Source of the DNA: Pseudoxanthomonas winnipegensis
Lineage (GTDB): Bacteria; Pseudomonadota; Gammaproteobacteria; Xanthomonadales; Xanthomonadaceae
Reading direction: 5' to 3'
Length of the DNA stretch: 64,000 bases
Assembly: GCF_004283755.1 (NCBI RefSeq)
Contig: NZ_SHMH01000001.1
Span: forward strand, 1 to 64,000
The position numbers and the translations under genes were made by a program. Positions 1-64,000 of the stretch are shown piece by piece (the first letter of the stretch is position 1; every line of letters begins with the position of its first letter). The notes under the pieces were generated by a model, which had not been told where the DNA came from, did no database searches, and saw nothing but the letters and a program-made list of their open reading frames with translations.

Positions 1-64
1 GCTCGATCACCTGCTTCACCGCTTCGGCCTGGAACTCATCCGTGTACTGCTTGCTGTTGCCCAT
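1..64 (-). CDS. IS3-family transposase OrfA, N-terminal fragment
   Basis: Translation from the ATG at 64-62 gives MGNSKQYTDEFQAEAVKQVI and then leaves the window. The pattern (R/K)-(R/Q)-Y-(T/S)-x-E-F-(K/Q)-x-x-A-V-(K/R) is the hallmark start of the helix-turn-helix OrfA of IS3-family elements, which binds the terminal inverted repeats. In-frame ATGs at 85 and 79 lie upstream. The one at 64 is preferred because GAGG sits 7-8 bases before it. The gene reads in the same direction as the interrupted virB8. Only 21 residues are visible, so nothing can be said about whether the transposase is intact. Confidence 0.72.
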   Translation of the reverse strand, partial: MGNSKQYTDEFQAEAVKQVIE

Positions 65-128
65 AAACACCTCGGTCATTGCCATCAATTATGGCAACCG
101 GATGTCTACGAAAGGCTGGCCGGTCCAA
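1..128 (-). mobile_element. IS3-family insertion sequence (IS2-like), 5' end only, inside virB8
   Basis: Read on the minus strand, virB8 coding sequence stops at about 128. A new sequence begins TGGACCGGCC, with AGACATCC some 20 bases further in. This resembles the left terminus of IS2-type IS3-family elements (TAGACTGGCC...AGACA), from memory of that family. About 63 bases inside, an orfA start codon follows a good Shine-Dalgarno. The element runs off the left edge, so its length, right terminus and target duplication are not visible. The exact boundary could be 127 or 128. Family assignment is fairly secure from the orfA N-terminus; the subgroup is an inference. Confidence 0.72.
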
Positions 129-524
129 GGACATCACGTTCACCTGCCGCCAGCCGCCCAGCGGTGTGAAAGTCTGGTCTGCATCGTAGGACTCACGGGC
201 GAGCACATAGCGTTCGACATTGGCGCGGTTGATCGCCTCGTTGGAGGTGATGGTCTTGTCCATCACATCCGGCACCAGGCGGCTGGCCTGCACATTGCCG
301 GTGTAGGGATCGGCCATCACGATGAACGGCGTGCGCTCCTTCAGCGGCAGCAGCATGAAATAGCCGCCGGCCAGCACCAGCGACAGGACGATGGCACCCG
401 TGGCGACCTGCCAGGCGCGCTTTTCGCTGCGCTTGGCCATGTCGGCGATGGTGAGCTCGTAGTTCACCGCCTTCTGGATGGCCGCCTTGACCTTGGGCGT
501 TTCTTCTTTCTTTCGGGAAATCAT
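128..524 (-). pseudogene. virB8: virB8, truncated by an insertion sequence
   Basis: VirB8 is a bitopic inner-membrane protein that nucleates assembly of type IV secretion channels. The fragment starts ATG at 524 and encodes about 132 residues: a cytoplasmic N-terminus rich in K/E, one transmembrane segment (about residues 40-60, ATGAIVLSLVLAGGYFMLLP), then the start of the periplasmic NTF2-like domain (PFIVMADPYTGNV, YVLARESYDADQT, GWRQVNVMS). After NVMS the reading frame enters the insertion sequence, so roughly the last 40% of the expected protein is missing or displaced beyond the left edge. It lies 67 bases downstream of virB7 on the same strand. Most of the periplasmic dimerisation and interaction surface would be lost, so secretion is probably disabled unless a second copy exists. 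Confidence 0.83.
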
Positions 525-591
525 GCAGGGACGCTGCGCCTGTCGGGGATAGAGGATGCCGGCGCCGAATGGGACACCGACGCTGGAAACG

Positions 592-1044
592 TCATGGCTT
601 GGAAGGCGGCGCGGCCGCCGGTGCGGTCATCGCGGCGGGCGCGGCGGAAGCCGACGTCACCGTGATCCTGTTGCCCACGACCGACACCGCGATCCCGCGT
701 GGACCGTATGCACTGGTCAGCTGCGCGGCCGCGTCGCGGATATCGGTGGTGTCGATCTGCGAGACCGGGCCATACAGGGTGAAATCCGAGCCGAAGCGAT
801 AGTCCAGCTGCATGCCGCTGTCCTTGGCCCAACGGGTGAGCATGGTCTTCAAGGTGCCGTCCATCGGCGAGGCCTGGAAGATGTAGGTGCTCGACAGCGG
901 GATCTCGATCGGCGTCTCGGAGTAGTTGTTGATCGGACGCCACTTGCCACCGAAGTCGGGCGCCGGCGTTGTGCCGCATCCGACGAGCAGCGCGCTCGAC
1001 ACGACCAGCATCGAAGAAAGTTTGACGATGTTCCGCTGCAACAC
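592..1044 (-). CDS. virB7: VirB7 lipoprotein with C-terminal N0 domain (T4SS outer-membrane core)
   Basis: This 150-residue lipoprotein would sit in the outer-membrane core complex with VirB9 and VirB10. I start it at the GTG at 1044 because AGGAG lies 5 bases upstream. The predicted leader then has R4 and K8, a hydrophobic stretch and a lipobox ending LVGC (Cys23). A short linker (TTPAPDFGGKW) follows, then an about 75-residue globular part (TLKTMLTRWAKDSGMQLDY...GIAVSVVGNRITVTS) with the pattern of an N0/secretin-STN domain, and an Ala/Pro-rich tail. Agrobacterium VirB7 is only about 55 residues; the long N0-bearing form is known from Xanthomonadales T4SS that kill rival bacteria. It lies between virD4 and virB8 on the same strand. 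Confidence 0.85.
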   Translation of the reverse strand: MLQRNIVKLSSMLVVSSALLVGCGTTPAPDFGGKWRPINNYSETPIEIPLSSTYIFQASPMDGTLKTMLTRWAKDSGMQLDYRFGSDFTLYGPVSQIDTTDIRDAAAQLTSAYGPRGIAVSVVGNRITVTSASAAPAAMTAPAAAPPSKP

Positions 1045-1445
1045 GGCAACTCCTGTAAAGGGCAATCCGGACGAGGCGCACAAGAAACGACGCGCCATCC
1101 GCACTCTGGAAATGACGATCGATCGTTTCTAGTATCTGAAGATGACAAGGCGACGCGCCTGATCGATACGATCAGCGAGACGCCATTGTTCGACTGGCCT
1201 GTCGATGCGACTGTGCGCACAACCTGCGCGATGCGCTCTTAGCGCCGAAGAATCTCCTGACATCCCTTGTCCGCCCCCTTGTTCGACAACCGCCGCAGCA
1301 AGCAACACCGCAGCCACCACCACCCGGAAGGACTCCGCTCCAGGTGCCCCGTGCAGTAAAGCTAACGTGCATCTGACGGGTGCGTCAAGGATTCAGCACA
1401 GCTTCATCTGTCCTTCACAAGCCATAACGGAACGCGATGCGCGCA
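1045..1445. other. 401-bp intergenic region upstream of virB7
   Basis: This non-coding stretch separates the virD4 stop from the virB7 start, both on the minus strand. I see no convincing gene; the short open frames across it lack ribosome-binding sites and family resemblance. Two palindromes (1115-1126 and 1159-1175) lie 71-131 bases before the virB7 start, so the region probably holds a separate promoter for the virB7-virB8 transcript. No clear rho-independent terminator for virD4 is visible. Confidence 0.5.
1115..1175. promoter_or_regulatory. Pair of CGATC palindromes upstream of virB7
   Basis: Two dyads share the CGATC core: ACGATCGATCGT at 1115-1126, and CTGATCG-ATA-CGATCAG at 1159-1175 (7-base perfect arms, 3-base spacer). 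Their centres are about 47 bases apart, roughly 75 and 123 bases upstream of the virB7 GTG. Their position suggests operator sites for the secretion operon. No regulator can be named from the sequence. Confidence 0.35.
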
Positions 1446-3122
1446 TCAAACTGTGATGCGCTCCACATCCACCTTGTCCATCACGCGCGCGGTGAAGTAG
1501 CGCTCCTTGTAGTACTTGATCTTCTCGCACTTGACCGGATGCGCGATGCCTTCGTACAGGAAGACCTCCTGATCGAATCCCATCGCCTTGAGTTCCTGCG
1601 GCAGCATCAGCGCGCGCCGCTCCTCCGAAATGCTGCGCGTCACTTCGCGCCCGCGGGTGATGTTGCGCCGCTTGAAGGTGGTGTAGCCCAGCATCTCCGA
1701 GTAATCGTTGGCGTCCTGCTGCTCGCGCGGCGCGTAGATGATCTGCAACGCATGGTTGGTGATGATGGTGCGCGAGACGTCCTTGCCATAGGTCGCATCC
1801 AGCTGCGCCATCGACTGGATGATCGGCAACAGGCGAATGTTGTAGCCGGCCATGTACGACACGGCCGAGGCGATGATGTCGACCTTGCCGATCGCCGTGA
1901 ACTCGTCCATCAGCAGCAGGCACTGGTACTTGAGCTCGGGGTTGCTCTGCGGCAACTCGCGGGTGTTGAGATTGATGATCTGGCTGAAGAACAGATTCAC
2001 GATCAGTCGACTTTCGGCCAGCTTGTTGGGCTGGATGCCGACGTAGATGCTCGTCTTCTTCTTGCGCAGGTCGGTGAGCAGGAAGTCGTCGCCGGACGTG
2101 GCCGCGTCCAGCACCGGATTGATCCAGGCATTCAACGGTTCCTTCAGCGTGCCCATGATCGAGGCGAAGGTCTCATCCGCCTGCGACAGCAGGTTGGAGA
2201 AAGCCGAGCGCGCGTTGTCGCTGAGGAACTTGCGCGAGGCCAGGCCGCGCAGATAGGCCTTCAGATCCGTGCCATCGCCCGAGGACAGGCGATAGATACG
2301 CCCCAGCGTCGGCGGGCCGGAAGAGAACGGGAAGCCCGTGGCGATTTCGTCGTCGTGATTCTCGAACAGGAACAGCGCGAAGGCCATGAAGGCGTTGCGG
2401 GCCTGGCTGACCCAGAACTTCTGCTCGTCCGCGCCATCGGGATACAGCATGGCCGCGATGCTCATCAGATCGGACACGCGGAAGGCCGGATCGCGCGAGA
2501 CGTAGGTCAGCGGATTCCAGCGATGGGTGCGGCGGTCTTCGGCGAAGGGATTGAACAGATAGACCTCGTGTCCCTGCGATCTGCGCCAGCCGCTGGTCAG
2601 CTCGAAGTTCTCCTGCTTGATGTCCAGCACTACCACCGACTCGGCGTAATCGAGCAGGTTGGGAATCACGATGCCCACGCCCTTGCCCGAACGCGTGGGC
2701 GCGGCCAGGATCACGAACTGCTGCCCCGGCAGGCGCACCAGCTTGCCGCCGAACTTGCCGACGATGATGCCGGTGTTCGAAGGCTGCAGCATCTTGTGCT
2801 TGTTCAGGTCGCCGGCATTGGCGAAGCGCGCATCGCCATGCAGCGACTGCCGCTTTCCCTTGAACAGCAGCGCCAGGATCAGGACATAGACGATCAGCAC
2901 CGCGCCGAAGCCGATCCAGCCGGCCGCCTTGATCTTGCCGGCGTAAGGCCGATAGCGCGCGTCACCGAGCGCCTGGATGTACTCGACATACGTGTTCCAG
3001 TGCAGCGGCGCATGCACCTTGAGCAGCGCCATCGTCACATAGCCGGACAGGTACAGCCCCGCCGCCGCGGCCAGCACCGTCAACACGACGGCCAACCCAA
3101 GTTTCCCCTTGCTCAAGCGCAC
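1446..3122 (-). CDS. virD4: VirD4-type coupling ATPase of the type IV secretion system
   Basis: VirD4 is the hexameric inner-membrane ATPase that recruits substrates to the secretion channel. The 558-residue product has two N-terminal transmembrane segments (about 9-34 and 68-88) separated by a periplasmic loop. A P-loop follows at 141-149 (APTRSGKGVG) and a Walker B at 401-407 (CLLLMDEF). The VLDIKQENF and NHALQIIYAPREQQDA stretches are typical of the TraG/VirD4 family. Length and motifs are complete. It is the second gene of the cluster, 37 bases after an 89-codon unknown gene and 401 bases before virB7. In Xanthomonas the equivalent protein recognises effectors with a C-terminal XVIPCD domain; none of those is encoded in this window. 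Confidence 0.95.
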   Translation of the reverse strand: MRLSKGKLGLAVVLTVLAAAAGLYLSGYVTMALLKVHAPLHWNTYVEYIQALGDARYRPYAGKIKAAGWIGFGAVLIVYVLILALLFKGKRQSLHGDARFANAGDLNKHKMLQPSNTGIIVGKFGGKLVRLPGQQFVILAAPTRSGKGVGIVIPNLLDYAESVVVLDIKQENFELTSGWRRSQGHEVYLFNPFAEDRRTHRWNPLTYVSRDPAFRVSDLMSIAAMLYPDGADEQKFWVSQARNAFMAFALFLFENHDDEIATGFPFSSGPPTLGRIYRLSSGDGTDLKAYLRGLASRKFLSDNARSAFSNLLSQADETFASIMGTLKEPLNAWINPVLDAATSGDDFLLTDLRKKKTSIYVGIQPNKLAESRLIVNLFFSQIINLNTRELPQSNPELKYQCLLLMDEFTAIGKVDIIASAVSYMAGYNIRLLPIIQSMAQLDATYGKDVSRTIITNHALQIIYAPREQQDANDYSEMLGYTTFKRRNITRGREVTRSISEERRALMLPQELKAMGFDQEVFLYEGIAHPVKCEKIKYYKERYFTARVMDKVDVERITV

Positions 3123-3159
3123 TCCTCCTTGAAGCCGCGCCCGCGCGCGGCGCGAATCA

Positions 3160-3429
3160 TCAACGGATCAACCGGGCCGTCTTGGGCCGCACCGACTTGC
3201 GCCGGCGCGGACGCGCATCGTCGGCGCGGATCGGCTGCTCGTCCTCGATAAGCTGTTCCATGTACAGGCGCGCCTGCTCCAGCGAGGTCTCCTCGCGCAG
3301 CTTGGCGCCCGAGTCGGTGACCACCGCGTAACCGATCACCTCGTCCGGCGCATAGGCCGGGTCCGCATCGCGCGTGAGGGCGACGACCTGATAGCCGTGC
3401 TTCTGCAGGAGGGTGTGGCGGTATTCCAT
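3160..3429 (-). CDS. Small basic-tailed protein upstream of virD4
   Basis: This 89-residue soluble protein is one I do not recognise as a named family. The N-terminal two thirds (YQVVALTRDADPAYAPDEVIGYAVVTDSG...EQARLYMEQLIEDE) reads as a mixed alpha/beta fold. The C-terminal 20 residues are strongly basic (RPRRRKSVRPKTARLIR) and could bind nucleic acid. GAGGAG sits 8 bases before the ATG at 3429. It is the first gene of the virD4 transcript and ends 37 bases before virD4, so a role with the secretion system is possible but unproved. Confidence 0.7.
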   Translation of the reverse strand: MEYRHTLLQKHGYQVVALTRDADPAYAPDEVIGYAVVTDSGAKLREETSLEQARLYMEQLIEDEQPIRADDARPRRRKSVRPKTARLIR

Positions 3430-3591
3430 CCCTGGCGCTCCTCGAAGGTCCGAGAGCGCGATCCTAAGCGATCCCGGCGTGACGAGGCCACCTTCGCCCC
3501 CCAGGGCCTTAGGTCGCGGCAGGCTGCGCCTCGCCCAGGCGGGCGCCCCAGGATCGGCACACCGTCATCTGGCAACCTGGCGCCAGACATG

Positions 3592-3612
3592 AAAAAACCG
3601 GGCGCTGCCCGG
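3592..3612 (-). terminator. Displaced original terminator of tRNA-Val
   Basis: On the minus strand this reads CCGGGC-AGC-GCCCGG followed by TTTTTT, a compact rho-independent terminator. It lies 38 bases beyond the orphan tRNA-Val 3' end at 3650-3694. It most likely terminated tRNA-Val before the 6.3-kb element inserted between them. Confidence 0.75.
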
Positions 3613-3649
3613 TCCGTTTCATCTTCACCAGCCTGCCCCTGGCAGGAGC

Positions 3650-3694
3650 TGGTGGGCGGTACAGGGTTCGAACCTGTGACCCCTACCATGTCAA
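3650..3694. repeat. Left attachment site: 45-bp duplicate of tRNA-Val 3' half
   Basis: Bases 3650-3694 are identical to 9914-9958 over all 45 positions and diverge immediately on both sides. The repeat covers tRNA-Val from the anticodon loop to the encoded CCA end. It has no 5' half here, so it is not a tRNA gene. It marks the left junction of the integrated element. Confidence 0.93.
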
Positions 3695-3790
3695 CGGAAT
3701 CTCGGCCCTTTTCAAATCATCTACTTGGGCTGATATCCCTTGTTTTATCGGTTCATTGCATCCCGTTGCATCTGTCGATATTGTGCAGTT

Positions 3791-3811
3791 TGCACTTACA
3801 GATGCACTTAC
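3791..3811 (+). promoter_or_regulatory. Candidate integrase arm-type sites, left end
   Basis: Two direct copies of TGCACTTAC occur at 3791-3799 and 3803-3811, spaced 12 bases, just before the preferred integrase start codon. The core GCACTTAC also occurs twice near the right end of the element in the same orientation. Paired direct repeats near both ends are the usual layout of arm-type sites bound by the N-terminal domain of tyrosine integrases. Binding here could also repress int. Confidence 0.5.
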
Positions 3812-3818
3812 GGATACC

Positions 3819-5030
3819 GTGAAAGCCAAGTTGACCCCTCGCACCGTTGACGCGGCCAAGCCTGCAGCCAAGCCCTACGAGATCCACGACACGGATCTGC
3901 GCGGGCTGCTGCTGCGTGTGCAGCCGTCCGGCGTGAAGTCTTATATCGTGACGTGGGGGCGCGGGAAGCGCCGCACCCTTGGCCGGCATCCGGTGATGAC
4001 CGTGACGGGCGCGCGCAATGCAGCGCTGGCCGCACTGTCGGAGTCGGCGCAGCACGGTGCACCGCTGGCAGTGGTGGAGGCATCTAAGCCCAAGCCGCTG
4101 ACCCTGGGCGACTTCATCCGAGACCACTACGCGCCTTGGGCCAAGGCGAACCAGAAGGCTGGCCAGGCGACGGTGGACGCGATCGGCGCGGTGTTCGCAG
4201 ACCTGCTCGACAGGGAGCTTACCAAGGTGTCCGCCTTCGATATCGAGCGGGTGAAGTCAGCAAGGCTGAAGGCAGGCATGAAGCCGGCCACAGTGAACCG
4301 CGACCTGTCCCGCATCCGTGGCGCCCTGTCTCGCGCCGTGGACTGGGGCATGGTGGCCGATCACCCCATGCGGACCGTCAAACAGGCCAAGGGCGCCGAC
4401 GACAGCCGCGTGCGCTACCTGACGGCCGACGAGGAGAAGCGCCTCAGGAAAGCGCTGTCAGAGCGCGAGGGCGCGCGCAGGGCCAGCAGGGAGCGCCACA
4501 ACGCGTGGCACGCTGCCCGCGGCACTGAAGGGCACAGGCAGTGGCCCCAGGACGGCTACACCGATCACCTGCTGCCGATGACGCTGTTGGCGCTCAACAC
4601 CGGCATGAGGCGTGGGGAGCTCCTTGGCTTGGATTGGAAGAACGTCAACCTGCCGGCCAAGCTGGTGACAATCACCGCCGGCAACGCGAAGTCGCGCAAG
4701 GCGCGCCACCTGCCGTTGAACACCGAAGCACTGGATGTGCTCACGTGCTGGAAGCGCCAGGGCACCGGCACCGGCCTGGTATTCCCCTCGCCCAAGACCG
4801 GCGGCCGCATGGACAACATCAACAGCAGCTGGGAGGAACTGTGCGGATCGGCGGACCTGGCGGACTTCCGGTTCCACGACCTGCGCCACTCGTTCGCCTC
4901 TCGCTTGGTCATGGCCGGCGTGGACCTCAACACCGTGCGCGAACTGCTGGGGCACAGCGATATCAGGATGACATTGCGCTACGCCCACCTAGCGCCGGAC
5001 AAGCTGGCTGAGGCGGTGGCGAAGCTCTAA
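3819..5030 (+). CDS. Tyrosine recombinase (phage integrase, P4/DUF4102 type)
   Basis: The integrase would catalyse recombination between the tRNA-Val att site and the element. From the GTG at 3819 it encodes 403 residues beginning with the very typical VKAKLTPRTVDAAKP arm-binding start. An in-frame TTG at 3756 would add 21 atypical residues, so I prefer 3819. Domains in order: N-terminal DUF4102-like arm-binding domain (1-90), SAM-like core-binding domain (about 95-190), catalytic domain (about 200-395). Catalytic residues are all present: Arg264 (TGMRRGE), His353 and Arg356 (HDLRH), His379 (LLGH), Tyr388 (RYAHL). It appears functional. Its 3' end overlaps the convergent Arc-like gene by 4 bases. 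Confidence 0.95.
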   Translation: MKAKLTPRTVDAAKPAAKPYEIHDTDLRGLLLRVQPSGVKSYIVTWGRGKRRTLGRHPVMTVTGARNAALAALSESAQHGAPLAVVEASKPKPLTLGDFIRDHYAPWAKANQKAGQATVDAIGAVFADLLDRELTKVSAFDIERVKSARLKAGMKPATVNRDLSRIRGALSRAVDWGMVADHPMRTVKQAKGADDSRVRYLTADEEKRLRKALSEREGARRASRERHNAWHAARGTEGHRQWPQDGYTDHLLPMTLLALNTGMRRGELLGLDWKNVNLPAKLVTITAGNAKSRKARHLPLNTEALDVLTCWKRQGTGTGLVFPSPKTGGRMDNINSSWEELCGSADLADFRFHDLRHSFASRLVMAGVDLNTVRELLGHSDIRMTLRYAHLAPDKLAEAVAKL

Positions 5031-5473
5031 TCTCTACTGTCCAAGAGCTCGTAAATCTCAGTAGGGATGTGACCGCCCTTGGTTGCTGCAGCGAGCAAGA
5101 CCGGAACGGTTTCGTTCAATCGCTTGAGGTCCTTTTCGAACAACTCTTTTATCTGCATAACCGAAGTAAGCAGATCCTGATCTGGAGCCGCATTGTCTGT
5201 CATAAACAGATACTTGAAAGGCGTTTCGTCGCCCTGCTTCACCTTTTCGATATCTGCCTCGTAGCGCGCGATCACTTTTTCTGTTTCGGCGCGCCGGTCG
5301 ATTGCCTTTCTCAGCAGCTCAAATGCCGCAGCTTTGTCTGTGTGAAAAGAGCGCTCTAACCGGCGAACCACCTCGGCTGTGATCGATCGACCCGCTGCGG
5401 AAGCGGCTGAGTCAAGTCGGTCCTTGAGATCTGCAGGCAGGCGAAGCTTGAACTGGATTTCGGGTGTCGTCAT
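5027..5473 (-). CDS. Arc-family ribbon-helix-helix repressor
   Basis: This 148-residue protein has an N-terminal Arc/MetJ ribbon-helix-helix domain at about residues 5-45: the beta strand IQFKLRLP, then helix 1 DLKDRLDSAASAAG, the turn RSIT and helix 2 AEVVRRLERSF. The remaining 100 residues are largely helical and charged, and may mediate oligomerisation. Arc-like proteins bind palindromes as dimers of dimers. It is transcribed divergently from the AlpA-like gene, and three identical palindromes lie in between, the nearest 14 bases from its start codon. It therefore probably regulates itself and the early genes. It is convergent with int (4-base overlap). Confidence 0.85.
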   Translation of the reverse strand: MTTPEIQFKLRLPADLKDRLDSAASAAGRSITAEVVRRLERSFHTDKAAAFELLRKAIDRRAETEKVIARYEADIEKVKQGDETPFKYLFMTDNAAPDQDLLTSVMQIKELFEKDLKRLNETVPVLLAAATKGGHIPTEIYELLDSRD

Positions 5474-5486
5474 GGCCGCGGATGAT

Positions 5487-5554
5487 GGACCACAATGGTC
5501 CTTGACCGCAACGGACCATTGTGGTCCACTGAGTCTACCGGACCAATTTGGTCC
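5487..5554. promoter_or_regulatory. Triple operator: three GGACCA-N3-TGGTCC palindromes
   Basis: Three perfect dyads lie between the divergent Arc-like and AlpA-like genes: 5487-5501 (spacer CAA), 5513-5527 (spacer TTG) and 5540-5554 (spacer ATT). Centres are 26 and 27 bases apart, about 2.5 helical turns. The first two sites are reverse complements of each other. The arrangement is that of a phage-type operator region controlling both promoters. The Arc-like protein is the obvious candidate ligand; the AlpA-like protein is an alternative. Confidence 0.85.
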
Positions 5555-5571
5555 ATACAGAGGCTCAGCCG

Positions 5572-5781
5572 ATGACCAACCCTAGCAACAAACTCGCCTA
5601 CCCCATTGAGGAGGCGTTCGCCCTGATCGGCGTGTCCCGGACGCGCGGCTATCAGCTCATCAACTCAGGCTCACTGCGCACCTACAAGGCCGGCAAGCGC
5701 CGCCTGTGCAGCCATTCGGCGCTGGTTGACTGCCAGCGGGAGATGGAGAAGGCCTCAGCCCAGCGGACCGCAGCAGCCTGA
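5572..5781 (+). CDS. AlpA/MerR-like helix-turn-helix protein (excisionase candidate)
   Basis: This 69-residue protein starts at ATG 5572. It is one winged helix-turn-helix domain: YPIEEAFALIGVSRTRGYQLINSGSLRTYKAGKRRLCS. That is the helix-turn-helix plus beta-hairpin wing seen in AlpA regulators and small excisionases. An upstream in-frame ATG at 5548 would lie inside the third operator and is rejected. As first rightward gene after the operators, it is well placed to be the Xis or activator of the early genes. It could equally be a DNA-binding adaptor with no role in excision. Confidence 0.78.
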   Translation: MTNPSNKLAYPIEEAFALIGVSRTRGYQLINSGSLRTYKAGKRRLCSHSALVDCQREMEKASAQRTAAA

Positions 5782-5796
5782 CCGGGAGGATTCGCC

Positions 5797-5892
5797 GTGT
5801 CAGACGCACCAAAGAAAAACGGCCCGCTCCAGGTACGAACTGGAACGAGCCGTCGAATCCATGACCTAACCCTTCGACAGGAAAGACCATGA
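5797..5892 (+). CDS. Possible 31-residue small protein
   Basis: A GTG at 5797 is preceded by GGGAGGA with 6 bases spacing, the best Shine-Dalgarno in this part of the element. It opens a 31-codon frame (VSDAPKKNGPLQVRTG...LTLRQERP). The stop TGA overlaps the ATG of the next gene (ATGA at 5889-5892), which suggests translational coupling. The product is basic and polar with no recognisable domain. It may be a real small protein or mainly a translational leader for the following gene. A hairpin lies within it (5821-5851). Confidence 0.5.
   Translation: MSDAPKKNGPLQVRTGTSRRIHDLTLRQERP
5811..5851 (-). terminator. Possible minus-strand terminator hairpin
   Basis: On the minus strand a 12-base stem (GGCTCGTTCCAG paired with CTGGAGCGGGCC, two G-U pairs, 7-base loop) is followed by GTTTTTCTTT, a plausible rho-independent terminator. 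No minus-strand gene lies upstream of it inside the element. If active, it would protect the operator region from antisense transcription. On the plus strand the same hairpin lies inside the small 31-codon frame. Confidence 0.35.
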
Positions 5893-6218
5893 ACACCAAT
5901 TTACACCATCCAGACCCCGAAGCAATCGGACAACACCCTGAGGACGTGTCAGAAAAGTCTGAGCGCCCTACCCGGCTCAGCCCACTGGCCTGCGATTGCT
6001 GTGGAAAGTCCGCCAGCTACCTCCAGCTTCGCAGGACCACTGTTGTCTTCCCCTTCGCAGAGCTGCCGTTCTGGCTGTGCTTCGAGTGCATGGCAGAGCA
6101 CGAGGACGCTGACGATGCTGGGCTCGATCGCTATCAGTGGATCCTGTCCAGGGCGGGCAGATTTGGACCCGAGTGGCAAGACGCTGTTGCTGACCAGCTG
6201 ATGGAGGCGCGGGCATGA
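5889..6218 (+). CDS. Hypothetical zinc-ribbon-like protein
   Basis: This 109-residue protein is one I do not recognise. Residues 1-30 are polar and probably disordered. Residues 35-70 hold two CxxC pairs (CDCC and CFEC) about 29 residues apart, a spacing compatible with one zinc site. The C-terminal half is acidic and helical (AEHEDADDAGLDRYQW...). Its start overlaps the stop of the 31-codon frame, and its stop overlaps the next start, so the genes are co-translated. Genes like this are common in early regions of Xanthomonadaceae phages, but no function can be assigned. Confidence 0.72.
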   Translation: MNTNLHHPDPEAIGQHPEDVSEKSERPTRLSPLACDCCGKSASYLQLRRTTVVFPFAELPFWLCFECMAEHEDADDAGLDRYQWILSRAGRFGPEWQDAVADQLMEARA

Positions 6219-6445
6219 ACGAGTTACTGCGCGAAGAAATCGCCGACATCCTGCGCGAAGCGCCGTTCCCGGATGTCCTGGATCCGGGCATCGAGCAGTT
6301 GCTGGCAGAAGCGAAGGCCCTGCTGCAGGTCGTGCAGCCGCCCGGCTCCGAGGCCGACACCCTCGAAGCCCGCACCATCGGCGCGGTCCTCGACCGCGTG
6401 AACCGCGCGACGGAACTCCTTGCCAAGAGGAACGACAAGCAATGA
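6215..6445 (+). CDS. Hypothetical small helical protein
   Basis: This 76-residue acidic protein is predicted to be almost entirely helical (MNELLREEIADILREA...GAVLDRVNRATELLAKRNDKQ). It overlaps both neighbours by 4 bases (ATGA). I see no motif, cysteine or membrane segment. By position it belongs to the element's early operon. Function unknown. Confidence 0.7.
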   Translation: MNELLREEIADILREAPFPDVLDPGIEQLLAEAKALLQVVQPPGSEADTLEARTIGAVLDRVNRATELLAKRNDKQ

Positions 6446-6783
6446 ACATCCAGACCCACGGGATGCTCGAAACGCATCCATCCGTGTTGTTCCCGCTGCC
6501 GGCAGGCGACTACGCCCACGTGCTGGTGCGCGATCACTGCAACGCCCCCGCCTATGTCCCCGGCGATGTGCTCTTGGTGAACCTGGCCATTCGCCGCTTT
6601 GTCGCGGATGGCCTCTATGTGGTCGAGCACGCCGGCCAACAGAAGATCCGTTACCTGCGCGATGACGGCAGCCTGCGCATGGTCTGCGGATCCCATCCGA
6701 CCGTGGCAATCACAGTGACGGCTGACACCTGCCACGTGCTTGGCATGGTCGAGTCGGCGGCCAAGGTTCGGAGGGTCGGATGA
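6442..6783 (+). CDS. LexA/S24-like peptidase domain without DNA-binding domain or catalytic serine
   Basis: The 113-residue product looks like the C-terminal half of phage repressors (S24/LexA fold). The strand AYVPGDVLLVN corresponds to the family's P-T-x-x-x-G-D-L-L-L-V-D. The following RRFVADGLYVVEHAGQQKIRYLRDDG matches the region carrying the catalytic Lys (here Lys68, KIRYLR). Where the family has the nucleophilic Ser of SMEPT, this protein has Cys33-Asn-Ala-Pro, so autoproteolysis is unlikely in the usual form. There is no helix-turn-helix. It could be a decoy or partner that dimerises with full-length repressors, or a degenerate relic. It overlaps both neighbours by 4 bases. Confidence 0.6.
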   Translation: MNIQTHGMLETHPSVLFPLPAGDYAHVLVRDHCNAPAYVPGDVLLVNLAIRRFVADGLYVVEHAGQQKIRYLRDDGSLRMVCGSHPTVAITVTADTCHVLGMVESAAKVRRVG

Positions 6784-7010
6784 GCGATCAACCAATGCGC
6801 CTGGTGCTGGGCGAACCGTCGTGGTCCCTGCACCGCGCCCTGCCCGACCTGGGCGAACGCACCGCGGCTCAGTTCCAAGAGCTGCATCGCGCGCCTACGG
6901 CAGAGCGAGCGGAACGCCTTGCCATCGAGCTGGATGGGTGTCGGCAGCACGTCCTGCGCTATCGCCAGCCTATGGCACGACCACTGCCGACATCATCGGC
7001 GAGTCGCTGA
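6780..7010 (+). CDS. Small phage-type protein with a foreign C-terminal tail at a deletion junction
   Basis: The first about 62 of 76 residues (MSDQPMRLVLGEPSWSLHRA...IELDGCRQHVLRYRQ) read as a coherent, mostly helical small protein, co-translated with the previous gene by a 4-base overlap. From about 6966 the DNA is homologous to a major capsid gene in another frame. The last 13 residues (ARPLPTSSASR region) are therefore an out-of-frame read through capsid sequence. The gene is probably truncated and chimeric. Function unknown. Confidence 0.6.
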   Translation: MSDQPMRLVLGEPSWSLHRALPDLGERTAAQFQELHRAPTAERAERLAIELDGCRQHVLRYRQPMARPLPTSSASR

Positions 7011-7381
7011 TGGTCCAGGCGAACAACGGCTATAGCCCCAGCCTGGTGATCATGTCGCCCTTCGACTGGTTCAAGCTGCAGATCACGCGCAAGAACGCAA
7101 CGGACGAGGAGTACGTGTTCGGCTCCCCGACCTCCCCGCTGCCGCCCTCGCTCTGGAACACGCGCGTTGTGACCCCGGCTGGCATGCCCGGCGGCACGGC
7201 CCTGACCATCGATACCAGCTTCGTCAACGTGCTGGAGCGCTGGTCGCTGGTGGTACAGATCAGCAACTCCCACGCGGACTTCTTCATCCGCAACCTGGTG
7301 GCCATCCTGGGAGAGGTGCGCGCCGGCCTTGAGGTTCTGGATACCGCGGCGGTGCAGAAGGTCACGCTGCCTACCACCTGA
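6968..7381 (+). pseudogene. Phage major capsid protein, C-terminal fragment
   Basis: Frame-consistent translation from about 6968 gives an HK97-family capsid C-terminus. It shows YGTTTADIIGESLMVQANNG, then PSLVIMSPFDWFKLQITRK (the usual MNPxDWxxIxxxKD region), WNTRVVTPAGMPGGTALTID and a terminal domain ending VQKVTLPTT. About 138 residues remain of an expected 300-400; the 5' part is missing at the junction with the preceding small gene. The frame is open upstream by chance, but the upstream translation has no capsid character. The nearest in-frame ATG is at 7010 and has no good ribosome-binding site. It is probably a non-functional remnant. Confidence 0.82.
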
Positions 7382-7398
7382 TGAAGTGAGGCCCAGAA

Positions 7399-9540
7399 AT
7401 GTCGCTTGGCAGCGTGACCATAGATCTGCTCCTCCGCACGGGCAGCTTCACTACCGACTCCAAGGTCGCCGAAAAGCGCCTGAAAGACATGGGCGATGCG
7501 GCTTACAAGGCCGGCGAGCAGATCGGAAAATCGATCCGCGGCGGCGCGCTGCTTGCGGCTACCGGCTTGGCAGCCGCCGGCACCGCCGCGATCGCTTGGA
7601 CCGATCAGATCGTCCAGCTGAATGTAGAGATGGAGCGGCTGTCAAAGCTCTCCGGCACCAGCAGCGATACCTTCCAGCGCCTGGCGGCGGGCGCCAATGC
7701 GGTCGGCATCTCGAACGAGAAGCTGGCCGACATCCTGAAGGACGTGCAGGACAAGACGGGTGACTTCCTGCAAACCGGCGGCGGCGGCATGGCCGACTTC
7801 TTCAAGAACATCGCCCCCCAGGTGGGCCTGACTGCTGAGCAGTTCCGCAAGCTCTCCGGACCGGATGCCCTACAGGCCTACGTCAACGCCCTACAGAAGG
7901 CTGGTGTGTCGCAGAGCGAGATGACCTTCTACATGGAGGCCATCGCGTCGGATTCGTCGATGCTGGTGCCCCTGCTGCGGGACAACGGCCGGGGCTTCAG
8001 GGAGTGGGGCGACGAGGCTGCGCGCGCCGGCGCCATCATGGGCGGCGAGCTCTCCGAGAACACCAAGGCGATGCAGGAGACGACCGCTCGCCTCAAGCTG
8101 GCCTTTCAGGGGATGAAGGTCGAGGTAGCAAGCGCCCTCCTCCCCACGCTCAACGAGTTCGCCAACTCGATCTCCGGCGCGCAGATGGGCAAGGCGTTCG
8201 GCACCATGACCGGCTGGGTGGGCGGCGTGGTGACCAATCTGGCGAGCGGCACGGTCGCGTTGGTGAACTTCATCGATCAAGCCAACCAGCTGTATAAGCT
8301 GGCGAACGGCGGAAGCGTGGGGAACGCGGATTACGACGCATTGAACGCCCGCCTTGCCCAGATCAACACCGAGAAGCGCGACCTCAATAGCTGGAAGTCG
8401 AACCTGCTCGGTATTCCCCTGACCGATGGCCAGGAGAAGTTCAAGCTCGACCAGCTGAAGGCGCTCAACTCCGAAAGCGAGAAGATCATCCGTCAGATTG
8501 CCAGCCTCAACCGGAAGGCTATAGGCGACGCAATGACGATCATTGACCCCTCTGACGGCTACGAGGCCTGGAAGCTTGGCCAGGGGAACGGGAAGCCAAC
8601 CGGCGGAACCAAGAAGACGGCCAAGGAAAAGGACACCACGGCACTGCGCGAGCAGATCCTGGCGATGACTGACCTGGACAAGGCCATGATGTCCGCCGAC
8701 GCCTCCTCGCTGGACTGGTCCAACAGGCTGGAGGACCTTCAGGCCCAGCTGCAGGGCGGCCTAGCCCCGGCGATGCTGGAGTACAAGCGCAGCCTCGCAG
8801 AGCTGGATGCCGCCTACAAAACGGGCAAGGTCACCTCGCAGGACTACGCGACCTGGCAGCAAGCACTGAACGAGCAGCTGGAGGCAAACACATTCAAGCT
8901 GGCCGACACCACCCATGAGGCCACGCAGGCGATGACGGTCTTCGCCGACCAAGCGGCCCGGAACATGCAGGACGCGTTTGCCGACTTCCTGTTCGATCCG
9001 TTCCAGGATGGCGTGAAGGGGCTTGCAGAAAACTTTGCGAAGACGCTAAAGCGCATGGTCGCCGATGCAACTGCAGCCAACTTGCTGAAGGCGCTTTACG
9101 GCGGCGGCAGCCAGTACACGGGCACACTCTCAACTCTGTTCGGCAGCAGCTGGGGATTCGCTGAGGGTGGCCACGTCAGAGGCCCAGGCACCAGCACAAG
9201 CGATAGCATCCCCGCTTATCTCTCCAACGGCGAGTACGTGGTCAAGGCGGACGCTGTCAGCAAGTACGGCCGCGGGTTCTTCGATGCTATCAACGCGAGG
9301 CGCTATGCCAGCGGCGGCTATGTGGGCGGTCAGGGCGCCCCCGTCTCAGGTGGTGATCGAGGCGTAACGGTGCAGATCGAGAACCACGCCTCCCCCGTCT
9401 CAGCCCAGGCAACCACCAGCCAAGCGCCAGACGGGTCGATGCTCATCAAGCTGGTGCTCAACGCTGTCACAGACAGCGCCGTCAATGGATCGTTGGGAAC
9501 AGCCCTGACGCGGACGTACGGGCTCAGGAAGTCGGTGTAA
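7399..9540 (+). CDS. Phage tail tape-measure protein
   Basis: The tape-measure protein sets tail length and is part of the DNA-injection apparatus of long-tailed phages. The 713-residue product starts MSLGSVTIDLLLRTGSFTTDSK, typical of lambda-like siphophage tape measures. It continues with the helical region KAGEQIGKSIRGGALLAATGLAA, a long alternating helical body, and a charged linker (GGTKKTAKEKDTT). The C-terminus has the family's standard ending: GFAEGGHVRGPGTSTSD, IPAYLSNGEYVVKADAV and YASGGYVGG. No stops or shifts are seen. It begins only 17 bases after the capsid fragment, although many genes normally lie between capsid and tape measure, so a second deletion lies here. It is the only complete structural gene in the element. 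Confidence 0.92.
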   Translation: MSLGSVTIDLLLRTGSFTTDSKVAEKRLKDMGDAAYKAGEQIGKSIRGGALLAATGLAAAGTAAIAWTDQIVQLNVEMERLSKLSGTSSDTFQRLAAGANAVGISNEKLADILKDVQDKTGDFLQTGGGGMADFFKNIAPQVGLTAEQFRKLSGPDALQAYVNALQKAGVSQSEMTFYMEAIASDSSMLVPLLRDNGRGFREWGDEAARAGAIMGGELSENTKAMQETTARLKLAFQGMKVEVASALLPTLNEFANSISGAQMGKAFGTMTGWVGGVVTNLASGTVALVNFIDQANQLYKLANGGSVGNADYDALNARLAQINTEKRDLNSWKSNLLGIPLTDGQEKFKLDQLKALNSESEKIIRQIASLNRKAIGDAMTIIDPSDGYEAWKLGQGNGKPTGGTKKTAKEKDTTALREQILAMTDLDKAMMSADASSLDWSNRLEDLQAQLQGGLAPAMLEYKRSLAELDAAYKTGKVTSQDYATWQQALNEQLEANTFKLADTTHEATQAMTVFADQAARNMQDAFADFLFDPFQDGVKGLAENFAKTLKRMVADATAANLLKALYGGGSQYTGTLSTLFGSSWGFAEGGHVRGPGTSTSDSIPAYLSNGEYVVKADAVSKYGRGFFDAINARRYASGGYVGGQGAPVSGGDRGVTVQIENHASPVSAQATTSQAPDGSMLIKLVLNAVTDSAVNGSLGTALTRTYGLRKSV

Positions 9541-9588
9541 CGAGCAGGCCGTCTCGTCTGGTGCGATGACAATCCGTAGGCTGGCGTC

Positions 9589-9783
9589 ATGGCCTCCCAC
9601 GACGAAAAAGATAGCACCCAGCCCCTCGGGCCTGATCCCTTCGGACACCTGACGTGCAGAGACACACGCACGCCGGAGGAGCGGAAGTCTGCTGAGTCGA
9701 AGGAGTGGGCCAGGCGAAAGGGCCGTGGCCGCAAGGACTGGTGGAAGAAGCACCTGCCAGATCCGCAGGACGGGCTTGGGTGA
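9589..9783 (+). CDS. Hypothetical small basic protein
   Basis: This 64-residue protein is charged and Trp-containing (RTPEERKSAESKEWARRKGRGRKDWWKKHLPD), with no recognisable domain. The strongly basic centre suggests nucleic-acid contact. It lies 48 bases after the tape-measure gene and just before the right-end arm sites. The start codon has only a weak upstream AGG. It may be a real cargo gene or a by-chance frame. Confidence 0.4.
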   Translation: MASHDEKDSTQPLGPDPFGHLTCRDTRTPEERKSAESKEWARRKGRGRKDWWKKHLPDPQDGLG

Positions 9784-9826
9784 GGCGCCCAGCGGCACCG
9801 GCACGCTGTCGATGGACAGACCGCGC

Positions 9827-9845
9827 GCACTTACCCTGCACTTAC
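9827..9845 (+). promoter_or_regulatory. Candidate integrase arm-type sites, right end
   Basis: GCACTTAC occurs at 9827-9834 and within TGCACTTAC at 9837-9845, spaced 11 bases and in the same orientation as the pair at the left end. The pair lies about 70-90 bases inside the right attachment site. Together with the left pair it matches the layout expected for P and P' arms. Confidence 0.5.
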
Positions 9846-9846
9846 G

Positions 9847-9871
9847 AAAAAGCCGACCATCTAGGCCGGCT
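9847..9871 (-). terminator. Element-borne terminator downstream of tRNA-Val
   Basis: On the minus strand the stem AGCCGGCC / GGTCGGCT (one G-U pair, loop TAGAT) is followed by TTTTTC. It lies 43 bases after the CCA end of tRNA-Val, where the transcript would end after integration. It replaces the chromosomal terminator now stranded at 3592-3612. Confidence 0.7.
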
Positions 9872-9913
9872 TCCGTCTGATCCCACGAAACGACTATTTC
9901 TAAGCCATTTCAG

Positions 9914-9958
9914 TGGTGGGCGGTACAGGGTTCGAACCTGTGACCCCTACCATGTCAA
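9914..9958. repeat. Right attachment site: 45-bp repeat in tRNA-Val
   Basis: This is the perfect partner of 3650-3694. Here it forms the 3' half of the intact tRNA-Val, from the anticodon loop to CCA. Integration at this position leaves the tRNA gene functional, with its 3' half supplied by the element. Confidence 0.93.
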
Positions 9959-9988
9959 GGTAGTGCTCTACCGCTGAGCTAACCGCCC
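9914..9988 (-). tRNA. tRNA-Val(GAC)
   Basis: The minus strand folds as a complete cloverleaf. Acceptor stem GGGCGG..CCGCCC, D-arm TAGCTCAGC, anticodon stem CTACC/GGTAG with loop TTGACAT (anticodon GAC, reading GUC/GUU valine codons), T-arm with GGTTCGAACC, and an encoded CCA. It is the integration target of the adjacent element, and its 3' 45 bases are duplicated at 3650-3694. Confidence 0.96.
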
Positions 9989-10031
9989 GTTGCGACATCG
10001 TGTCGCCGCGCCCTCGGTGCGAGGGGCGCGC

Positions 10032-10060
10032 ATCATAACATCACCTGCGTGCGGCGTGAA
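10032..10060 (-). promoter_or_regulatory. Predicted sigma-70 promoter of tRNA-Val
   Basis: On the minus strand, TTCACG (10060-10055) and TATGAT (10037-10032) are separated by 17 bases. They lie about 45 bases upstream of the mature tRNA-Val 5' end. A GC-rich near-palindrome (about 10008-10031) lies in the resulting leader. Confidence 0.5.
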
Positions 10061-10115
10061 CAGCCCTGCGCGGCTTTTCCTCCCGCCCCGCTCCCTGCCC
10101 GGCCAGCCGCCCGCC

Positions 10116-12137
<2,022 letters not shown>

Positions 12138-12294
12138 GGTCACGCCTTCGAAGTCGAAAAAAAGTATAGCGCCGGGGTTAGTGAGCTCCGGATGCAGACA
12201 TTTCCTACCGATCGGTGCGCCCAGCGCCGATGTTGGCAGCCGGCCGCAGGAGCGAGGCTGACCCTCCCCTCCCAACTCGGACAAGGAATGCCCG

Positions 12295-12846
12295 ATGAAC
12301 ATCCGCCCGTCCCGCAAGGACCGACGACATGCCCGTGGCCTCACCCTGGTCGAATCGCTCGTGGTCTTGGCCGTGGCCAGCATCGGCCTGGCCATCGGCG
12401 TGCCGTCCTACAACGCCTTGCTGCGTCACCAGCGCGAAGCGGCCACGACCAACCTGCTCAGCTCCTTCCTGGCGTCCGCACGCAGCACCGCGATCAGCTA
12501 CCGCATCCCGACGGTGGTCTGCCCGTCGCTGGACAAGAAGGAATGTCGGGACGACAGCGACTGGACACAAGGCTGGATCATGTTTTTCGACGCCGACGGC
12601 AACCGTCGCCCGGACCTCAGCGAGGACCTGCTGCGCGTGGAATCGGCCCCGCGCGATCCTGACCTGCGGATCCTCTCCACCGGGGGCCGCCCCAAGGTCA
12701 CCTTCCTGGCCAACGGCAGTGCCGCCGGCACCAACCTGACCATCCGGCTGTGCCGTGGCGACACGTCCCACGCGGCCGTGATCGTCAACCAGAGCGGCCG
12801 CACGCGGGTGGAACAGCCGCGGACGTCAAAGGGATGCGAAAGCTGA
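12295..12846 (+). CDS. Orphan GspH/FimT-type pseudopilin
   Basis: This 183-residue type IV pilin-like minor pilin has a prepilin leader ending RHARG, then [25 protein letters not shown]. That is the PilD cleavage site with Glu at mature position 5, plus a hydrophobic helix. The body has the FimT/GspH pattern ([21 protein letters not shown], then [18 protein letters not shown]). AAGGAA precedes the ATG at 12295. It stands alone on the plus strand between uvrB and tRNA-Asn, about 8 kb from the minor pilin operon that carries a second FimT-like gene. It may be an additional priming or DNA-binding pilin (FimT is a DNA receptor in some Xanthomonadales relatives), but this is inference. Confidence 0.85.
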
Positions 12847-12980
12847 ACAGGGCGCGCACCACCATGTCGCCTCCCCCGTCAAAGCGGCTCGTCAATGATC
12901 GTGGGCGGACTGACACGCGTGAGTCCGAGCCCCCGCCTCGGAGCGGTGGCTGCGCAGGTCGGCCCGGCGGACGGAAGCGC

Positions 12981-13020
12981 AAAAAAGCCACGGGCCTGCA
13001 TCGCTGCAGGCCCGTGGCTT
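12981..13020 (-). terminator. Rho-independent terminator of tRNA-Asn
   Basis: A perfect 16-base hairpin (12985-13000 with 13005-13020, 4-base loop) is followed on the minus strand by TTTTTT. It sits 6 bases past the tRNA-Asn CCA end. On the plus strand it lies 138 bases after the orphan pseudopilin and lacks a U-run, so it serves mainly the minus strand. Confidence 0.9.
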
Positions 13021-13026
13021 GAATCT

Positions 13027-13103
13027 TGGCGCCCGAAGTTGGACTCGAACCAACGACCCCCTGATTAACAGTCAAGTGCTCTAACCGGCTGAGCTATTCG
13101 GGC
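13027..13103 (-). tRNA. tRNA-Asn(GTT)
   Basis: The minus strand gives a full cloverleaf with acceptor stem GCCCGAA/TTCGGGC, D-arm TAGCTCAGCCGGTTAGAGC, anticodon loop CTGTTAA (anticodon GTT), T-arm GGTTCGAGTCC, discriminator G and encoded CCA. It lies 51 bases after the pilE stop on the same strand, with its own likely promoter in the gap. Confidence 0.97.
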
Positions 13104-13113
13104 GGGGGCGCAA

Positions 13114-13143
13114 ATTCTAGGGGAAGCTGCCGCAGTAACGCAA
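13114..13143 (-). promoter_or_regulatory. Predicted promoter of tRNA-Asn
   Basis: On the minus strand, TTGCGT (13143-13138) and TAGAAT (13119-13114) are separated by 18 bases. The -10 lies 10 bases before the mature tRNA-Asn 5' end, so transcription would begin within a few bases of the tRNA. Confidence 0.5.
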
Positions 13144-13154
13144 GCCTGCCGTTT

Positions 13155-13580
13155 TCATTGCCAGCACTGCGCGTAAGTTGCCGCACCTGACTCTGTCTTC
13201 ACGTTGGCCTGATTGATGGTCAGCGTGCCGCAACGATCCTTGTTCTGGCCGCCTGTGGTGTTCGGCGCCGCAGTGATTGTAAACGTAGTAGCCGAGCCAA
13301 CCGCCGTAGTCAAGGTGTAATAAGCCGTACCCGTACGCGGACTCTGAGTGAAGGGTGGCGTCATGCTCCCAGGTGAGAAGCCAGTGTAGGCGCCATGCAC
13401 CGTCCGGTACCGTTCGGCAAGCTGCACCAGTTCGACAAGGTCTGCCTTGGCCTGAGCGCGGCGCGATTTCCGCACCTGCTCTTGGTAGCTCGGATAGGCG
13501 ATCGCCGCAAGGATGGCAACGATCGCGACGACGATCATCAATTCGACCAAGGTGAATCCAGCGCAATCCCGTTTAATCAT
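13155..13580 (-). CDS. pilE: PilE-like type IV pilin (minor pilin)
   Basis: This 141-residue prepilin has leader MIKRDCAG followed by FTLVELMIVVAIVAILAAIAYPSYQEQVRKSRR, the classic class III signal and N-terminal helix with Glu5. The globular domain contains a Cys pair (RCGTL near the C-terminus and the terminal QCWQ) that would form the D-loop disulphide. Start at ATG 13580 with GGAGG 8 bases upstream; its ATG overlaps the pilY1 stop (ATGA). It is the last gene of the fimT-pilV-pilW-pilX-pilY1-pilE operon. In this operon PilE is a priming-complex minor pilin, not necessarily the major subunit. Confidence 0.92.
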   Translation of the reverse strand: MIKRDCAGFTLVELMIVVAIVAILAAIAYPSYQEQVRKSRRAQAKADLVELVQLAERYRTVHGAYTGFSPGSMTPPFTQSPRTGTAYYTLTTAVGSATTFTITAAPNTTGGQNKDRCGTLTINQANVKTESGAATYAQCWQ

Positions 13581-16500
13581 CGCAACTGCCTCCAGGACTG
13601 CCGCCCGCACGTGCGTTGTATTGAGAGTGACTGTGATGGATTTATGGGATCTTGAACCACTTCACTGCAGGCATTGGCAGGCGCAACAGGATTACAGGTA
13701 CTGTCAGCCGGATCACAGTAAGCCGGAAGTCCCGGGGTAGGCTGTGTGATCCCGACGCCCTGACTGGGCGCCCCACTACCAGAAGAGACTCCACCTGTAT
13801 TACCGTCGCCAACCGCAGTCGTGCTTGGCGGCACAACGATCTGCCCGAGGGATGCAGCTCCAGACAACGGATTGAGGCCATAGAGCCAATTGACGCCACC
13901 TGGCACGCAATCGGCTCCCACCCCCGGAATATAGGTAGGGAAATAGATCCTGCCGCTTTGGATCCTGGGATTACCGATCATGCGTTCCCCCCTCTTGATA
14001 TAGTTCCCGCCATTGTCCTTAAGCGCAAGATCCATATACCACCCGCGCTGGTTTAGATAGTTGACACCATTTGTAGAAACTGATCTGGTAGGCGGCGTCG
14101 TAGCATCGTCTGACAGAATCGTCTGCTGAGCCAGGCTATTGCGGCCTGTTACTGTGGTGCCGTCAAGCTTATCCCAGATGCCGTAGACCGTCTGGAGGTC
14201 CTTGGTACTGCTATCGCCATTGGCGAAGTAACGCCCCGTTCCGAAGTACACCATGTAACCGCCGTTGGGACCTACCGACAGCTCAAGTCCACCCGTGATG
14301 GGCTGCCGATTGCCATCGGGATCCTTAGCAGTAAAAAGAGGCGTGGCTCCCACACTCCAAGAACCCTGGGTCGCGCCGCTAAGATCGAACTTCCATACGT
14401 TGCCCTGGAGATCACCGCCGTACGCCATGTCGACCAAGCCATCGCCATTGCTGTCGGCAACCACGATATTCCCCAAGCCGTTCATCGGACTCGCAACGTT
14501 ACCGCTGAACTGTGCCAGCCAGTCGGTCAGCAGGTTTTTCCAGCCAGTTGGCTTGATCCGATTGAGCACTTCGCCTGTGGCCATGTCTACAACATAAAGC
14601 ACCGGATCGCCATTGATGCTGTTGTATCCGTTGCCAAACAATGCGACCCACTGTTTATTCTGCAACGGCACTACGACAGGTTGGCCGAGCACGTTGCCGA
14701 TGTCGCGGTCACCGCCGTCGGTACGATCGTTCACTTCCCATAACACATCGCTGGGGCCAAGTGGCGTAGGAGTTGCGGCGGTGAGTCGGGTCACATTGAG
14801 ACCAAACGCGCCCTTTTGCCCTGCACCGATACCCGCCGCCAATACGGTCTGCCACGTGTTGCTGATGGGCATGTCCGCCAAGGTCAGCTTCCCATCCATG
14901 TAGTAGCGGTGCGTGTAATCGGGCCGTGCCAGATAGCCCAGACCTGTGGCACGATCGCGCTCAAGTAAGGCGTTCGGTATGTAAGCCGAAATTTCCGCGC
15001 CGTTGTCACCAAACGCGTGCAGCATCCCGTCGTTTGCGCCGACGAAAGTAATCTCTCTTCTGGACGATTTGCTATTGACGTAGGCGGTGTACGACGTCGC
15101 CAGCGTGCCGAGGCCGCTGGACGCAGACCACCCATAGTTGGCGAGTTTTGTCGCGATCACCGGATTGGAATTAATGACGTCGCCCATCACACTGCTGCGC
15201 GCGCGATATGGCGTTGAGTTCTTGATCCCACCTTGCAGGGTCCGATCGCCTCGGAGAAACGACACCAGCGAATCGGCAGACATGTTTGCGCCGAAGTCGT
15301 TATTGAAGTCGCTTTCATTGGGGTATCCCAGCCGGGCAAGCACCTGCGCCCGGCTGGAACCAAGGTTAGCCGCCGTGAAATCTCTGATCGTAGTGGCACG
15401 GACGGTTGCAGGTCCGACCGGCCCAGTCGATGTGAGGATCTTGCGAGCGGCCGCGCCAGCGGTCGTAGTCGGCAGCTGCGCCGCCGCACTCCAGAGCAGA
15501 GTACCTCGCAAACCATTCGACTCTATTCGGTAAGCCGCCACATCGCCCGTCCAGTCGGTGCCGTTGTTCGCACTACTGTAGCTTGGGAATACCGCAAACG
15601 ACCCCGCCGTTACCTGCGCTCCTGCCACCGCGACTGAACCGCTGCTACCAGAGGAGCTCTCGATCTTGTCGAAGGCGTTGCCGAGCTGCTTACGCAGGTT
15701 AAGTGGATTGGTTACAAGGAAGTAATTATCTGGCACGCCGTCGCCGTTTGCGTCCCACTCCGAATTCTGAGGCACGCCATCGTTGTTGGAGTCATCGAAA
15801 CCGCCGTACTTTGCGGCGTACCACAACGGATCCTGCAGACGGATCGCTGGCGAAGTCGTCGACGGCGTGAAGGTGCGGGTCGCACTCAAGCCAAGTCCAT
15901 TGCTACAGGGGGCCGTATTGAGGGCACCAGAGGCCGCGCATCCGCCAGCATCGACACCGGTCGGCGTGTTGAGGGAGTACACCGAGTTCGCCACCGCACT
16001 ATCGGCGTCACGGACCTCGAGATACACCCCATCCTTAGTTGTGCCGGATATCACGTAGCCAAGGTTCTGGTTAGCGCTGCCGGCCGCATACTCGGATGTA
16101 AGCGAGATGGTCACCGTTCCATTTGCATTTTCCGCAACTACATAGCGCACGATGGCGTCCATGTCGAAGTCGTTGCCCTGTTCAACGTCCTCGTAGCTAA
16201 TACGGAAAGACGCGTAAGGACGGCCGCCGTTTGTATTCCTGTCCTCAACGCTGGTCATATTGACGAGCTGGTCGATATACAACGCCACGATAGTATTTGT
16301 TGGCTTGCGCTCGTTGCCGCCGAAGGTACCACTTACTGTCTTGCCAAACGGCAAGATGGTGATGTTACCGAACTGGAATTTTGGCAATGGCGAAGCTAGC
16401 GCGATCGAATAAGTGCTCAACTTCTGGGCGCCGGTCGCACCATTCAGATCATTAAGGTGAGCAAAGCGTGCCACACTGCCGGCGTAATAGGTTCCGTTCT

Positions 16501-18760
16501 TAGTCGGCTCTTCTGGCGACAAGCCGCGAATATTGCCGAAGCTCGATGCGGTCTTCGGTGTGGGCGCACCATCGGTCGTGCCATTGACGTCACCGATGAA
16601 TACGCTTCGAGGACCACCGTACTCCTGACTCCAGATTCTGTCGCCTTCTACACTAGCCGAGAACTGAGCAACGCCGGAAGGCGTGGTTCCGGTGCTGGTC
16701 AGCGCTCCGGAAAAAGCACTGCCTGGCAAGTCACCGTCGTAGCTGGGATTGATATCGCTAATGATGGTCTGGAACGGCTTGGCGCAGAACGGGAAGCCAT
16801 TCGCGCCGTACGGATCGCGCCAGGTCTCGGTAGACAATCCCATAGCCCTTTCTTCGGCGGCACCGTTTGTGCTCGTATTGGCCACAAAACGCGGTGTAGG
16901 CGCCCCTGCGCCAGCGAAGTAGCGCATCGACTCGTAGAGCATTTCGGCAATCGGATTACCCCACATCCGACAATTGCCGTTACTGATCGGATTCGGCGAA
17001 CCGCCGCAATTGCCGTTCCCATTTCCCCAATTGAACGAGACGTCCGAATCCGTATTGTCGGTGACGCCGCTGCCATAGGCTCCGCCGATCATGCGCAACT
17101 TGCTGATCGTACGTGCAATGCCGTCGACATTGGTCAGGAACTGGCCTGTCTGCGAGTCTATTTCGCTGGAAAAACTGGTGACGTTGCGCCTTAGAACGCC
17201 GCCTTCAATATTATTGGGCTGCGAGCCGGTGATCAGACCGAAGTACATCCGATCACCTTCGCCATAGTCATGGAGGATGCCAGTGGGCTTGTAGCTGCCA
17301 TTGGGGTACTGCTTGCAAGTGGTGTCGCGAAGCGCCTCGTTTGCGGGGCAGACCTGCACACGAACATGATAATCTTGGCGCGTTGCGGGGTTGCGTGACG
17401 GCGTCAGGTTGTAGGTGCTCAGGTTGATGCTGCCCGACCATCCAGGAGAGGTTCCGTCTGAAGGCGGCACGATTGTCCACTCGCTCCATGCCGTGCTGCT
17501 TGAGGTCCTAGAACGATAGCGCAAGATGTAGACCTCGCTTCCGGTCGCATCTTCCATTCTGAATTTGACACCGTAACTGGCCCCTCTTCTCAGTGACATA
17601 ACGGAGGTGGCATATCGGCCCTGACACGCCGCATCCGTAGATCCACAGGCACCATGGCCACCGTACCACCCTGCCGAGCCTATCCTCGTATTACCATTGA
17701 AGATCTGGACGTCGACCGCGTCATCCCCGTCCACGGCGAACTGGTAATCTTCGGTGCCAGAGCCAGCAGAGGCCTGGAATGTTCCGGTCATGACCGCGAG
17801 AAAGTTGTCCTGCTGGGAGCTGTATAGATTGCAGTTGCTCGTGCAGTTGATAGTCGAGATGGAGCCATTCCCAAACTGATATGCCGCGTAGTTCGCTTCG
17901 AGCTGGTCGAAGCCGCTGGCATTAGCCGGATGGCCGGGGAAAGGATCGGCGGTGCCATTAGTGACGCAGTCCACGCGCTGATTGCTGGCGTTAAAGCACT
18001 TGTTGCCCGCCACTGGTGCCTCGATCGACAACCAGTTGAACACACGCGTCGGCGTATTCTGCAGCACACGCAGATAGGGGCCTACGTAATTGCTGTTCGC
18101 ATAATCCTGCAGCGTGGTGATCGCGAACAGGTGATATCTGCCGCTGGAAGGAGCACGCAGCGGCGCGTATTTGGCGATATCGTAGCCATCGCGTGCCTGA
18201 CTCTGATATTCCTTGCCCCAGCTATGTCCGTCCTGTGGAAAAAACGAACCCTCCAGCACGGTCTGGTTCGGGTCATCGACACGGCGATTGCCCCCATAAA
18301 GCACCTTGCGCAGCGCATCCAGCCGCGAGGTGGTCAGATAGTTGAGGAAATCACCGCTCCACGTGCTTCCATTGCAGGTCTTGTCGGCAGTCGCAGTTCT
18401 GGGAACAAACTTTGAGCCGTCCCAGTCGTAGCAAACGTATGAGTTGAAGTAGCCGTAGTAGTCGATCTTGTACTTGGATTCGCCTTCGTTAATTGTTCCG
18501 GCCTTAAGCACCCAACCGCGGTAACCGACATCGATGATGCCATCGCCATCCAGATCGGACGTGTCGTTGTAGGCCGAGAAGTAGATCTTGTGATCCTTGC
18601 CCATCACCAACATGTTCAGCGGGGGAATCGCGCTGCGAGTGAACAGCGGAGCTTGAGCGATCGACAAAAGCGAAGGCGCGAGCCAAGTAATGGCCGCTCG
18701 AGCCACCGCAGCGGCTACAAGCGCAAGGACAACCACGGAAAGAGCTCGCCGGATGTTCAT
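13577..18760 (-). CDS. pilY1: PilY1 type IV pilus tip adhesin
   Basis: PilY1 caps the pilus, primes its assembly with the minor pilins and mediates adhesion and surface sensing. About 1727 residues. It has a signal peptide (MNIRRALSVVVLALVAAAVARA), and the N-terminus carries the Xanthomonadaceae-type LNMLVMGKDHKIYFSAYND / LDGDGIIDVGYRGW motif. A PA14-like module follows at about 320-440 (YQFAVDGDDAVDVQIFNGN). The C-terminal PilY beta-propeller (about 1190-1600) has ITFVGANDGMLHAFG and the calcium-site-like DSNGDGLVDMAYGGDLQGN. I see no von Willebrand A MIDAS motif. ATG 18760 is preferred; the in-frame GTG at 18775 overlaps the pilX stop and is an alternative. The gene is visibly less GC-rich than the flanking genome. 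Confidence 0.95.
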   Translation of the reverse strand: MNIRRALSVVVLALVAAAVARAAITWLAPSLLSIAQAPLFTRSAIPPLNMLVMGKDHKIYFSAYNDTSDLDGDGIIDVGYRGWVLKAGTINEGESKYKIDYYGYFNSYVCYDWDGSKFVPRTATADKTCNGSTWSGDFLNYLTTSRLDALRKVLYGGNRRVDDPNQTVLEGSFFPQDGHSWGKEYQSQARDGYDIAKYAPLRAPSSGRYHLFAITTLQDYANSNYVGPYLRVLQNTPTRVFNWLSIEAPVAGNKCFNASNQRVDCVTNGTADPFPGHPANASGFDQLEANYAAYQFGNGSISTINCTSNCNLYSSQQDNFLAVMTGTFQASAGSGTEDYQFAVDGDDAVDVQIFNGNTRIGSAGWYGGHGACGSTDAACQGRYATSVMSLRRGASYGVKFRMEDATGSEVYILRYRSRTSSSTAWSEWTIVPPSDGTSPGWSGSINLSTYNLTPSRNPATRQDYHVRVQVCPANEALRDTTCKQYPNGSYKPTGILHDYGEGDRMYFGLITGSQPNNIEGGVLRRNVTSFSSEIDSQTGQFLTNVDGIARTISKLRMIGGAYGSGVTDNTDSDVSFNWGNGNGNCGGSPNPISNGNCRMWGNPIAEMLYESMRYFAGAGAPTPRFVANTSTNGAAEERAMGLSTETWRDPYGANGFPFCAKPFQTIISDINPSYDGDLPGSAFSGALTSTGTTPSGVAQFSASVEGDRIWSQEYGGPRSVFIGDVNGTTDGAPTPKTASSFGNIRGLSPEEPTKNGTYYAGSVARFAHLNDLNGATGAQKLSTYSIALASPLPKFQFGNITILPFGKTVSGTFGGNERKPTNTIVALYIDQLVNMTSVEDRNTNGGRPYASFRISYEDVEQGNDFDMDAIVRYVVAENANGTVTISLTSEYAAGSANQNLGYVISGTTKDGVYLEVRDADSAVANSVYSLNTPTGVDAGGCAASGALNTAPCSNGLGLSATRTFTPSTTSPAIRLQDPLWYAAKYGGFDDSNNDGVPQNSEWDANGDGVPDNYFLVTNPLNLRKQLGNAFDKIESSSGSSGSVAVAGAQVTAGSFAVFPSYSSANNGTDWTGDVAAYRIESNGLRGTLLWSAAAQLPTTTAGAAARKILTSTGPVGPATVRATTIRDFTAANLGSSRAQVLARLGYPNESDFNNDFGANMSADSLVSFLRGDRTLQGGIKNSTPYRARSSVMGDVINSNPVIATKLANYGWSASSGLGTLATSYTAYVNSKSSRREITFVGANDGMLHAFGDNGAEISAYIPNALLERDRATGLGYLARPDYTHRYYMDGKLTLADMPISNTWQTVLAAGIGAGQKGAFGLNVTRLTAATPTPLGPSDVLWEVNDRTDGGDRDIGNVLGQPVVVPLQNKQWVALFGNGYNSINGDPVLYVVDMATGEVLNRIKPTGWKNLLTDWLAQFSGNVASPMNGLGNIVVADSNGDGLVDMAYGGDLQGNVWKFDLSGATQGSWSVGATPLFTAKDPDGNRQPITGGLELSVGPNGGYMVYFGTGRYFANGDSSTKDLQTVYGIWDKLDGTTVTGRNSLAQQTILSDDATTPPTRSVSTNGVNYLNQRGWYMDLALKDNGGNYIKRGERMIGNPRIQSGRIYFPTYIPGVGADCVPGGVNWLYGLNPLSGAASLGQIVVPPSTTAVGDGNTGGVSSGSGAPSQGVGITQPTPGLPAYCDPADSTCNPVAPANACSEVVQDPINPSQSLSIQRTCGRQSWRQLR

Positions 18761-18771
18761 AGTTTGTCGGC

Positions 18772-19251
18772 TCACGGCTTGATAAAGATGGTGTCGATGG
18801 CGGCAGCCGCAGTGGAATCGGCAGCGGATGCTTGGTCACGGCTGAAAGCCGTGGTGCGGTACATGTTGCACAACTCGCGATCCGCGCCGGCCTTCGCGCT
18901 GCATTGCGCCGTGCATATGCTGATGTTGGTAGTACGGATATCGCTACCGACAGTGCTGGCGATATTGTTGGCCCAAGCGGCCGGATCGAAGGCCGAGGCG
19001 CAGTTTTCGTAGTCGTAAGCGATGCCGCTGACGATCGCAGCCTCGCGGCCACTGATCTGAGCCTCAGCATTCTGAAAGGCCAGATTGGTGGCCATGAAGT
19101 TGCTGGTCATGCGCTCCTGCATCGTCGACACCTGCATACCAACGATCCCGAGAATGGCCAGCAGGATCAGCATGATCATCGCCACATAGAGCACCGCGCC
19201 TGACTGTCGACCAGGCGGGGAGGACGTTGCACGAGCAGGCGGACGCTTCAT
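18772..19251 (-). CDS. pilX: PilX-like minor pilin assembly protein
   Basis: This 159-residue prepilin-like protein has a basic leader (MKRPPARATSSPPGRQSG) then AVLYVAMIMLILLAILGIVGMQVSTMQERMTSNF, the PilX N-terminal signature. Downstream, NLAFQNAEAQISGREAAI is typical of PilX family helices. Cysteines in the C-terminal half may form disulphides. I prefer ATG 19251; an in-frame TTG at 19260 overlaps the pilW stop. It overlaps or abuts pilY1 and belongs to the priming complex with FimT/FimU, PilV, PilW and PilE. Confidence 0.9.
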   Translation of the reverse strand: MKRPPARATSSPPGRQSGAVLYVAMIMLILLAILGIVGMQVSTMQERMTSNFMATNLAFQNAEAQISGREAAIVSGIAYDYENCASAFDPAAWANNIASTVGSDIRTTNISICTAQCSAKAGADRELCNMYRTTAFSRDQASAADSTAAAAIDTIFIKP

Positions 19252-19256
19252 GATCT

Positions 19257-20564
19257 TCAATTCCCGAACAAGCGGTTGCGCAGCGCAATGCTTGTCTCGT
19301 ACGTGTAGCGATAGTTCCCGTCAGTAGGGGCTGTGATACCGACATCGAGAACCCTCAGGCTGGGGTTCTGTTCCGCTGTGGCTCGATCACCAGTCCCGCG
19401 AATCAATAGCCCGAGTTGCACACTCCCCACGCGCCGCCAGCGTAAGGCGCTGGCCGCACCAGCGCTGCTATTCGGTAACGGATCGCCGATAGTCGCTGCA
19501 GTTGCGGTCTTGTTGATGAACCCGGTCGCCGTTGTTGCGGTGGCCGAAGCAGAGTCCTCCCCGTAGAGTAGTTGCATACTCTCCACGCCCTCAACCATTT
19601 CTTCGGAAATCTGCCCGGGCACTCCGCTTGCCGATTGCGTCCAGCGCACCCTGTAGAGCGCGGGCACCTGAGGATTGCTTGGATTGAGTGCCACGTAGTA
19701 CGCCATGGTCTCCGCCCTGTACAACCATGTCTGATTCGGGGCGTAGGAATAGGTTTCCGCGACGTTGGCATTAGCGCTCGATACCGTGTAGCCAAGCGCA
19801 CTCTTGTTTAAGCCGCTGATGGCCACGGACATACCGGTATTACTAACCGCCGACCCCTGGAAAACAGAGGTTGCGCCACAGTTGCCGATGGCATACAGAC
19901 CGGTGTTGCCGGTGCCTGTAGCCACCTTGCTGCTCGTCGTGGCAGCTTCGGTCGGATATCCAATGGTCGATGCGCCAGTGGTTGAAACCACCATGGAACT
20001 GAGTGTCGCCTGTATCGGCGACATGTAACGCAGCACGATGATGTCGCTACCAGCGATGGGCTTGGGATCCAAATTAGTGATCAACTCCGCGGGCAGCGCG
20101 GGACTCCAATCCCCCGCACTCCCAACGGCGGGCGTTGTCGCGATCGTGCGCGTATCGCCAGGCGCCGTCCCGTTAGCTTCGTAACCTTGAATGGAAACGT
20201 CGAACCGCAAAGGGGTCGGCAACGACGACAGGTCGCCTGCCTCGCGCTGAGCCGCATTTGCGAACAGGAGCCGGATATTGCCGCCGGTGATCTTGCCGGT
20301 GGAATCCGTGGAGAGCAGGGACTGATCATTGACACAACCGGCGTGTCCCGCCATGCGTATATCGCGTTGGAGGAAGTCCATCGAGAAGCGCGCATTTTCC
20401 TGACTGCGGGCGATGCCCTGAGACAACTGATAAGCCGCGCGTGAGGCGCTGAAGATCTGGATGACACCTGCAATAAGGATCAGACCGATCGTCACCGCAA
20501 TCATCAGTTCGATCAGGGACAAACCCCGCTGACCACTGCCACCTGGAGCATGGGTAGATTTCAT
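19257..20564 (-). CDS. pilW: PilW minor pilin
   Basis: This 435-residue protein has a prepilin leader MKSTHAPGGSGQRG followed by LSLIELMIAVTIGLILIAGVIQIFSASRAAYQLSQ. It then shows IARSQENARFSMDFLQRDIRMAGHAGC, a hallmark of PilW. The long C-terminal globular region is larger than in Pseudomonas PilW, which is common in Xanthomonadaceae. Its ATG overlaps the pilV stop (ATGA) and it is followed directly by pilX. It acts in the minor-pilin priming complex at the pilus base and tip. Confidence 0.93.
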   Translation of the reverse strand: MKSTHAPGGSGQRGLSLIELMIAVTIGLILIAGVIQIFSASRAAYQLSQGIARSQENARFSMDFLQRDIRMAGHAGCVNDQSLLSTDSTGKITGGNIRLLFANAAQREAGDLSSLPTPLRFDVSIQGYEANGTAPGDTRTIATTPAVGSAGDWSPALPAELITNLDPKPIAGSDIIVLRYMSPIQATLSSMVVSTTGASTIGYPTEAATTSSKVATGTGNTGLYAIGNCGATSVFQGSAVSNTGMSVAISGLNKSALGYTVSSANANVAETYSYAPNQTWLYRAETMAYYVALNPSNPQVPALYRVRWTQSASGVPGQISEEMVEGVESMQLLYGEDSASATATTATGFINKTATAATIGDPLPNSSAGAASALRWRRVGSVQLGLLIRGTGDRATAEQNPSLRVLDVGITAPTDGNYRYTYETSIALRNRLFGN

Positions 20565-21052
20565 ATGCGGCTCGTAACCTGAAACGTCGTCTTCTGATTG
20601 TCTGGGTCAGCCTCCCAGAAGCTATCGCTCCAATCGATCGTGACTGTCACCGTCCCATTGGGCTGCAGCTCGACTTGGGCTGTGCCATCGGGAAATGCCC
20701 TTCGCAATTCGCATTTCCAGCGCGCGATGTTCTCTGCGGGCGTAGCCGAACCACCTATCCATGAGCAGGCATTGCCTGTCCCATCGACACCTGAAAAACT
20801 CGATGCCGTGACGCCGTTGTAATACGACGCCTGAGAGCGCTGGGTCCGCATCATGTCGATCAGCTGATAGGCCAGCATCGTGGCGACAGTCCGATCCTGG
20901 GCGCTCTTGGTGTAGCGAACATTCATCGTCTGCAACATGGCGAAGCCCAACAGGCCCACACCCAGCACCAACACGGCGATCATCACTTCGATCAGCGTGA
21001 AGCCCTGCTGCCCGGAGCGCGCCGCGCCGCAGGGCGAATGCCGCCTGCTCAT
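20561..21052 (-). CDS. pilV: PilV minor pilin
   Basis: This 163-residue prepilin starts at ATG 21052 (MSRRHSPCGAARSGQQG), giving the class III cleavage site GQQG then FTLIEVMIAVLVLGVGLLGFAMLQTMNVRYTKSAQDRTVATMLA, characteristic of PilV. The open frame extends 27 codons upstream into fimT but without pilin character. It overlaps the fimT stop by 4 bases and the pilW start by 4 bases. Two cysteines (NACSW, WKCELR) likely form a disulphide in the globular domain. Confidence 0.92.
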   Translation of the reverse strand: MSRRHSPCGAARSGQQGFTLIEVMIAVLVLGVGLLGFAMLQTMNVRYTKSAQDRTVATMLAYQLIDMMRTQRSQASYYNGVTASSFSGVDGTGNACSWIGGSATPAENIARWKCELRRAFPDGTAQVELQPNGTVTVTIDWSDSFWEADPDNQKTTFQVTSRI

Positions 21053-21564
21053 GGACAAGCCCCTTTCTGCGTACGCACCTGGCCTGTGCCGGTCATCGTG
21101 ATGGTGCTCCTCAACGTCTTCCCGCTCGGACAAGGATTAGAGGCGATCGTCATGTCTCCGGCGGCGGTGACGGGAACGCCGCGCGCGTCAAAGCGCAAGG
21201 GATTGATCCCGACTGTTACGGAGATCGCGGGGGACCCCGCGTAGTAATTGATCACCGTCTCACTGACGTCCAGCAAGCCGTTGCGATTGAGGTCGCCCCA
21301 GACAAGCCAGCCGGCGCCCCAATCGTTGCCACAGGCAGTCCCGTTTGCACTCGGGCAGACACCTGCAGCCAAAGTGTTCTTGATCGCTTCGCTGCGCGCC
21401 ATCGCAATCGCCGCGGTGAACTGGCTAGTCGTCGTTGAAACTCGGCTGGAGCGGATGCTGTTCTGGAAGCTCGGAAACGCGATCGCCGCCAGGATCGCCA
21501 TCACGGCGACCGTCACCATCAGCTCCAGCAGCGTGAAGCCCCTCGTTTGCGAGCGTCGGCCCAT
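21049..21564 (-). CDS. fimT: FimT/FimU-type (GspH) minor pilin
   Basis: This 171-residue prepilin has leader MGRRSQTRG, then FTLLELMVTVAVMAILAAIAFPSFQNSIRSSRV. The following FTAAIAMARSEAIKNTLAAGVCPS and WGAGWLVWGDLNRNGLLD are typical of the GspH/FimT family. ATG 21564 is preferred because GGGA lies 6 bases upstream; ATG 21576 is an alternative start adding four residues. It is the first gene of the pilus operon. A paralogue lies at 12295-12846 on the other strand. Confidence 0.9.
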   Translation of the reverse strand: MGRRSQTRGFTLLELMVTVAVMAILAAIAFPSFQNSIRSSRVSTTTSQFTAAIAMARSEAIKNTLAAGVCPSANGTACGNDWGAGWLVWGDLNRNGLLDVSETVINYYAGSPAISVTVGINPLRFDARGVPVTAAGDMTIASNPCPSGKTLRSTITMTGTGQVRTQKGACP

Positions 21565-21721
21565 TCCCGGTCCCATCCCCTTTTCGGCAGATGAAGGTTA
21601 CGGAAGCCGCCGCCGCCCGCCCAGCGTGGCACGATGGGCGGTCGGTTCAGGGAGACGAACGATGCGGATCGTGTCCTTGGGCGCGTTCGCGCACGGCCCA
21701 AGGTCGACAGGTGCGCAATCC

Positions 21722-23104
21722 TCAGGTCACGACCCGATAGCAGGGCTTGTAGTCGCCGGCGATCTTCATGCGGCGCTGGGCGACGAAGGCCTGCAGCAGG
21801 TCATCCAGCGCGGCCATGATCTGCGGGTCGCCGTGGATCTCGAAGGGCCCGAACTCCTCGATCCGCCGCATGCCGTCCTCCTTGACGTTGCCGGCGACGA
21901 TGCCCGAGAAGGCGCGGCGCAGGTCGGCGGCGATGGCGTGCGGTGCGCGCCCATGGTGCAGGTCCAGCTGGGCCATGGCCTCATGGGTGGGCGCGAACGG
22001 CTGCTGGAAGGCCAGCGGGATATCGATCGACCAGTTGAAGTAATACGCATCGCGCGCCTCCTTGCGGTGCTCGCGCACCTTGGCGATGCCGGCCTTCATC
22101 GCCTGCGCCACGGCGACCGGGTCGCCGATGATGATCTGGTAGCGCGAAGCGGCGGCCTCGCCCAGCGTCAGCCGGATGAAGGTGTCGATCTGCTCGAAGT
22201 AAGGCGCGGCCACCACCGGACCGGTCAGCACCAGCGGGAACGGCAGGTGCGCATTCTCTTCGCGCAGCAGGATGCCCAGCAGATACAGGATCTCCTCGGC
22301 GGTGCCGACGCCGCCGGGGAAGACGATGATGCCGTGGCCGATGCGGACGAAGGCCTCGAGGCGCTTCTCGATGTCCGGCATGATCACCAGGTGGTTGACG
22401 ATCGGGTTGGGCGACTCGGCGGCGATGATCCCCGGCTCGGTCACGCCGATGTAGCGCACCTGCTTCTGGCGCTGCTTGGCGTGGGCGATGGTGGCTCCCT
22501 TCATCGGGCCCTTCATCGCGCCAGGGCCGCAGCCGGTGCAGATGTCCATGCCGCGCAGGCCCAGCTCGTAGCCCACTTCCTTAGTGTAGAGGTATTCCTC
22601 GCGCGAGATCGAGTGGCCGCCCCAGCACACCACCAGGTTGGGCTCCTGCGGCTTGATGATGCGCGCGTTGCGCAGCTGGCCGAACACCGCATCGGTGATG
22701 CCGGCCGAGGTCTCCAGGGCGCTCGCGTATTCCTCGCCCAGTTCGATGGCCATGTAAGCCAGGTCGCGCACCACGGCGAACAGCAGCTCGGCCACGCCGC
22801 GGATGATCTCGCCATCGACGAAGGCCATCGCCGGCGCGTTGAGCAGCTCGATACGGACACCGCGGTCGCGCTGCAGCACCTGGATGTCGAAGTCGGGGTA
22901 GAGATCGCGCGCGGCGCGCGGGTCGTCGGAGGCGCTGCCGCTGGTCAGTACCGCCAGCGCGCAGCGGCGCAGCAGCTCGTGCATGCCGCCGGCCGAGGCG
23001 TCACGCAGGCGCGCCACTTCGGTGCGCGACAGGATATCCAGCCCGCCGCGCGGGTAGATGCGGGTGCTCACGACCGGCAGCGCCCGGGTTTCCACTTCAC
23101 TCAT
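21722..23104 (-). CDS. ppnN: Nucleotide 5'-monophosphate nucleosidase PpnN (LOG family)
   Basis: PpnN (E. coli YgdH) cleaves purine and pyrimidine 5'-monophosphates to ribose 5-phosphate and the base, and is activated by (p)ppGpp. The 460-residue protein matches the E. coli length when started at ATG 23104 (MSEVETRALPVV). The Rossmann-like LOG domain shows CTGCGPGAMKGPMKGA (about 255-270) and the catalytic PGGVGTAEE (about 318-326), with family-specific N- and C-terminal flanks. The frame stays open 27 codons upstream without homology. A minus-strand terminator separates it from the TonB receptor gene upstream. Confidence 0.93.
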   Translation of the reverse strand: MSEVETRALPVVSTRIYPRGGLDILSRTEVARLRDASAGGMHELLRRCALAVLTSGSASDDPRAARDLYPDFDIQVLQRDRGVRIELLNAPAMAFVDGEIIRGVAELLFAVVRDLAYMAIELGEEYASALETSAGITDAVFGQLRNARIIKPQEPNLVVCWGGHSISREEYLYTKEVGYELGLRGMDICTGCGPGAMKGPMKGATIAHAKQRQKQVRYIGVTEPGIIAAESPNPIVNHLVIMPDIEKRLEAFVRIGHGIIVFPGGVGTAEEILYLLGILLREENAHLPFPLVLTGPVVAAPYFEQIDTFIRLTLGEAAASRYQIIIGDPVAVAQAMKAGIAKVREHRKEARDAYYFNWSIDIPLAFQQPFAPTHEAMAQLDLHHGRAPHAIAADLRRAFSGIVAGNVKEDGMRRIEEFGPFEIHGDPQIMAALDDLLQAFVAQRRMKIAGDYKPCYRVVT

Positions 23105-23186
23105 TGCATGTTCCTGCTTGTTCGTCTGTCTTGTCCAGGGACTGTAGCGCAGCCGGCCGATGGCGCATATGTCATGGCCGCGCACA

Positions 23187-23212
23187 GGAAAACGGCCGGG
23201 TTGCCCCGGCCG
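23187..23212 (-). terminator. Terminator after the TonB-dependent receptor gene
   Basis: An 8-base perfect GC stem (23193-23200 with 23205-23212, loop TTGC) is followed on the minus strand by TTTTCC. It lies 34 bases after the stop of the receptor gene, ending that transcript before ppnN. Confidence 0.75.
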
Positions 23213-23245
23213 CTTTCCGTTACGTATCGCTTCGAATTCGATGGA

Positions 23246-26200
23246 TCAGAACTCGTAGCGCAGGCCCACCTGCAGCGACCACTGGGACACACCGACATTG
23301 AAGCCGTCGGCGTCGGAGTTGGCAACGGTCGGCGAGCTGGCACCGGTGAAGTTGTACACGTACTTACCGTCCCGACTGATACCCACCAGCGAGGCGACCG
23401 AGGCATCGGCGTAGAAGCCGTAATCGTAGATGTTGCCCCACTTCTTGTTCAGCAGATTGCCCACGTTCTGGATGTCCACCCAGACCTCGGCCTTGTTGCC
23501 CTTGAAGAAGCCCGGGATCTGCTGGCTCAGACGCAGATCAAAGGTATTGATGAAGCCGGTGCGGAACGCATTGGCCGGGGCGTAGCTGCCCTTGTATGCC
23601 GCCAGTTCCGGCTTCGTGGCGAGCCAGTCGTAGAACCGCTTCTCCATCGCCGAATCCACCGCAACCGTACCGTTGGCGTTGAACTTGCCGAAGTACACGT
23701 CACCGGTGCCCTTAGGCACGTAGAACAGGTCGTTATAGGTCCGGCTGTCGCCGTTGGCGTCACCGACGAAGACGTAGCTGTACGGACGTCCGCTGCGGCC
23801 TTCGTAGACCAGACCCACGCTGGTGTCGTAGTCACCGAAGAACTTGTGCTTCCAGTTCAGCGATCCGGAAATGCGATCCTTGATCTCGTAACGCGAGGTC
23901 TGCGAGATGTCCTCGCCGGAATTGAAGCTGTACTGGTAGGTGTAGCCGGAGCTGGCGGTCGAGCTGGTCAGCGGACCGACCTCGGTCGCATGGGTGTAGG
24001 TGTAGCCCAAGGTCCAGGACCAGTCGCTGCCCGGGCTCCACGGCTTGGTCAGCGAAGCGGTGAACTGCTGGCTCTTGCCCTTGCTGGTGTTGTCGATCAG
24101 GTACACATCGCCGAAGCGGGTGTCGCGGCCGTACTGGTTGTCGGACGTCGCATAGGCGGCGCCGCGCTTGGTCGGGTTCCAGTACAGCGAGCGGCCATCG
24201 GGGCCGGTGAAGCCCGGACCCAGGTTGAGGCGGCGGTAGTAGAGCGCATTCTTGACGTCGGTCATGATCAGCTCGGCCGACGCGACCACGCCGTACCACG
24301 GCAGCTCGTGGTCGAACGCCAGGTTGGCCTTCCAGATCGACGGCAGCTCGAAGTCCTTCTGCGTGAAGTTGACGCTCATCTGGCAGCCGGTCCGCGAGCT
24401 CGGATACGGATTACAGCTACCCGAGCCAGGCTGGTTGTTGCCATCGGGCGAGAAGCGCAGCGTCGGATCGTAGGCGGTCGCCTGCAGCTGAGCGTAGTTG
24501 TAGCCGTTGTTGGCGTAGCTGTTGCCGATCCACACCTGGGGCGCGTCGCCCTGGAACAGGCCCACGCCACCGCGCACCTGCATCGGGCGCTCGGAATTGA
24601 AGGTGTAGTTGAAACCGAAGCGCGGCTGCACCAGGAAGTCACCGCTGAACACCTGGCTGTTGTCATAGCCGAACACCTGATCGGCCAGCGCGTTGTAACG
24701 CGGCTCCGGGCTGACATCCGGCCGATCGCCGCGCACGCCCAGCGTCAGGGTCAGGTTGGGGCTGACGTACCAGGTGTCCTGGATGAACAGGCCCAGGTTG
24801 CTGTTCTTGTAGTCGGCGGCGAACGAGCCCGGCGAATACTCGGTGCGATGGTTGTAGGTGGCCCAGCGGCCGTTCTGGAAATTGGTCAGCGCATGGTTGC
24901 CGTTGGCATCCGCGGCGCCGGCCCAGAAGGTGTACACGCCCCAGGCCTGCGCGCTGTACAGGTTGTAGATGTCGTTGGTGGCGTAGTCCGCGCCGAACTT
25001 CAGGTCGTGGTCGCCCAGCGTCCAGGTGCCCGAGCCGGTGTAGTTCCAGGTCTTGGTGCGCAGGTAGTTGCCCTGCGAGTTGACCTCGGTGCCGAAATAC
25101 AGCGAGTCGCCGCTGACCCGGGTGCCGTTGGTGGTGGAGGTGGCGTCGCCGAAGAAGATCTGGATGCTCGGCAGGTTGCTCGGCACCACGCGCTCGGCGG
25201 TGTAGTCGCGGTAGGAGGCCTTGAACTCGGTGGAGAAGTTGTCGCTCCAGTCGCTGAACAACTGGCCGGTGTAGCTCTCCACGGTCTTGTTGTGCTGGTA
25301 CCAGTAGGTGCTCAGCGACACGCCGGTGCTGCTGATGCCGTTGATGCGCAGCTTGCTCTGGTCCAGCTTGCTGTAGCGGAAGCTGGCGCGATGCGCGTCG
25401 CTGATGTTCCAGTCCAGCTTCAGTGCGTACTCTTCCAGATCGGTGTTGCCGTTGCTGGCCAGCTGGCCCGCGTCGAACCCGTAGACGTTCTGCGCGATGC
25501 TCTGCGCCAGCGCCACGTCGGCGTTGGTGATGACGTGGCCGGCCTTGCCCAGCGCGCTGCCGGACAGGTCGCCGCCGGGCGCGTCCTGCTGGAACTTCTC
25601 GTAGTTGGCGAAGAAGAACAGCTTGTCCTTGACGATCGGGCCGCCGAAGGTCGCGCCGTAGGTCTTTTCCTTGGTGAAGCCGTTGAACTTGGTGCCGTCC
25701 GGGTTGTCGCCGAACCAGTCGCCATCGCGCATGTAGCCGTAGACCGAACCATGGAACTCGTTGGTACCGGACTTGGTCACCGCATTGACGGTCGCACCGG
25801 CGGCCGCGGCGATGCTGACGTCGTAGTTGGACAGGTTGACGTCGATGGCCTCGATGGCCTCCATCGACACCGGCTGGCGCCGGGTGGTCATGTTGTTGCC
25901 TTCCAGGCCGAAGGTGTCGCTGGCCGAGACGCCGTCGATGTTGATCGAGTTGTAGCGCGGATTCTGGCCGCCGGCCGAGATCGTGCCCGAGGCACGGTCG
26001 ACGAAGGCCACGCGCGGATCCAGGCGCATGTAGTCCTGGATGTTGCCGTTGATCGAGGGCAGCGCCTGGATGGTCTGCTGGTTGACGCTGGTGCCCGAGC
26101 CCATCTTGGTGGCGCTGAACACGTCCGAGCCGCCGCTGTAGCCGATGGCCTGCACCGAACCCAGGTTGGTCACGTCGCCGGTCAGGGCCGCGTCGACGGT

Positions 26201-26521
26201 GTTGATCTTGTTGAGATCCAGGTAGACGCCGTCTTCGGTCTTGGTGCCTTCGCCGGGCTTGGTGATGGTGATGGTGTACGGGCCACCCACGCGCAGGCCG
26301 CGCGCGGTGTAGCGACCGGCGGCATCGGTGGTGGCGTGGCTGACCGTTCCGGATTCCACGTGGGTGATGGTCACCTCGGCGCCGGCGACCGGCGCACCGC
26401 CGGAACCGACGACCTGGCCGCCGACGCCGGCGGACGTGGTCTGCGCCATGGCCGGCGCAGCGGCCAGCGCGGCCAGGAGGCCAAGGGCAAGTTTGGAAGT
26501 CCGGATACGATGATGTGTCAT
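23246..26521 (-). CDS. Oar-like TonB-dependent outer-membrane receptor
   Basis: The 1091-residue outer-membrane protein begins with a signal peptide (cut after APAMA, residue 26). A carboxypeptidase-regulatory-like beta-sandwich follows (about 30-110, GSGGAPVAGAEVTITHVESG, GRYTARGLRVGGPYTI). The plug domain (about 125-250) includes the GLEGNNMTTRRQPVSMEAIEAIDV and VNAVTKSGTNEFHGS motifs typical of Oar/CarboxypepD-reg receptors. A large 22-strand-type barrel ends in the canonical C-terminal aromatic strand (WSLQVGLRYEF). Such receptors import unknown large substrates or peptides, or export/anchor proteins, in Xanthomonadaceae. No linked TonB, transporter or anti-sigma gene is adjacent, so the substrate cannot be inferred. 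Confidence 0.94.
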   Translation of the reverse strand: MTHHRIRTSKLALGLLAALAAAPAMAQTTSAGVGGQVVGSGGAPVAGAEVTITHVESGTVSHATTDAAGRYTARGLRVGGPYTITITKPGEGTKTEDGVYLDLNKINTVDAALTGDVTNLGSVQAIGYSGGSDVFSATKMGSGTSVNQQTIQALPSINGNIQDYMRLDPRVAFVDRASGTISAGGQNPRYNSINIDGVSASDTFGLEGNNMTTRRQPVSMEAIEAIDVNLSNYDVSIAAAAGATVNAVTKSGTNEFHGSVYGYMRDGDWFGDNPDGTKFNGFTKEKTYGATFGGPIVKDKLFFFANYEKFQQDAPGGDLSGSALGKAGHVITNADVALAQSIAQNVYGFDAGQLASNGNTDLEEYALKLDWNISDAHRASFRYSKLDQSKLRINGISSTGVSLSTYWYQHNKTVESYTGQLFSDWSDNFSTEFKASYRDYTAERVVPSNLPSIQIFFGDATSTTNGTRVSGDSLYFGTEVNSQGNYLRTKTWNYTGSGTWTLGDHDLKFGADYATNDIYNLYSAQAWGVYTFWAGAADANGNHALTNFQNGRWATYNHRTEYSPGSFAADYKNSNLGLFIQDTWYVSPNLTLTLGVRGDRPDVSPEPRYNALADQVFGYDNSQVFSGDFLVQPRFGFNYTFNSERPMQVRGGVGLFQGDAPQVWIGNSYANNGYNYAQLQATAYDPTLRFSPDGNNQPGSGSCNPYPSSRTGCQMSVNFTQKDFELPSIWKANLAFDHELPWYGVVASAELIMTDVKNALYYRRLNLGPGFTGPDGRSLYWNPTKRGAAYATSDNQYGRDTRFGDVYLIDNTSKGKSQQFTASLTKPWSPGSDWSWTLGYTYTHATEVGPLTSSTASSGYTYQYSFNSGEDISQTSRYEIKDRISGSLNWKHKFFGDYDTSVGLVYEGRSGRPYSYVFVGDANGDSRTYNDLFYVPKGTGDVYFGKFNANGTVAVDSAMEKRFYDWLATKPELAAYKGSYAPANAFRTGFINTFDLRLSQQIPGFFKGNKAEVWVDIQNVGNLLNKKWGNIYDYGFYADASVASLVGISRDGKYVYNFTGASSPTVANSDADGFNVGVSQWSLQVGLRYEF

Positions 26522-26905
26522 TGCGCTGCCTCGAAGTTTTGTGGCGGTCAGAAGAAAAATCGTGCCGGCCGGCCATGCTGTGTGGCATGGCTCTCATGGA
26601 CTTGCTTAGGATGTGGCCCCTGGAACACGCGGCAGGCACGGCAGCCGCGCGTTAACGACAGGTTAACACGGTAAAGGCGCGATGTGACCGGATCGTGACG
26701 ACTTTTGCGCGCTGCGGCATTCGCGCGGAAGCGGGGGGAGAATCCATTTCCAATCAATGGCTTAAATGGTATTCATGCGGCTGCGCCTGCCGGTCGCCGT
26801 CACTTAAATGACATCTTTGGGCGAATAAACGCCTACGGCCCGGACTCGGGGCGGAGCATGAAATACGGACACGGGCTGGCGTCCAATCAGACGCCCCCTC
26901 AGGTC
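26522..26905. other. 384-bp promoter region of the TonB receptor gene
   Basis: This gap between the marC stop and the receptor start holds no gene I can support. It is AT-richer than its surroundings around 26640-26830. A pair of GTTAAC hexamers (26651-26656 and 26662-26667, 5 bases apart) lies about 130 bases before the start codon and could be an operator. I see no clear sigma-70 promoter pair or strong terminator. Confidence 0.4.
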
Positions 26906-27505
26906 TCAACCGCCGCGAAGCGCACCCAGATACGTGCCGATCCCGTCGAGCAGCATCTGCACGGAAATGGCCACCAGCAGCATGCCCATCAGCCGCTCGA
27001 TCGCGGTCAGCGCGCGCATGCCCAGCCACTTGTAGACCAGCGTGGCCGAGAACAGGATCACCGCCGTCGCCAGCCAGGCCAGCCCCAGGGCCAGGCTCCA
27101 ACCGAGCAGACGCTCGGGCTCGTTGCTACCCATCAGCATCACCGCGGCCATGCCGGAGGGGCCAGCCACCAGCGGGATGGCCAGCGGCACGATGAAGGGC
27201 TCGCCGCCGGGGATCTCGCCCATCAGGCCTTCGGGCCGCGGGAAGATCATGCGGATGCCGATCAGGAACAGCACGATGCCGCCGGCGATCTGCACCGACT
27301 CCTGGCGCAGGTGCATCAGTTCCAGGAAGTACTTGCCGCCCCACAGGAACCCCATCAGCACGACCAGCGCGATCAGCAGCTCGCGGATCAGCACGATGCG
27401 CTGGCGCTGCGGCGGCAGCGGCCGCAGCACCGACAGGAACACCGGGATATTGCCCAGCGGGTCGAGGATCAGGAACAGCAGCAGCGCTGCGGACAGGATG
27501 GTCAT
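26906..27505 (-). CDS. MarC/YhgN-family inner-membrane protein
   Basis: This 199-residue hydrophobic protein has six predicted transmembrane helices. Family signatures are FLILDPLGNIPVFLSVL near the N-terminus, the central IVLFLIGIRMIFPRPEG, PFIVPLAIPLVAGPSGMAAVML and the C-terminal AIERLMGMLLVAISVQMLLDGI. The MarC family has no firmly established transport substrate. Start ATG 27505 overlaps the stop of the upstream SDR gene by 4 bases, so it is co-translated with SDR and grxD. Confidence 0.9.
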   Translation of the reverse strand: MTILSAALLLFLILDPLGNIPVFLSVLRPLPPQRQRIVLIRELLIALVVLMGFLWGGKYFLELMHLRQESVQIAGGIVLFLIGIRMIFPRPEGLMGEIPGGEPFIVPLAIPLVAGPSGMAAVMLMGSNEPERLLGWSLALGLAWLATAVILFSATLVYKWLGMRALTAIERLMGMLLVAISVQMLLDGIGTYLGALRGG

Positions 27506-28248
27506 GCCAGGGGATTCCAGACCAGGCCGCGCCGGTCGGCGCCGTCTGGAGAAAGCAGGGTCACGCAGTGTGCGGCGTAATGGTCGGCATCGGCCAGCGC
27601 CGGATCGGTGTCCTCGGCGTAGGCGCGGGCGCGCAGCATGGTGCGCATCGGCCCGGGCTGCAGCGCGCTGACCCGCACCGGGGTGCTGGCCAGCTCGGCG
27701 TGCAGCATCTGCACCAGCGCGGCCAGCCCGTGCTGGGCCACGCCGTAGCCGCCCCAGTAGGCGTGGCCGACGCGGCGCGGATTGTCCAGGGTGAACACCA
27801 GCGCGCTGTCCGCCGCACGACGCAGCAGCGGCAGGCAGGCCTGGCTCAGCCACCACGCCGCGGTGAGGTTGACATGGATGGCGCGCGCGAAGGCGGCCGG
27901 GTCGGTGTGCTCCAGCGGGGTCAGGCCGCGGAACTCGGCCGCGCAGTGCAGCACCCCGTCGAGGCGGCCGAGGTTGCCCTCGATGCGCTGGGCCAGTTCG
28001 GCGTAGTCGTCCGGTGCGGCGCCTTCCAGGTCCAGCGGATAGAGCAGCGGCTCGGGGCCCAGCTGGGCGCAGGCGTCATAGATGCGGGCGAGCTTGGCCG
28101 GCCGGCGGCCCAGGAGCACCAGGGTGGCACCGGCCTGCGCGCAGGCGCGGGCACTGGCCTCGCCCAGGCCGCCGTGCGCCCCGCTGATCAGCACCACACG
28201 CCCGGCCAGGGACTGCACGGGGCGCACGGGCAGCTGCAGCAGACTCAC
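27502..28248 (-). CDS. Short-chain dehydrogenase/reductase (YciK-like)
   Basis: This 248-residue classical SDR shows the NAD(P)-binding motif VVLISGAHGGLGEASARACA (GxxxGxG) at about residues 16-35, the DLEG acidic segment, a CAAE motif in place of the usual NNAG and NLTAAWWLSQ. The active-site Tyr is in YWGGYGVAQHGL, a Y-x-x-x-Q variant where classical SDRs have Y-x-x-x-K. The same Gln occurs in other YciK-like proteins only from memory, so the missing Lys deserves a check. GTG start at 28248 overlaps the grxD stop (GTGA). The substrate is unknown. Confidence 0.85.
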   Translation of the reverse strand: MSLLQLPVRPVQSLAGRVVLISGAHGGLGEASARACAQAGATLVLLGRRPAKLARIYDACAQLGPEPLLYPLDLEGAAPDDYAELAQRIEGNLGRLDGVLHCAAEFRGLTPLEHTDPAAFARAIHVNLTAAWWLSQACLPLLRRAADSALVFTLDNPRRVGHAYWGGYGVAQHGLAALVQMLHAELASTPVRVSALQPGPMRTMLRARAYAEDTDPALADADHYAAHCVTLLSPDGADRRGLVWNPLA

Positions 28249-28565
28249 CGCGGCATGGCCTCGGCGACGATGCGTTCCAGTTCGCCGGACTCGTGCAGTT
28301 CCAGAGTGATGTCGCAGCCGCCGATCAGCTCGCCATGGATGAACAACTGCGGGAACGTCGGCCAGTTGGAAAAGCGCGGCAGGTTGGCCCGGATCTCGGG
28401 TTCTTCCAGCACGTTGATGGCGCGCAGGTCCACCGCGCCGGCCGATAGCAAAGCCTGGACCGCGCGGCTGGAGAAGCCGCACATCGGGTACTCCGGGGTG
28501 CCCTTCATGAAGAGCACCATGGGGTGGCGGTCCAGCTCCGCCTGGATACGTTCCAGCACCGGCAT
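28245..28565 (-). CDS. grxD: Monothiol glutaredoxin GrxD
   Basis: This 106-residue monothiol glutaredoxin has active site Cys29-Gly-Phe-Ser. Family motifs are [32 protein letters not shown] and a C-terminal helix. CGFS glutaredoxins bind and transfer [2Fe-2S] clusters using glutathione as a ligand. Start at ATG 28565 with AGGAG 10 bases upstream. It is the first gene of the grxD-SDR-marC transcript and is divergent from sodB, an oxidative-stress pairing common in Xanthomonadaceae. Confidence 0.95.
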
Positions 28566-28723
28566 GTTGCGTTCTCCTGCGTTGCCGCACGCCCTTGACG
28601 GCATGCGCACCCTCGTCGAGTAAACTGCGCGGCGCTTTCCATCGCCGCTGGTCGGACGCAATTGTAAGCCCTGCGCCCCCGCCCCCGGCATCTGCCAGAC
28701 ACGCCAAGCCAAGAGGAACCGCC

Positions 28724-29302
<579 letters not shown>

Positions 29303-29320
29303 TCCTTCGCTGGCTGTACG

Positions 29321-29348
29321 AAAAAGGCCGGGGATTCCCGGCCTTTTT
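29321..29348. terminator. Bidirectional terminator between sodB and purK
   Basis: A perfect 12-base stem (29321-29332 with 29337-29348, loop GATT) has an A-run on the left and a U-run on the right. It can end the rightward sodB transcript and the leftward purE-purK transcript. Confidence 0.92.
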
Positions 29349-29392
29349 CATGGGCGCGTCCAGCGGCAACCGGGACGCGGGAGGCGATCCGC

Positions 29393-30538
29393 TCAGCTGC
29401 GCGCCAAGCGCTCCAGCACCGGCTGCACCTGGGCCTGACGCGACAGCGCCTCACCCGCCCCGGCCAGGGCGACGGACAGGGCCTGTGCGGTATCGGCACG
29501 CAGCGTGGCGTGGCCGACCTTGCGGCCCTCGCGCGGCGACTTGCCGTAGTCGTGCCAGTGGCCTCCGGGCTGGTCGAGCACGCCGTTGGCGTCGGGCATC
29601 TGCCCCAGCCAGTTGAGCATGCAGGCGTGCCCGCGCATGACCGGTTCGCCCAGCGGCAGGCCCAGCACCGCGCGCAGGTGCGCCTCGAACTGCGAGACCT
29701 CCGCGCCTTCGATGGTCCAGTGCCCGGAGTTGTGCACGCGCGGGGCCATTTCGTTGGCCAGCAGCGTCTCGCCCTGGCAGAACAGCTCCAGCGCGAACAC
29801 CCCGACGTAATCCAGGCGTTCGGCCACGCGCCGCGCATAGTCGACCGCCTGCGTCTGCAGGGCCTGGCTGGCCTGCGCCGGCGCCAGGCTGGCCGACAGC
29901 ACGCCGCCGACATGCCAGTTCTGGGTCAGCGGGAAGGCCTTGAACGCACCATCGCGGCCGCGCACGGCTACCACCGACACCTCGCGGTCGAAGGCGACGA
30001 AGCCCTCCACGATCAGCCCGACGGTGCCGGCCTGCGCGCCCAGCGCGTCCCACGCGGCCTGCGCGTCGGCCGGCGACTTGATCCGGAACTGGCCCTTGCC
30101 GTCGTAGCCGAAGCGCCGCGTCTTGAGGATGCAGGGCGTGCCGATCCGTGCCAGCGCCGCCTCCAGCCCCTCGCGCGAGTCGACCGCCGCGAATGCCGGC
30201 ACCGGAATGCCCAGCTCGCCGAACAGCGTCTTCTCCGACAGCCGGTCCTGCGCCACGCCCAGGGCCTGTGGATTGGGATACACCGGCACCCGCTCGGCCA
30301 GCCACTGCGCGCTGGCGGCCGGAACGTTCTCGAAATCGAAGGTCACCACATCGACCTTGGACGCGAACTGCGCCAATGCCGCCTCGTCGTCGAACGCGCC
30401 CACCTGCAGCGGCGCGCACTGGCCGGCGCAGGACTCGGCCGACGGGTCCAGGACAAGGAACTTCAGCCCGAGCGGCACGCCCGCCAGCGCGAGCATGCGG
30501 GCCAACTGCCCGCCCCCCAGGATCCCCACTGACGTCAT
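29393..30538 (-). CDS. purK: N5-carboxyaminoimidazole ribonucleotide synthase
   Basis: PurK uses ATP and bicarbonate to convert AIR to N5-CAIR in purine synthesis. This 381-residue ATP-grasp protein starts at ATG 30538. Residues 1-10 (MTSVGILGGGQ) are the N-terminal Rossmann glycine-rich loop. The ATP-grasp core shows CILKTRRFGYDGKGQ (P-loop-like), LIVEGFVAFDREVSVVAVR and NEMAPRVHNSGHWTIEG (metal and ATP ligands). It follows purE by 34 bases, so the two consecutive-step enzymes share a transcript. Confidence 0.96.
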   Translation of the reverse strand: MTSVGILGGGQLARMLALAGVPLGLKFLVLDPSAESCAGQCAPLQVGAFDDEAALAQFASKVDVVTFDFENVPAASAQWLAERVPVYPNPQALGVAQDRLSEKTLFGELGIPVPAFAAVDSREGLEAALARIGTPCILKTRRFGYDGKGQFRIKSPADAQAAWDALGAQAGTVGLIVEGFVAFDREVSVVAVRGRDGAFKAFPLTQNWHVGGVLSASLAPAQASQALQTQAVDYARRVAERLDYVGVFALELFCQGETLLANEMAPRVHNSGHWTIEGAEVSQFEAHLRAVLGLPLGEPVMRGHACMLNWLGQMPDANGVLDQPGGHWHDYGKSPREGRKVGHATLRADTAQALSVALAGAGEALSRQAQVQPVLERLARS

Positions 30539-30572
30539 GCGCGCCACCGCTGCGGAAGAATGCCCACCGTGC

Positions 30573-31076
30573 TCATCGCCGCGGATCGTCCTGATCCATG
30601 ACGTCCTGGGTCTGCTTGGCCCGGAAGGCGTCCAGCGCCTGTGCCACCGCCGGCGCCTCCGGCGCCAGCATCGCCGCGGCGAACAGCGCCGCATTGGCCG
30701 CGCCGGCGTTGCCGATGGCGAAGGTCGCCACCGGGATGCCGGCCGGCATCTGCACGATGGACAGCAGCGAGTCCATCCCGTTCAGGGCCTTGGACTGCAC
30801 CGGCACGCCCAGGACCGGCACGGCGGTCTTGGATGCCAGCATGCCCGGCAGGTGCGCCGCGCCGCCGGCGCCGGCGATGATCGCGCGCAGTCCGCGCGCG
30901 GCGGCCTGCTCGGCATAGGAGAACAGCACGTCGGGCGTGCGGTGGGCCGAGACGACCTTCACCTCGTAGGCCACGCCCAGCGCATCGAGCTTCTGCGCGG
31001 CGTGCTGCATGGTCTCCCAATCCGAACGCGAGCCCATCACGATGCCCACGCGCGGCGCTGCCAGATCGTCGGTCAT
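30573..31076 (-). CDS. purE: N5-carboxyaminoimidazole ribonucleotide mutase
   Basis: PurE converts N5-CAIR from PurK into CAIR. The 167-residue product starts at ATG 31076. It shows the class I PurE signatures [14 protein letters not shown] (phosphate-binding SDxxxM), VVSAHRTPD with the catalytic His, [14 protein letters not shown] and [22 protein letters not shown]. It precedes purK by 34 bases and is divergent from the Trm112-like gene, which starts only 58 bases away. Confidence 0.97.
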
Positions 31077-31134
31077 TGGCCCTGCCCTGCGACAAAACGA
31101 TATTCTAGCGATCTTGTTCGCCAACGGACCTTCC

Positions 31135-31401
31135 ATGGACCGCAAACTGCTCGACCTGCTGTGCTGCCCCGTCTCGCGCCAACCGCTGGGCCCGCTCGAG
31201 GCCCGCGGCGTGGAGGCGCTGAACCGCGCCATCGCGGCCGGCGCGCTCAAGCGCGTGGACGGCAGCGCCCAGGCCGAACCGCTCAAGGAGGCCCTGGTCA
31301 CCCGCGACCGCAAGACCGTCTACCGCGTCGAGGACGGCATCCCGGTCCTGCTGCCCGAGGAAGGCATCGCCACCGTCCAGATCGCCGACTTCCCGGCGTG
31401 A
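31135..31401 (+). CDS. Trm112-family small protein (YcaR/UPF0434-like)
   Basis: This 88-residue protein begins [18 protein letters not shown], the Trm112 zinc-ribbon-like start, and ends with the family's [19 protein letters not shown]. The second Cys pair of eukaryotic Trm112 is absent, as in most bacterial YcaR proteins. Bacterial members may activate methyltransferases, but the partner here is unknown. It has a central insertion ([33 protein letters not shown]). Its stop overlaps the GTG start of nadC, so they are co-translated. Confidence 0.9.
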
Positions 31402-32261
31402 GCGCCGCCGCGCCGCTGCCGCCGCCCGAGGCGGTGGTCCTGGACGATGTGCGCCGCGCCCTGGCCGAGGACCTCGGCCCGGGCGATGTCACCGCCGCGC
31501 TGCTGCCGGACACCGACGATGTCGCCTATCTGCTGTGCAAGCAGGAAGCGGTGATCTGCGGGCGGCCGTGGTTCGACGCCTGCCATCGCCAGCTCGATCC
31601 GCAGGTCTCCATCGACTGGCGCGTGGCCGAGGGCCAGCGCATGGCCGCCGGCACCGTGCTGGCCACCCTGCGCGGGCGCGCACGCACGCTGGTCAGCGCC
31701 GAGCGCACCTCGCTCAACTTCCTGCAGACCCTGAGCGGCACGGCCACGGTCACCGCGGCCTTCGTCGAGGCCGTGCGCGGCACCGGCGCGCACATCCTGG
31801 ACACGCGCAAGACCGTGCCGGGCCTGCGCCTGGCGCAGAAGTACGCAGTGCGCTGCGGCGGCGGCGACAACCACCGCATCGGCCTGTTCGACATGGTGAT
31901 GCTCAAGGAGAACCACGTGCGCGCCGCCGGCGGCATCGCCGCGGCCATGCGCGCGGCCCGCGCCCTGTACCCGCAGCTGCCGCTGGTGGTCGAGGTCGAG
32001 TCGCTGGACGAGTTGCGCCAGGCGCTGGAGCAGCCCTGCACCCGGATCATGCTCGACGACTTCAGCCCCGAGCAGCGCCGCGAAGCCGTGCGCATCGCCG
32101 CCGGCCGCGTGCCGCTGGAGGTCTCCGGCATGGTCGACCTGGACACCGTGCGCGCCGTGGCGCAGGACGGCGTGGACTGCATCTCCATCGGCGCGCTGAC
32201 CAAGCATGTGCACGCTGTGGACCTGTCGCTGAAGCTGGGCCCGCCGCCGCACAGCGCTTGA
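31398..32261 (+). CDS. nadC: Nicotinate-nucleotide pyrophosphorylase (quinolinate phosphoribosyltransferase)
   Basis: NadC makes nicotinate mononucleotide from quinolinate and PRPP in de novo NAD synthesis. The 287-residue protein starts at GTG 31398, overlapping the previous stop. Signatures are AEDLGPGDVTAALLP, ERTSLNFLQTLSGTAT, HILDTRKTVPGLRLAQKYAVRCGGGDNHRIGLFDMVMLKENH (substrate-binding Arg/Lys/His) and the C-terminal barrel strands VEVESLDEL, IMLDDF, LEVSGMVDL and CISIGALTKH. It appears complete. Confidence 0.97.
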   Translation: MSAAAPLPPPEAVVLDDVRRALAEDLGPGDVTAALLPDTDDVAYLLCKQEAVICGRPWFDACHRQLDPQVSIDWRVAEGQRMAAGTVLATLRGRARTLVSAERTSLNFLQTLSGTATVTAAFVEAVRGTGAHILDTRKTVPGLRLAQKYAVRCGGGDNHRIGLFDMVMLKENHVRAAGGIAAAMRAARALYPQLPLVVEVESLDELRQALEQPCTRIMLDDFSPEQRREAVRIAAGRVPLEVSGMVDLDTVRAVAQDGVDCISIGALTKHVHAVDLSLKLGPPPHSA

Positions 32262-32345
32262 TCGGCGTGGGGTTTCACGCGTCCTGGCCTGTGACTCTGC
32301 CAGCGTACGTAGTGAGAACTCACCTTCATCAAGGATCCGCAGACG

Positions 32346-33410
32346 ATGCCGTTTCGCTGGACGCGCGTCCTGGCCCTGCTGCTGTTGGGCATCGGCACCC
32401 GGGCGCAGGCGATCGAGGTCTGCGACGCCCCGCCGCGCTTCGGCCTGAGCCAGGCCGCGATCGCCATCGTCCGTGCCGCCTGCGAGGAGCACCGGCAGTG
32501 GATGCGCCCCTTCATCGACCGTCAGGGCCGACTGGCCTCGTTGCGCGTCACCGAGGCCGAGAGCGGCAACCTGGCCGATCATGGCTTGGTGCCGTGGCAG
32601 CGCGTGGCCGGCTATTGGCGCGAGAGCGGCACCCTGTCGCAGGTCGCAGGCGAGCCCGGCGCGGCCAGCTGCTGGGCACCGCCGGGTAATCGCTTCACGG
32701 ATAACGACTGCCGCGCTTTTCTGATCGATACGCCGTGGTCGGCGGCGTTCGTGTCCTGGGTCATGACGCGGGCCGGCGTCATGAACTTCACCCGATCGCC
32801 GCGCCACATCGACTACATCCGCGCGGCATTTCGCGACGGCGCCAGCGGTGGCCCTTATCGCTTCACTGATCCGACGACCGAGAAACCCGCGCCCGGCGAT
32901 CTGTTGTGCTTCATCCGCAACCGACGGCAGGTGATGGGCTTCGCCGGCCTGAACGCCGCCCTGGCCTCCCGCGCCGGCGTGCCCAACCAATCCCATTGCG
33001 ACATCGTGGTGGCGGCCAACGTCGGCGGCGACCGCACTCTGCACCTGATCGGCGGCAATGTGCTCAACGCGGTGACCATGCGCCAGCTGGACCTGGACCG
33101 CAGCGGCCGCGTGATCCTGCCGCTGCCGCGCGTGAGCGAGGACGGCGGCGATGCCACCGGCCCGGGCGCGGAGTGCACGCCCGCGCAACCCGACCAGTGC
33201 AACTTCAACCGTCAGGACTGGGCGGTGCTGCTGAAGCTGCAGGTGGCCGACCCGGCGCCCGCCGCGCCTGCTGCGCCGCCGCCCGTTGATCCGCAGCCCC
33301 TGCCGCAGGCCCCGCCTGCGCCGGAGGCGCCGGGCCAAGCCCCGGCCCCGAATGCGCCGCCGGCCGCACCGCCGGTCGAGGCCACGGCGCCCTTGAAAAG
33401 CGGCTCGTGA
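32346..33410 (+). CDS. Secreted DUF2272-like protein with proline-rich tail
   Basis: This 354-residue exported protein has signal peptide MPFRWTRVLALLLLGIGTRAQA (cut about residue 22). The middle (about 85-270) matches the DUF2272 pattern as I know it: PWSAAFVSWVMTRAG, HIDYIRAAF, PAPGDLLCFIRN, SHCDIVVA and LHLIGGNVLNAVTM. That is an NlpC/P60-like amidase topology with a probable Cys/His pair (LLCF, SHCD). The C-terminal about 60 residues are low-complexity Pro/Ala/Gln, as in wall- or envelope-spanning linkers. It may act on peptidoglycan, but catalysis is not established. It lies 84 bases after nadC. Confidence 0.75.
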   Translation: MPFRWTRVLALLLLGIGTRAQAIEVCDAPPRFGLSQAAIAIVRAACEEHRQWMRPFIDRQGRLASLRVTEAESGNLADHGLVPWQRVAGYWRESGTLSQVAGEPGAASCWAPPGNRFTDNDCRAFLIDTPWSAAFVSWVMTRAGVMNFTRSPRHIDYIRAAFRDGASGGPYRFTDPTTEKPAPGDLLCFIRNRRQVMGFAGLNAALASRAGVPNQSHCDIVVAANVGGDRTLHLIGGNVLNAVTMRQLDLDRSGRVILPLPRVSEDGGDATGPGAECTPAQPDQCNFNRQDWAVLLKLQVADPAPAAPAAPPPVDPQPLPQAPPAPEAPGQAPAPNAPPAAPPVEATAPLKSGS

Positions 33411-33453
33411 TCCACGCCTGCCGCACGGGCCCGCGCACCGCTAAAGTCGCGCC

Positions 33454-33786
33454 ATGACTCCGATCCTCATCCTGATCTTCGGCGCGGCCGTGTTCTTCTG
33501 GTGGAACGCCTCGCGCGCCGCGGCCGAACGCGCCACCCAGGTCGGCCGCAACGCCTGCGAGGCGGCCGGCGTGCTGTGGCTGGACCAGAGCGTGCAGGCC
33601 ACCGGCGTGCGCCTGCGCCGCGGCGAGGACGGCAGGCTGGGGCTGGAGCGCAGCTTCCGCTTCGACTATTCCCACGACGGCGTCGAGCGCCATACCGGCA
33701 AGATGGTGCTGCATGGGCAGCGGCTGGTGTCCTTCGTCGGGCCTACGCGCCCGGACAACACCGCGCAGTTCCCCAGCCTGCACTGA
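33454..33786 (+). CDS. DUF3301-family small membrane-anchored protein
   Basis: This 110-residue protein has an N-terminal transmembrane helix (ILILIFGAAVFFWWNASRAAAERA). A soluble domain follows with the DUF3301-like pattern ACEAAGVLWLDQSV...RRGEDGRLGLERSFRFDYSHDG. It probably faces the cytoplasm or periplasm as a single-pass protein. Function unknown. It lies 43 bases downstream of the DUF2272 gene. Confidence 0.82.
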   Translation: MTPILILIFGAAVFFWWNASRAAAERATQVGRNACEAAGVLWLDQSVQATGVRLRRGEDGRLGLERSFRFDYSHDGVERHTGKMVLHGQRLVSFVGPTRPDNTAQFPSLH

Positions 33787-33819
33787 CGCCGGAACTTCAT
33801 TCTGCCGGCGCTGCGCGTC

Positions 33820-34059
33820 TCAACCGCGGCGCGGTGGCTCGCCCTTGAGCACGCAGACCAGCACCAGCAGCGCCGTCGCCACGCCGATGACGATCAGGTG
33901 CGCCTGCGTGTGATGGCCACGGCGGAACAGCACGCTCGCGCCGACCACCACGCCCAGGTACAGGACCATCGTCAGCCAGCCCTGCCAGCGGCACGGCAGG
34001 CCCCAGCCGAAGCCGAAACGCTTGGCGGGGAACCAGTAGTCGGCGTGTGGATCGGGCAT
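33820..34059 (-). CDS. Small two-helix membrane protein
   Basis: This 79-residue protein starts at ATG 34059 (MPDPHADYWFPAKRFGFGWGLPCRWQGW). It has two predicted transmembrane helices (about 28-43, WLTMVLYLGVVVGASVL, and 52-69, LIVIGVATALLVLVCVL). The FPAKRxGxGWGxPxxWQGW start recurs in small Xanthomonadaceae membrane proteins, from memory. An in-frame ATG at 34113 lies inside a repeat and is rejected. Function unknown. Confidence 0.75.
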   Translation of the reverse strand: MPDPHADYWFPAKRFGFGWGLPCRWQGWLTMVLYLGVVVGASVLFRRGHHTQAHLIVIGVATALLVLVCVLKGEPPRRG

Positions 34060-34106
34060 GGCGGCTTCCCGGCGGCAACGGTGCAGGCTTACGGCAAACC
34101 ATAACT

Positions 34107-34192
34107 CCGTCATTCCCGCGAGAGCGGGAATCCAGCGCCTTTGGCCTTGCCGCGTGAAAGGCGCTGGGTTCCCGCTTTCGCGGGAACGACGG
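34107..34192. repeat. 86-bp nested palindromic intergenic repeat
   Basis: The left arm (CGTCATTCCCGCGAGAGCGG..., then TCCAGCGCCTT) and the right arm (AAGGCGCTGGGTTCCCGC...GGGAACGACGG) are inverted copies. Each contains its own smaller GC hairpin (CCCGC..GCGGG). It is a REP/ERIC-like mobile intergenic repeat. A related single right arm occurs at 61605-61636. Transcribed, it could form a large stem-loop between the small membrane gene and sspB. Confidence 0.85.
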
Positions 34193-34213
34193 TAGAGATT
34201 TTCTCGGCGCCCC

Positions 34214-34657
34214 TTACTTCACCACGCGCAGATGCGGGCGCTTGGCCGGCGGCGGCGTCGGTTCGTCCGGGGCCGCGCCATCGGGCGAAGGCGGTTCGTC
34301 ATCGTCGTGCGGACCCTGCCCGGCGGCGATGTCCTCGGGCAGCGCCATCCCCTGGCCGGTCTCGCGCGCATAGATCGCCAGCACCGCCGAGATCGGCACG
34401 TTGACCGGATAGCTCACCCCGCCGAAGCGTGCGCTGAAGCTGACCGTCAGGTTGTCGATGACCAGGTGCGCGACCGCACGCTGGGCGATGTTGAGCACCA
34501 CCCGGCCTTCCTTGACCGCGCTGGAGGGCACCTGCACCCCGGGCTGGGTCGCATCGACCAGCAGGTGCGGGGTCATGTCGTTGTCGGCGATCCATTCGGC
34601 CAGCGCCCGCAGCAGATACGGGCGATGGCTGGTCATCGGGGGCACGTCTTCAGTCAT
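34214..34657 (-). CDS. sspB: ClpXP adaptor SspB
   Basis: SspB delivers ssrA-tagged stalled-ribosome products to ClpXP. The 147-residue protein has a folded substrate-binding domain (about 8-115: RPYLLRALAEWIADNDMTPHLLVDA, GRVVLNIAQRAVAHLVIDN, VSFSARFGGVSYPVNVPISAVLAIYARETGQGM). A flexible acidic/Pro linker follows, ending in the conserved ClpX-binding tail (RPHLRVVK). ATG 34657 or the internal ATG 34636 could be the start. It follows sspA on the same strand, the usual petABC-sspA-sspB order. Confidence 0.95.
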   Translation of the reverse strand: MTEDVPPMTSHRPYLLRALAEWIADNDMTPHLLVDATQPGVQVPSSAVKEGRVVLNIAQRAVAHLVIDNLTVSFSARFGGVSYPVNVPISAVLAIYARETGQGMALPEDIAAGQGPHDDDEPPSPDGAAPDEPTPPPAKRPHLRVVK

Positions 34658-34757
34658 GCCCGCAGTTTAGCCAAGAGCGAGGAACGAGGGGGAGAAGACG
34701 GCGGCGCAAGCGCCACCTGCTCATCCACGCCTCAGCGCTTCGGGCTCACTCCTGCCT

Positions 34758-35387
34758 TCAGGCCGGCAGATCGCGCAGCTTCTTTTCCTGCTCGGTCAGG
34801 CTGCGCACGAAGCCCGGATTGCGGAAGATGCGGTTGCCGTAATCCTCGATCGCCTTGCCGTCCTTGGGCAGGCCGACGTCCAGCGACTGCAGGCGCCAGA
34901 TGATCGGGGCCATGGCGCAGTCGGCCAGGCTCATTTCCGGGTTGAGGAAGAACTTGCTGGCCTTGAACAGCGGCACCGAGGCGGTCAGCAGCTCCTTCAG
35001 GCGCTTGCGGCCGGCGTCGGCCTGGGCCTTGTTGCCCAGCTGGATGGCCTGCACCTGCGGCACCCAGTCCACCTCGATGCGCAGCATCGCCAGGCGCAGG
35101 CGCGCGCGGGAGAGCGGATCGACCGGCATCAGCGGCGGGTGCGGATAGCGCTCGTCCAGGTACTCGCTGACCACCGAGGCGGCGTACAGCGTCAGGTCGC
35201 GCTCGACCAGGGTCGGCACGGAGTGATAGGGGTTGAGGTCGATCAGGTCCTCGGGCGGATTCTGCGGATCGACCGGCACCAGGTCGTAGCTGACGCCTTT
35301 GGCGGCCAGCACCAGCCGCACGCGGTGGCACAGCACATCATCCACGGAGGAGAACAGCGTCAGGGTATTTCGCATGCGGGCACTCAT
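34758..35387 (-). CDS. sspA: Stringent starvation protein A (GST-fold)
   Basis: SspA is a glutathione-transferase-fold protein that binds RNA polymerase and modulates stress and virulence gene expression. The 209-residue protein has an N-terminal thioredoxin-like domain (TLFSSVDDVLCHRVRLVLAAKG, NPYHSVPTLVERDLTLYAASVVSEYLDERYPHPPLMP) and a C-terminal helical domain. ATG 35387 is used; ATG 35375 is an alternative. It lies 164 bases downstream of petC and 100 bases upstream of sspB. Confidence 0.93.
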   Translation of the reverse strand: MSARMRNTLTLFSSVDDVLCHRVRLVLAAKGVSYDLVPVDPQNPPEDLIDLNPYHSVPTLVERDLTLYAASVVSEYLDERYPHPPLMPVDPLSRARLRLAMLRIEVDWVPQVQAIQLGNKAQADAGRKRLKELLTASVPLFKASKFFLNPEMSLADCAMAPIIWRLQSLDVGLPKDGKAIEDYGNRIFRNPGFVRSLTEQEKKLRDLPA

Positions 35388-35551
35388 CACCTTGTCGGGC
35401 TCATCCAGCGGCTGGCATCCACCAGCCACGCCTGTTTCTGCCAGGCTTCCTGCCTGGACACCGCGTCGCGGCATGCCGCGAGACGCGATGAACATGAACA
35501 TAGCAGGCAGCCGCCGATTTGCGCACCCCTGCTGGAGGTCATGACCCCGCT

Positions 35552-36298
35552 TTAGTGGACGTCCTTCCAGAACTCCTTCTTCAGCAGGAAGGCCAGGAAG
35601 GTCAGCCCCGCCAGGAACAGGATCACCCACACGCCCATGCTCTGGCGCTTGAGCGCGGCCGGCTCGCCGGCGTACTCGAGGAAGTTGGTGATATCGCGCA
35701 CGGTGCGGTCGAACTCGGCCGGACTCTCGGTCCCGGGCGAGGCCAGCACCAGCGCCTCGACCGGCTTTTCCTTGGTCTGCGGGTCTTCCGGGCCGAACTT
35801 GGCGTGCTGCAGGCCCTGCAGCTCCCACAACGGGTTGGGCATGGAGGCGTTGGGGAACAGCTTGTTGTTCCAGCCCAGCGGCCGGCTCTCGTCCAGGTAG
35901 AAGGACTTGAGGTAGGTGTAGACCCAGTCCGGGCCGCGCACCCGGGCGATCAGACTCAGGTCCGGCGGCATCTTGCCGAACCACTTGGTCGCCCCGTCGT
36001 GCGGCATGGCCACCTGCACCTGCTGCCCCACCGGCGCGCCGGTAAAGTTGAGGTTGGCCATCACCTGGTCCTCGGTCAGGCCCAGGTCCTGGGCCATGCG
36101 CGAATAGCGCAGGTACTTGAGCGAGTGGCAGCCCGAGCAGTAGCCCATGAACAGCTTGGCGCCGCGCTGCAGCGAGGCCTTGTCGCTCAGGTCGTTGCCG
36201 GCCTGCAGCGTCGCGCCGCCCTCGGCGGCCAGCAGGCCGGTGCTCAGCAGCAGGCCAGCGGCGAAGGCCGCCAGCCGCGGGAGAAGGCGCTTAGTCAT
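35552..36298 (-). CDS. petC: Cytochrome c1 subunit of the bc1 complex
   Basis: This 248-residue cytochrome c1 has signal peptide MTKRLLPRLAAFAAGLLLSTGLLA. The covalent haem motif is Cys54-x-x-Cys57-His58 (CSGCHSLKYLRYSR). A likely Met axial ligand lies in the region near MPPDLSL or NPLWEL, and a C-terminal membrane anchor (GVWVILFLAGLTFLAFLLKKEFWKDVH) is present. It passes electrons from the Rieske centre to soluble cytochrome c. It overlaps the petB 3' end by 8 bases and is the last gene of petABC. Confidence 0.96.
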   Translation of the reverse strand: MTKRLLPRLAAFAAGLLLSTGLLAAEGGATLQAGNDLSDKASLQRGAKLFMGYCSGCHSLKYLRYSRMAQDLGLTEDQVMANLNFTGAPVGQQVQVAMPHDGATKWFGKMPPDLSLIARVRGPDWVYTYLKSFYLDESRPLGWNNKLFPNASMPNPLWELQGLQHAKFGPEDPQTKEKPVEALVLASPGTESPAEFDRTVRDITNFLEYAGEPAALKRQSMGVWVILFLAGLTFLAFLLKKEFWKDVH

Positions 36299-37556
36299 GC
36301 GTGCTCACCCGGTCGGGCACCGGCTTGGTGCGTTCAAGGCCGAAGAACGTGTACACCCACAGGAAGATGAAGAAGCCGAAGTAGCAGCAGGTCAGTACCC
36401 GGCCGATGTAGGTTTCGGTGATGTCCGTGCCGGGGCCCGACCCGATCTTGCCCAGGTAGACGAAGCTGAAGGCGAAGATGCCCAGCGCGATCTTGTAGGC
36501 CAGGCCGCGGTAGCGGATCGAGCGCACCTTGCCGCGGTCCAGCCAGGGCACCGTGAACAGGATGGCGATGGCCGAGAACATCACCAGCACGCCGCCGAGC
36601 TTGTTGGGCACCACGCGCAACATCGCGTAGTAGGGCGTGTAGTACCAGACCGGCTTGATGTGCTCGGGCGTCACCAGGCGGTTGGCCTCGGTGAAGTTGT
36701 CGTGCTCCAGGAACAGGCCACCGAAGGCCGGCGCGAAGAAGATGATGAACGCACCGATCACCAGCAGGAAGCCCACGCCGACCAGGTCCTTGACCGTGTA
36801 GTACGGGTGGAACGGGATCGTGTCGATCGGCGCGGTCTTGCTCCAGCGGTTGCCCTTGGGCCCGTGCTTGGTGTCCACGCCCTGCGGGTTGTTGGAGCCG
36901 ACCTCATGCAGCGCGCCCAGGTGCAGCACCACCAGCAGCAGCAGCACCAGCGGCAGCGCGATCACGTGCAGGGCGAAGAAGCGGTTGAGCGTGGCATCGC
37001 TGGGCAGGTAGTCGCCCATGATCCATTCGGTCAGGCCCTGCCCGATCACCGGGATGGCGCCGAACAGCGAGATGATCACCTTGGCGCCCCAGAACGACAT
37101 CTGGCCCCAGGGCAGCACGTAGCCCATGAAGGCCTCGGCCATCAGCACCAGGTAGATCAGCATGCCTAAGATCCACACCAGCTCGCGCGGCTTCTGGTAG
37201 CTGCCGTACATCAGCCCGCGGAACATGTGCAGGTAGACCACAATGAAGAACAGCGAGGCGCCGGTGGAATGCATGTACCGGATCAGCCAGCCCCACTCGA
37301 CGTCGCGCATGATGTACTCGACCGAGGCAAAGGCCTCGGCCGCGCTGGTCTTGTAGTTCATCGTCAGGAAGATGCCGGTGACGATCTGGTTGACCAGGAT
37401 CAACAGGGCCAGCGAGCCCATGTAGTACCAGAAGTTGAAGTTCTTCGGCGCGTAGTACTCACTCATGTGCTTGCGGTACATGGGCATCAGCCCGGGCGCC
37501 CGCGCCGTGACCCAGTCGAAGACTCCGTTGGCCGCTCGCGTGATGACGTTGGACAT
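36291..37556 (-). CDS. petB: Cytochrome b subunit of the bc1 complex
   Basis: This 421-residue polytopic protein carries two b haems. It has eight or so transmembrane helices, with bis-His haem ligands in helices B and D (WLIRYMHSTGASLFFIVVYLHMFRGL and FFALHVIALPLVLLLLVVLHLGALHEVGSNNP). The Qo-site PEWY-type loop is represented by the HIKPVWYYTPYYAMLRVVPNKLGG stretch, Pro-Val-Trp-Tyr instead of the canonical PEWY. The C-terminus is fused as a single full-length b subunit. Start ATG 37556 overlaps the petA stop by one base. Confidence 0.97.
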   Translation of the reverse strand: MSNVITRAANGVFDWVTARAPGLMPMYRKHMSEYYAPKNFNFWYYMGSLALLILVNQIVTGIFLTMNYKTSAAEAFASVEYIMRDVEWGWLIRYMHSTGASLFFIVVYLHMFRGLMYGSYQKPRELVWILGMLIYLVLMAEAFMGYVLPWGQMSFWGAKVIISLFGAIPVIGQGLTEWIMGDYLPSDATLNRFFALHVIALPLVLLLLVVLHLGALHEVGSNNPQGVDTKHGPKGNRWSKTAPIDTIPFHPYYTVKDLVGVGFLLVIGAFIIFFAPAFGGLFLEHDNFTEANRLVTPEHIKPVWYYTPYYAMLRVVPNKLGGVLVMFSAIAILFTVPWLDRGKVRSIRYRGLAYKIALGIFAFSFVYLGKIGSGPGTDITETYIGRVLTCCYFGFFIFLWVYTFFGLERTKPVPDRVSTHD

Positions 37557-38176
37557 CAGGCAGCTCCCTGCGGATCGACGCCGATGATGATGGTGTTGTC
37601 GTCCTGGTAGTGATGCGGCGGCACCAGCAGGTTGATCGGCGCCGGCACGCCCTGGAACACGCGCCCGGACATGTCGAAGCGCGACTTGTGGCAGGGGCAG
37701 AAGTAGCCGCCCTTCCACTGCGGATCGAACGGCTCGGGCCGGATCTCGGCGATGATCTCCGGCGAGCAGCCCAGGTGCGTGCACAGGCCGACCAGCACCG
37801 AGATCTCGGGCTTGATCGACCGGAACTCGGGATTGCCCTTGAGCACGTAGGCCGGCTGCTGGTCCTTGTTGGTGCTCTCCGGATCGCGCAGGCGATCGTC
37901 TAGGCTCGGCAGCGCGTCCAGGATCGCCTTGGAGCGCTTGACCACCCAGATCGGCTGGCCGCGCCATTCCAGCACCATGCGCTGGCCTTCCTGCAACCCG
38001 GTGATGTCGGCGGTCACCGGTGCGCCGGCGAGCTTGGCCCGGGCGCTTGGATTCCATGACTTGATGAACGGGACGGCCAGAAAGCCCGCACCCACGGCAC
38101 CGACGACTGCGGTGGTGGCCGTCAGGAACCGGCGGCGCCCCGCATCCACGGGCATTGTGACCTCGTCGTTGGCCAT
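37556..38176 (-). CDS. petA: Rieske iron-sulphur subunit of the bc1 complex
   Basis: This 206-residue protein has an N-terminal twin-arginine-type signal anchor (GRRRFLTATTAVVGAVGAGFLAVPFI). Its C-terminal Rieske domain binds [2Fe-2S] through Cys132-Thr-His134-Leu-Gly-Cys137 and Cys160-Pro-Cys-His163; Cys137 and Cys162 probably form the disulphide. It moves electrons from quinol at the Qo site to cytochrome c1. It is the first gene of petABC. Confidence 0.97.
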   Translation of the reverse strand: MANDEVTMPVDAGRRRFLTATTAVVGAVGAGFLAVPFIKSWNPSARAKLAGAPVTADITGLQEGQRMVLEWRGQPIWVVKRSKAILDALPSLDDRLRDPESTNKDQQPAYVLKGNPEFRSIKPEISVLVGLCTHLGCSPEIIAEIRPEPFDPQWKGGYFCPCHKSRFDMSGRVFQGVPAPINLLVPPHHYQDDNTIIIGVDPQGAA

Positions 38177-38363
38177 CCCTTACTCCGCGAAAACATCTTG
38201 AGGTAGCTGTCTGGCTGCCAGTGATGGGGCCGATGGAACGGCCTCATCGCAAGAGCGCGTCGGAGTCTAACTGAATAAAAAATTTCGCCACAACAATCCC
38301 TTTCCGATCAATCAGTTGGAAAAGGAAAACCCGGCCATTCCGGTACTGCAGCGCAACATCCGT

Positions 38364-39284
38364 TCAGCGAAGACCGACCGTCCCCAGGTTGGCCCGGTAG
38401 CGCTCGGCCAGCACGCCCACGCGCTGCACGTAGCGCTGGGTCTCGGCATAGGGCGGCACGCCGCCGTTGCGGTCCACCGCGCCTTCGCCGGCGTTGTAGC
38501 CGGCCGCGGCCAGAGTCAGATTGCCCTGGTAGCGCTTGAGCAGCCAGGCCAGGTACTGCACGCCGCCGCGGATGTTCTGCGTGGCGTTGTAGGCATCGTC
38601 CACGCCGAAACGGCGCGCGGTGGCCGGCATCAGCTGCATCAGCCCCATCGCGCCGGCGCGCGAGAGCGCCAGCGGGTTGTAGGAGGATTCGGCATGGATG
38701 ATGGCGCGCACGATCGCCTCTTCCACGCCGAATTCGCGCGCGGCCGAGGCGATCTCGCTCTCGTAGGCGACCGTGTTCAGTCGCACCGCGCCGAAGTTGA
38801 GGTTGGGATTGCCGCAGGCGTAGCAGGTCTCGATGAAGCTGTACTTGATCGTGCGGATGTCGGCGCTGGCCAGCCCGCGCGGACGGGCGCTGGTGTAGTT
38901 GCGCACCCCGTCCTTGATGAAGGAATACACCTGGCCGCTGACCACGCGGCGCGGCGGCACGGCGGCGGGCTTGGCCACGGCGGCAGTCGGCGGCGGCGGT
39001 GCGGCCGGGACGATGGCCGTCGAAGGCCGCGACTCGACGCTGGGCGGCACGATGGCGGCAGGCGCGGCAGGCGCAGGAGGTCTGTGCGCCGGCGCGCTGG
39101 TCTGGGCGCGGCGCGCCGGCTCGGCCCGGTATTGGCTCACCACCGTGCAGGTGGCGCCGGAGACGCGCTTGCTGACGTAGGCCGGGATCCCGTCGGCGCC
39201 GACGCACTTATACAACGTGCCGGCGCTGGCCGGCAGCGCGACCAGCGCGGCAGCGATCATCCCCAGTCGCAGCAGCCCCCTCAT
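38364..39284 (-). CDS. Lytic transglycosylase (Slt-like) with DUF4124 N-terminus
   Basis: This 306-residue exported protein has a signal peptide (cut after ALPASA) and an N-terminal DUF4124-like segment ([19 protein letters not shown]). A long Ala/Pro linker leads to a C-terminal SLT domain (about 175-295). The catalytic Glu is in [27 protein letters not shown], followed by the family's [20 protein letters not shown] and [10 protein letters not shown]. It cleaves peptidoglycan glycan strands to 1,6-anhydro ends. It lies downstream of petA with a 187-base gap that holds the petABC promoter. Confidence 0.93.
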
Positions 39285-39484
39285 GGGCGCGAGTGTCCCA
39301 GCTTATCAATGACTTAACAAGCATTCAGCGCGCGGTCGGCAGGGCGACGCGCCGGTGGGACGCGGCACAGCGTTTGCACTCCTCGGCCCCCGCGCGCGAC
39401 TGCCCGGTGCGCCTGCCGTCCGGCGCAAGCCGCCAAGCCGCTAAACTAACCGGCTTCCCCGCCCACCCGCCTGGATTAAGCGCC

Positions 39485-40915
39485 ATGACCGGGACGCCAG
39501 ACGTCACCCTGCCCACCTCGGGCGACACCTCGCTCATCCCGCTGCCCTTCGTCGCCACCCGGCCGGCGCAGGCGCGCGGCAAGCTGTACATCAAGACCCA
39601 CGGTTGCCAGATGAACGAGTACGACTCGGCCAAGATGGCCGACGTGCTCGCCCAGGCCGAAGGGCTGGAGCTGACCGACCGGCCTGAGGAGGCCGACGTC
39701 ATCCTGGTCAACACCTGCTCGATCCGCGAGAAGGCGCAGGAGAAGGTCTTCAGCCAGCTGGGCCGCTGGAAGGAATTCAAGACCGGCGGCCGCGAGGTCA
39801 TCATCGGTGTCGGCGGCTGCGTGGCGTCCCAGGAAGGCGAGGCCATCGTCAAGCGCGCGCCCTACGTGGATCTGGTGTTCGGCCCGCAGACCCTGCACCG
39901 CCTGCCCGAGCTGATCCGCGCGCGGCGCGAACAGAACCGCCCGCAGGTGGACATCAGCTTCCCGGAGATCGAGAAGTTCGACGCCCTGCCCGAACCGCGG
40001 GCCGAGGGCCCGAGCGCCTTCGTGTCGATCATGGAGGGGTGCAGCAAGTACTGCAGCTTCTGCGTGGTGCCCTATACCCGCGGCACCGAGGTGAGCCGGC
40101 CGTTCGAGGACGTGCTGGTCGAGGTGGCGCAGTTGGCCGCCCAGGGCGTGCGCGAGATCAACCTGCTCGGCCAGAACGTCAACGCCTACCGCGGCCCGTA
40201 CGGCGAAGGCGAGATCGCGGATCTGGGCATGCTGATCCGCACCATCGCCCAGATCGAGGGCGTGGGCCGCATCCGCTTCACCACCTCCCATCCGCTGGAG
40301 TTCTCCGACACACTCATCGATGCGTATCGCGACGTGCCGCAGCTGGCCAACTACCTGCACCTGCCGGTGCAGGCGGGCAGCGACCGCATCCTCAGCGCGA
40401 TGAAGCGCGGCTACACCGCGCTGGAGTTCAAGTCCAAGATCCGCAAGCTGCGCGCGGTGCGGCCGGACATCTCGATCAGCTCGGACTTCATCGTCGGCTT
40501 CCCCGGCGAGACCGATGCGGACTTCGAGAAGACCATGAAGCTGATCGAGGACGTGGGCTTCGACCAGAGCTTCTCCTTCATCTACTCGCGCCGTCCAGGC
40601 ACGCCGGCGGCCGACCTGGCCGACGACACGCCCAGCCAGATCAAGCACGCGCGCCTGGAGCGCCTGCAGGCGCGCATCAACGCCTTCGCCGCGGAGATCT
40701 CGCAGAAGATGGTCGGCAGCGTGCAGACCGTGCTGGTCGAGGGCCCGTCGAAGAAGAATCCCAACGAGCTCACCGGCAAGACCGAGAACATGCGCTCGGT
40801 GAACTTCCCCGCGCCGCAGCGCCTGATCGGCCAGTTCGTCGATGTGCTGATCACCGAGGCGCTGACCAACTCGCTGCGCGGCCGCGTGGTCACCGACACG
40901 GAGCGGGCCGCATGA
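39485..40915 (+). CDS. miaB: tRNA-2-methylthio-N6-isopentenyladenosine synthase MiaB
   Basis: MiaB is a radical-SAM methylthiotransferase acting on A37 of tRNAs reading UNN codons. The 476-residue protein starts at ATG 39485. The N-terminal UPF0004 domain carries cluster cysteines in [22 protein letters not shown] and [10 protein letters not shown]. The radical-SAM motif Cys186-x3-Cys190-x2-Cys193 ([16 protein letters not shown]) and a C-terminal TRAM domain (about 400-470) are present. The frame is open 64 codons upstream without homology. Its stop overlaps the next gene start by 4 bases. Confidence 0.97.
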
Positions 40916-41730
40916 CCGCGCGCATCAGCCGCGACACCCAGCTGTGCATGTCGCTGTCCGGACGGCCGGGCAACTTCGGCACGCGCTTCCAGAACTACCT
41001 CTACGACGCGCTGGGGCTGGACTACCTGTACAAGGCGTTCACCACGACCGACCTGGAGGGCGCGATCGCCGGCATCCGCGCGCTGGGCATCCGCGGCTGC
41101 GCGGTGTCGATGCCCTTCAAGGAGGCGGTGATCCCGCTGCTGGATGGCCTGCAGCCGTCGGCCAAGGCGATCGATTCGGTCAACACCGTCCTCAACACCG
41201 AGGGCGTGCTGCGCGGCTACAACACCGACTACACCGCGGTGGCCACGCTGATCGCCGACAGTGGGCTGTCGCCGGACACACCGGTGGCGCTGCGCGGCAG
41301 CGGCGGCATGGCCAAGGCCACCGCCTGCGCGCTGCGCGACGGCGGATTCGCCCGGGGCTGGGTGGTGGCGCGCAACGCGGTGGCCGGCCAGCGCCTGGCG
41401 CGCACCGCCGGCTGGCAGTGGTCCGAGGACATGCGCGGCGTGACCGCCGGGCTGCTGGTCAACGTGACCCCGATCGGCATGGAAGGCAGTTCCGATGCGC
41501 AGTCGCTGGCCTTCACCGAAGCGGAAGTCGCCGCGGCGCAGCTGGTCTTCGACGTGGTCGCCATCCCGGTGGAAACCCCGATGATCCGGCTGGCGCGCGC
41601 CCTGGGCAAGCCGGTGATCACCGGCGGCGAGGTGATCGTGCTGCAGGCGGTGGAGCAGTTCGTCCTGTACACCGGCGTGCGGCCCGAGCCCGAGCTGGTC
41701 GCCCGCGCCGCCGCGCACGCGCTGGGCTGA
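40912..41730 (+). CDS. Shikimate dehydrogenase-like oxidoreductase (AroE-like)
   Basis: This 272-residue AroE-fold protein keeps the catalytic Lys70 and Asp106 (MPFKEAV, NTDYTAV), Asn91 (DSVNTV) and a nucleotide-binding loop G-S-G-G-M-A-K-A (129-136). The substrate-binding S-x-S of true AroE near the N-terminus is replaced by [14 protein letters not shown], as in the AroE-like side branch. The natural substrate is therefore probably not shikimate. It is translationally coupled to miaB (ATGA) and ends one base before the convergent XRE regulator. Confidence 0.85.
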
Positions 41731-42507
41731 TCAGCGCCGCGCGCGCCTGCGCGGATCGCGGGCAGGCGGCGCGCTTTCCGCACGCAGGCTGTCGACCAGC
41801 GAAAACACCCACGGCCTCAGCGCGACCAGCATGCCGACGCTGCGCCGCCGCTCCGGCGGTAGGCTGATGTCGAGCTCGGCCGCCTCCTTGAAGTCGACCA
41901 CCAGCTTGTCCAGCTTGCGCCGCAGCGTGGCGACCGACGCCTCGCCGAGTTCGCCGATTTCCAGGGCCAGGTGCGCCTCGGCCGCGGCGAAGTCGTCCTT
42001 GAGGAATTCATGGCTGGCCATCTGCAGGTAGCGGGCGCGCACCGGCCCGTCGTCGCGCCATGAGAAATCGCGCGGCACGCGCAGGCGCACGTGGTTACCC
42101 GGCAGCATGTCGAGCAGGCGCAGACGATCGAGCTGGGCCAGCAGCCGCACCAGCTCGGGCGGCCTGAGTCCGAAGCCTTCGCCGATCGCCGCGGTACGCC
42201 AGCCTTGGCATAGCAGGTGGAAGACGGTCATCAGCCGCGGCTCGGCCGCCAACGACCGCTCCTGGTGCAGGGTGAGATGGCGGCGCGATTCGCGTGCGCC
42301 GCGGGCCGTGCGCGCCAGCTCGAAGAAGTCGATGTCCAGCACTTCGCAGATCTGCTCCAGGCGCGCCAGGTCCATGCGCCCGCTGGACAGCACGCGCTTG
42401 ATCGTCGGCTCGGACACCCCCAGCGCCGCGGCCAGGTCGGCATAGCGCCAGCCGCGTTCCTTGAGTAGGCGCTTGAGCGCGGTGAGCAGGCGTTCGCGGT
42501 CGGCCAT
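41731..42507 (-). CDS. XRE-family transcriptional regulator
   Basis: This 258-residue protein has an N-terminal Cro/C1 helix-turn-helix (about 5-60: LLTALKRLLKERGWRYADLAAALGVSEPTIKRVLSSGRMDLARLEQICEVL). The roughly 190-residue C-terminal domain is helical, with no catalytic motif visible, and may sense a ligand. It is divergent from the FAD oxidase-methyltransferase pair (115 bases between starts), so it is a likely regulator of that pair. It ends adjacent to the convergent AroE-like gene. Confidence 0.88.
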   Translation of the reverse strand: MADRERLLTALKRLLKERGWRYADLAAALGVSEPTIKRVLSSGRMDLARLEQICEVLDIDFFELARTARGARESRRHLTLHQERSLAAEPRLMTVFHLLCQGWRTAAIGEGFGLRPPELVRLLAQLDRLRLLDMLPGNHVRLRVPRDFSWRDDGPVRARYLQMASHEFLKDDFAAAEAHLALEIGELGEASVATLRRKLDKLVVDFKEAAELDISLPPERRRSVGMLVALRPWVFSLVDSLRAESAPPARDPRRRARR

Positions 42508-42622
42508 GGCGATGGAAGCGCGTCACAGGAGGATGGAAGGGATCATATTCCGATACTTGTCCTAACTTGATTGCGGATCTTGATCCGCAGCGCGCAGGGT
42601 GCGCTCACCTCTCCAGCCAAGC

Positions 42623-44035
42623 ATGCGCATGCCCGCCCTGCCCGCTCCAGCCTGTCGGCCCGCCGAACTGCTCAACGATGTCCATGCCCGCCTCAATCCC
42701 ACGCGGGCGCACGTGCTGCGGCCCGGCTCGGTGGCCGAGGCCTGCGCCGCGATCCGCGCCAGCGCGCGGGCCGGATCGCCGCTGATCGCCGCCGGCGCGC
42801 GGCATGCGATGGGCGGCCAGCAGTTTCTCGCCGATGGCCAGGTGCTGGACACCGCCGCGCTGGACCGCGTCGTGGACTTCGACCCGGCGCGCGGCCTGAT
42901 CACGGTCGAAGCCGGCATCCGCTGGCCTGCGCTGCTGGCCTGGCTGGCAGCGTGCCCGGACAACACGGCGGGCTGGACGATCCGCCAGAAGCAGACCGGC
43001 GCCGACGACTTCAGCCTGGGCGGCGCACTGGCCGCCAACATTCATGGGCGCGGGCTGTGCCTGGCCCCGTTCGTGGAGGACGTGGAGGCGCTGGTGCTGA
43101 TCGATGCGCAGGGCCAGCGGTTACAGGCCAGCCGCGGCGAGGGGGCCGAGTTGTTCGCCCTGGTGGCCGGCGGCTACGGGCTCTTCGGCCTGGTGGTGGA
43201 GATGACGTTGCGGCTAATGCCCCGGCGGACGCTGCGCCGCCAGGTGTCGCTGGCCCGCATCGGCGGCGTGCAGCGCGCATTCGAGGACGCGATCGCCCAA
43301 GGCTGCACGTATGGCGATTTCCAGTTCGCGATCGATCCGCGTAGCGAGGACTTCCTCGATCTGGGCGTGCTGTCCTGCTATCGCCCGGTCGATGGCGTCG
43401 AACCCGACGCGCCGCGCCATCTGCAGGCCGAGGACTTCGGCCGGCTGCTGTGGCTGGCCCACCAAGCGCCCTCGCGCGCCTTTCAGGAATACGCCGATTT
43501 CTATCTGTCTACCGACGGCCAGCACTACGCCAGCGATGCGCAGCAGACCGGCGTGTATCTGGAGGACTATCACGCGGCGGTCGATCGCAGCCTGGGCCAC
43601 TGTGGCTCGGAGATGATCACCGAGTTGTACGTGCCGCGCGGCGCGCTGGCGGGCTTCATGGGCCGCGCCGCCGACAGCCTGCGTCGCGATCACGCCCAGC
43701 CGGTCTACGGCACGGTGCGCCTGATCGAACGCGAAACGACCAGCGTGCTGGCGTGGGCACGGCAGGACTGGGCCTGCGTGGTGTTCAACCTGCACGTGCA
43801 GCACGGCCCGGCCGGCGTGCAGGCCGCGGCCGTGGCCTTCCGCGCGCTGATCGACGATGCGCTGTGGTTCGGCGGCAGCTACTACCTGACCTATCACCGC
43901 TGGGCCACGCGCGAGCAGGTGCAGGCGGCGCATCCGCGCTTCGCCGAATTCCTCCGCGCCAAGCGCGCGCTCGATCCGCAGGGCCGCTGGCAGAGCGACT
44001 GGTATCGCCACCACGCCGCGCTGGTGACGCGCTGA
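42623..44035 (+). CDS. FAD-linked oxidase (VAO/PCMH family)
   Basis: This 470-residue protein has an N-terminal PCMH-type FAD domain (about 30-210): HVLRPGSVAEACAAIRASARAGSPLIAAGARHAMGGQQ, LDTAALDRVVDFDPARGLITVEAGIRW, SLGGALAANIHGRGL and GEGAELFALVAGGYGLFGLVVEMTLRL. A substrate/cap domain follows and ends RFAEFLRAKRALDPQGRWQSDWY, typical of sugar-acid/alditol oxidase or DprE1-like enzymes. The substrate is unknown. The start is uncertain: ATG 42623 is used, with ATG 42629 and GTG 42599 as alternatives. It is paired with the methyltransferase one base downstream. Confidence 0.85.
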   Translation: MRMPALPAPACRPAELLNDVHARLNPTRAHVLRPGSVAEACAAIRASARAGSPLIAAGARHAMGGQQFLADGQVLDTAALDRVVDFDPARGLITVEAGIRWPALLAWLAACPDNTAGWTIRQKQTGADDFSLGGALAANIHGRGLCLAPFVEDVEALVLIDAQGQRLQASRGEGAELFALVAGGYGLFGLVVEMTLRLMPRRTLRRQVSLARIGGVQRAFEDAIAQGCTYGDFQFAIDPRSEDFLDLGVLSCYRPVDGVEPDAPRHLQAEDFGRLLWLAHQAPSRAFQEYADFYLSTDGQHYASDAQQTGVYLEDYHAAVDRSLGHCGSEMITELYVPRGALAGFMGRAADSLRRDHAQPVYGTVRLIERETTSVLAWARQDWACVVFNLHVQHGPAGVQAAAVAFRALIDDALWFGGSYYLTYHRWATREQVQAAHPRFAEFLRAKRALDPQGRWQSDWYRHHAALVTR

Positions 44036-44036
44036 C

Positions 44037-44957
44037 ATGGCCGGCATCAGCACCTCGATGCTGCTCGCCGCCGCCGCGGTACGCGAGGCGCGGACGGATC
44101 GCACGCCGCCCGCGCAGCGCAACGCCGCCATCGCCCGTGCCTGCCTGCAGCGCGCCGGGAGCGGCGGCGATCGCCTGCTGCGCGCAGTCGATACGCGGCC
44201 TGGACGCGGCCTGCTGCGGCTGCTCGAGGCCGCCTGCCTGCCTGGCATCGGCGCGCACTACACCTGGCGCAAGCGTCGGATCCGGCGATGGGCGCAACAG
44301 GCCTGCGCCGAGGGCGTACAGCAGGTGCTGATCCTGGGCGCCGGCTTCGACGGGCTGGCGCAGGCGTTGCTGGACCAGGCGCCGGCGCTGCGCGTGTTCG
44401 AGGTCGATCGCGAGGCCACGCTGGCGATCAAACAGGCCGCGCTGCGCGCGCTGTGCCTCGACGATCCGCGCCTGCGGCTATGTCCTGGCGAACTCGGGAC
44501 GGTGCCGCTGGTGCGCTGGCTGCGCGGATTGCCCGGCTTCGCGCCGGAACTGCCCACGCTGATTGTCGCCGAGGGCCTGCTGATGTACCTGCCACTGGAC
44601 ACGGCGCAGGCGCTGCTGCGGCAGCTGGCCCGCGCCCTGCCCGATGCACGCCTGATCGCCACCGCGATGGCGCTGTGCCACGACGGCGCGCCCGGCTTCG
44701 TCCGGCAGCGCCCCTGGGTGCGGCGCTGGCTGGGGCGGCGCGGCGAACCGTTCCGCTGGGGCGCGACGCGCCAGGCCCTGCCGACGCTGCTCGGCCAAGG
44801 CGGCGTACGGATGGACGGAATCGCCGACGCCGACGATGCGGATGATCCCGACCCTGCGCCTGGGGAATGGCTGTTCCACGGCCGCCTGCTGCATCCGGAC
44901 CACAGCGTTGCGGCCGCCTCTCCACACAGCCGACTCAGGGCCGCCGCGCTACCCTAG
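44037..44957 (+). CDS. Class I SAM-dependent methyltransferase, PPM1/LCM-like
   Basis: This 306-residue protein has the leucine-carboxyl-methyltransferase-like layout. It has an N-terminal lid (STSMLLAAAAVREA, HYTWRKRRIRRWAQQA), the SAM-binding motif VLILGAGFDGLAQAL (about 97-111), the acidic RVFEVDREAT and the conserved VAEGLLMYLP. Family members with this start are often annotated as secondary-metabolite or unknown methyltransferases. It begins one base after the FAD oxidase stop, so the two enzymes probably act on the same small molecule. Substrate unknown. Confidence 0.85.
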   Translation: MAGISTSMLLAAAAVREARTDRTPPAQRNAAIARACLQRAGSGGDRLLRAVDTRPGRGLLRLLEAACLPGIGAHYTWRKRRIRRWAQQACAEGVQQVLILGAGFDGLAQALLDQAPALRVFEVDREATLAIKQAALRALCLDDPRLRLCPGELGTVPLVRWLRGLPGFAPELPTLIVAEGLLMYLPLDTAQALLRQLARALPDARLIATAMALCHDGAPGFVRQRPWVRRWLGRRGEPFRWGATRQALPTLLGQGGVRMDGIADADDADDPDPAPGEWLFHGRLLHPDHSVAAASPHSRLRAAALP

Positions 44958-44964
44958 GCGGCCT

Positions 44965-45939
44965 ATGACGACCCACCATCACGATTTCACCCTCGACCCC
45001 TACGACGCCGAGCAGCTGGCCAACCTGGCCGGGCCGTTCGATGCGCATCTGCGCCAGATCGAACTGAAGCTGGGCGTGGAGATCTCCAACCGCGGCAACG
45101 TGTTCCGCGTGCAGGGCCCTGACCGGGCCGTGGCGGCGACCGAGCAGCTGTTGCATACGCTGTACGCGGAAGCCGCGACGGAGACCTTCGACGCCGATGC
45201 GATCCACCTGCGCCTCAACGAGGCCAATTTGGAGCATGTCGCCGCAGGTGGCTACGCGCCGCAGGACGTGGCGATCAAGGTCAAGCGCGGCACGGTGCGC
45301 GGCCGCGGCCCCAACCAGGCCGCCTATCTGCACGCCATCGCCACCCATGACATCAACTTCGGCATCGGTCCGGCCGGCACCGGCAAGACCTTCCTGGCCG
45401 TGGCCATGGCGGTGGAGGCGCTGAACGAGGCGCGCGTGCAACGCCTAGTGCTGGTGCGCCCGGCGGTGGAGGCCGGCGAGAAGCTCGGCTTCCTGCCCGG
45501 CGACCTGAGCCAGAAGGTGGACCCCTACCTGCGCCCGCTCTACGACGCCCTGTACGAGATGCTGGGCGTGGAGAAGGTGGCCAAGCTGCTCGAGAAGAAC
45601 GTCATCGAGATCGCACCGCTGGCCTACATGCGCGGACGCACGCTCAACGATGCCTTCGTGATCCTGGACGAGGCGCAGAACACCACCGTCGAGCAGATGA
45701 AGATGTTCCTGACCCGCATCGGCTTCGGCAGCACCGCGGTGGTGACCGGCGACATGAGCCAGACCGACCTGCCCAAGCACATCCGCTCCGGGCTCAAGGA
45801 CGCGCTGGAGGTGCTGCGCGGCGTGGACGGGATCTCCTTCAGCTTCTTCGGCGCGCGCGATGTGGTGCGCCATCCGCTGGTGGCGCGCATCGTGCGGGCT
45901 TACGATGCGCGCGACGACAAGGCCGCCGATCCGGCGTGA
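44965..45939 (+). CDS. phoH: PhoH-like ATPase (PhoL/YbeZ)
   Basis: This 324-residue ATPase has an N-terminal KH-like region (about 30-80) and a RecA-like domain: Walker A GPAGTGKT (about 131-138), RPAVEAGEKLGFLPGDL, and Walker B AFVILDEAQNTT. The family pattern TRIGFGSTAVVTGDMSQTDLP is present. PhoH/YbeZ works with YbeY in ribosome maturation and RNA metabolism. Start ATG 44965. It is followed by ybeY after 12 bases. Confidence 0.95.
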   Translation: MTTHHHDFTLDPYDAEQLANLAGPFDAHLRQIELKLGVEISNRGNVFRVQGPDRAVAATEQLLHTLYAEAATETFDADAIHLRLNEANLEHVAAGGYAPQDVAIKVKRGTVRGRGPNQAAYLHAIATHDINFGIGPAGTGKTFLAVAMAVEALNEARVQRLVLVRPAVEAGEKLGFLPGDLSQKVDPYLRPLYDALYEMLGVEKVAKLLEKNVIEIAPLAYMRGRTLNDAFVILDEAQNTTVEQMKMFLTRIGFGSTAVVTGDMSQTDLPKHIRSGLKDALEVLRGVDGISFSFFGARDVVRHPLVARIVRAYDARDDKAADPA

Positions 45940-45951
45940 GTTGAAACCGAC

Positions 45952-46449
45952 ATGACCCAGGGTCCGATCCATCTGCAGGTCGCGGTTAGCTATGCGCTGC
46001 CGCGCGCCGGCCTTCCGTCCGCGGTGAGCTTCCGCAAGTGGGTCGCCGCGGCGCTGAAGGGCCGCATCCGCGAGGCCGACCTGGCCATCCGCCTGGTCGA
46101 TGCCAAGGAAGGCCGCGCGCTCAACCGGCATTACCGTGGCAAGGACTACGCGACCAACGTGCTGTCCTTCCCGGGCGAGCTGGACGAGACGATCAAGCTG
46201 CCCAAGGGCGTGACCATGCCGCTGCTGGGCGACCTGGTGATCTGCGCGCCGGTCGTGGCGCGCGAGGCGCGCGAGCAGGACAAGGCGCTGCTGGCGCACT
46301 ACGCGCACCTGACCGTGCACGGCACCCTGCACCTGCTGGGCTGGGATCACGAGGACGACACGGAGGCCGAGGCGATGGAGCAGCTGGAACGCGAGATCCT
46401 GGCCGAGCTGGGCATCGACGATCCCTACGCGGCGGACGGCGCCGCATGA
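45952..46449 (+). CDS. ybeY: Endoribonuclease YbeY
   Basis: YbeY is a metal-dependent RNase for 16S rRNA 3' maturation and 70S quality control. The 165-residue protein has the zinc motif [11 protein letters not shown] (about residues 121-131) and the family's [17 protein letters not shown]. It lies between phoH and a secreted unknown gene whose start overlaps its stop (ATGA). Confidence 0.96.
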
Positions 46450-47030
46450 GCCGGCGCGCGCTCGCCACCGCGCTGCTGCTGTGCGCGCCGTTCGCCCTGC
46501 CGCGCGCGCATGCGGCCGAGGCCACGCCGATCGCCAAGCCAGATCTGGCCGCGCTGATCGAATGCCGCAAGGAGGTGCCGGACTTCCTCGCGCTGGCCCC
46601 GGCCGTGAGCGACCCGCTCAAGGCCGTGGCGCTGGGCTGGAAGCCGCTGCCGCAGGTCAACCCGTTCATGACCGAATTCCAGCTGGCCGCGCCGATCACC
46701 GTCTTCGGCCATGCCACCGACCGGATCGCCTTCGCCGGCGACAGCATCATGGCGATCCTGGACCTGCCCGATCCACGCCCGCTGGCGCACCAGCTAGAGC
46801 TGGAGACCGGCATCGACACGCCGGAGAAGGCCATTTTCGGCAAGCAGCTGCGCGCGACGACACGGACCGATCCGGCCAGCGGCCAGACCCTGATCCAGGC
46901 CATCATCCTCAATGTCTCCAACGTCGCCTCGCACCCGGGCAAGACGCTGGCCGGCTGCAGCTACAACCTGGACACCGAAGGCCCCGATCCGGCCCCGGCG
47001 GCGCCCGCCGCCCAGGCCCAGGCCCACTGA
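46446..47030 (+). CDS. Secreted protein of unknown function between ybeY and corC
   Basis: This 194-residue exported protein has signal peptide [23 protein letters not shown]. The mature part contains two cysteines (IECRKE, LAGCSYN) likely to be disulphide-bonded, alternating beta-type sequence ([29 protein letters not shown]) and an Ala/Pro tail. I do not recognise the family. It is translationally coupled to ybeY (ATGA), which places an envelope protein inside the RNA-maturation operon. Confidence 0.75.
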
Positions 47031-47111
47031 ACGCGGCGTCAGCCGGCGCCCGAAACCGTTCTGCTAGACTGCCGGCCACGCCCGCGATTGCCGGGTGCCG
47101 TCCACCCCCCA

Positions 47112-47975
47112 ATGTCTGAAGACGACAGTACAACCGCGTCGGAAATCCCTGAAAAACGACGCAGCTGGCTCGAACGCCTGAGCCAGGCGTTCTCCGGCGA
47201 ACCGGAATCCCGCGAAGACCTGCTCGCGCTGCTGCGCGACGCCCAGCACAACGGCCTGCTCGAGGCCGACACCGTGACGATGATGGAAGGCGCCATGTCG
47301 GTGGCCGAACTCACCGTGGGCGATGTGATGGTCTCGCGCTCGCAGATGGTCTCCCTGGCCGTGGACACGCCCTTCCTGCAGCTGATGCAGCAGGTGGTCG
47401 AATCGGGCCACTCGCGCTTCCCGGTGCACGGCGAGAACAAGGACGAGATCCTGGGCATCCTGCTGGCCAAGGACCTGCTGCGCGGCGTGGTCGCCGACAA
47501 CGGCCCGGGCACGGTGCGCGAGCTGCTGCGCCCGGCGGTGCTGATCCCCGAATCGAAGAAGCTCAACCTGTTGCTCAAGGAGTTCCGCCTCTCGCGCAAC
47601 CACATGGCGCTGGTGGTGGACGAATACGGCGGCGTGGCGGGCCTGGTCACCATCGAGGACGTGCTGGAGCAGATCGTCGGCGAGATCGACGACGAGCACG
47701 ACGAGGCCGAGGACGAGGCCTCGCGCATCGCCGCGCAGGCCGATGGCCAGTACGTGGTCGACGCGCTGACGCCGATCGAGGACTTCAACGAGCGCTTCGG
47801 CGCGGACTTCCCCGACGACGAGTACGACACCGTCGGCGGCCTGGTCACCGACGCCATCGGCCACCTGCCCGAGACCGGCGAGGAGCTGACGCTGGGGCGC
47901 TTCGCCTTCCGCGTGGCCAAGGCCGATGCGCGCCGCGTACACGCCTTCCACGTCGGCGTATTGCCCGAGGATTGA
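47112..47975 (+). CDS. corC: CorC/YbeX CBS-domain protein
   Basis: This 287-residue cytoplasmic protein has two CBS domains (about 65-190: VGDVMVSRSQMVSLAVDTPFLQLMQQVVESGHSRFPVHGEN, and LLKEFRLSRNHMALVVDEYGGVAGLVTIEDVLEQIVGEI) and a C-terminal transporter-associated CorC_HlyC domain (about 205-285). It has been linked to Mg/Co efflux and, through the ybeZ-ybeY-ybeX operon, to ribosome function. Start ATG 47112. The stop overlaps the next gene start. Confidence 0.95.
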   Translation: MSEDDSTTASEIPEKRRSWLERLSQAFSGEPESREDLLALLRDAQHNGLLEADTVTMMEGAMSVAELTVGDVMVSRSQMVSLAVDTPFLQLMQQVVESGHSRFPVHGENKDEILGILLAKDLLRGVVADNGPGTVRELLRPAVLIPESKKLNLLLKEFRLSRNHMALVVDEYGGVAGLVTIEDVLEQIVGEIDDEHDEAEDEASRIAAQADGQYVVDALTPIEDFNERFGADFPDDEYDTVGGLVTDAIGHLPETGEELTLGRFAFRVAKADARRVHAFHVGVLPED

Positions 47976-49162
47976 GCTTGAAGACCACCGGCCTGCTGGC
48001 GCGCCTGCTGTGCGCGCTCGTGTTCGCGCTGCTGGCCTGTGCCGCGCCGGCCGCGCCGCGCATCGGGGTGATGACCATGCAGCCGGGCGAGGTGTTCTTC
48101 GAGCGCTTCGGCCATGACGCGCTGGTGGTGGCCGACCCGCAGACCGGCCAGGCCACCTCTTACAACTTCGGCTTCTTCGATCCGGACGAGCCGGGCTTCG
48201 TGCGCCGCTTCATCGACGGCAAGATGCTGTACTACCTGGTCGCGCTGCCGCTGCAGGAGGACCTGCAGAGTTACCAGGCCGAGGGCCGCGGCGTGTCGAT
48301 CCAGTGGCTGGACCTGACCCCGCAGCAGGCGCAGGCGCTGGCCGATTCGCTGGCTTGGCGCGCGCGTCCGGAAAATGCGCGCTATCCCTACGACTACTTC
48401 ACCAGCAACTGCGCCACGCAGGTGCGCGATGCGCTCGATGCGGCCATGGGCGGGGCGCTGAAGAAGCAGCTGGCCGGCCGTTCGCGCGGCAACACCTACC
48501 GCAGCGAGTCGGTACGCCTGGCCTCGCCCGCCTGGTGGATGTGGATCGGCTTCGACCTGGGCTTCGGCCCCTACGCCGACCGGCAGCTCTCGCGCTGGGA
48601 CGAGGCCTTCGTGCCGATGCGCCTGGCCGATGCGCTGACCCAGGTGAAGAACACCCAGGGCCGCCCGCTGGTGCAGTCGACCCAGCAGCTGCTGCCGCAC
48701 CGCATCGCGCCCGAGCCGCCGGAGAGCGCGCGCAGCTGGTGGCCGTGGCTGCTGGCCGGCGCGCTGGTGGCGTTCGCGCTGGTGTGGCTGGGCACGCGCG
48801 CGCGGCGCGTGGTCGGCGGCGTGGCGCTGGTGTTCTGGCTGGTGTGCACGCTGGCCGGCGCGCTGATGCTGTTCATCTGGTTCGGCAGCGGCCACGTCGC
48901 CGGCTGGGCCAACCGCAACCTGCTGCTGCTCGATCCGCTGTGCGTGCTATTGCTGCCCGCGGCGGTGCAGGTGCTGCGCGGCCGCGCGCTGGCGGCGTGG
49001 TCGCGCTGGCTGCTGCGTCTGGTGGCGGCGCTGTCGGTGCTGGCGTGGATGCTGCACTGGTTCCCGTTCAACGTGCAGGCCAACATCGCCTGGGTCGCGC
49101 TGCTGGTGCCGGTGCATCTGACGCTGGCGTATGTGCTGACCGCTCAGCGCGCGACGCGCTGA
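47972..49162 (+). CDS. DUF4105 (Lnb N-terminal periplasmic domain) membrane protein
   Basis: This 396-residue protein starts at TTG 47972 (or TTG 47978) overlapping the corC stop. It has a signal peptide (to about residue 28), then a periplasmic DUF4105/Lnb-type domain (about 30-250): [41 protein letters not shown], and [19 protein letters not shown] with the conserved Asn-Cys of this papain-like fold. Four to five C-terminal transmembrane helices (about 255-390) follow. The position after corC is where many gammaproteobacteria carry lnt; this is not a homologue of E. coli Lnt. Confidence 0.88.
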
Positions 49163-49314
49163 TTCCACGCGCTTGCAGGCCCGCGCGGGCCTGCGCCAGC
49201 GTCGGGTTCCGCTTCCCGCCTGTCTTGCCGGAGCGCGCAGGCGCGCGCCTCGCTGGCGTGGCGCGGGGCGCCCGGTCAGAATCGGCCCATCCTTTCCATG
49301 CCACGAGTCGCCAC

Positions 49315-50244
49315 ATGCCCGCTCCCGCCCGCCTCACCGCCGCGCTGCTGCTCGCGCTGTTGCCCGCCATGGCCGCGGGCGCGGCCGCGCAGGCCAAGAA
49401 GCCGTACCGCAGCGGGCAGCAGATCCTCGACGCTTCGCCGGCCAGCGACTGGCGTACGCTCGACCCGGCGCGCACGCTCTACCTGGAGCTGGCCAGCGGC
49501 CGGGTGGTGATCGAACTGGCGCCGGCGTTCGCGCCCGAGCATGTGGCCAACATCACGACCCTGGCCCACGAGCACTTCTGGGACGGCACCAGCATCTACC
49601 GCTCGCAGGACAACTTCGTGGTGCAGTTCGGCGACGTGGATGGCGAGGACCCGGCCAAGGCCAAGTCGCTGGGCAGCGCGAAGACGCATCTGCCGGCCGA
49701 GTTCCACCGCAGCGCCAAGGGCCTGGACTTCCAGCCGCTGCCTGACCGCGATGGCTGGGCCAGGCAGGTGGGCTTCGTCGACGGCTTCCCGGCCGCGCGC
49801 GACGGCGCCGACGGCAAGGCCTGGCTGGCGCACTGCTACGGCACGCTGGGCGCGGGCCGCAACAACGCCGACGACAGCAGCATCGGCGCCGAGCTGTACG
49901 TGGTCATCGGCCAGTCGCCGCGCCAGCTGGACGACAACATCACCGTGGTCGGCCGCGTGGTGAAGGGCATGGAGCTGCTGAGCACGATCCAGCGCGGCCC
50001 GGAGCCGATGGGCTTCTACACCGACCCGGCGCAACGCACACCGATCAAGTCGATCCGCCTGGCCAGCGAGGTGCCCGCCGCCGAGCGCACGCCGCTGGAG
50101 CTGCTGCGCACCGACAGCCAGACCTTCCGCGACGTGGTCGAAGCCAAGCGCAACCGCGTGGACGACTTCTACAAGCGTCCGGCCGGCCACATCGACCTGT
50201 GCAACGTGCCGCTGCCGGTGCGGACGCCGGGCGGCAAGAAGTAA
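49315..50244 (+). CDS. Periplasmic cyclophilin-type peptidyl-prolyl isomerase
   Basis: This 309-residue exported protein has signal peptide [26 protein letters not shown] cyclophilin core (about 50-230) shows [48 protein letters not shown] and [32 protein letters not shown]. Some catalytic residues differ from PpiA: the F-M-I-Q-G-G region reads FVVQFGD, so activity may be altered. About 70 extra C-terminal residues are family-specific. It probably acts in outer-membrane protein folding. It stands 152 bases after the DUF4105 gene. Confidence 0.88.
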
Positions 50245-50304
50245 GCCAGGCGCGGAGAGCCCCCGCGTCAGCGCCGCGGGACGTGCCGACGCGATCCGCG
50301 CGTC

Positions 50305-50799
50305 CTAGACAATCCCTTGGCGCCGCCCCGGTTCGCTGGCATGCAGATAGCGGGTGAAGGTGTCGCTGGGGCGATCGCAGCCGCACTCGGCCAGCACCAT
50401 TCCCACGTTGCCGCGATGGTAGGCGCCGTGCGCCAGCACGTGGAACAGGATCTCCGCGCGGGTCATGGTGCCCGCTTTGCCATCGGTGAAGGAGAAGGAG
50501 ACCGGCGCGTGCAGCGCGCCGGCTTCCAGCGTCGCCACGTACTGCCGGTACCAGGCGTCGGATACGGCGACGTCTTCGCGCAAGGCTTCGAGGGTCGGCG
50601 TGTCCGGCGTGTTGGTCGCCTGGTAGTCGTGAGCCGTCCCCTGCAGATGGGCGGCGAAGATCCGGTCCACCACGTAGGCGTGATTCATCAGCCGCACCGC
50701 ACGCTTCCATTGCGCCGGATGCTGCTGCGGATCGATCGCGGCAAGCGCCTCGAACATCTCCGCGTTGGCCCATGCCTTGTAGCCGAACTGCTTATCCAT
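50305..50799 (-). CDS. DinB-family metal-binding protein
   Basis: This 164-residue four-helix-bundle protein has the DinB pattern of three His metal ligands: MNHAYVVDRIF near residue 40, and ILFHVLAHGAYHRGNVGMVL near 120-137 (HxxxHRG-type). The C-terminus is shortened (GCDRPSDTFTRYLHA). Many DinB proteins use bacillithiol or mycothiol as thiol-transferases; in this group the thiol and substrate are unknown. It stands alone, convergent with the PPIase gene. Confidence 0.88.
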   Translation of the reverse strand: MDKQFGYKAWANAEMFEALAAIDPQQHPAQWKRAVRLMNHAYVVDRIFAAHLQGTAHDYQATNTPDTPTLEALREDVAVSDAWYRQYVATLEAGALHAPVSFSFTDGKAGTMTRAEILFHVLAHGAYHRGNVGMVLAECGCDRPSDTFTRYLHASEPGRRQGIV

Positions 50800-50833
50800 C
50801 CGCTTGCTCCTGAAGGTCAGGTCCGAGTGGCTG

Positions 50834-51745
50834 TCAGCGCGGGCGCCTGGCCGCGGCGCGTTGGCTGACCGCGACGCTGCCCAGGATCAGCACCGCCGCC
50901 AGCAGCATCGTCCAGGTCAGCGGTTCGCCCAGGATGGCCCAGGCCAGCAGCGCGCCGAACACCGGAATCAGATAGGTCACCGTGGCCGCGCGGGCCGGCC
51001 CGATGCGCTGGATCAGGCGGTAGTACACGCGGTAGGCCAGGCCGGTGCACAGGATGCCCAGCGCGCCGGCGCAGGCCCAGGCCACGCCGGGCACCGGCGC
51101 GGCGGGCCAGTGGGTCACCGCCAGCGGCGAGAGCAGCAGGGCCGCGCAGCCCAGCGTCGCCGCCGCCGAGCTGGCCGGCGGCAGATCGGCCATGTGCCGC
51201 TTCACCAGGTTGTAGCCGATCCCGTACAGCAGCGACGCGGTCGCGCCGGCCAGCGCCGCCGGACCCACGCTCAGGCCGCCGGCCTTGCCGGTGGCCAGCA
51301 CCAGCACGCCGACGAAGCCGACCAGCAGGGCGACGGCGCGGCGCGCGCCGATCTTCTCGCCGAAGAACAGGAAGGCGATCAGCGCGGTGAACAGCACCGT
51401 CATCGCATTGGTGATGGCGCCGATCGCCGCCGGCGCGTGCTGCGCGCCCCAGGCGAACAGCAGGAAGGGCAAGGCCGAGTTCAGCACGCCGATGCCGGCC
51501 AGCACCGGCCAGCGCCTGGCCGGAAACTGCGCCCGGTCGCGCCACAGGAAGGGCAGCAGCACCAGCGCGCCCAGGCACAGGCGCAGCTCGACCAGGGCAT
51601 AGGCGCCGAAATGCGGCGCGGCCACGCGCATGAAGAGGAAGGAGCTGCCCCAGATCACGCCCAGCACGGCCAGCTCGATGGGCGTGCGCCAGTCGCGGGT
51701 GGTGTCGGTGGGCGGACAGGCGGCCGAAGGCGAGGCATGGGACAT
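50834..51745 (-). CDS. EamA-family (DMT) exporter
   Basis: This 303-residue protein has ten predicted transmembrane helices in two EamA repeats (about 20-150 and 165-290): LAVLGVIWGSSFLFMRVAAPHFG, and ALAGATASLLYGIGYNLVKRH through PVFGALLAWAILGEPLTWTMLLAAVLILGSV. Family members export amino acids or metabolites. Start ATG 51745 is preferred (GGAA 7 bases upstream). It is divergent from a LysR regulator with a perfect palindrome between them, so the regulator probably controls it. Confidence 0.9.
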   Translation of the reverse strand: MSHASPSAACPPTDTTRDWRTPIELAVLGVIWGSSFLFMRVAAPHFGAYALVELRLCLGALVLLPFLWRDRAQFPARRWPVLAGIGVLNSALPFLLFAWGAQHAPAAIGAITNAMTVLFTALIAFLFFGEKIGARRAVALLVGFVGVLVLATGKAGGLSVGPAALAGATASLLYGIGYNLVKRHMADLPPASSAAATLGCAALLLSPLAVTHWPAAPVPGVAWACAGALGILCTGLAYRVYYRLIQRIGPARAATVTYLIPVFGALLAWAILGEPLTWTMLLAAVLILGSVAVSQRAAARRPR

Positions 51746-51920
51746 GGCGCGGTTCCACATGGAAATCGTGAGGGAAGGTGCGGACGGCAGCGCGCCGTCG
51801 GCAGGCGCCGCCAGCCTGCGCGATGCGGCGGCGGCGCGCTGGCCGGTTCCGGACATCGCAGCTTGATTGCATGGTCCAGCGCGCGGCCCGGCCCTACAAG
51901 CGCGTAGTATCGGCGCCTGC

Positions 51921-51937
51921 CACAAATCTGATTTGTG
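51921..51937. promoter_or_regulatory. Perfect palindrome before the LysR gene: CACAAATCTGATTTGTG
   Basis: Seven-base perfect arms flank a 3-base centre, 8 bases upstream of the LysR start codon and about 175 bases upstream of the EamA start. Its size and position fit a LysR-type autoregulatory site between divergent genes. Confidence 0.55.
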
Positions 51938-51944
51938 CCTCGCC

Positions 51945-52880
51945 ATGCACTTGCGCCCGACCCTGTTGCCCTCCCTCGGCGTGTTCGCCGCGGCCGCCCG
52001 ACACCAGAACCTGGCCCACGCCGCCGAGGAGCTGCACGTGACCGCCAGCGCGGTCAGCCATCATGTGCGCAAGCTCGAGGCGCTGCTGGGCGTGAGCCTG
52101 TTCCAGCGTCACGCGCGCGGGGTCAAGCTCACTCCGGAAGGCCGCCAGCTGGCCGATGCCGCCACCGCCGCGCTGGCCGACGTGGCCGCGGTCGCCGGCG
52201 CGCTGCATCCGCAGTCCGAGGTGGTGCCGCTGAAGGTGACCACGCTGCACTCGCTGGCCTACTGCTGGCTGCTGCCGCGCCTGCCGCGCTTCTGCGCCGC
52301 CTATCCGCGGGTGCGGGTGGAACTGGACTCCAGCCCGGCGATGGCGCGCTTCGACGACAACGGCCCGGAGGTCGGCATCCGCTACGGCAGCGGCGACTGG
52401 CCGGGCATCACCGCCCATCACCTGATGGACGACGAGCTGTTCCCGGTCGCCTCCCCTGCGCTGCACGGCATCGGCGAGGTGACCACGCCGGCCCAGATCG
52501 CCCGGCTGCCGCTACTGGCCGACCTGGGCCTGCAGGGCTGGCGGGAGTGGTTCCGCGAAGTCGGCGTGCACGGCGCGCAGCTGCCGATCGCGCATGTGTT
52601 CAGCGACAGCACCGACGTGATGCGCGCTGCGGTCTACGGCCTGGGCGCGGCGCTGGCGCGCAAGCACATCGCCCTGCCCTATCTGCAGCGCTATGAGCTG
52701 GTGCGTCTGCCCGGCCCGGCCATCCGCGCGCGCTTCGCCTATTACGCCGTGCACGCTACGCATCGCCCGCTGTCGCCGGCCGTGCGGCTGTTCATGGACT
52801 GGCTCAAGGAACAGGCCAAGGACACGCGCACGCCGATGCCGGCGGTGCCCGACGAACTGCTCGGCCGCGCACCGGCTTGA
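51945..52880 (+). CDS. LysR-family transcriptional regulator (GcvA-like)
   Basis: This 311-residue protein has an N-terminal LysR winged helix (about 5-65: LLPSLGVFAAAARHQNLAHAAEELHVTASAVSHHVRKLEALLGVSLFQRHARGVKLTPEG) with the GcvA-type signature SAVSHHVRKLE. A periplasmic-binding-fold effector domain follows (about 95-300). It starts at ATG 51945 and is divergent from the EamA exporter. The effector is unknown; pairing suggests control of export of a metabolite. Confidence 0.92.
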   Translation: MHLRPTLLPSLGVFAAAARHQNLAHAAEELHVTASAVSHHVRKLEALLGVSLFQRHARGVKLTPEGRQLADAATAALADVAAVAGALHPQSEVVPLKVTTLHSLAYCWLLPRLPRFCAAYPRVRVELDSSPAMARFDDNGPEVGIRYGSGDWPGITAHHLMDDELFPVASPALHGIGEVTTPAQIARLPLLADLGLQGWREWFREVGVHGAQLPIAHVFSDSTDVMRAAVYGLGAALARKHIALPYLQRYELVRLPGPAIRARFAYYAVHATHRPLSPAVRLFMDWLKEQAKDTRTPMPAVPDELLGRAPA

Positions 52881-52888
52881 AAGCCGCG

Positions 52889-53236
52889 TCAGCGGCCGGC
52901 GCCGTCGTAAGGAAGGATAGTCAGCGAGGCCAGATCCAGCTGCGGCAGGCAGCGCACGTTGATCGCGACCATCGCCGCGCCGTCCGGCCCGGTGCCTTCG
53001 CTGTAGGGCGCGATCCCGCAGGTCGCGCAGAAGTGGTGGCGCAACGTGTGCGAGTGAAAGGTGTAGGTCTGGACCGCGCCTGGATCGCTGCGCAGCGAAA
53101 ACGCCGCGCGCGGCGCGAACCAGAGCAGGCCGCCGCGGCGCCGGCACAGCGAGCAGTTGCAGTCGATCACCTCGCGTACCTCACCGGTCACGGTGAAGTC
53201 GATGGCGCCGCAGTGGCAACTTCCGGCATGGTGCAT
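52889..53236 (-). CDS. GFA-family (CENP-V/GFA) zinc protein
   Basis: This 115-residue protein has the GFA fold with its cysteine set: GSCHCGAIDFTV, DCNCSLCRRRGG and HHFCATCGIAPYSE, forming structural and catalytic zinc sites. The founding member was described as a glutathione-dependent formaldehyde-activating enzyme, but most paralogues are uncharacterised. It is convergent with the LysR gene, 8 bases apart. Confidence 0.93.
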   Translation of the reverse strand: MHHAGSCHCGAIDFTVTGEVREVIDCNCSLCRRRGGLLWFAPRAAFSLRSDPGAVQTYTFHSHTLRHHFCATCGIAPYSEGTGPDGAAMVAINVRCLPQLDLASLTILPYDGAGR

Positions 53237-53305
53237 GGCGAGCGCTCCGCGCGTTGGAAGCGCCAGTCTAGGACATCGCCCGGCGCGTGCGGGCCGGTGG
53301 CGCCT

Positions 53306-54526
53306 TCAGTCGACGAACTGCGCCAGGGCCTCTTCCGCCGGCGCCGGGCGCCCCGGGTAGTAGCCCTGGCCCAGGTCGCAACCGATCTCGCGCAGGCGGC
53401 TCCAGACCGCCGAGCTCTCGATGCCTTCGGCCACCACCACCGCTTCCATGCTGTGGCCCATGTTGACGATCGATTCGACCAGGCGGCACATGCGCCGGCT
53501 GTCGATGACGTCGCGCACGAAGCTCATGTCGATCTTCAGCTCGTCCACATGGAAGTGGCGGAAGTAAGACAGCGAGGAGTAGCCCACGCCGAAATCGTCC
53601 ACCGCGATGCGCAGGCCCATCTCGCGCAGACGCGTGAGCGCCTGGCCGATCTGCTGCGGGTTGTCGACGAAGGCGGTCTCGGTGACTTCCAGCATCACCT
53701 GGGCGGGGTTGACGTTCCAGATGCGCAGGGCCGAGGCCATCTGTTCGACGAAGCCACCGGCGGTCAGCGCGATCGGCGACACGTTCAAGCCGCACTGCAG
53801 GTCCGGATGCTCGGCGAACACCGGCGCGCAGTGGCGCAGCGTGGCGTTGATGCTCCAGCGGGTCAGGCCGTCGATCAGGCCGGTCTGCTCGGCGGCGACG
53901 ACGAACAGGTCCGGCCGCACCGGACCCAGCACGGGGTCGTGCCAGCGCGCCAGCGATTCGAAGCCGCGCAGGGCACCGCTGTCCAGGGCGAAGATGGGCT
54001 GCAGGTGGACCTGCAGCGCATTGTGGTGGATCGCGCGGTGCAGGTCTTCGTAGCCCACGCTGGCCGGCATCTGCCCCGCATACAGCGCGTGGTGCTCAGG
54101 CCGCTGGGCGGCGCTCGCGCAGGCCACGTCGGCGTGCCGGCACAGCTGCTCGGCGTCGGCTGCATTGACGGCCATGGCCACGCCCACGGCCACGGTCACC
54201 CGGGAGGGACGGCCGCCGGCTTCCAGCGGATAGCGGAAGGCGCGCGCGATCTTGCCCGCGGCCAGCATGGCCAGGTTCTGGTCGCGCACGCCGGGCAGCA
54301 GCACGGCGAAATCGCACTCGCCGATGCGCACCAGCGCATCGACCTCGCGCAGGCAGTCGCCCAGGCGCGCGGTGAAGGCGGCGATGAGCGCATCGCTGGC
54401 ACCGTAGCCGAACACCGCCTCGTACTCGCGCAGCCGCTGCATGCGCACCACCAGCAGCGCGCCGCCCGCGGCCGGCTCGGGGACGAGGCGCGCGATGGTG
54501 TCGAACAGGATTTCGCGGTTGAGCAT
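53306..54526 (-). CDS. Degenerate GGDEF plus EAL-domain c-di-GMP phosphodiesterase
   Basis: This 406-residue cytoplasmic protein has a GGDEF-like N-terminal domain (about 5-150) whose signature reads RIGECDF at 67-73, so cyclase activity is lost. The EAL domain (about 160-405) keeps the key residues: E190-S-L (FESLARW, ESL for EAL), Asn in GLNVSPIA, EVTET, DDFGVGYSSL, LKID with Lys, and VAEGIE. It is probably an active phosphodiesterase; the degenerate GGDEF may sense GTP. No sensory or membrane domain is present. It lies 53 bases downstream of the HD-GYP gene on the same strand. Confidence 0.92.
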   Translation of the reverse strand: MLNREILFDTIARLVPEPAAGGALLVVRMQRLREYEAVFGYGASDALIAAFTARLGDCLREVDALVRIGECDFAVLLPGVRDQNLAMLAAGKIARAFRYPLEAGGRPSRVTVAVGVAMAVNAADAEQLCRHADVACASAAQRPEHHALYAGQMPASVGYEDLHRAIHHNALQVHLQPIFALDSGALRGFESLARWHDPVLGPVRPDLFVVAAEQTGLIDGLTRWSINATLRHCAPVFAEHPDLQCGLNVSPIALTAGGFVEQMASALRIWNVNPAQVMLEVTETAFVDNPQQIGQALTRLREMGLRIAVDDFGVGYSSLSYFRHFHVDELKIDMSFVRDVIDSRRMCRLVESIVNMGHSMEAVVVAEGIESSAVWSRLREIGCDLGQGYYPGRPAPAEEALAQFVD

Positions 54527-54579
54527 CTGGCCGTCCTAGCGCCCTGCCTGGCGCAGCGTCATGCTGGCCCGCGCGCATC

Positions 54580-55854
54580 TCACAGATAGAGTTCCTTGGG
54601 ATCGAGCCCGTAACTGCCGGGCTTGAGCCCCTTGCGGATGCTGATCTGGCGGTTGTCGTGCGCGCCCCAGGTGTCGCGCAGGTCCAGCGGCTCGAAGGCC
54701 TCGCGCCGCTGCTTGTCGGCATCGGTCAGCAGCATGACCTGCGGGAACAGCCGGCGCACCGGGTTCTGCTCGACCACGATGGCGACCTCGCCGGTGGACA
54801 GTTCCACCAGGCTGCCGGTCGGATACACGCCCAGGCACTGCACGAACTGCTCGACCAGGTCGGGCTGATAGGACGCGCCGCGCTGGCGGTAGAGCGCCTG
54901 CATGGCCTCGTAGCGCGACAGCGGCTCGCGGTAGGGCCGCGGGCTGGTCATGGCGTCGAACGAGTCGACGATCGCCGCGATCCGCCCGAACAGCGGGATC
55001 TGCGAGCCGGTCAGGCCGGCGGGATAGCCCGAGCCGTCCTCGCGCTCGTGGTGGGTCAGGATCATCTCGCGCACGACGCTGTTGGAGGCACCTGAGGCGT
55101 CGTACAGGCGCAGGCTGTGGCCGAGGTGGCTGCGCAGCAGCTCCAGCTCTTCGTCGGACAGGGCGCCATCGTGTTCCAGCAGCGACTCGGGCAAGGCGGT
55201 CTTGCCGATGTCCAGCAGCAGCCCGGCGGTGGCCAGGTCGTGCAGGGCCTCATCGGGGAATCCCAGATGCCGGCCGAAGGCGGCCATGAAGCCGCAGCAG
55301 TTCACCGCGTGGCTATAGGTGTAGCCGTCGTGCTGACGCAGCGCCTCCAGCCAGAAGAACGCATCGGGATTGCGCACGATGCTGTCCACCACCGGCGTCA
55401 CCGCCTCCTCGACCGCCTCAACGTCCAGCCGGCCGCCGTTGCGCAGCTCGGCGATGATGCCGCCGGCGGCACGGTCCACCGATTCCAGCGCCTGGCTGGC
55501 ACGCGGCACCTCGTCCTGGACGCGCGACAGGATCGGGCGCGGATTGGCGGTCAGCATGGCCAGTTCGGGGATCGCGTAGGGCTTGCGCCGTCTCGCCGGC
55601 GCCGGCTCCGGGTCGCCCACGACCATGGGCGCGGCGGCCGGCTTGCGCAGGGCGGCGCGCACGAAGCTCTCGCTCTTGATCACATCGACGGTGACCTTGG
55701 CGCAGTACTTGGCCAGCTCGGCGATATCGGCCGGGCTTTCGATCAGGAATCCTTCCAGCATGTACGGCGTGCCCAGCCAGTCCCGGTCGAGCCGGCTGAC
55801 GTACATCCCCGGGCGCAGCTCGCCCACCTGCAGCTCGCGTTCCTCGATCCACAT
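54580..55854 (-). CDS. DUF3391 plus HD-GYP-domain protein with altered HD motif
   Basis: This 424-residue protein starts at ATG 55854 (MWIEERELQVGELRPGMYVSRL). The N-terminal DUF3391 domain (about 1-110) precedes an HD-GYP domain (about 150-345). The GYP signature is intact (HHEREDGSGYPAGL, 268-281), but the HD dyad reads L-L-D-I-G-K: Leu214 replaces the metal-ligand His before Asp215. Activity against c-di-GMP may therefore be reduced or absent. The frame is open 34 codons upstream in a low-complexity stretch, so a longer N-terminus is possible. It lies upstream of the EAL gene in the same direction. Confidence 0.9.
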   Translation of the reverse strand: MWIEERELQVGELRPGMYVSRLDRDWLGTPYMLEGFLIESPADIAELAKYCAKVTVDVIKSESFVRAALRKPAAAPMVVGDPEPAPARRRKPYAIPELAMLTANPRPILSRVQDEVPRASQALESVDRAAGGIIAELRNGGRLDVEAVEEAVTPVVDSIVRNPDAFFWLEALRQHDGYTYSHAVNCCGFMAAFGRHLGFPDEALHDLATAGLLLDIGKTALPESLLEHDGALSDEELELLRSHLGHSLRLYDASGASNSVVREMILTHHEREDGSGYPAGLTGSQIPLFGRIAAIVDSFDAMTSPRPYREPLSRYEAMQALYRQRGASYQPDLVEQFVQCLGVYPTGSLVELSTGEVAIVVEQNPVRRLFPQVMLLTDADKQRREAFEPLDLRDTWGAHDNRQISIRKGLKPGSYGLDPKELYL

Positions 55855-56038
55855 CCGTTGATGCCCGCCCCTCGCAGTACTTGCAGCCGTCGCAGCCATC
55901 GCAGTCCCTGCCGTTCTCGCAGTCGCATCAGCGAACATGCTCCCCATCCCTTGCACGCATCATCCCTAGACCCCAGCCGGCTTTCAAGGAAAGACGGACT
56001 GAGCAGCGTAACGGCAGGACGGCGGCTTTCTTTAGCGA

Positions 56039-57892
56039 CTAGCGCGTGTCCCCGACGAGCGGGTCGGCGGCCACGAATCCCCCCGTCTGCCGCTGCCACA
56101 AACGCGCATAGAGCCCCCCCTCGGCCAGCAGCTCGGCGTGGGTCCCCGTCTCCACGATCCGTCCCGCATCCATCACCACCAGCCGGTCCATCCGGGCGAT
56201 CGTAGACAGCCGATGCGCAATGGCGATGACGGTCTTGCCGCGCATCAGCACGTCCAGGCTGTCCTGGATGGCCGCCTCGACCTCCGAATCCAGCGCCGAG
56301 GTGGCCTCGTCCAGCAGCAGGATCGGCGCATCCTTCAGCAGCACCCGGGCGATGGCGATGCGCTGGCGCTGTCCGCCGGAAAGCTTGACCCCGCGTTCGC
56401 CCACGTGGGCATCGAGTCCAGTGCGCCCCTCACCATCCACCAGCGTATTGATGAAGCCATCGGCACGCGCTTGGGCGATGGCCGCCGCGACCTGCTCGGG
56501 CGTCGCCTCGGGCCGGCCGTAACGCAGGTTATCGAGGATCGAGCGATGCAACAGCGAGGTGTCCTGGGTGACCACGCCGATCTGCCCGCGCAGGCTGGCC
56601 TGGGTGACGCCGGCGATGTCCTGGCCATCGATCAGGATGCGCCCGGCCTCCAGGTCGTAGAGCCGCAGCAGCACGTTGACCAGGGTCGACTTGCCGGCGC
56701 CGGACGGACCGACCAGGCCGATCCGCTCGCCGGCGGCGACGGTCAGGTTCAACCCGGCGATCACCCCGCCGCGCTGGCCGTAGTGGAAGTGGATGTCCTC
56801 GAAGCGCACCTGCCCGGCCGTGACCCGCAGCGGCGGCGCGCCGGGACGATCGGTGACGGTATGCGGCCGGGCGATGGTCTCCATGCCGTCCTGGACCGTG
56901 CCGATGTCCTCGAACAGGCCGTTGACCACCCACATGATCCAGCCGGACATGTTCTCGATGCGGATCACCAGCCCCGTGGACAGGGCGATGGCGCCGACGG
57001 TGATCGCCCCGCGCTGCCACAGCCACAGGCCCAGGCCGGCGGTGCCCACGATCATCAGGCCGTTGAGCACGGCGATGACCACGTCCATCGCGGTGGTCAT
57101 GCGGGTCATGCGCTGCACGCTGCCCAGGTTCTCGCGCACCGCCTCGGCGACATAGTCGTCCTCGCGCCGCGGATGCGGGAACAGCTTGAGCGTGGCGATG
57201 TTGGTGTAACCATCCACCACCCGCCCCATCAGCCTGGACTTGGATTCCGACGCGCGCCAGGAGCGCTCCTTCACCCGCGGCACGAAATACGCCAGCGCCG
57301 CCACGTAGGCCAGCAGCCAGGCGATCAGCGGCAGCATCAGCCGCCAGTCCGACTGGGCGAACAGCACCAGCGCGCTGCCGGTGTACACCGCCACGTACCA
57401 CAGCGCATCGATCAGCTGGGTGGCCGACTCGCGCAGCGAGGCGCCGGTCTGCATGATCCGGTTGGCGATGCGTCCGGCGTAGTCGTTCTGGAAGAAGGCC
57501 AGGCTCTGCCGCACCACGTGCCGATGCTGCTGCCAGCGCGTGCGCGCGGTCAGCGCCGGGGTCACCGACTGGTGCATCAGCAGGTCGCCCAGGGCCATCA
57601 GCAGCGGCCGCAGCACCAGCGCCACGCCCGCCATGCCCAGCAGCTGCGGGCCGTGGCGGTCGAAGAAGCCGGCCGCCGTCTCGTCCTTGGCCAGGTCCAC
57701 CAGCTTGCCGAGGAAGTCGAACAGCGCCACTTCCACCAGCGCCACCGCGAAACCGACCACGAACATCGCCGCCAGCACCCAGCCGCCCGGCCGCAGATAG
57801 TGCAGATAGAAGCGCACCAGCCCGCGCGGCGGCGTCGCCTCGTCGGGACGGCCGAACACGTCGATCAGCGATTCGAACCAGCGGAAGATCAT
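56039..57892 (-). CDS. ABC exporter (fused membrane and ATPase domains)
   Basis: This 617-residue half-transporter has six transmembrane helices (about 38-60, 88-108, 163-185, 187-205, 268-292, 298-320). The nucleotide-binding domain has Walker A GPSGAGKST (395-402), signature LSGGQRQR (504-511), Walker B ILLLDEATSALD (524 on) and the H-loop AIAHRLST. The N-terminus resembles multidrug/lipid ABC exporters, but the substrate is unknown. It probably works as a homodimer. No partner gene is adjacent. Confidence 0.93.
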   Translation of the reverse strand: MIFRWFESLIDVFGRPDEATPPRGLVRFYLHYLRPGGWVLAAMFVVGFAVALVEVALFDFLGKLVDLAKDETAAGFFDRHGPQLLGMAGVALVLRPLLMALGDLLMHQSVTPALTARTRWQQHRHVVRQSLAFFQNDYAGRIANRIMQTGASLRESATQLIDALWYVAVYTGSALVLFAQSDWRLMLPLIAWLLAYVAALAYFVPRVKERSWRASESKSRLMGRVVDGYTNIATLKLFPHPRREDDYVAEAVRENLGSVQRMTRMTTAMDVVIAVLNGLMIVGTAGLGLWLWQRGAITVGAIALSTGLVIRIENMSGWIMWVVNGLFEDIGTVQDGMETIARPHTVTDRPGAPPLRVTAGQVRFEDIHFHYGQRGGVIAGLNLTVAAGERIGLVGPSGAGKSTLVNVLLRLYDLEAGRILIDGQDIAGVTQASLRGQIGVVTQDTSLLHRSILDNLRYGRPEATPEQVAAAIAQARADGFINTLVDGEGRTGLDAHVGERGVKLSGGQRQRIAIARVLLKDAPILLLDEATSALDSEVEAAIQDSLDVLMRGKTVIAIAHRLSTIARMDRLVVMDAGRIVETGTHAELLAEGGLYARLWQRQTGGFVAADPLVGDTR

Positions 57893-57993
57893 GGGAGCAG
57901 GCGAAGTCTAGAGGAGTCCGGCGTGAGCAGCGGCGAAGACAAGGATGGCGCCGTCCCTGCCCGCTCCTCAACACGCTTCGCCTGGGCCTGGTC

Positions 57994-58473
57994 TCAGGTC
58001 AGTGCTTGCTCGGCCACGATCACCCCGTTGGCATCGGCATACAGCCAATGCCCGGGCACGAAGGACACCCCGGCGAAGCGCACCGGCACATCGACCTCGC
58101 CCAGGCCGCGCTTTTCGGTCTTCATCGGCACGGCGGCCAGCGCCTTGATGCCCAGCGGCAGGTTGGCCAGCACTTCCACATCGCGCACGCAGCCGTGCAC
58201 CAGCACGCCGGACCAGCCGTTGGCCACGGCCTTCTCGGCCAGCATGTCGCCCAGCATCGCGTGGCGCAGCGAGCCGCCGGCCTCGATCACCAGCACCTTG
58301 CCGGTGCCGGCCTGTTCGACCTGCTCGCGCACGCGCGAGTTGTCCTCCGGGCAGCGCAGGGTGACGATGGTGCCGCTGAAGGCCTGCGCGCCGCCGAAGT
58401 CGCGGAACAGCGGCTCGGCCACCTGCACCTCGGGATGGGCATCGCACAGGTCGGGCGTACTCCACTGGGGCAT
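57994..58473 (-). CDS. rraA: Regulator of ribonuclease activity A (RraA)
   Basis: This 159-residue RraA-type protein shows [23 protein letters not shown], the [24 protein letters not shown] motif (Gly-x-x-x-Ala and the Arg-Asp pair) and [16 protein letters not shown]. It binds and inhibits RNase E in E. coli; the fold is shared with HMG/CHA aldolases, so an aldolase-like role is an alternative. It is a single gene preceding the LpxR-like gene stop by 25 bases. Confidence 0.94.
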
Positions 58474-58497
58474 TGGCGTTCTCCGCGTGGGACGGGA

Positions 58498-59535
58498 CTA
58501 CAGCGCCCGGCTGATGGTGAAGCTGCCGAACACCGGCGGCTCGCTCTGGCCGTCGAACTCGCGGCTGGAATGGTAGCGCGCCACGGCGAACTTCCAGCGC
58601 CCCTTCATGACCGCCACGCCGTAGCCGATGTAGCCCACCACATTGCGCTTGTCCACGCTGTGGCTGTCCTTCCAGGTGTTGCCGTCCAGGGTGATGTCGC
58701 GCAGCACCCAGCGCACGTCGGTGGTCAGGAAGGCATGGAAGCGCCATTCGCCGCCCGGACGGGTCTGGCTGGCCGGGGCGGTGTTCTCGCCGGCCGGGCG
58801 CAGCGGCGTGCTGCCGAAGTCGTCGGGCAGATGGCGGCCGAAGCGCAGCTCGGCGCCGCCGTTGGCGAAGGTCTGGTAGTTGCCCAGCGCCGCGCCGTAA
58901 TGGGTGATCGCGTCCCAGGTCCACAGCCCCGAGCCCCACGCGAAGCGATGCATGCGCTCATGGCGCAGCAGGAACAGCGGCTCGTCGCGCAGCTGGTTGT
59001 CCCAGCCGCGGAACTTCTTGTCGCTGAGCACCCGGTGCACCGCCTCCTGGATCTGCTTGCCGCGCGCCGACGGCCCGACCCAGCCCAGGCCGATCTGCGT
59101 GGTCTGCAGCGCATCGCCCTTGCGCGCGTTGTAGCCGAAGGTGGCCATCAGCACGCCGGCATAGGGTCGATCGTCCGGGATCAGGTCGCTGCGGGTGTTG
59201 TCCTTGGGCGTGTACAGGGCCTGGCCGAGGTTGAAGACCATGTTCTGCTCATCGAAGCCCTCCGGCTTGATCGCATTGAGGTAGCGATTGACCAGACGCG
59301 CCATCGGCGACAGACACGGATCGTCCTGGTAGTCCTTCAGGTTGGCCGAGACCCAACCCAGCTCCACACCGCTGGTATAGCCCTGGTCCTGGTGATCGCC
59401 GCCGAACAGGTCGTTGTCGACGCGGAGGCTGACGGCCTTGGGGATGTCGGTGCGGGTGGGACATTGCTCCGACGTGACCGCCTGCGCGCTGCCGCTCGCC
59501 GTGGCTGCAACCAGCAGCCAGCCTGCCTTGGACAT
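58498..59535 (-). CDS. LpxR-like outer-membrane protein (DUF2219)
   Basis: This 345-residue outer-membrane protein has a signal peptide (MSKAGWLLVAATASGSAQA). It shows the LpxR/DUF2219 pattern: SLRVDNDLFGGDHQDQGYTSGVELGW (N and D/T residues of the active site), DDRPYAGVLMATFGY, GLGWVGPSARGKQIQEAVHRV, WDNQLRDEPLFLL and the aromatic beta-barrel end. LpxR removes the 3'-acyloxyacyl group from lipid A. ATG 59535 is used; ATG 59571 is an alternative. It appears complete. Confidence 0.88.
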   Translation of the reverse strand: MSKAGWLLVAATASGSAQAVTSEQCPTRTDIPKAVSLRVDNDLFGGDHQDQGYTSGVELGWVSANLKDYQDDPCLSPMARLVNRYLNAIKPEGFDEQNMVFNLGQALYTPKDNTRSDLIPDDRPYAGVLMATFGYNARKGDALQTTQIGLGWVGPSARGKQIQEAVHRVLSDKKFRGWDNQLRDEPLFLLRHERMHRFAWGSGLWTWDAITHYGAALGNYQTFANGGAELRFGRHLPDDFGSTPLRPAGENTAPASQTRPGGEWRFHAFLTTDVRWVLRDITLDGNTWKDSHSVDKRNVVGYIGYGVAVMKGRWKFAVARYHSSREFDGQSEPPVFGSFTISRAL

Positions 59536-59685
59536 GGGATTCCCGCGTGAAAGTTGAGTGCAGGGAATCATGAACGGCTCAGTACTGAAATTGGTGTGAA
59601 GGCATGACACGCAGCGTCGCGATGGCCGGTCTTGCCAGCCTGCCCGGCTATGCTCACCGGCCCTCGTCCTTGCCGGAGCACCGCG

Positions 59686-60534
59686 ATGGCCAAACGCAGC
59701 GCCGCACCGCCCGACGCCGATCTGTTCCAGACGCCCGCCGCCGCGGAAGGCATCCGCGTGGGCATCGGCGGCTGGGTGTATGCGCCCTGGCGCGACAACT
59801 TCTACCCGGCCGGACTGGTACAGCGGCTGGAGCTGGAATACGCCAGCGCCCGCCTCACCGCGATCGAGATCAACGGCACCTACTACGGCACCCAGCAGCC
59901 GGCCACCTACGCCAAGTGGCGCGATGCCACGCCGGAGGGCTTCATGTTCTCGGCCAAGGCGCCCAAGCGCATCACCCAGTCGCGCAAGCTGACCGGCACG
60001 CGTGCGCAGGTGGAGGATTTCATCGGCGGCATCGGCGAGCTGGGCGACAAGCTCGGGCCGCTGGTGTGGCAGTTCGAGGCCGGGCGCAGGATCGATGCCG
60101 AGCAGTTCGAAGGCTTCCTCGACCTGCTGCCGAAGAAGGCCGGCAAGCGCACGCTGCGGCACGTGCTGGACGTGCGCGATCCGGACTTCATCACGCCCGA
60201 CTTCCTGGCCCTGGTCCGCGCGCACGGCATGGGCACCGTGTTCTCCGAATCCACCGAATACCCCTCCTTCGCCGATATCACCGGCGACTTCGTCTATGCG
60301 CGCCTGATGGCCAGCCGCAGCGACGAGGCCACCGGCTATCCGGCGGCCGAACTGGATGCCTGGGCGCGCCGCGCACGCGCTTGGCGCGCCGGCGAGGACC
60401 CCGAGGAGCTGCCGCACGTGGGCCCGACGCCGGCGCCCAAGCGGCCGCGCGAGGTCTTCGTGTTCTTCATTTCCGCGGCCAAGGAACGCAACCCCGCCGC
60501 GGCCATGGCCTTGCTGGAACGCTTGCGCAAGTAA
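59686..60534 (+). CDS. DUF72 (YecE-like) TIM-barrel protein
   Basis: This 282-residue protein has the DUF72 pattern: VGIGGWVYAPWRDNFYP, TAIEINGTYYGTQQPATYAKWRDATPEGFMFSAKAPKRITQSRKL, LGPLVWQFE, RTLRHVLDVRDPDF and FVYARLMAS. The fold is a TIM barrel related to sugar isomerases/endonuclease IV; the function is unknown. Start ATG 59686 is preceded by GGAG. It is divergent from the LpxR-like gene and followed by a DMT exporter after 41 bases. Confidence 0.9.
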   Translation: MAKRSAAPPDADLFQTPAAAEGIRVGIGGWVYAPWRDNFYPAGLVQRLELEYASARLTAIEINGTYYGTQQPATYAKWRDATPEGFMFSAKAPKRITQSRKLTGTRAQVEDFIGGIGELGDKLGPLVWQFEAGRRIDAEQFEGFLDLLPKKAGKRTLRHVLDVRDPDFITPDFLALVRAHGMGTVFSESTEYPSFADITGDFVYARLMASRSDEATGYPAAELDAWARRARAWRAGEDPEELPHVGPTPAPKRPREVFVFFISAAKERNPAAAMALLERLRK

Positions 60535-60575
60535 TCGTTTCGCCACGGCGAGGCGGCGCGGCGATAATTGCGGCC

Positions 60576-61520
60576 ATGCCCATGTCCGTCCTCCGCAAGG
60601 CCCACCTGCAAGTGCACCTGTGCGTGCTGTTGTGGGGATTCACCGCCATCCTCGGCAAGCTCATCACCCTGCCCGCGCTGCCCCTGGTGTGGTGGCGCAT
60701 GCTGCTGGTGGTGCTCGCCCTGGCCCTGTTGCCGACAGTCTGGCGCGGCCTGCGCGCGATGCCGGTGCGGCGGCGCTGGGCCTATGCCGGCATCGGCGCG
60801 CTGGTGGCACTGCACTGGCTGACCTTCTACGGCGCGATCAAGCTGGCCAATGCCTCGGTCGCGGCGACCTGCATCGCGCTGGCGCCGGCGTTCACCGCGA
60901 TGATCGAGCCATGGGTGACGCGCCGGCCGTTCGATGCGCGCGAGCTGTTCTTCGGCATCGCCACCCTGCCCGGCGTGGCGATGGTGGTCGGCGGCGTGCC
61001 GCACGAGATGCGCGCCGGCATCGCGGTCGGTGCGCTGTCGGCGCTGCTGGTGGCGGTGTTCGGCTCGCTCAACAAGCGCATGGTGGAAGGCGGCGAACCG
61101 CTGACCGTCACCGCCCTGGAGCTGGGCGCCGGCACCGTGCTGCTGACCGCGCTGGCGCCGCTGATGGCGCTGGTGCCCGGCTTCGGCGGCGCGCTACTGG
61201 TCCTGCCCAGCCTGCACGATGCGGCGCTGCTGGTGGTGCTGTCGCTGGTCTGCACGCTGCTGCCCTTCGCCCTGGCGCTGGTGGCCCTGCGCCAGGTCAG
61301 CGCCTACGGCATGCAACTGGCGACCAACCTGGAGCCGGTCTACGCGATCCTCCTGGCCATCGTGCTGCTGGGCGAGCAGCGCGAACTCACGCCGATGTTC
61401 TACGGCGGCGTGGCGATCATCCTGGTCGCGGTCTTCGCCCACCCGGTGGTGGCCCGGCGCAGCCCAGGCGCGCATCCCGAGCTGCTGGTCACCGCCGAAG
61501 CCAAGAGCGTGGCCGACTGA
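60576..61520 (+). CDS. EamA-family (DMT) permease, second copy
   Basis: This 314-residue protein has ten predicted transmembrane helices in two EamA repeats (LCVLLWGFTAILGKLITLPALPLVWWRMLLV at the start; MQLATNLEPVYAILLAIVLLGEQRELTPMFYGGVAIILVAVFAHP near the end). It is closer in pattern to YdcZ/RhaT-like exporters than to the copy at 50834-51745. Substrate unknown. Start ATG 60576; ATG 60582 is an alternative. Confidence 0.88.
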   Translation: MPMSVLRKAHLQVHLCVLLWGFTAILGKLITLPALPLVWWRMLLVVLALALLPTVWRGLRAMPVRRRWAYAGIGALVALHWLTFYGAIKLANASVAATCIALAPAFTAMIEPWVTRRPFDARELFFGIATLPGVAMVVGGVPHEMRAGIAVGALSALLVAVFGSLNKRMVEGGEPLTVTALELGAGTVLLTALAPLMALVPGFGGALLVLPSLHDAALLVVLSLVCTLLPFALALVALRQVSAYGMQLATNLEPVYAILLAIVLLGEQRELTPMFYGGVAIILVAVFAHPVVARRSPGAHPELLVTAEAKSVAD

Positions 61521-61604
61521 GGGCGGCGCGTCGGAGAAGCGCGATGGAACCCATCGTTTTTCCGCGCAGGCCGCAGACCCGGCGGCAGGATGCCATGCGC
61601 GAAA

Positions 61605-61636
61605 GTCGCTGGGTTCACGCCTTCGCGGGAACGACG
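61605..61636 (+). repeat. Single arm of the palindromic intergenic repeat
   Basis: TCGCTGGGTTCACGCCTTCG followed by CGGGAACGACGAG matches the right arm of the 34107-34192 repeat with a few differences. The left arm is missing here. It lies in the gap between the convergent EamA and rluF genes. Confidence 0.7.
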
Positions 61637-61768
61637 AGTTGAGCGCGGCCGACGGCGTTGAGGCAACAGCGTGACTTGGTTGCGGCTATCACGCGGTTGC
61701 AGCTGCGGCGTGCCAGCACCTGGCCTGCCTGCCAAGCGCTTCGTCGCGGCCCCCTCAAGGGCCGCGGG

Positions 61769-62512
61769 TCACCACTGCGTCAGATCGGGCAGCAGGCCGC
61801 GCAGCTCGGCGTCGGTGAGATTGCGCCAGCGGCCCGGCTTGAGCGGGCCCAGCTTGACGTTGTCGATCCGCACCCGGCGCAGCTGGGTGACGCGATAGCC
61901 GAAGGCGGCGGCCATCAGCCGGATCTGCCGGTTCAGCCCCTGGGTGAGCACGATGCGGAAGCCGAACTTGGCGATGCGCCCGGTGCGGCACGGCAGCGTC
62001 ATCTGGTCGTGGATGCGCACGCCCTTGGCCATGGCGCGCAGGAACTCCTCGGTCACCGGCTTGTTGACCTCGACCAGGTACTCCTTCTCGTGGCGATTCT
62101 CGGCGCGCAGGATCTGGTTGACGATGTCGCCGTTGCTGGTCATCAGGATCAGCCCTTCGGAGTCCTTGTCCAGCCGCCCGATCGGGAAGATGCGCTGCTC
62201 GTGGCCGACGAAGTCGACGATGTTGCCCTTGACGCTGGCCTCGGTGGTGCAGGTGATGCCGACCGGCTTGTTCAGCGCGATATAGACGTGGCGCCGCCCG
62301 CTCGACTTGGACACCGTCCGCGCGCGCAGGGGCTGGCCATCGACCAGGACCACGTCCTCCGGCCCCACCACCGCGCCCGCACCGGCCGGATGCCCGTTGA
62401 CCGTCACCCGCCGCTCCCCGATCAGCCGATCGGCCTCGCGCCGCGAGCAGAAGCCGGTCTCGGCGATGTGCTTGTTGAGGCGGGTGGGGGTGGGGGGGAA
62501 GGTGTCGGTCAT
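61769..62512 (-). CDS. rluF: 23S rRNA pseudouridine synthase RluF-type
   Basis: This 247-residue protein has an N-terminal S4 RNA-binding domain (about 10-60: RLNKHIAETGFCSRREADRLIGERRVTVNG) and a RsuA/RluB/E/F catalytic domain with the catalytic Asp in FPIGRLDKDSEGLILMTSNGD. The pattern LTQGLNRQIRLMAAAFGYRVTQLRRVRIDNVKLG is closest to RluF (U2604 in E. coli 23S rRNA, and tRNA-Tyr). A tandem repeat tract begins 12 bases upstream of the start codon. Confidence 0.92.
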   Translation of the reverse strand: MTDTFPPTPTRLNKHIAETGFCSRREADRLIGERRVTVNGHPAGAGAVVGPEDVVLVDGQPLRARTVSKSSGRRHVYIALNKPVGITCTTEASVKGNIVDFVGHEQRIFPIGRLDKDSEGLILMTSNGDIVNQILRAENRHEKEYLVEVNKPVTEEFLRAMAKGVRIHDQMTLPCRTGRIAKFGFRIVLTQGLNRQIRLMAAAFGYRVTQLRRVRIDNVKLGPLKPGRWRNLTDAELRGLLPDLTQW

Positions 62513-62523
62513 GGAGGCGGTTG

Positions 62524-62582
62524 GGGATTCGGGATTCGGGATTCGGGATTCGGGATTGGCGTTGGCGTTGGCGTTGGCGTTG
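62524..62582. repeat. Tandem microsatellite upstream of rluF
   Basis: Read on the plus strand, four copies of GGGATTC and one GGGATTG (62524-62558) run into four copies of GCGTTG (62559-62582). The tract lies 12-70 bases upstream of the rluF start codon (rluF is on the minus strand), within its probable promoter or leader. Both units are prone to slippage. Confidence 0.9.
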
Positions 62583-62782
62583 GCAGCGTCGCGTCAGACC
62601 GCGTGATCCGCCCCCTCCCTTGCGCGTAGCGCAGGGGAGGGTTGGGGAGGGGTCAGCTGTTGCGGTTGCTCTTGCTGTTGCTTGAGCCCAAACATCGCGC
62701 GAGGGGCAAAAGCATCCCTCCCCCTCAATCGCTAGCCGCGATTTCGATCTCCCCAGCGCTGCGCGCAAGGGCGGGGCGAAGC

Positions 62783-64000
62783 TCAGTCCTTCGGCGGGCC
62801 CTTGCGGTGCGGCTTGGCCGCCGGCTTGAAGCCGGGCTTGCCGCCCGGGCGTGGCTTGCCGGCGCCGGGGCGGGCCGAGGCCGGGCGGAAGCCGCGCGGG
62901 GCCTCGTCGCCGGCGTCCTCACCGACCTTGTGGATTTTCAGCTGCTGGCCCGACACCCAGACCTTCTTCAGGTGGGTCAGGGTCTCGCGCGGCATGCCCT
63001 CGGGCAGATCCAGGATCGAATACTCGTCCTGGATGTCGATGCGGCCGATGTAGCGGCTCTCCAGCCCGGCCTCGTTGGCGATGGCGCCGACGATGTTGGC
63101 CGGCTTGACGCCATGGGCGTGGCCGACCTGGATGCGGTAACGCTCCATGCCGACCTCGGCCTCGCCGGCCGGCGCGCGCCGCGGGCGTTCGGCCGATGCC
63201 TCGTCGAAGGATGCAGGCGCCGGGCGCTCCGGGCGCGCGCGTTCGCTCCGCTCGCCCGGCTCGAAACGCGGCGGACGCTCGCCGCGTTCAGCGCGCTCGG
63301 GGCGCGGCGCACGCTCGTAGCGCTCGCTGCGCTCCGGACGCGCGGCGCGCTCGGGTCGCTCGCCGCGCGGCGCGCGGTCGGCCGACAGCAGCAGCGGCGT
63401 GTCGCCCTGCAGCAGCCGCGCCAGCGCCGCGGCGATGTCCACCGCCGGCACGTTGTGCTCGCGCTCGTAGGTCTCGATCAGCGCGCGGTACTCGCCCGCC
63501 TCGCCGGTAGCCAGCGTATCGGTGATGCGCGCCAGGAACCGCGCCACGCGGCGGTCGTTGACCGCCTCGACCGTGGGCAGCTGCATCTCGGTGATCGGCT
63601 GGCGCGTGGCGCGCTCGATCGCGCGCAGCATCGACTTCTCGCGCGGGGTCACGAACAGGATCGCCTCGCCGCTGCGCCCGGCGCGGCCGGTGCGGCCGAT
63701 GCGATGGACGTAGCTCTCGGTGTCGTAGGGGATGTCGTAGTTCAGCACGTGGCTGATGCGCTCCACGTCCAGCCCGCGCGCGGCCACGTCGGTGGCCACC
63801 AGGATGTCCAGCTTGCCGTCCTTGAGCTGGGCGATGGTCTTTTCGCGCTGCGCCTGCTGCATGTCGCCGTTGATCGCGGCGGCGGCCAGGCCGCGGGCCT
63901 GCAGCTTCTCGGCCAGTTCCTCGGTGCCGGCCTTGGTGCGGGCGAAGATGATCATCGCATCGAAGGTCTCGGCCTCCAGGATGCGGGTCAGCGCGTCGAG
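62783..64000 (-). CDS. deaD: DEAD-box RNA helicase, DeaD/CsdA type, 5' part outside the window
   Basis: The visible 405 residues are the C-terminal part of the helicase; the reading frame continues without a break past position 64000. Helicase motifs IV-VI are seen: MIIFARTKAGTEELAE, LVATDVAARGLDVERI and HRIGRTGRAGRSG. An extended DeaD-type helical region follows. A low-complexity Arg/Glu/Pro segment (about 16 repeats of RPER/ERSER type, near 63180-63370) leads to a DbpA-like RNA-binding domain (MERYRIQVGHAHGVKPANIVGAIANEAGLESRYIGRIDI). The tail is basic and Gly/Pro/Lys-rich. DeaD helps ribosome assembly and mRNA unwinding, especially in the cold. Confidence 0.95.
   Translation of the reverse strand, partial: LDALTRILEAETFDAMIIFARTKAGTEELAEKLQARGLAAAAINGDMQQAQREKTIAQLKDGKLDILVATDVAARGLDVERISHVLNYDIPYDTESYVHRIGRTGRAGRSGEAILFVTPREKSMLRAIERATRQPITEMQLPTVEAVNDRRVARFLARITDTLATGEAGEYRALIETYEREHNVPAVDIAAALARLLQGDTPLLLSADRAPRGERPERAARPERSERYERAPRPERAERGERPPRFEPGERSERARPERPAPASFDEASAERPRRAPAGEAEVGMERYRIQVGHAHGVKPANIVGAIANEAGLESRYIGRIDIQDEYSILDLPEGMPRETLTHLKKVWVSGQQLKIHKVGEDAGDEAPRGFRPASARPGAGKPRPGGKPGFKPAAKPHRKGPPKD

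Follow-up and report, generated by a model that had tools for sequence, protein, structure and literature searches.

The window, a 64,000-nucleotide stretch of Pseudoxanthomonas winnipegensis DNA, contains an integrated element of 6.3 kb (3650–9958) at a tRNA-Val gene. The element is bounded by perfect direct repeats of 45 bp, located at 3650–3694 (+) and 9914–9958 (+). According to ARAGORN, the tRNA-Val(gac) gene that serves as the integration site lies at 9914–9988 on the minus strand, and the right repeat corresponds to its 3' 45 nt. In the genome G017, from a sister species of the same genus, the 45 bp are present only once (locus L062). Both window flanks are aligned beside this single copy, 3001–3694 with 85% identity and 9913–10500 with 91% identity. 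These results indicate that L062 is the empty site, and the perfect att repeats reported in the preliminary description were borne out.

The leftmost gene encodes a tyrosine integrase (3756–5030, +) with a TTG start; a GTG at 3783 is also possible. The frame is open, as described earlier, and Pfam detects PF00589 (4e-32) and the arm domain. The nearest relatives are found in the islands L234 (58%), L064 and L246 (51% each). An Arc-like ribbon-helix-helix repressor (5027–5473, −; PF03869, 3.6e-7) is divergent from the early genes and has homologues in L233, L235, L064 and L246. The next gene, 5572 (or 5548)–5781 (+), encodes an excisionase/AlpA-like helix-turn-helix protein, which matches L083 best, followed by L064, L063 and L246. 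Of the Arc-like/AlpA-like switch proposed previously, the Arc part stands, and the label AlpA-like is weak because the HTH_17 match (6.3e-5) is under Pfam's own cut-off. With this weak match, the integrase, excision switch, att repeats and empty site in a sister genome by which a satellite is recognized are all found.

The 109-aa ORF at 5889–6218 (+) has no assigned function; neither a Pfam family nor a homologue among the compared loci was detected. The 76-aa early ORF at 6215–6445 (+) is 71% identical to a gene of a G017 prophage. Another gene of this prophage is 97% identical to the 113-aa protein at 6442–6783 (+), which resembles the C-terminal part of CI-type repressors (phrog_6201, 4.1e-7). 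A 73-aa early gene (6780–6974, +) is cut at about codon 65, as judged by homology to intact copies. One intact copy is present in the same genome (L059:8412–8633; 94% identical over window 6764–6968), and others recur in small integrated islands (L063, L233, L173, L238, L170, L172, L064, L241, L175 and others). The gene is not present in every island with a major capsid protein (MCP) and a tape-measure protein (TMP), as none was detected in L230 or L231. At the right end, a 64-aa ORF (9589–9783, +) shows 90% identity to L060 and 67% to L063, both relatives being near tRNA-Phe, and 61% over 46 aa to L099. Matches in short loci overlapping the window were left out of these comparisons of the window proteins. 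No replication gene was recognized in the element by Pfam or PHROG.

The preliminary description counted only one phage structural gene in the element. This is incorrect, as the frame ending at 7381 encodes the C-terminal part (about 134 aa) of an HK97-type MCP (6970–7381, +; PF05065, 1.1e-9; phrog_10, 2.8e-14). The N-terminal part is deleted, and the fragment is fused to the truncated 73-aa gene, with the join at about 6958–6975. By eye, the fragment has no convincing start site. Its stop is located 17 bp before the start of the TMP gene. Elsewhere in the same genome, the contig ends C14 (L059) and C17 (L060) resemble parts of a second, decayed element. In all, two places in this genome each retain just the C-terminal part of an MCP. 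The contig-end MCP alignment contains one TAG, and by eye the homology probably starts past a short ORF after the early gene.

The MCP fragment is most similar to the MCPs of L234 (63%), L233 (63%), L232 (60%) and L230 (56%), four small islands that are integrated in genomes of other genera of the family and have no phage morphogenesis set. Among the 40 rows listed, no ordinary-prophage MCP exceeds 36% identity to the fragment. The matching phage records, 239 in number, all show less than 60% identity, the ten listed reaching at most 37.9%. Searches of IMG/VR with satellite MCPs found one locus at 33%, and none for L231. Among 72,556 plasmid records, 26 match a satellite MCP, all below 60% (the 15 listed at most 33.3%). 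In a tree of 61 MCP rows, which left out identical rows and ordinary MCP frames shorter than about 300 codons, the window row, occupying just 33% of the columns, falls within a satellite-only set of five (SH-aLRT 97). This set is nested in sets of eight (SH-aLRT 95) and ten (SH-aLRT 99), and the window fragment is apart from 48 ordinary-prophage MCPs. The MCPs of the islands L031, L238 and L241 are outside the main satellite clade. A tree constrained to separate the nine other satellite MCPs from the window row withstood the AU test (p = 0.156), though such a tree may still place the window row beside these nine.

Seven further genomes of the family contain islands in which the MCP and TMP genes are adjacent or nearly so. 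In a profile search, the MCP-to-TMP distance is 597 bp or less at seven places, and 43 loci show 2,761 bp or more, most of the latter being labelled by distance alone. Islands found by eye fill this gap (L112, 1.2 kb; L233, 1.35 kb; L018, 1.9 kb; L246, 3.3 kb). The labels satellite and phage were assigned by us, partly by eye, and for six of the 21 MCP-bearing genomes by distance alone. The fuller relatives share a common plan of an integrase, a repressor/HTH switch, small early genes, an HK97-type MCP and a TMP. The elements are 6–12 kb in size and integrated in tRNA or tmRNA genes, and several of the relatives add a replication-type gene, as in L230 (AAA_25 and primase/helicase PHROGs). Full-length MCP and TMP genes together with att repeats are found in L230, L233 and L064. 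L064, one of these islands and of the same genus as the window, has 49-bp att repeats at tRNA-Pro, 9.7 kb apart, and contains, besides the integrase mentioned above, Arc (1e-14), HTH_17 (9e-9), MCP (PF05065, 3e-24) and TMP_2 (7e-8) matches. The window element follows the same plan, with a satellite-clade MCP adjoining the TMP after the integrase and the 73-aa gene, the MCP and the 73-aa gene being truncated. The distance from the 73-aa gene to the MCP is 1.6–2.2 kb in L173, L233, L241 and L064. Similar islands are also present in two further records, which we take to be from an alpha- and a beta-proteobacterium.

A Pfam scan of five islands, covering 50 of their 63 listed genes, matched 22 families. 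Capsid families were found in five genes and integrases in four, and the others included tape measures, regulators, one AAA ATPase and one prohead protease. Portal, large terminase and tail tube were absent from the matches of these 50 genes; a portal is present in L246 and L170. As the five islands are without portal, large terminase, tail tube and lysis genes, they should need a helper phage.

The frame at 7399–9540 (+) encodes a TMP of 713 aa (phrog_2854, 2e-84), and the full-length open frame described previously was thus confirmed; the Pfam TMP_2 match (0.008) is below the cut-off. Full-length collinear homologues are found in L088 (39%) and L130 (34%). Both are ordinary-phage proteins of 717 aa, and thus the window TMP need not shorten a tail. 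The idea that it is a shortened phage TMP is weakened by the same homologues. The best matches in the genus outside the window are only 35–40% identical, over parts of the protein. In the N-terminal TMP tree, the phage neighbours of the window TMP have frames of 1,260–1,340 codons. The window TMP groups away from the satellite TMPs, which have several origins: seven label changes are seen, at least five of them forced by starred branches, in a tree that left out identical rows and the two TMPs of about 1,000 aa from L233 and L241. The TMP frames at the short MCP-to-TMP distances (n = 7, 657–1,019 codons) are shorter than the 31 distinct ordinary lengths (Mann–Whitney p = 0.0015; median of ordinary frames 1,100, n = 39). 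This difference is only suggestive, because satellite TMPs were used to build the profile and frames were counted from stop to stop.

The preliminary description named a near-identical full prophage as the finding that would reduce the element to a single-strain deletion. No such prophage turned up among 38 genomes of the genus, 43 genome-contig loci or the best 80 of 309 IMG/VR relatives, and of the 638 phage records that match the TMP, none covers 80% of it. An IMG/VR search with the early genes gave 24 stretches fitting the pattern and no relatives. A full copy in the same species could have escaped, as the collections searched are limited to one genome per species or may omit records very close to this one. 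Of the ordinary-prophage set (terminase, portal, connectors, tail, lysis), Pfam and PHROG recognize nothing in the element beyond the MCP fragment and the TMP. The full morphogenesis set is absent from the element's ten ORFs and from the 50 scanned genes of five relatives.

Taken as a whole, these features are best explained, with a probability of roughly 0.7, by a damaged phage satellite in tRNA-Val, derived from islands that would use MCP and TMP to refit helper particles. Judging from sequence comparison, the element is most likely a damaged satellite rather than the remains of an ordinary prophage. A satellite parent is likely because the nearest relatives of the integrase and of Arc, like those of the MCP fragment, belong to satellite-like islands, L064 provides a counterpart, and the MCP–TMP adjacency recurs. 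The match of the 6215–6783 genes to the G017 prophage and the position of the window TMP away from the satellite TMPs count against this origin. Of the two readings offered earlier, a deletion derivative agrees with the loss of the MCP front and the preceding DNA, with a satellite as the most likely parent. The other reading, a selected satellite, which was offered as speculation, gains support for its parentage from the MCP, the integrase, the Arc relatives and L064. Selection after the deletion cannot, however, be read from the open TMP frame, since the MCP fragment, although surely broken, has likewise stayed open.

In the proposed mechanism, a signal of the helper would induce excision and replication of the element. 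The island MCP would then join or replace the helper shell to suit a genome of about 10 kb, as Ccm does in SaPIbov5, and the island TMP would take the place of the helper TMP in the tail, as in Vibrio PLE. The copy in the window lost the MCP front, and everything up to the 73-aa gene, through a single deletion, and hence would at most excise and supply TMP. A wider proposal, to which we give somewhat less than an even chance, is that widespread minimal satellites carry the two size-setters of siphophages, MCP for the shell and TMP for the length of the tail, along with almost no other structural genes, and swap both into helper particles. The MCP would mostly represent a long-separate satellite lineage, the TMP would be repeatedly re-acquired from phages to fit the helper tail, and the window element would be a broken copy.

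The element might instead be an ordinary cryptic prophage, a tailed phage reduced by three large deletions that the MCP piece and the TMP survived by chance. The order integrase, early genes, MCP and TMP is the phage order with gaps, the TMP homologues in L088 and L130 lie in ordinary phage gene sets, and two small genes are close to those of a prophage, as given above. A G010 island of similar layout has only DUF2213 and lambda tail-I as recognized structural proteins. However, the MCP fragment belongs to the satellite set, apart from the ordinary-prophage MCPs, and the succession of MCP and TMP recurs in other genera, including islands with full-length genes and att repeats. We regard this explanation as distinctly unlikely.

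Two further explanations assign the structural genes to conflicts with phages. MCP and TMP pieces might be retained as dominant-negative subunits that jam shell or tail assembly of incoming phages. Blocking of tail assembly is known in satellites and prophages, from Tai (excerpts of PMC11364771) and Rta of PLE11 (PMC12987554), and retention of only the C-terminal MCP part at two places in this genome would be in line with such a role. The fragment nevertheless resembles a deletion product, fuller relatives retain a longer MCP, and the TMP is full length; such a decoy appears the least probable of the alternatives. The own MCP and TMP might also serve mainly to dodge systems that sense or block the helper proteins, rather than to set size. 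In PLE11, Rta acts on the helper TMP, and the TMP of the satellite escapes it (PMC12987554); the several origins of satellite TMPs are expected under arms-race turnover. On the other hand, the capsid-size need of a genome of about 10 kb accounts for the MCP unaided, and we consider evasion unlikely as the main role. PADLOC matched none of seven window proteins, which speaks against both explanations.

The satellite reading would matter beyond this locus, as MCP and TMP with hardly any other structural genes are seen not just in the window but in seven more genomes of a single bacterial family. If functional, these islands would offer a small, testable system for satellite refitting of both virion ends. 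A suggested marker for finding satellites that resemble decayed prophages would then be an MCP no more than about 0.6 kb from a TMP, with an integrase alongside and no portal.

Among known satellites, P4 has the marker genes sid, psu and delta, for which no Pfam match was found among the element's ORFs. The capsid module of cf-PICIs includes portal and packaging genes, whereas the window element and the five scanned islands show no portal or large terminase; L246 and L170 do have a portal. The cf-PICIs are similar in having their own MCP and make their own capsids (excerpts of PMC11389934), and some are depicted with putative tmp genes (Extended Data Fig. 10 legend of PMC12987554). The PICMIs are likewise very small int/alpA elements dependent on phage particles, but as characterized in excerpts of PMC10803314 they adjoin fis and are without capsid-remodelling genes. 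Their combination of int, alpA and primase beside fis differs from the window, which is at tRNA-Val with no primase recognized. SaPIbov5 of Staphylococcus encodes Ccm, an HK97-type capsid-protein homologue that is, according to the abstract and introduction of PMC8569155, the sole satellite protein required to redirect helper shells; TMP is unmentioned in these sections. The islands here similarly encode their own HK97-type homologue, with a putative effect on particles. In Vibrio cholerae PLE, the satellite TMP substitutes for that of the helper, and tail length is altered (PMC12987554). PLE also encodes a tail-assembly chaperone (and PLE11 a baseplate hub), and its particles contain helper capsid proteins (PMC12987554), whereas in the window a TMP is present with no chaperone recognized by Pfam or PHROG, and the islands, of the size and at the sites given above, pair the TMP with an MCP homologue. 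Satellite TMPs in PLE and a satellite MCP homologue in SaPIbov5 are each already known, and the combination of both is new.

As the preliminary description had proposed, two perfect 45-bp repeats (3650-3694 and 9914-9958) bound a 6.3-kb insertion; the one on the right forms the 3' portion of the minus-strand tRNA-Val(gac). In G017, a genome of the same genus, the 45 bp are present once and both window flanks align to that locus. The element is thus inserted DNA, and its empty site is known. Seven genes were called within it by a codon-score script, including a capsid fragment. Its integrase, Arc-like repressor and helix-turn-helix (HTH) protein are all open. The HTH protein is a weak family match. 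No replication gene was recognized in the window copy, and a full major capsid protein (MCP) is also absent; the copy is probably not self-sufficient. No near relatives of the element itself were found in the collections, where each species is represented by a single genome or very near records may be missing.

The tape-measure protein (TMP; 7399-9540, 713 aa) had been regarded as the only structural gene. A second one is present: the C-terminal ~134 aa of an HK97-type MCP are located directly before it (PF05065, 1.1e-9; phrog_10, 2.8e-14). Near 6958-6975, this fragment is fused to a 73-aa early gene (window copy 6780-6974), which is cut at about codon 65. An intact copy of the 73-aa gene, sharing 94% identity over window 6764-6968, occurs close to the end of contig 14 in the window genome. 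As the MCP piece joins a truncated gene, one internal deletion is clear in the element. It is probably young because the broken MCP piece is still an open frame, and the open TMP frame would therefore tell little about selection since then.

The 73-aa gene was matched in 10 of 398 genomes of the order, the window genome included. In one from another genus (G381, locus L173), the integrase, small genes, the 73-aa gene, a 364-aa MCP and an 814-aa TMP are arranged consecutively, and the contig stops just past the TMP. The MCP and TMP of L173 were used as queries against 395 genomes of the family, which is probably Xanthomonadaceae/Lysobacteraceae to judge by relatives such as Stenotrophomonas. 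The TMP matched 54 genomes, with gene context read in a minority of them, and the MCP matched 21. A second MCP match in G234 aside, the 21 were classed as 11 with satellite-type islands and 10 with ordinary prophages, by gene lists except for six ordinary ones (G281, G329, G083, G541, G573 and G631) assigned solely by the 3-7 kb between their MCP and TMP matches. MCP and TMP occur in the same island in seven of the 11 (the window genome G000, G381, G419, G505, G539, G565 and G567), and an MCP without a recognized TMP in four (G431, G469, G515 and G528). Two small genes separate MCP from TMP in G539; in G505 a small-terminase-like gene is located between them, and the MCP is truncated by the contig end. 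An eighth MCP and TMP island (L064, in G004 of the window's genus), with a more distant MCP, was found via its integrase. Similar islands occur beyond the family in Tranquillimonas (L031), Achromobacter (L018) and an IMG/VR contig (L112). The capsid proteins of L018 and L031 match PF05065; the L112 candidate matches no Pfam family, and is read as an MCP from resemblance and an adjoining prohead protease. For the relatives, gene calls came from a simple codon-score script, and many gene names were assigned by eye.

According to the MCP and TMP profiles, run across the loci collected, the gap between the two genes is at most 597 bp at seven distinct places (window, L173, L230, L231, L232, L241 and L031; same-strand frames). 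At 43 loci, which include near-copies of one contig, the gap is 2,761 bp or more. This count misses islands whose MCP or TMP escaped the profiles, and such islands partly fill the interval: L064 (0.44 kb), L112 (1.2 kb), L233 (1.35 kb), L018 (1.9 kb) and L246 (3.3 kb), the last with a portal between MCP and TMP. Exact repeats of 29-58 bp run from the tRNA to the island far end at seven of 14 loci (window, L230, L233, L235, L238, L246 and L063), and the remaining seven show repeats of only 20 and 14 bp in two and none in five. In L064, in addition to these 14, the repeat is 49 bp. Measured between the end repeats, the islands are 6.3 to 12.4 kb long.

A Pfam scan covered 50 of the 63 called genes of five islands (L230, L231, L233, L241 and L173), the other 13 being the L233 integrase and 12 genes of 165 aa or less. 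The 22 families found include capsid in five genes, integrase in four, tape measure and regulators, together with a single AAA ATPase and a single prohead protease. Within these 50 genes, Pfam recognized no portal, large-terminase, tail-tube or lysis family; PHROGs on the same genes, with 25 of 121 families listed, does not fully exclude morphogenesis genes. Two relatives, L246 and L170, carry a portal. Small-terminase domains were found in L232 and L236. The small terminase is a typical satellite tool for self-packaging.

The window MCP fragment shows identities of 63% to L234, 63% to L233, 60% to L232 and 56% to L230, and 39-43% to L236, L235, L231 and L173. Among the 40 rows listed, no ordinary-prophage MCP exceeds 36%. 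Among 50,697 phage records, 239 match the fragment, all below 60% (at most 37.9% in the ten listed), and 781 match the full L230 MCP, all below 60% (at most 30.4% in the 25 listed). A quick tree of 61 MCPs places the window, whose row occupies only 33% of the columns, inside satellite-only sets of 5, 8 and 10 rows (SH-aLRT 97, 95 and 99). Three other satellite-type rows (L031, L238 and L241) fall outside these sets, in a group of their own. When the nine other main-clade satellites were constrained apart from the window, an AU test did not reject this arrangement (p = 0.156), and the constraint still permits the window beside them. The window integrase shares 58% identity with the L234 integrase and 51% with the integrases of L064 and L246. 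Arc homologues are located in L233, L235, L064 and L246, and the best match of the HTH protein is L083.

In a quick tree of N-terminal TMP parts (50 rows), ten satellite TMPs are interspersed with those of phages. Seven label changes are observed, at least five of them forced by starred branches, against a mean of 9.3 for shuffled labels; the satellite TMPs are thus a little clustered. The window TMP adjoins a phage group containing the Stenotrophomonas prophage L016 (support 80). Equal-length homologues along its full length occur in ordinary phage gene sets (39% for L088; 34% overall for L130, with 52% over the last 223 aa). From this scatter and these homologues, the TMPs seem to have been acquired repeatedly from phages, whereas most MCPs seem to remain in a satellite lineage. 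Repeated uptake would fit a need for compatibility with a changing helper's tail proteins. Because equal-length homologues occur in ordinary phage gene sets, we do not claim that the window TMP shortens a tail.

Several further features were observed. In several islands, the MCP or TMP adjoins a ~200-aa protein in which, by eye, a D-T motif recurs close to the N terminus (L232:7942-8583, L233:8373-8945, L235:9391-9996, L238:11315-11905, L246:10491-11087 and L248:10868-11488). The four of these six that were scanned with Pfam (L232, L233, L238 and L246) have no match, and that of L233 also has no PHROGs match. A ~90-aa gene, alike by eye, is located just upstream of the MCP or its neighbours in four islands (L230:11794-12063, L231:8667-8948, L233:11378-11644 and L241:8485-8754); the L230 copy has no Pfam or PHROGs family, and the L231 copy only a weak PHROGs match (0.007). 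The L235 island, with an MCP and without a recognized TMP, has a CapP-like peptidase (7732-8094; PADLOC 1.2e-23), possibly defence cargo. An island of the same genus (G022, L248:995-15990) has a different choice of structural genes: its 707-aa TMP is accompanied by a DUF4055 protein and the N-terminal domain of a large terminase (PF03237, 1e-8), and the island also has genes resembling integrase and replication genes. A 113-aa gene (6442-6783) of the window element is 97% identical in a complete-looking tRNA-Thr prophage of G017 (L061, L168 and L169), which also has a 2,473-aa protein; this likeness points to an exchange of genes between the satellite and a prophage.

At contig ends of the window genome are what look like parts of a second, decayed element. 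Contig 14 (L059:8396-9315) has the intact 73-aa gene with another C-terminal MCP piece, and contig 17 (L060:9333-9709) has a homologue of the window 64-aa ORF (9589-9783) beside tRNA-Phe; both contigs stop close by. The window at about 40-130 (contig start) and contig 17 at about 10600-10730 (contig end) have common ORF pieces, as expected of a repeated element breaking assembly. The gene interrupted by that repeat at the window contig start is presumably of VirB8 type.

A literature search, whose coverage lacks most subscription journals and preprints, apparently including the first cf-PICI papers, found no published description of satellites that pair a single MCP with a single TMP, or of any such satellites in this bacterial family. 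Putative tmp genes have already been published for PLE-like elements and for some cf-PICIs (PMC12987554, Extended Data Fig. 10 legend). By analogy with PLE and SaPIbov5, fuller members would be excised via the integrase and HTH switch, would replicate after excision, and may place their own MCP and TMP into helper particles. According to PMC12987554, PLE satellites use their own TMP in virions, whose tails are then shorter by about 10 nm, and deleting tmp lowers transduction by 96-99.9%. According to PMC8569155, a capsid-protein homologue of SaPIbov5, Ccm, is the sole satellite protein needed for helper shells to become isometric in place of prolate. An own TMP is common to PLE and the islands, but particle use is shown for PLE and the islands are known from their genes. 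Likewise, a capsid-protein homologue is common to SaPIbov5 and the islands, whereas shell redirection is shown for SaPIbov5 only.
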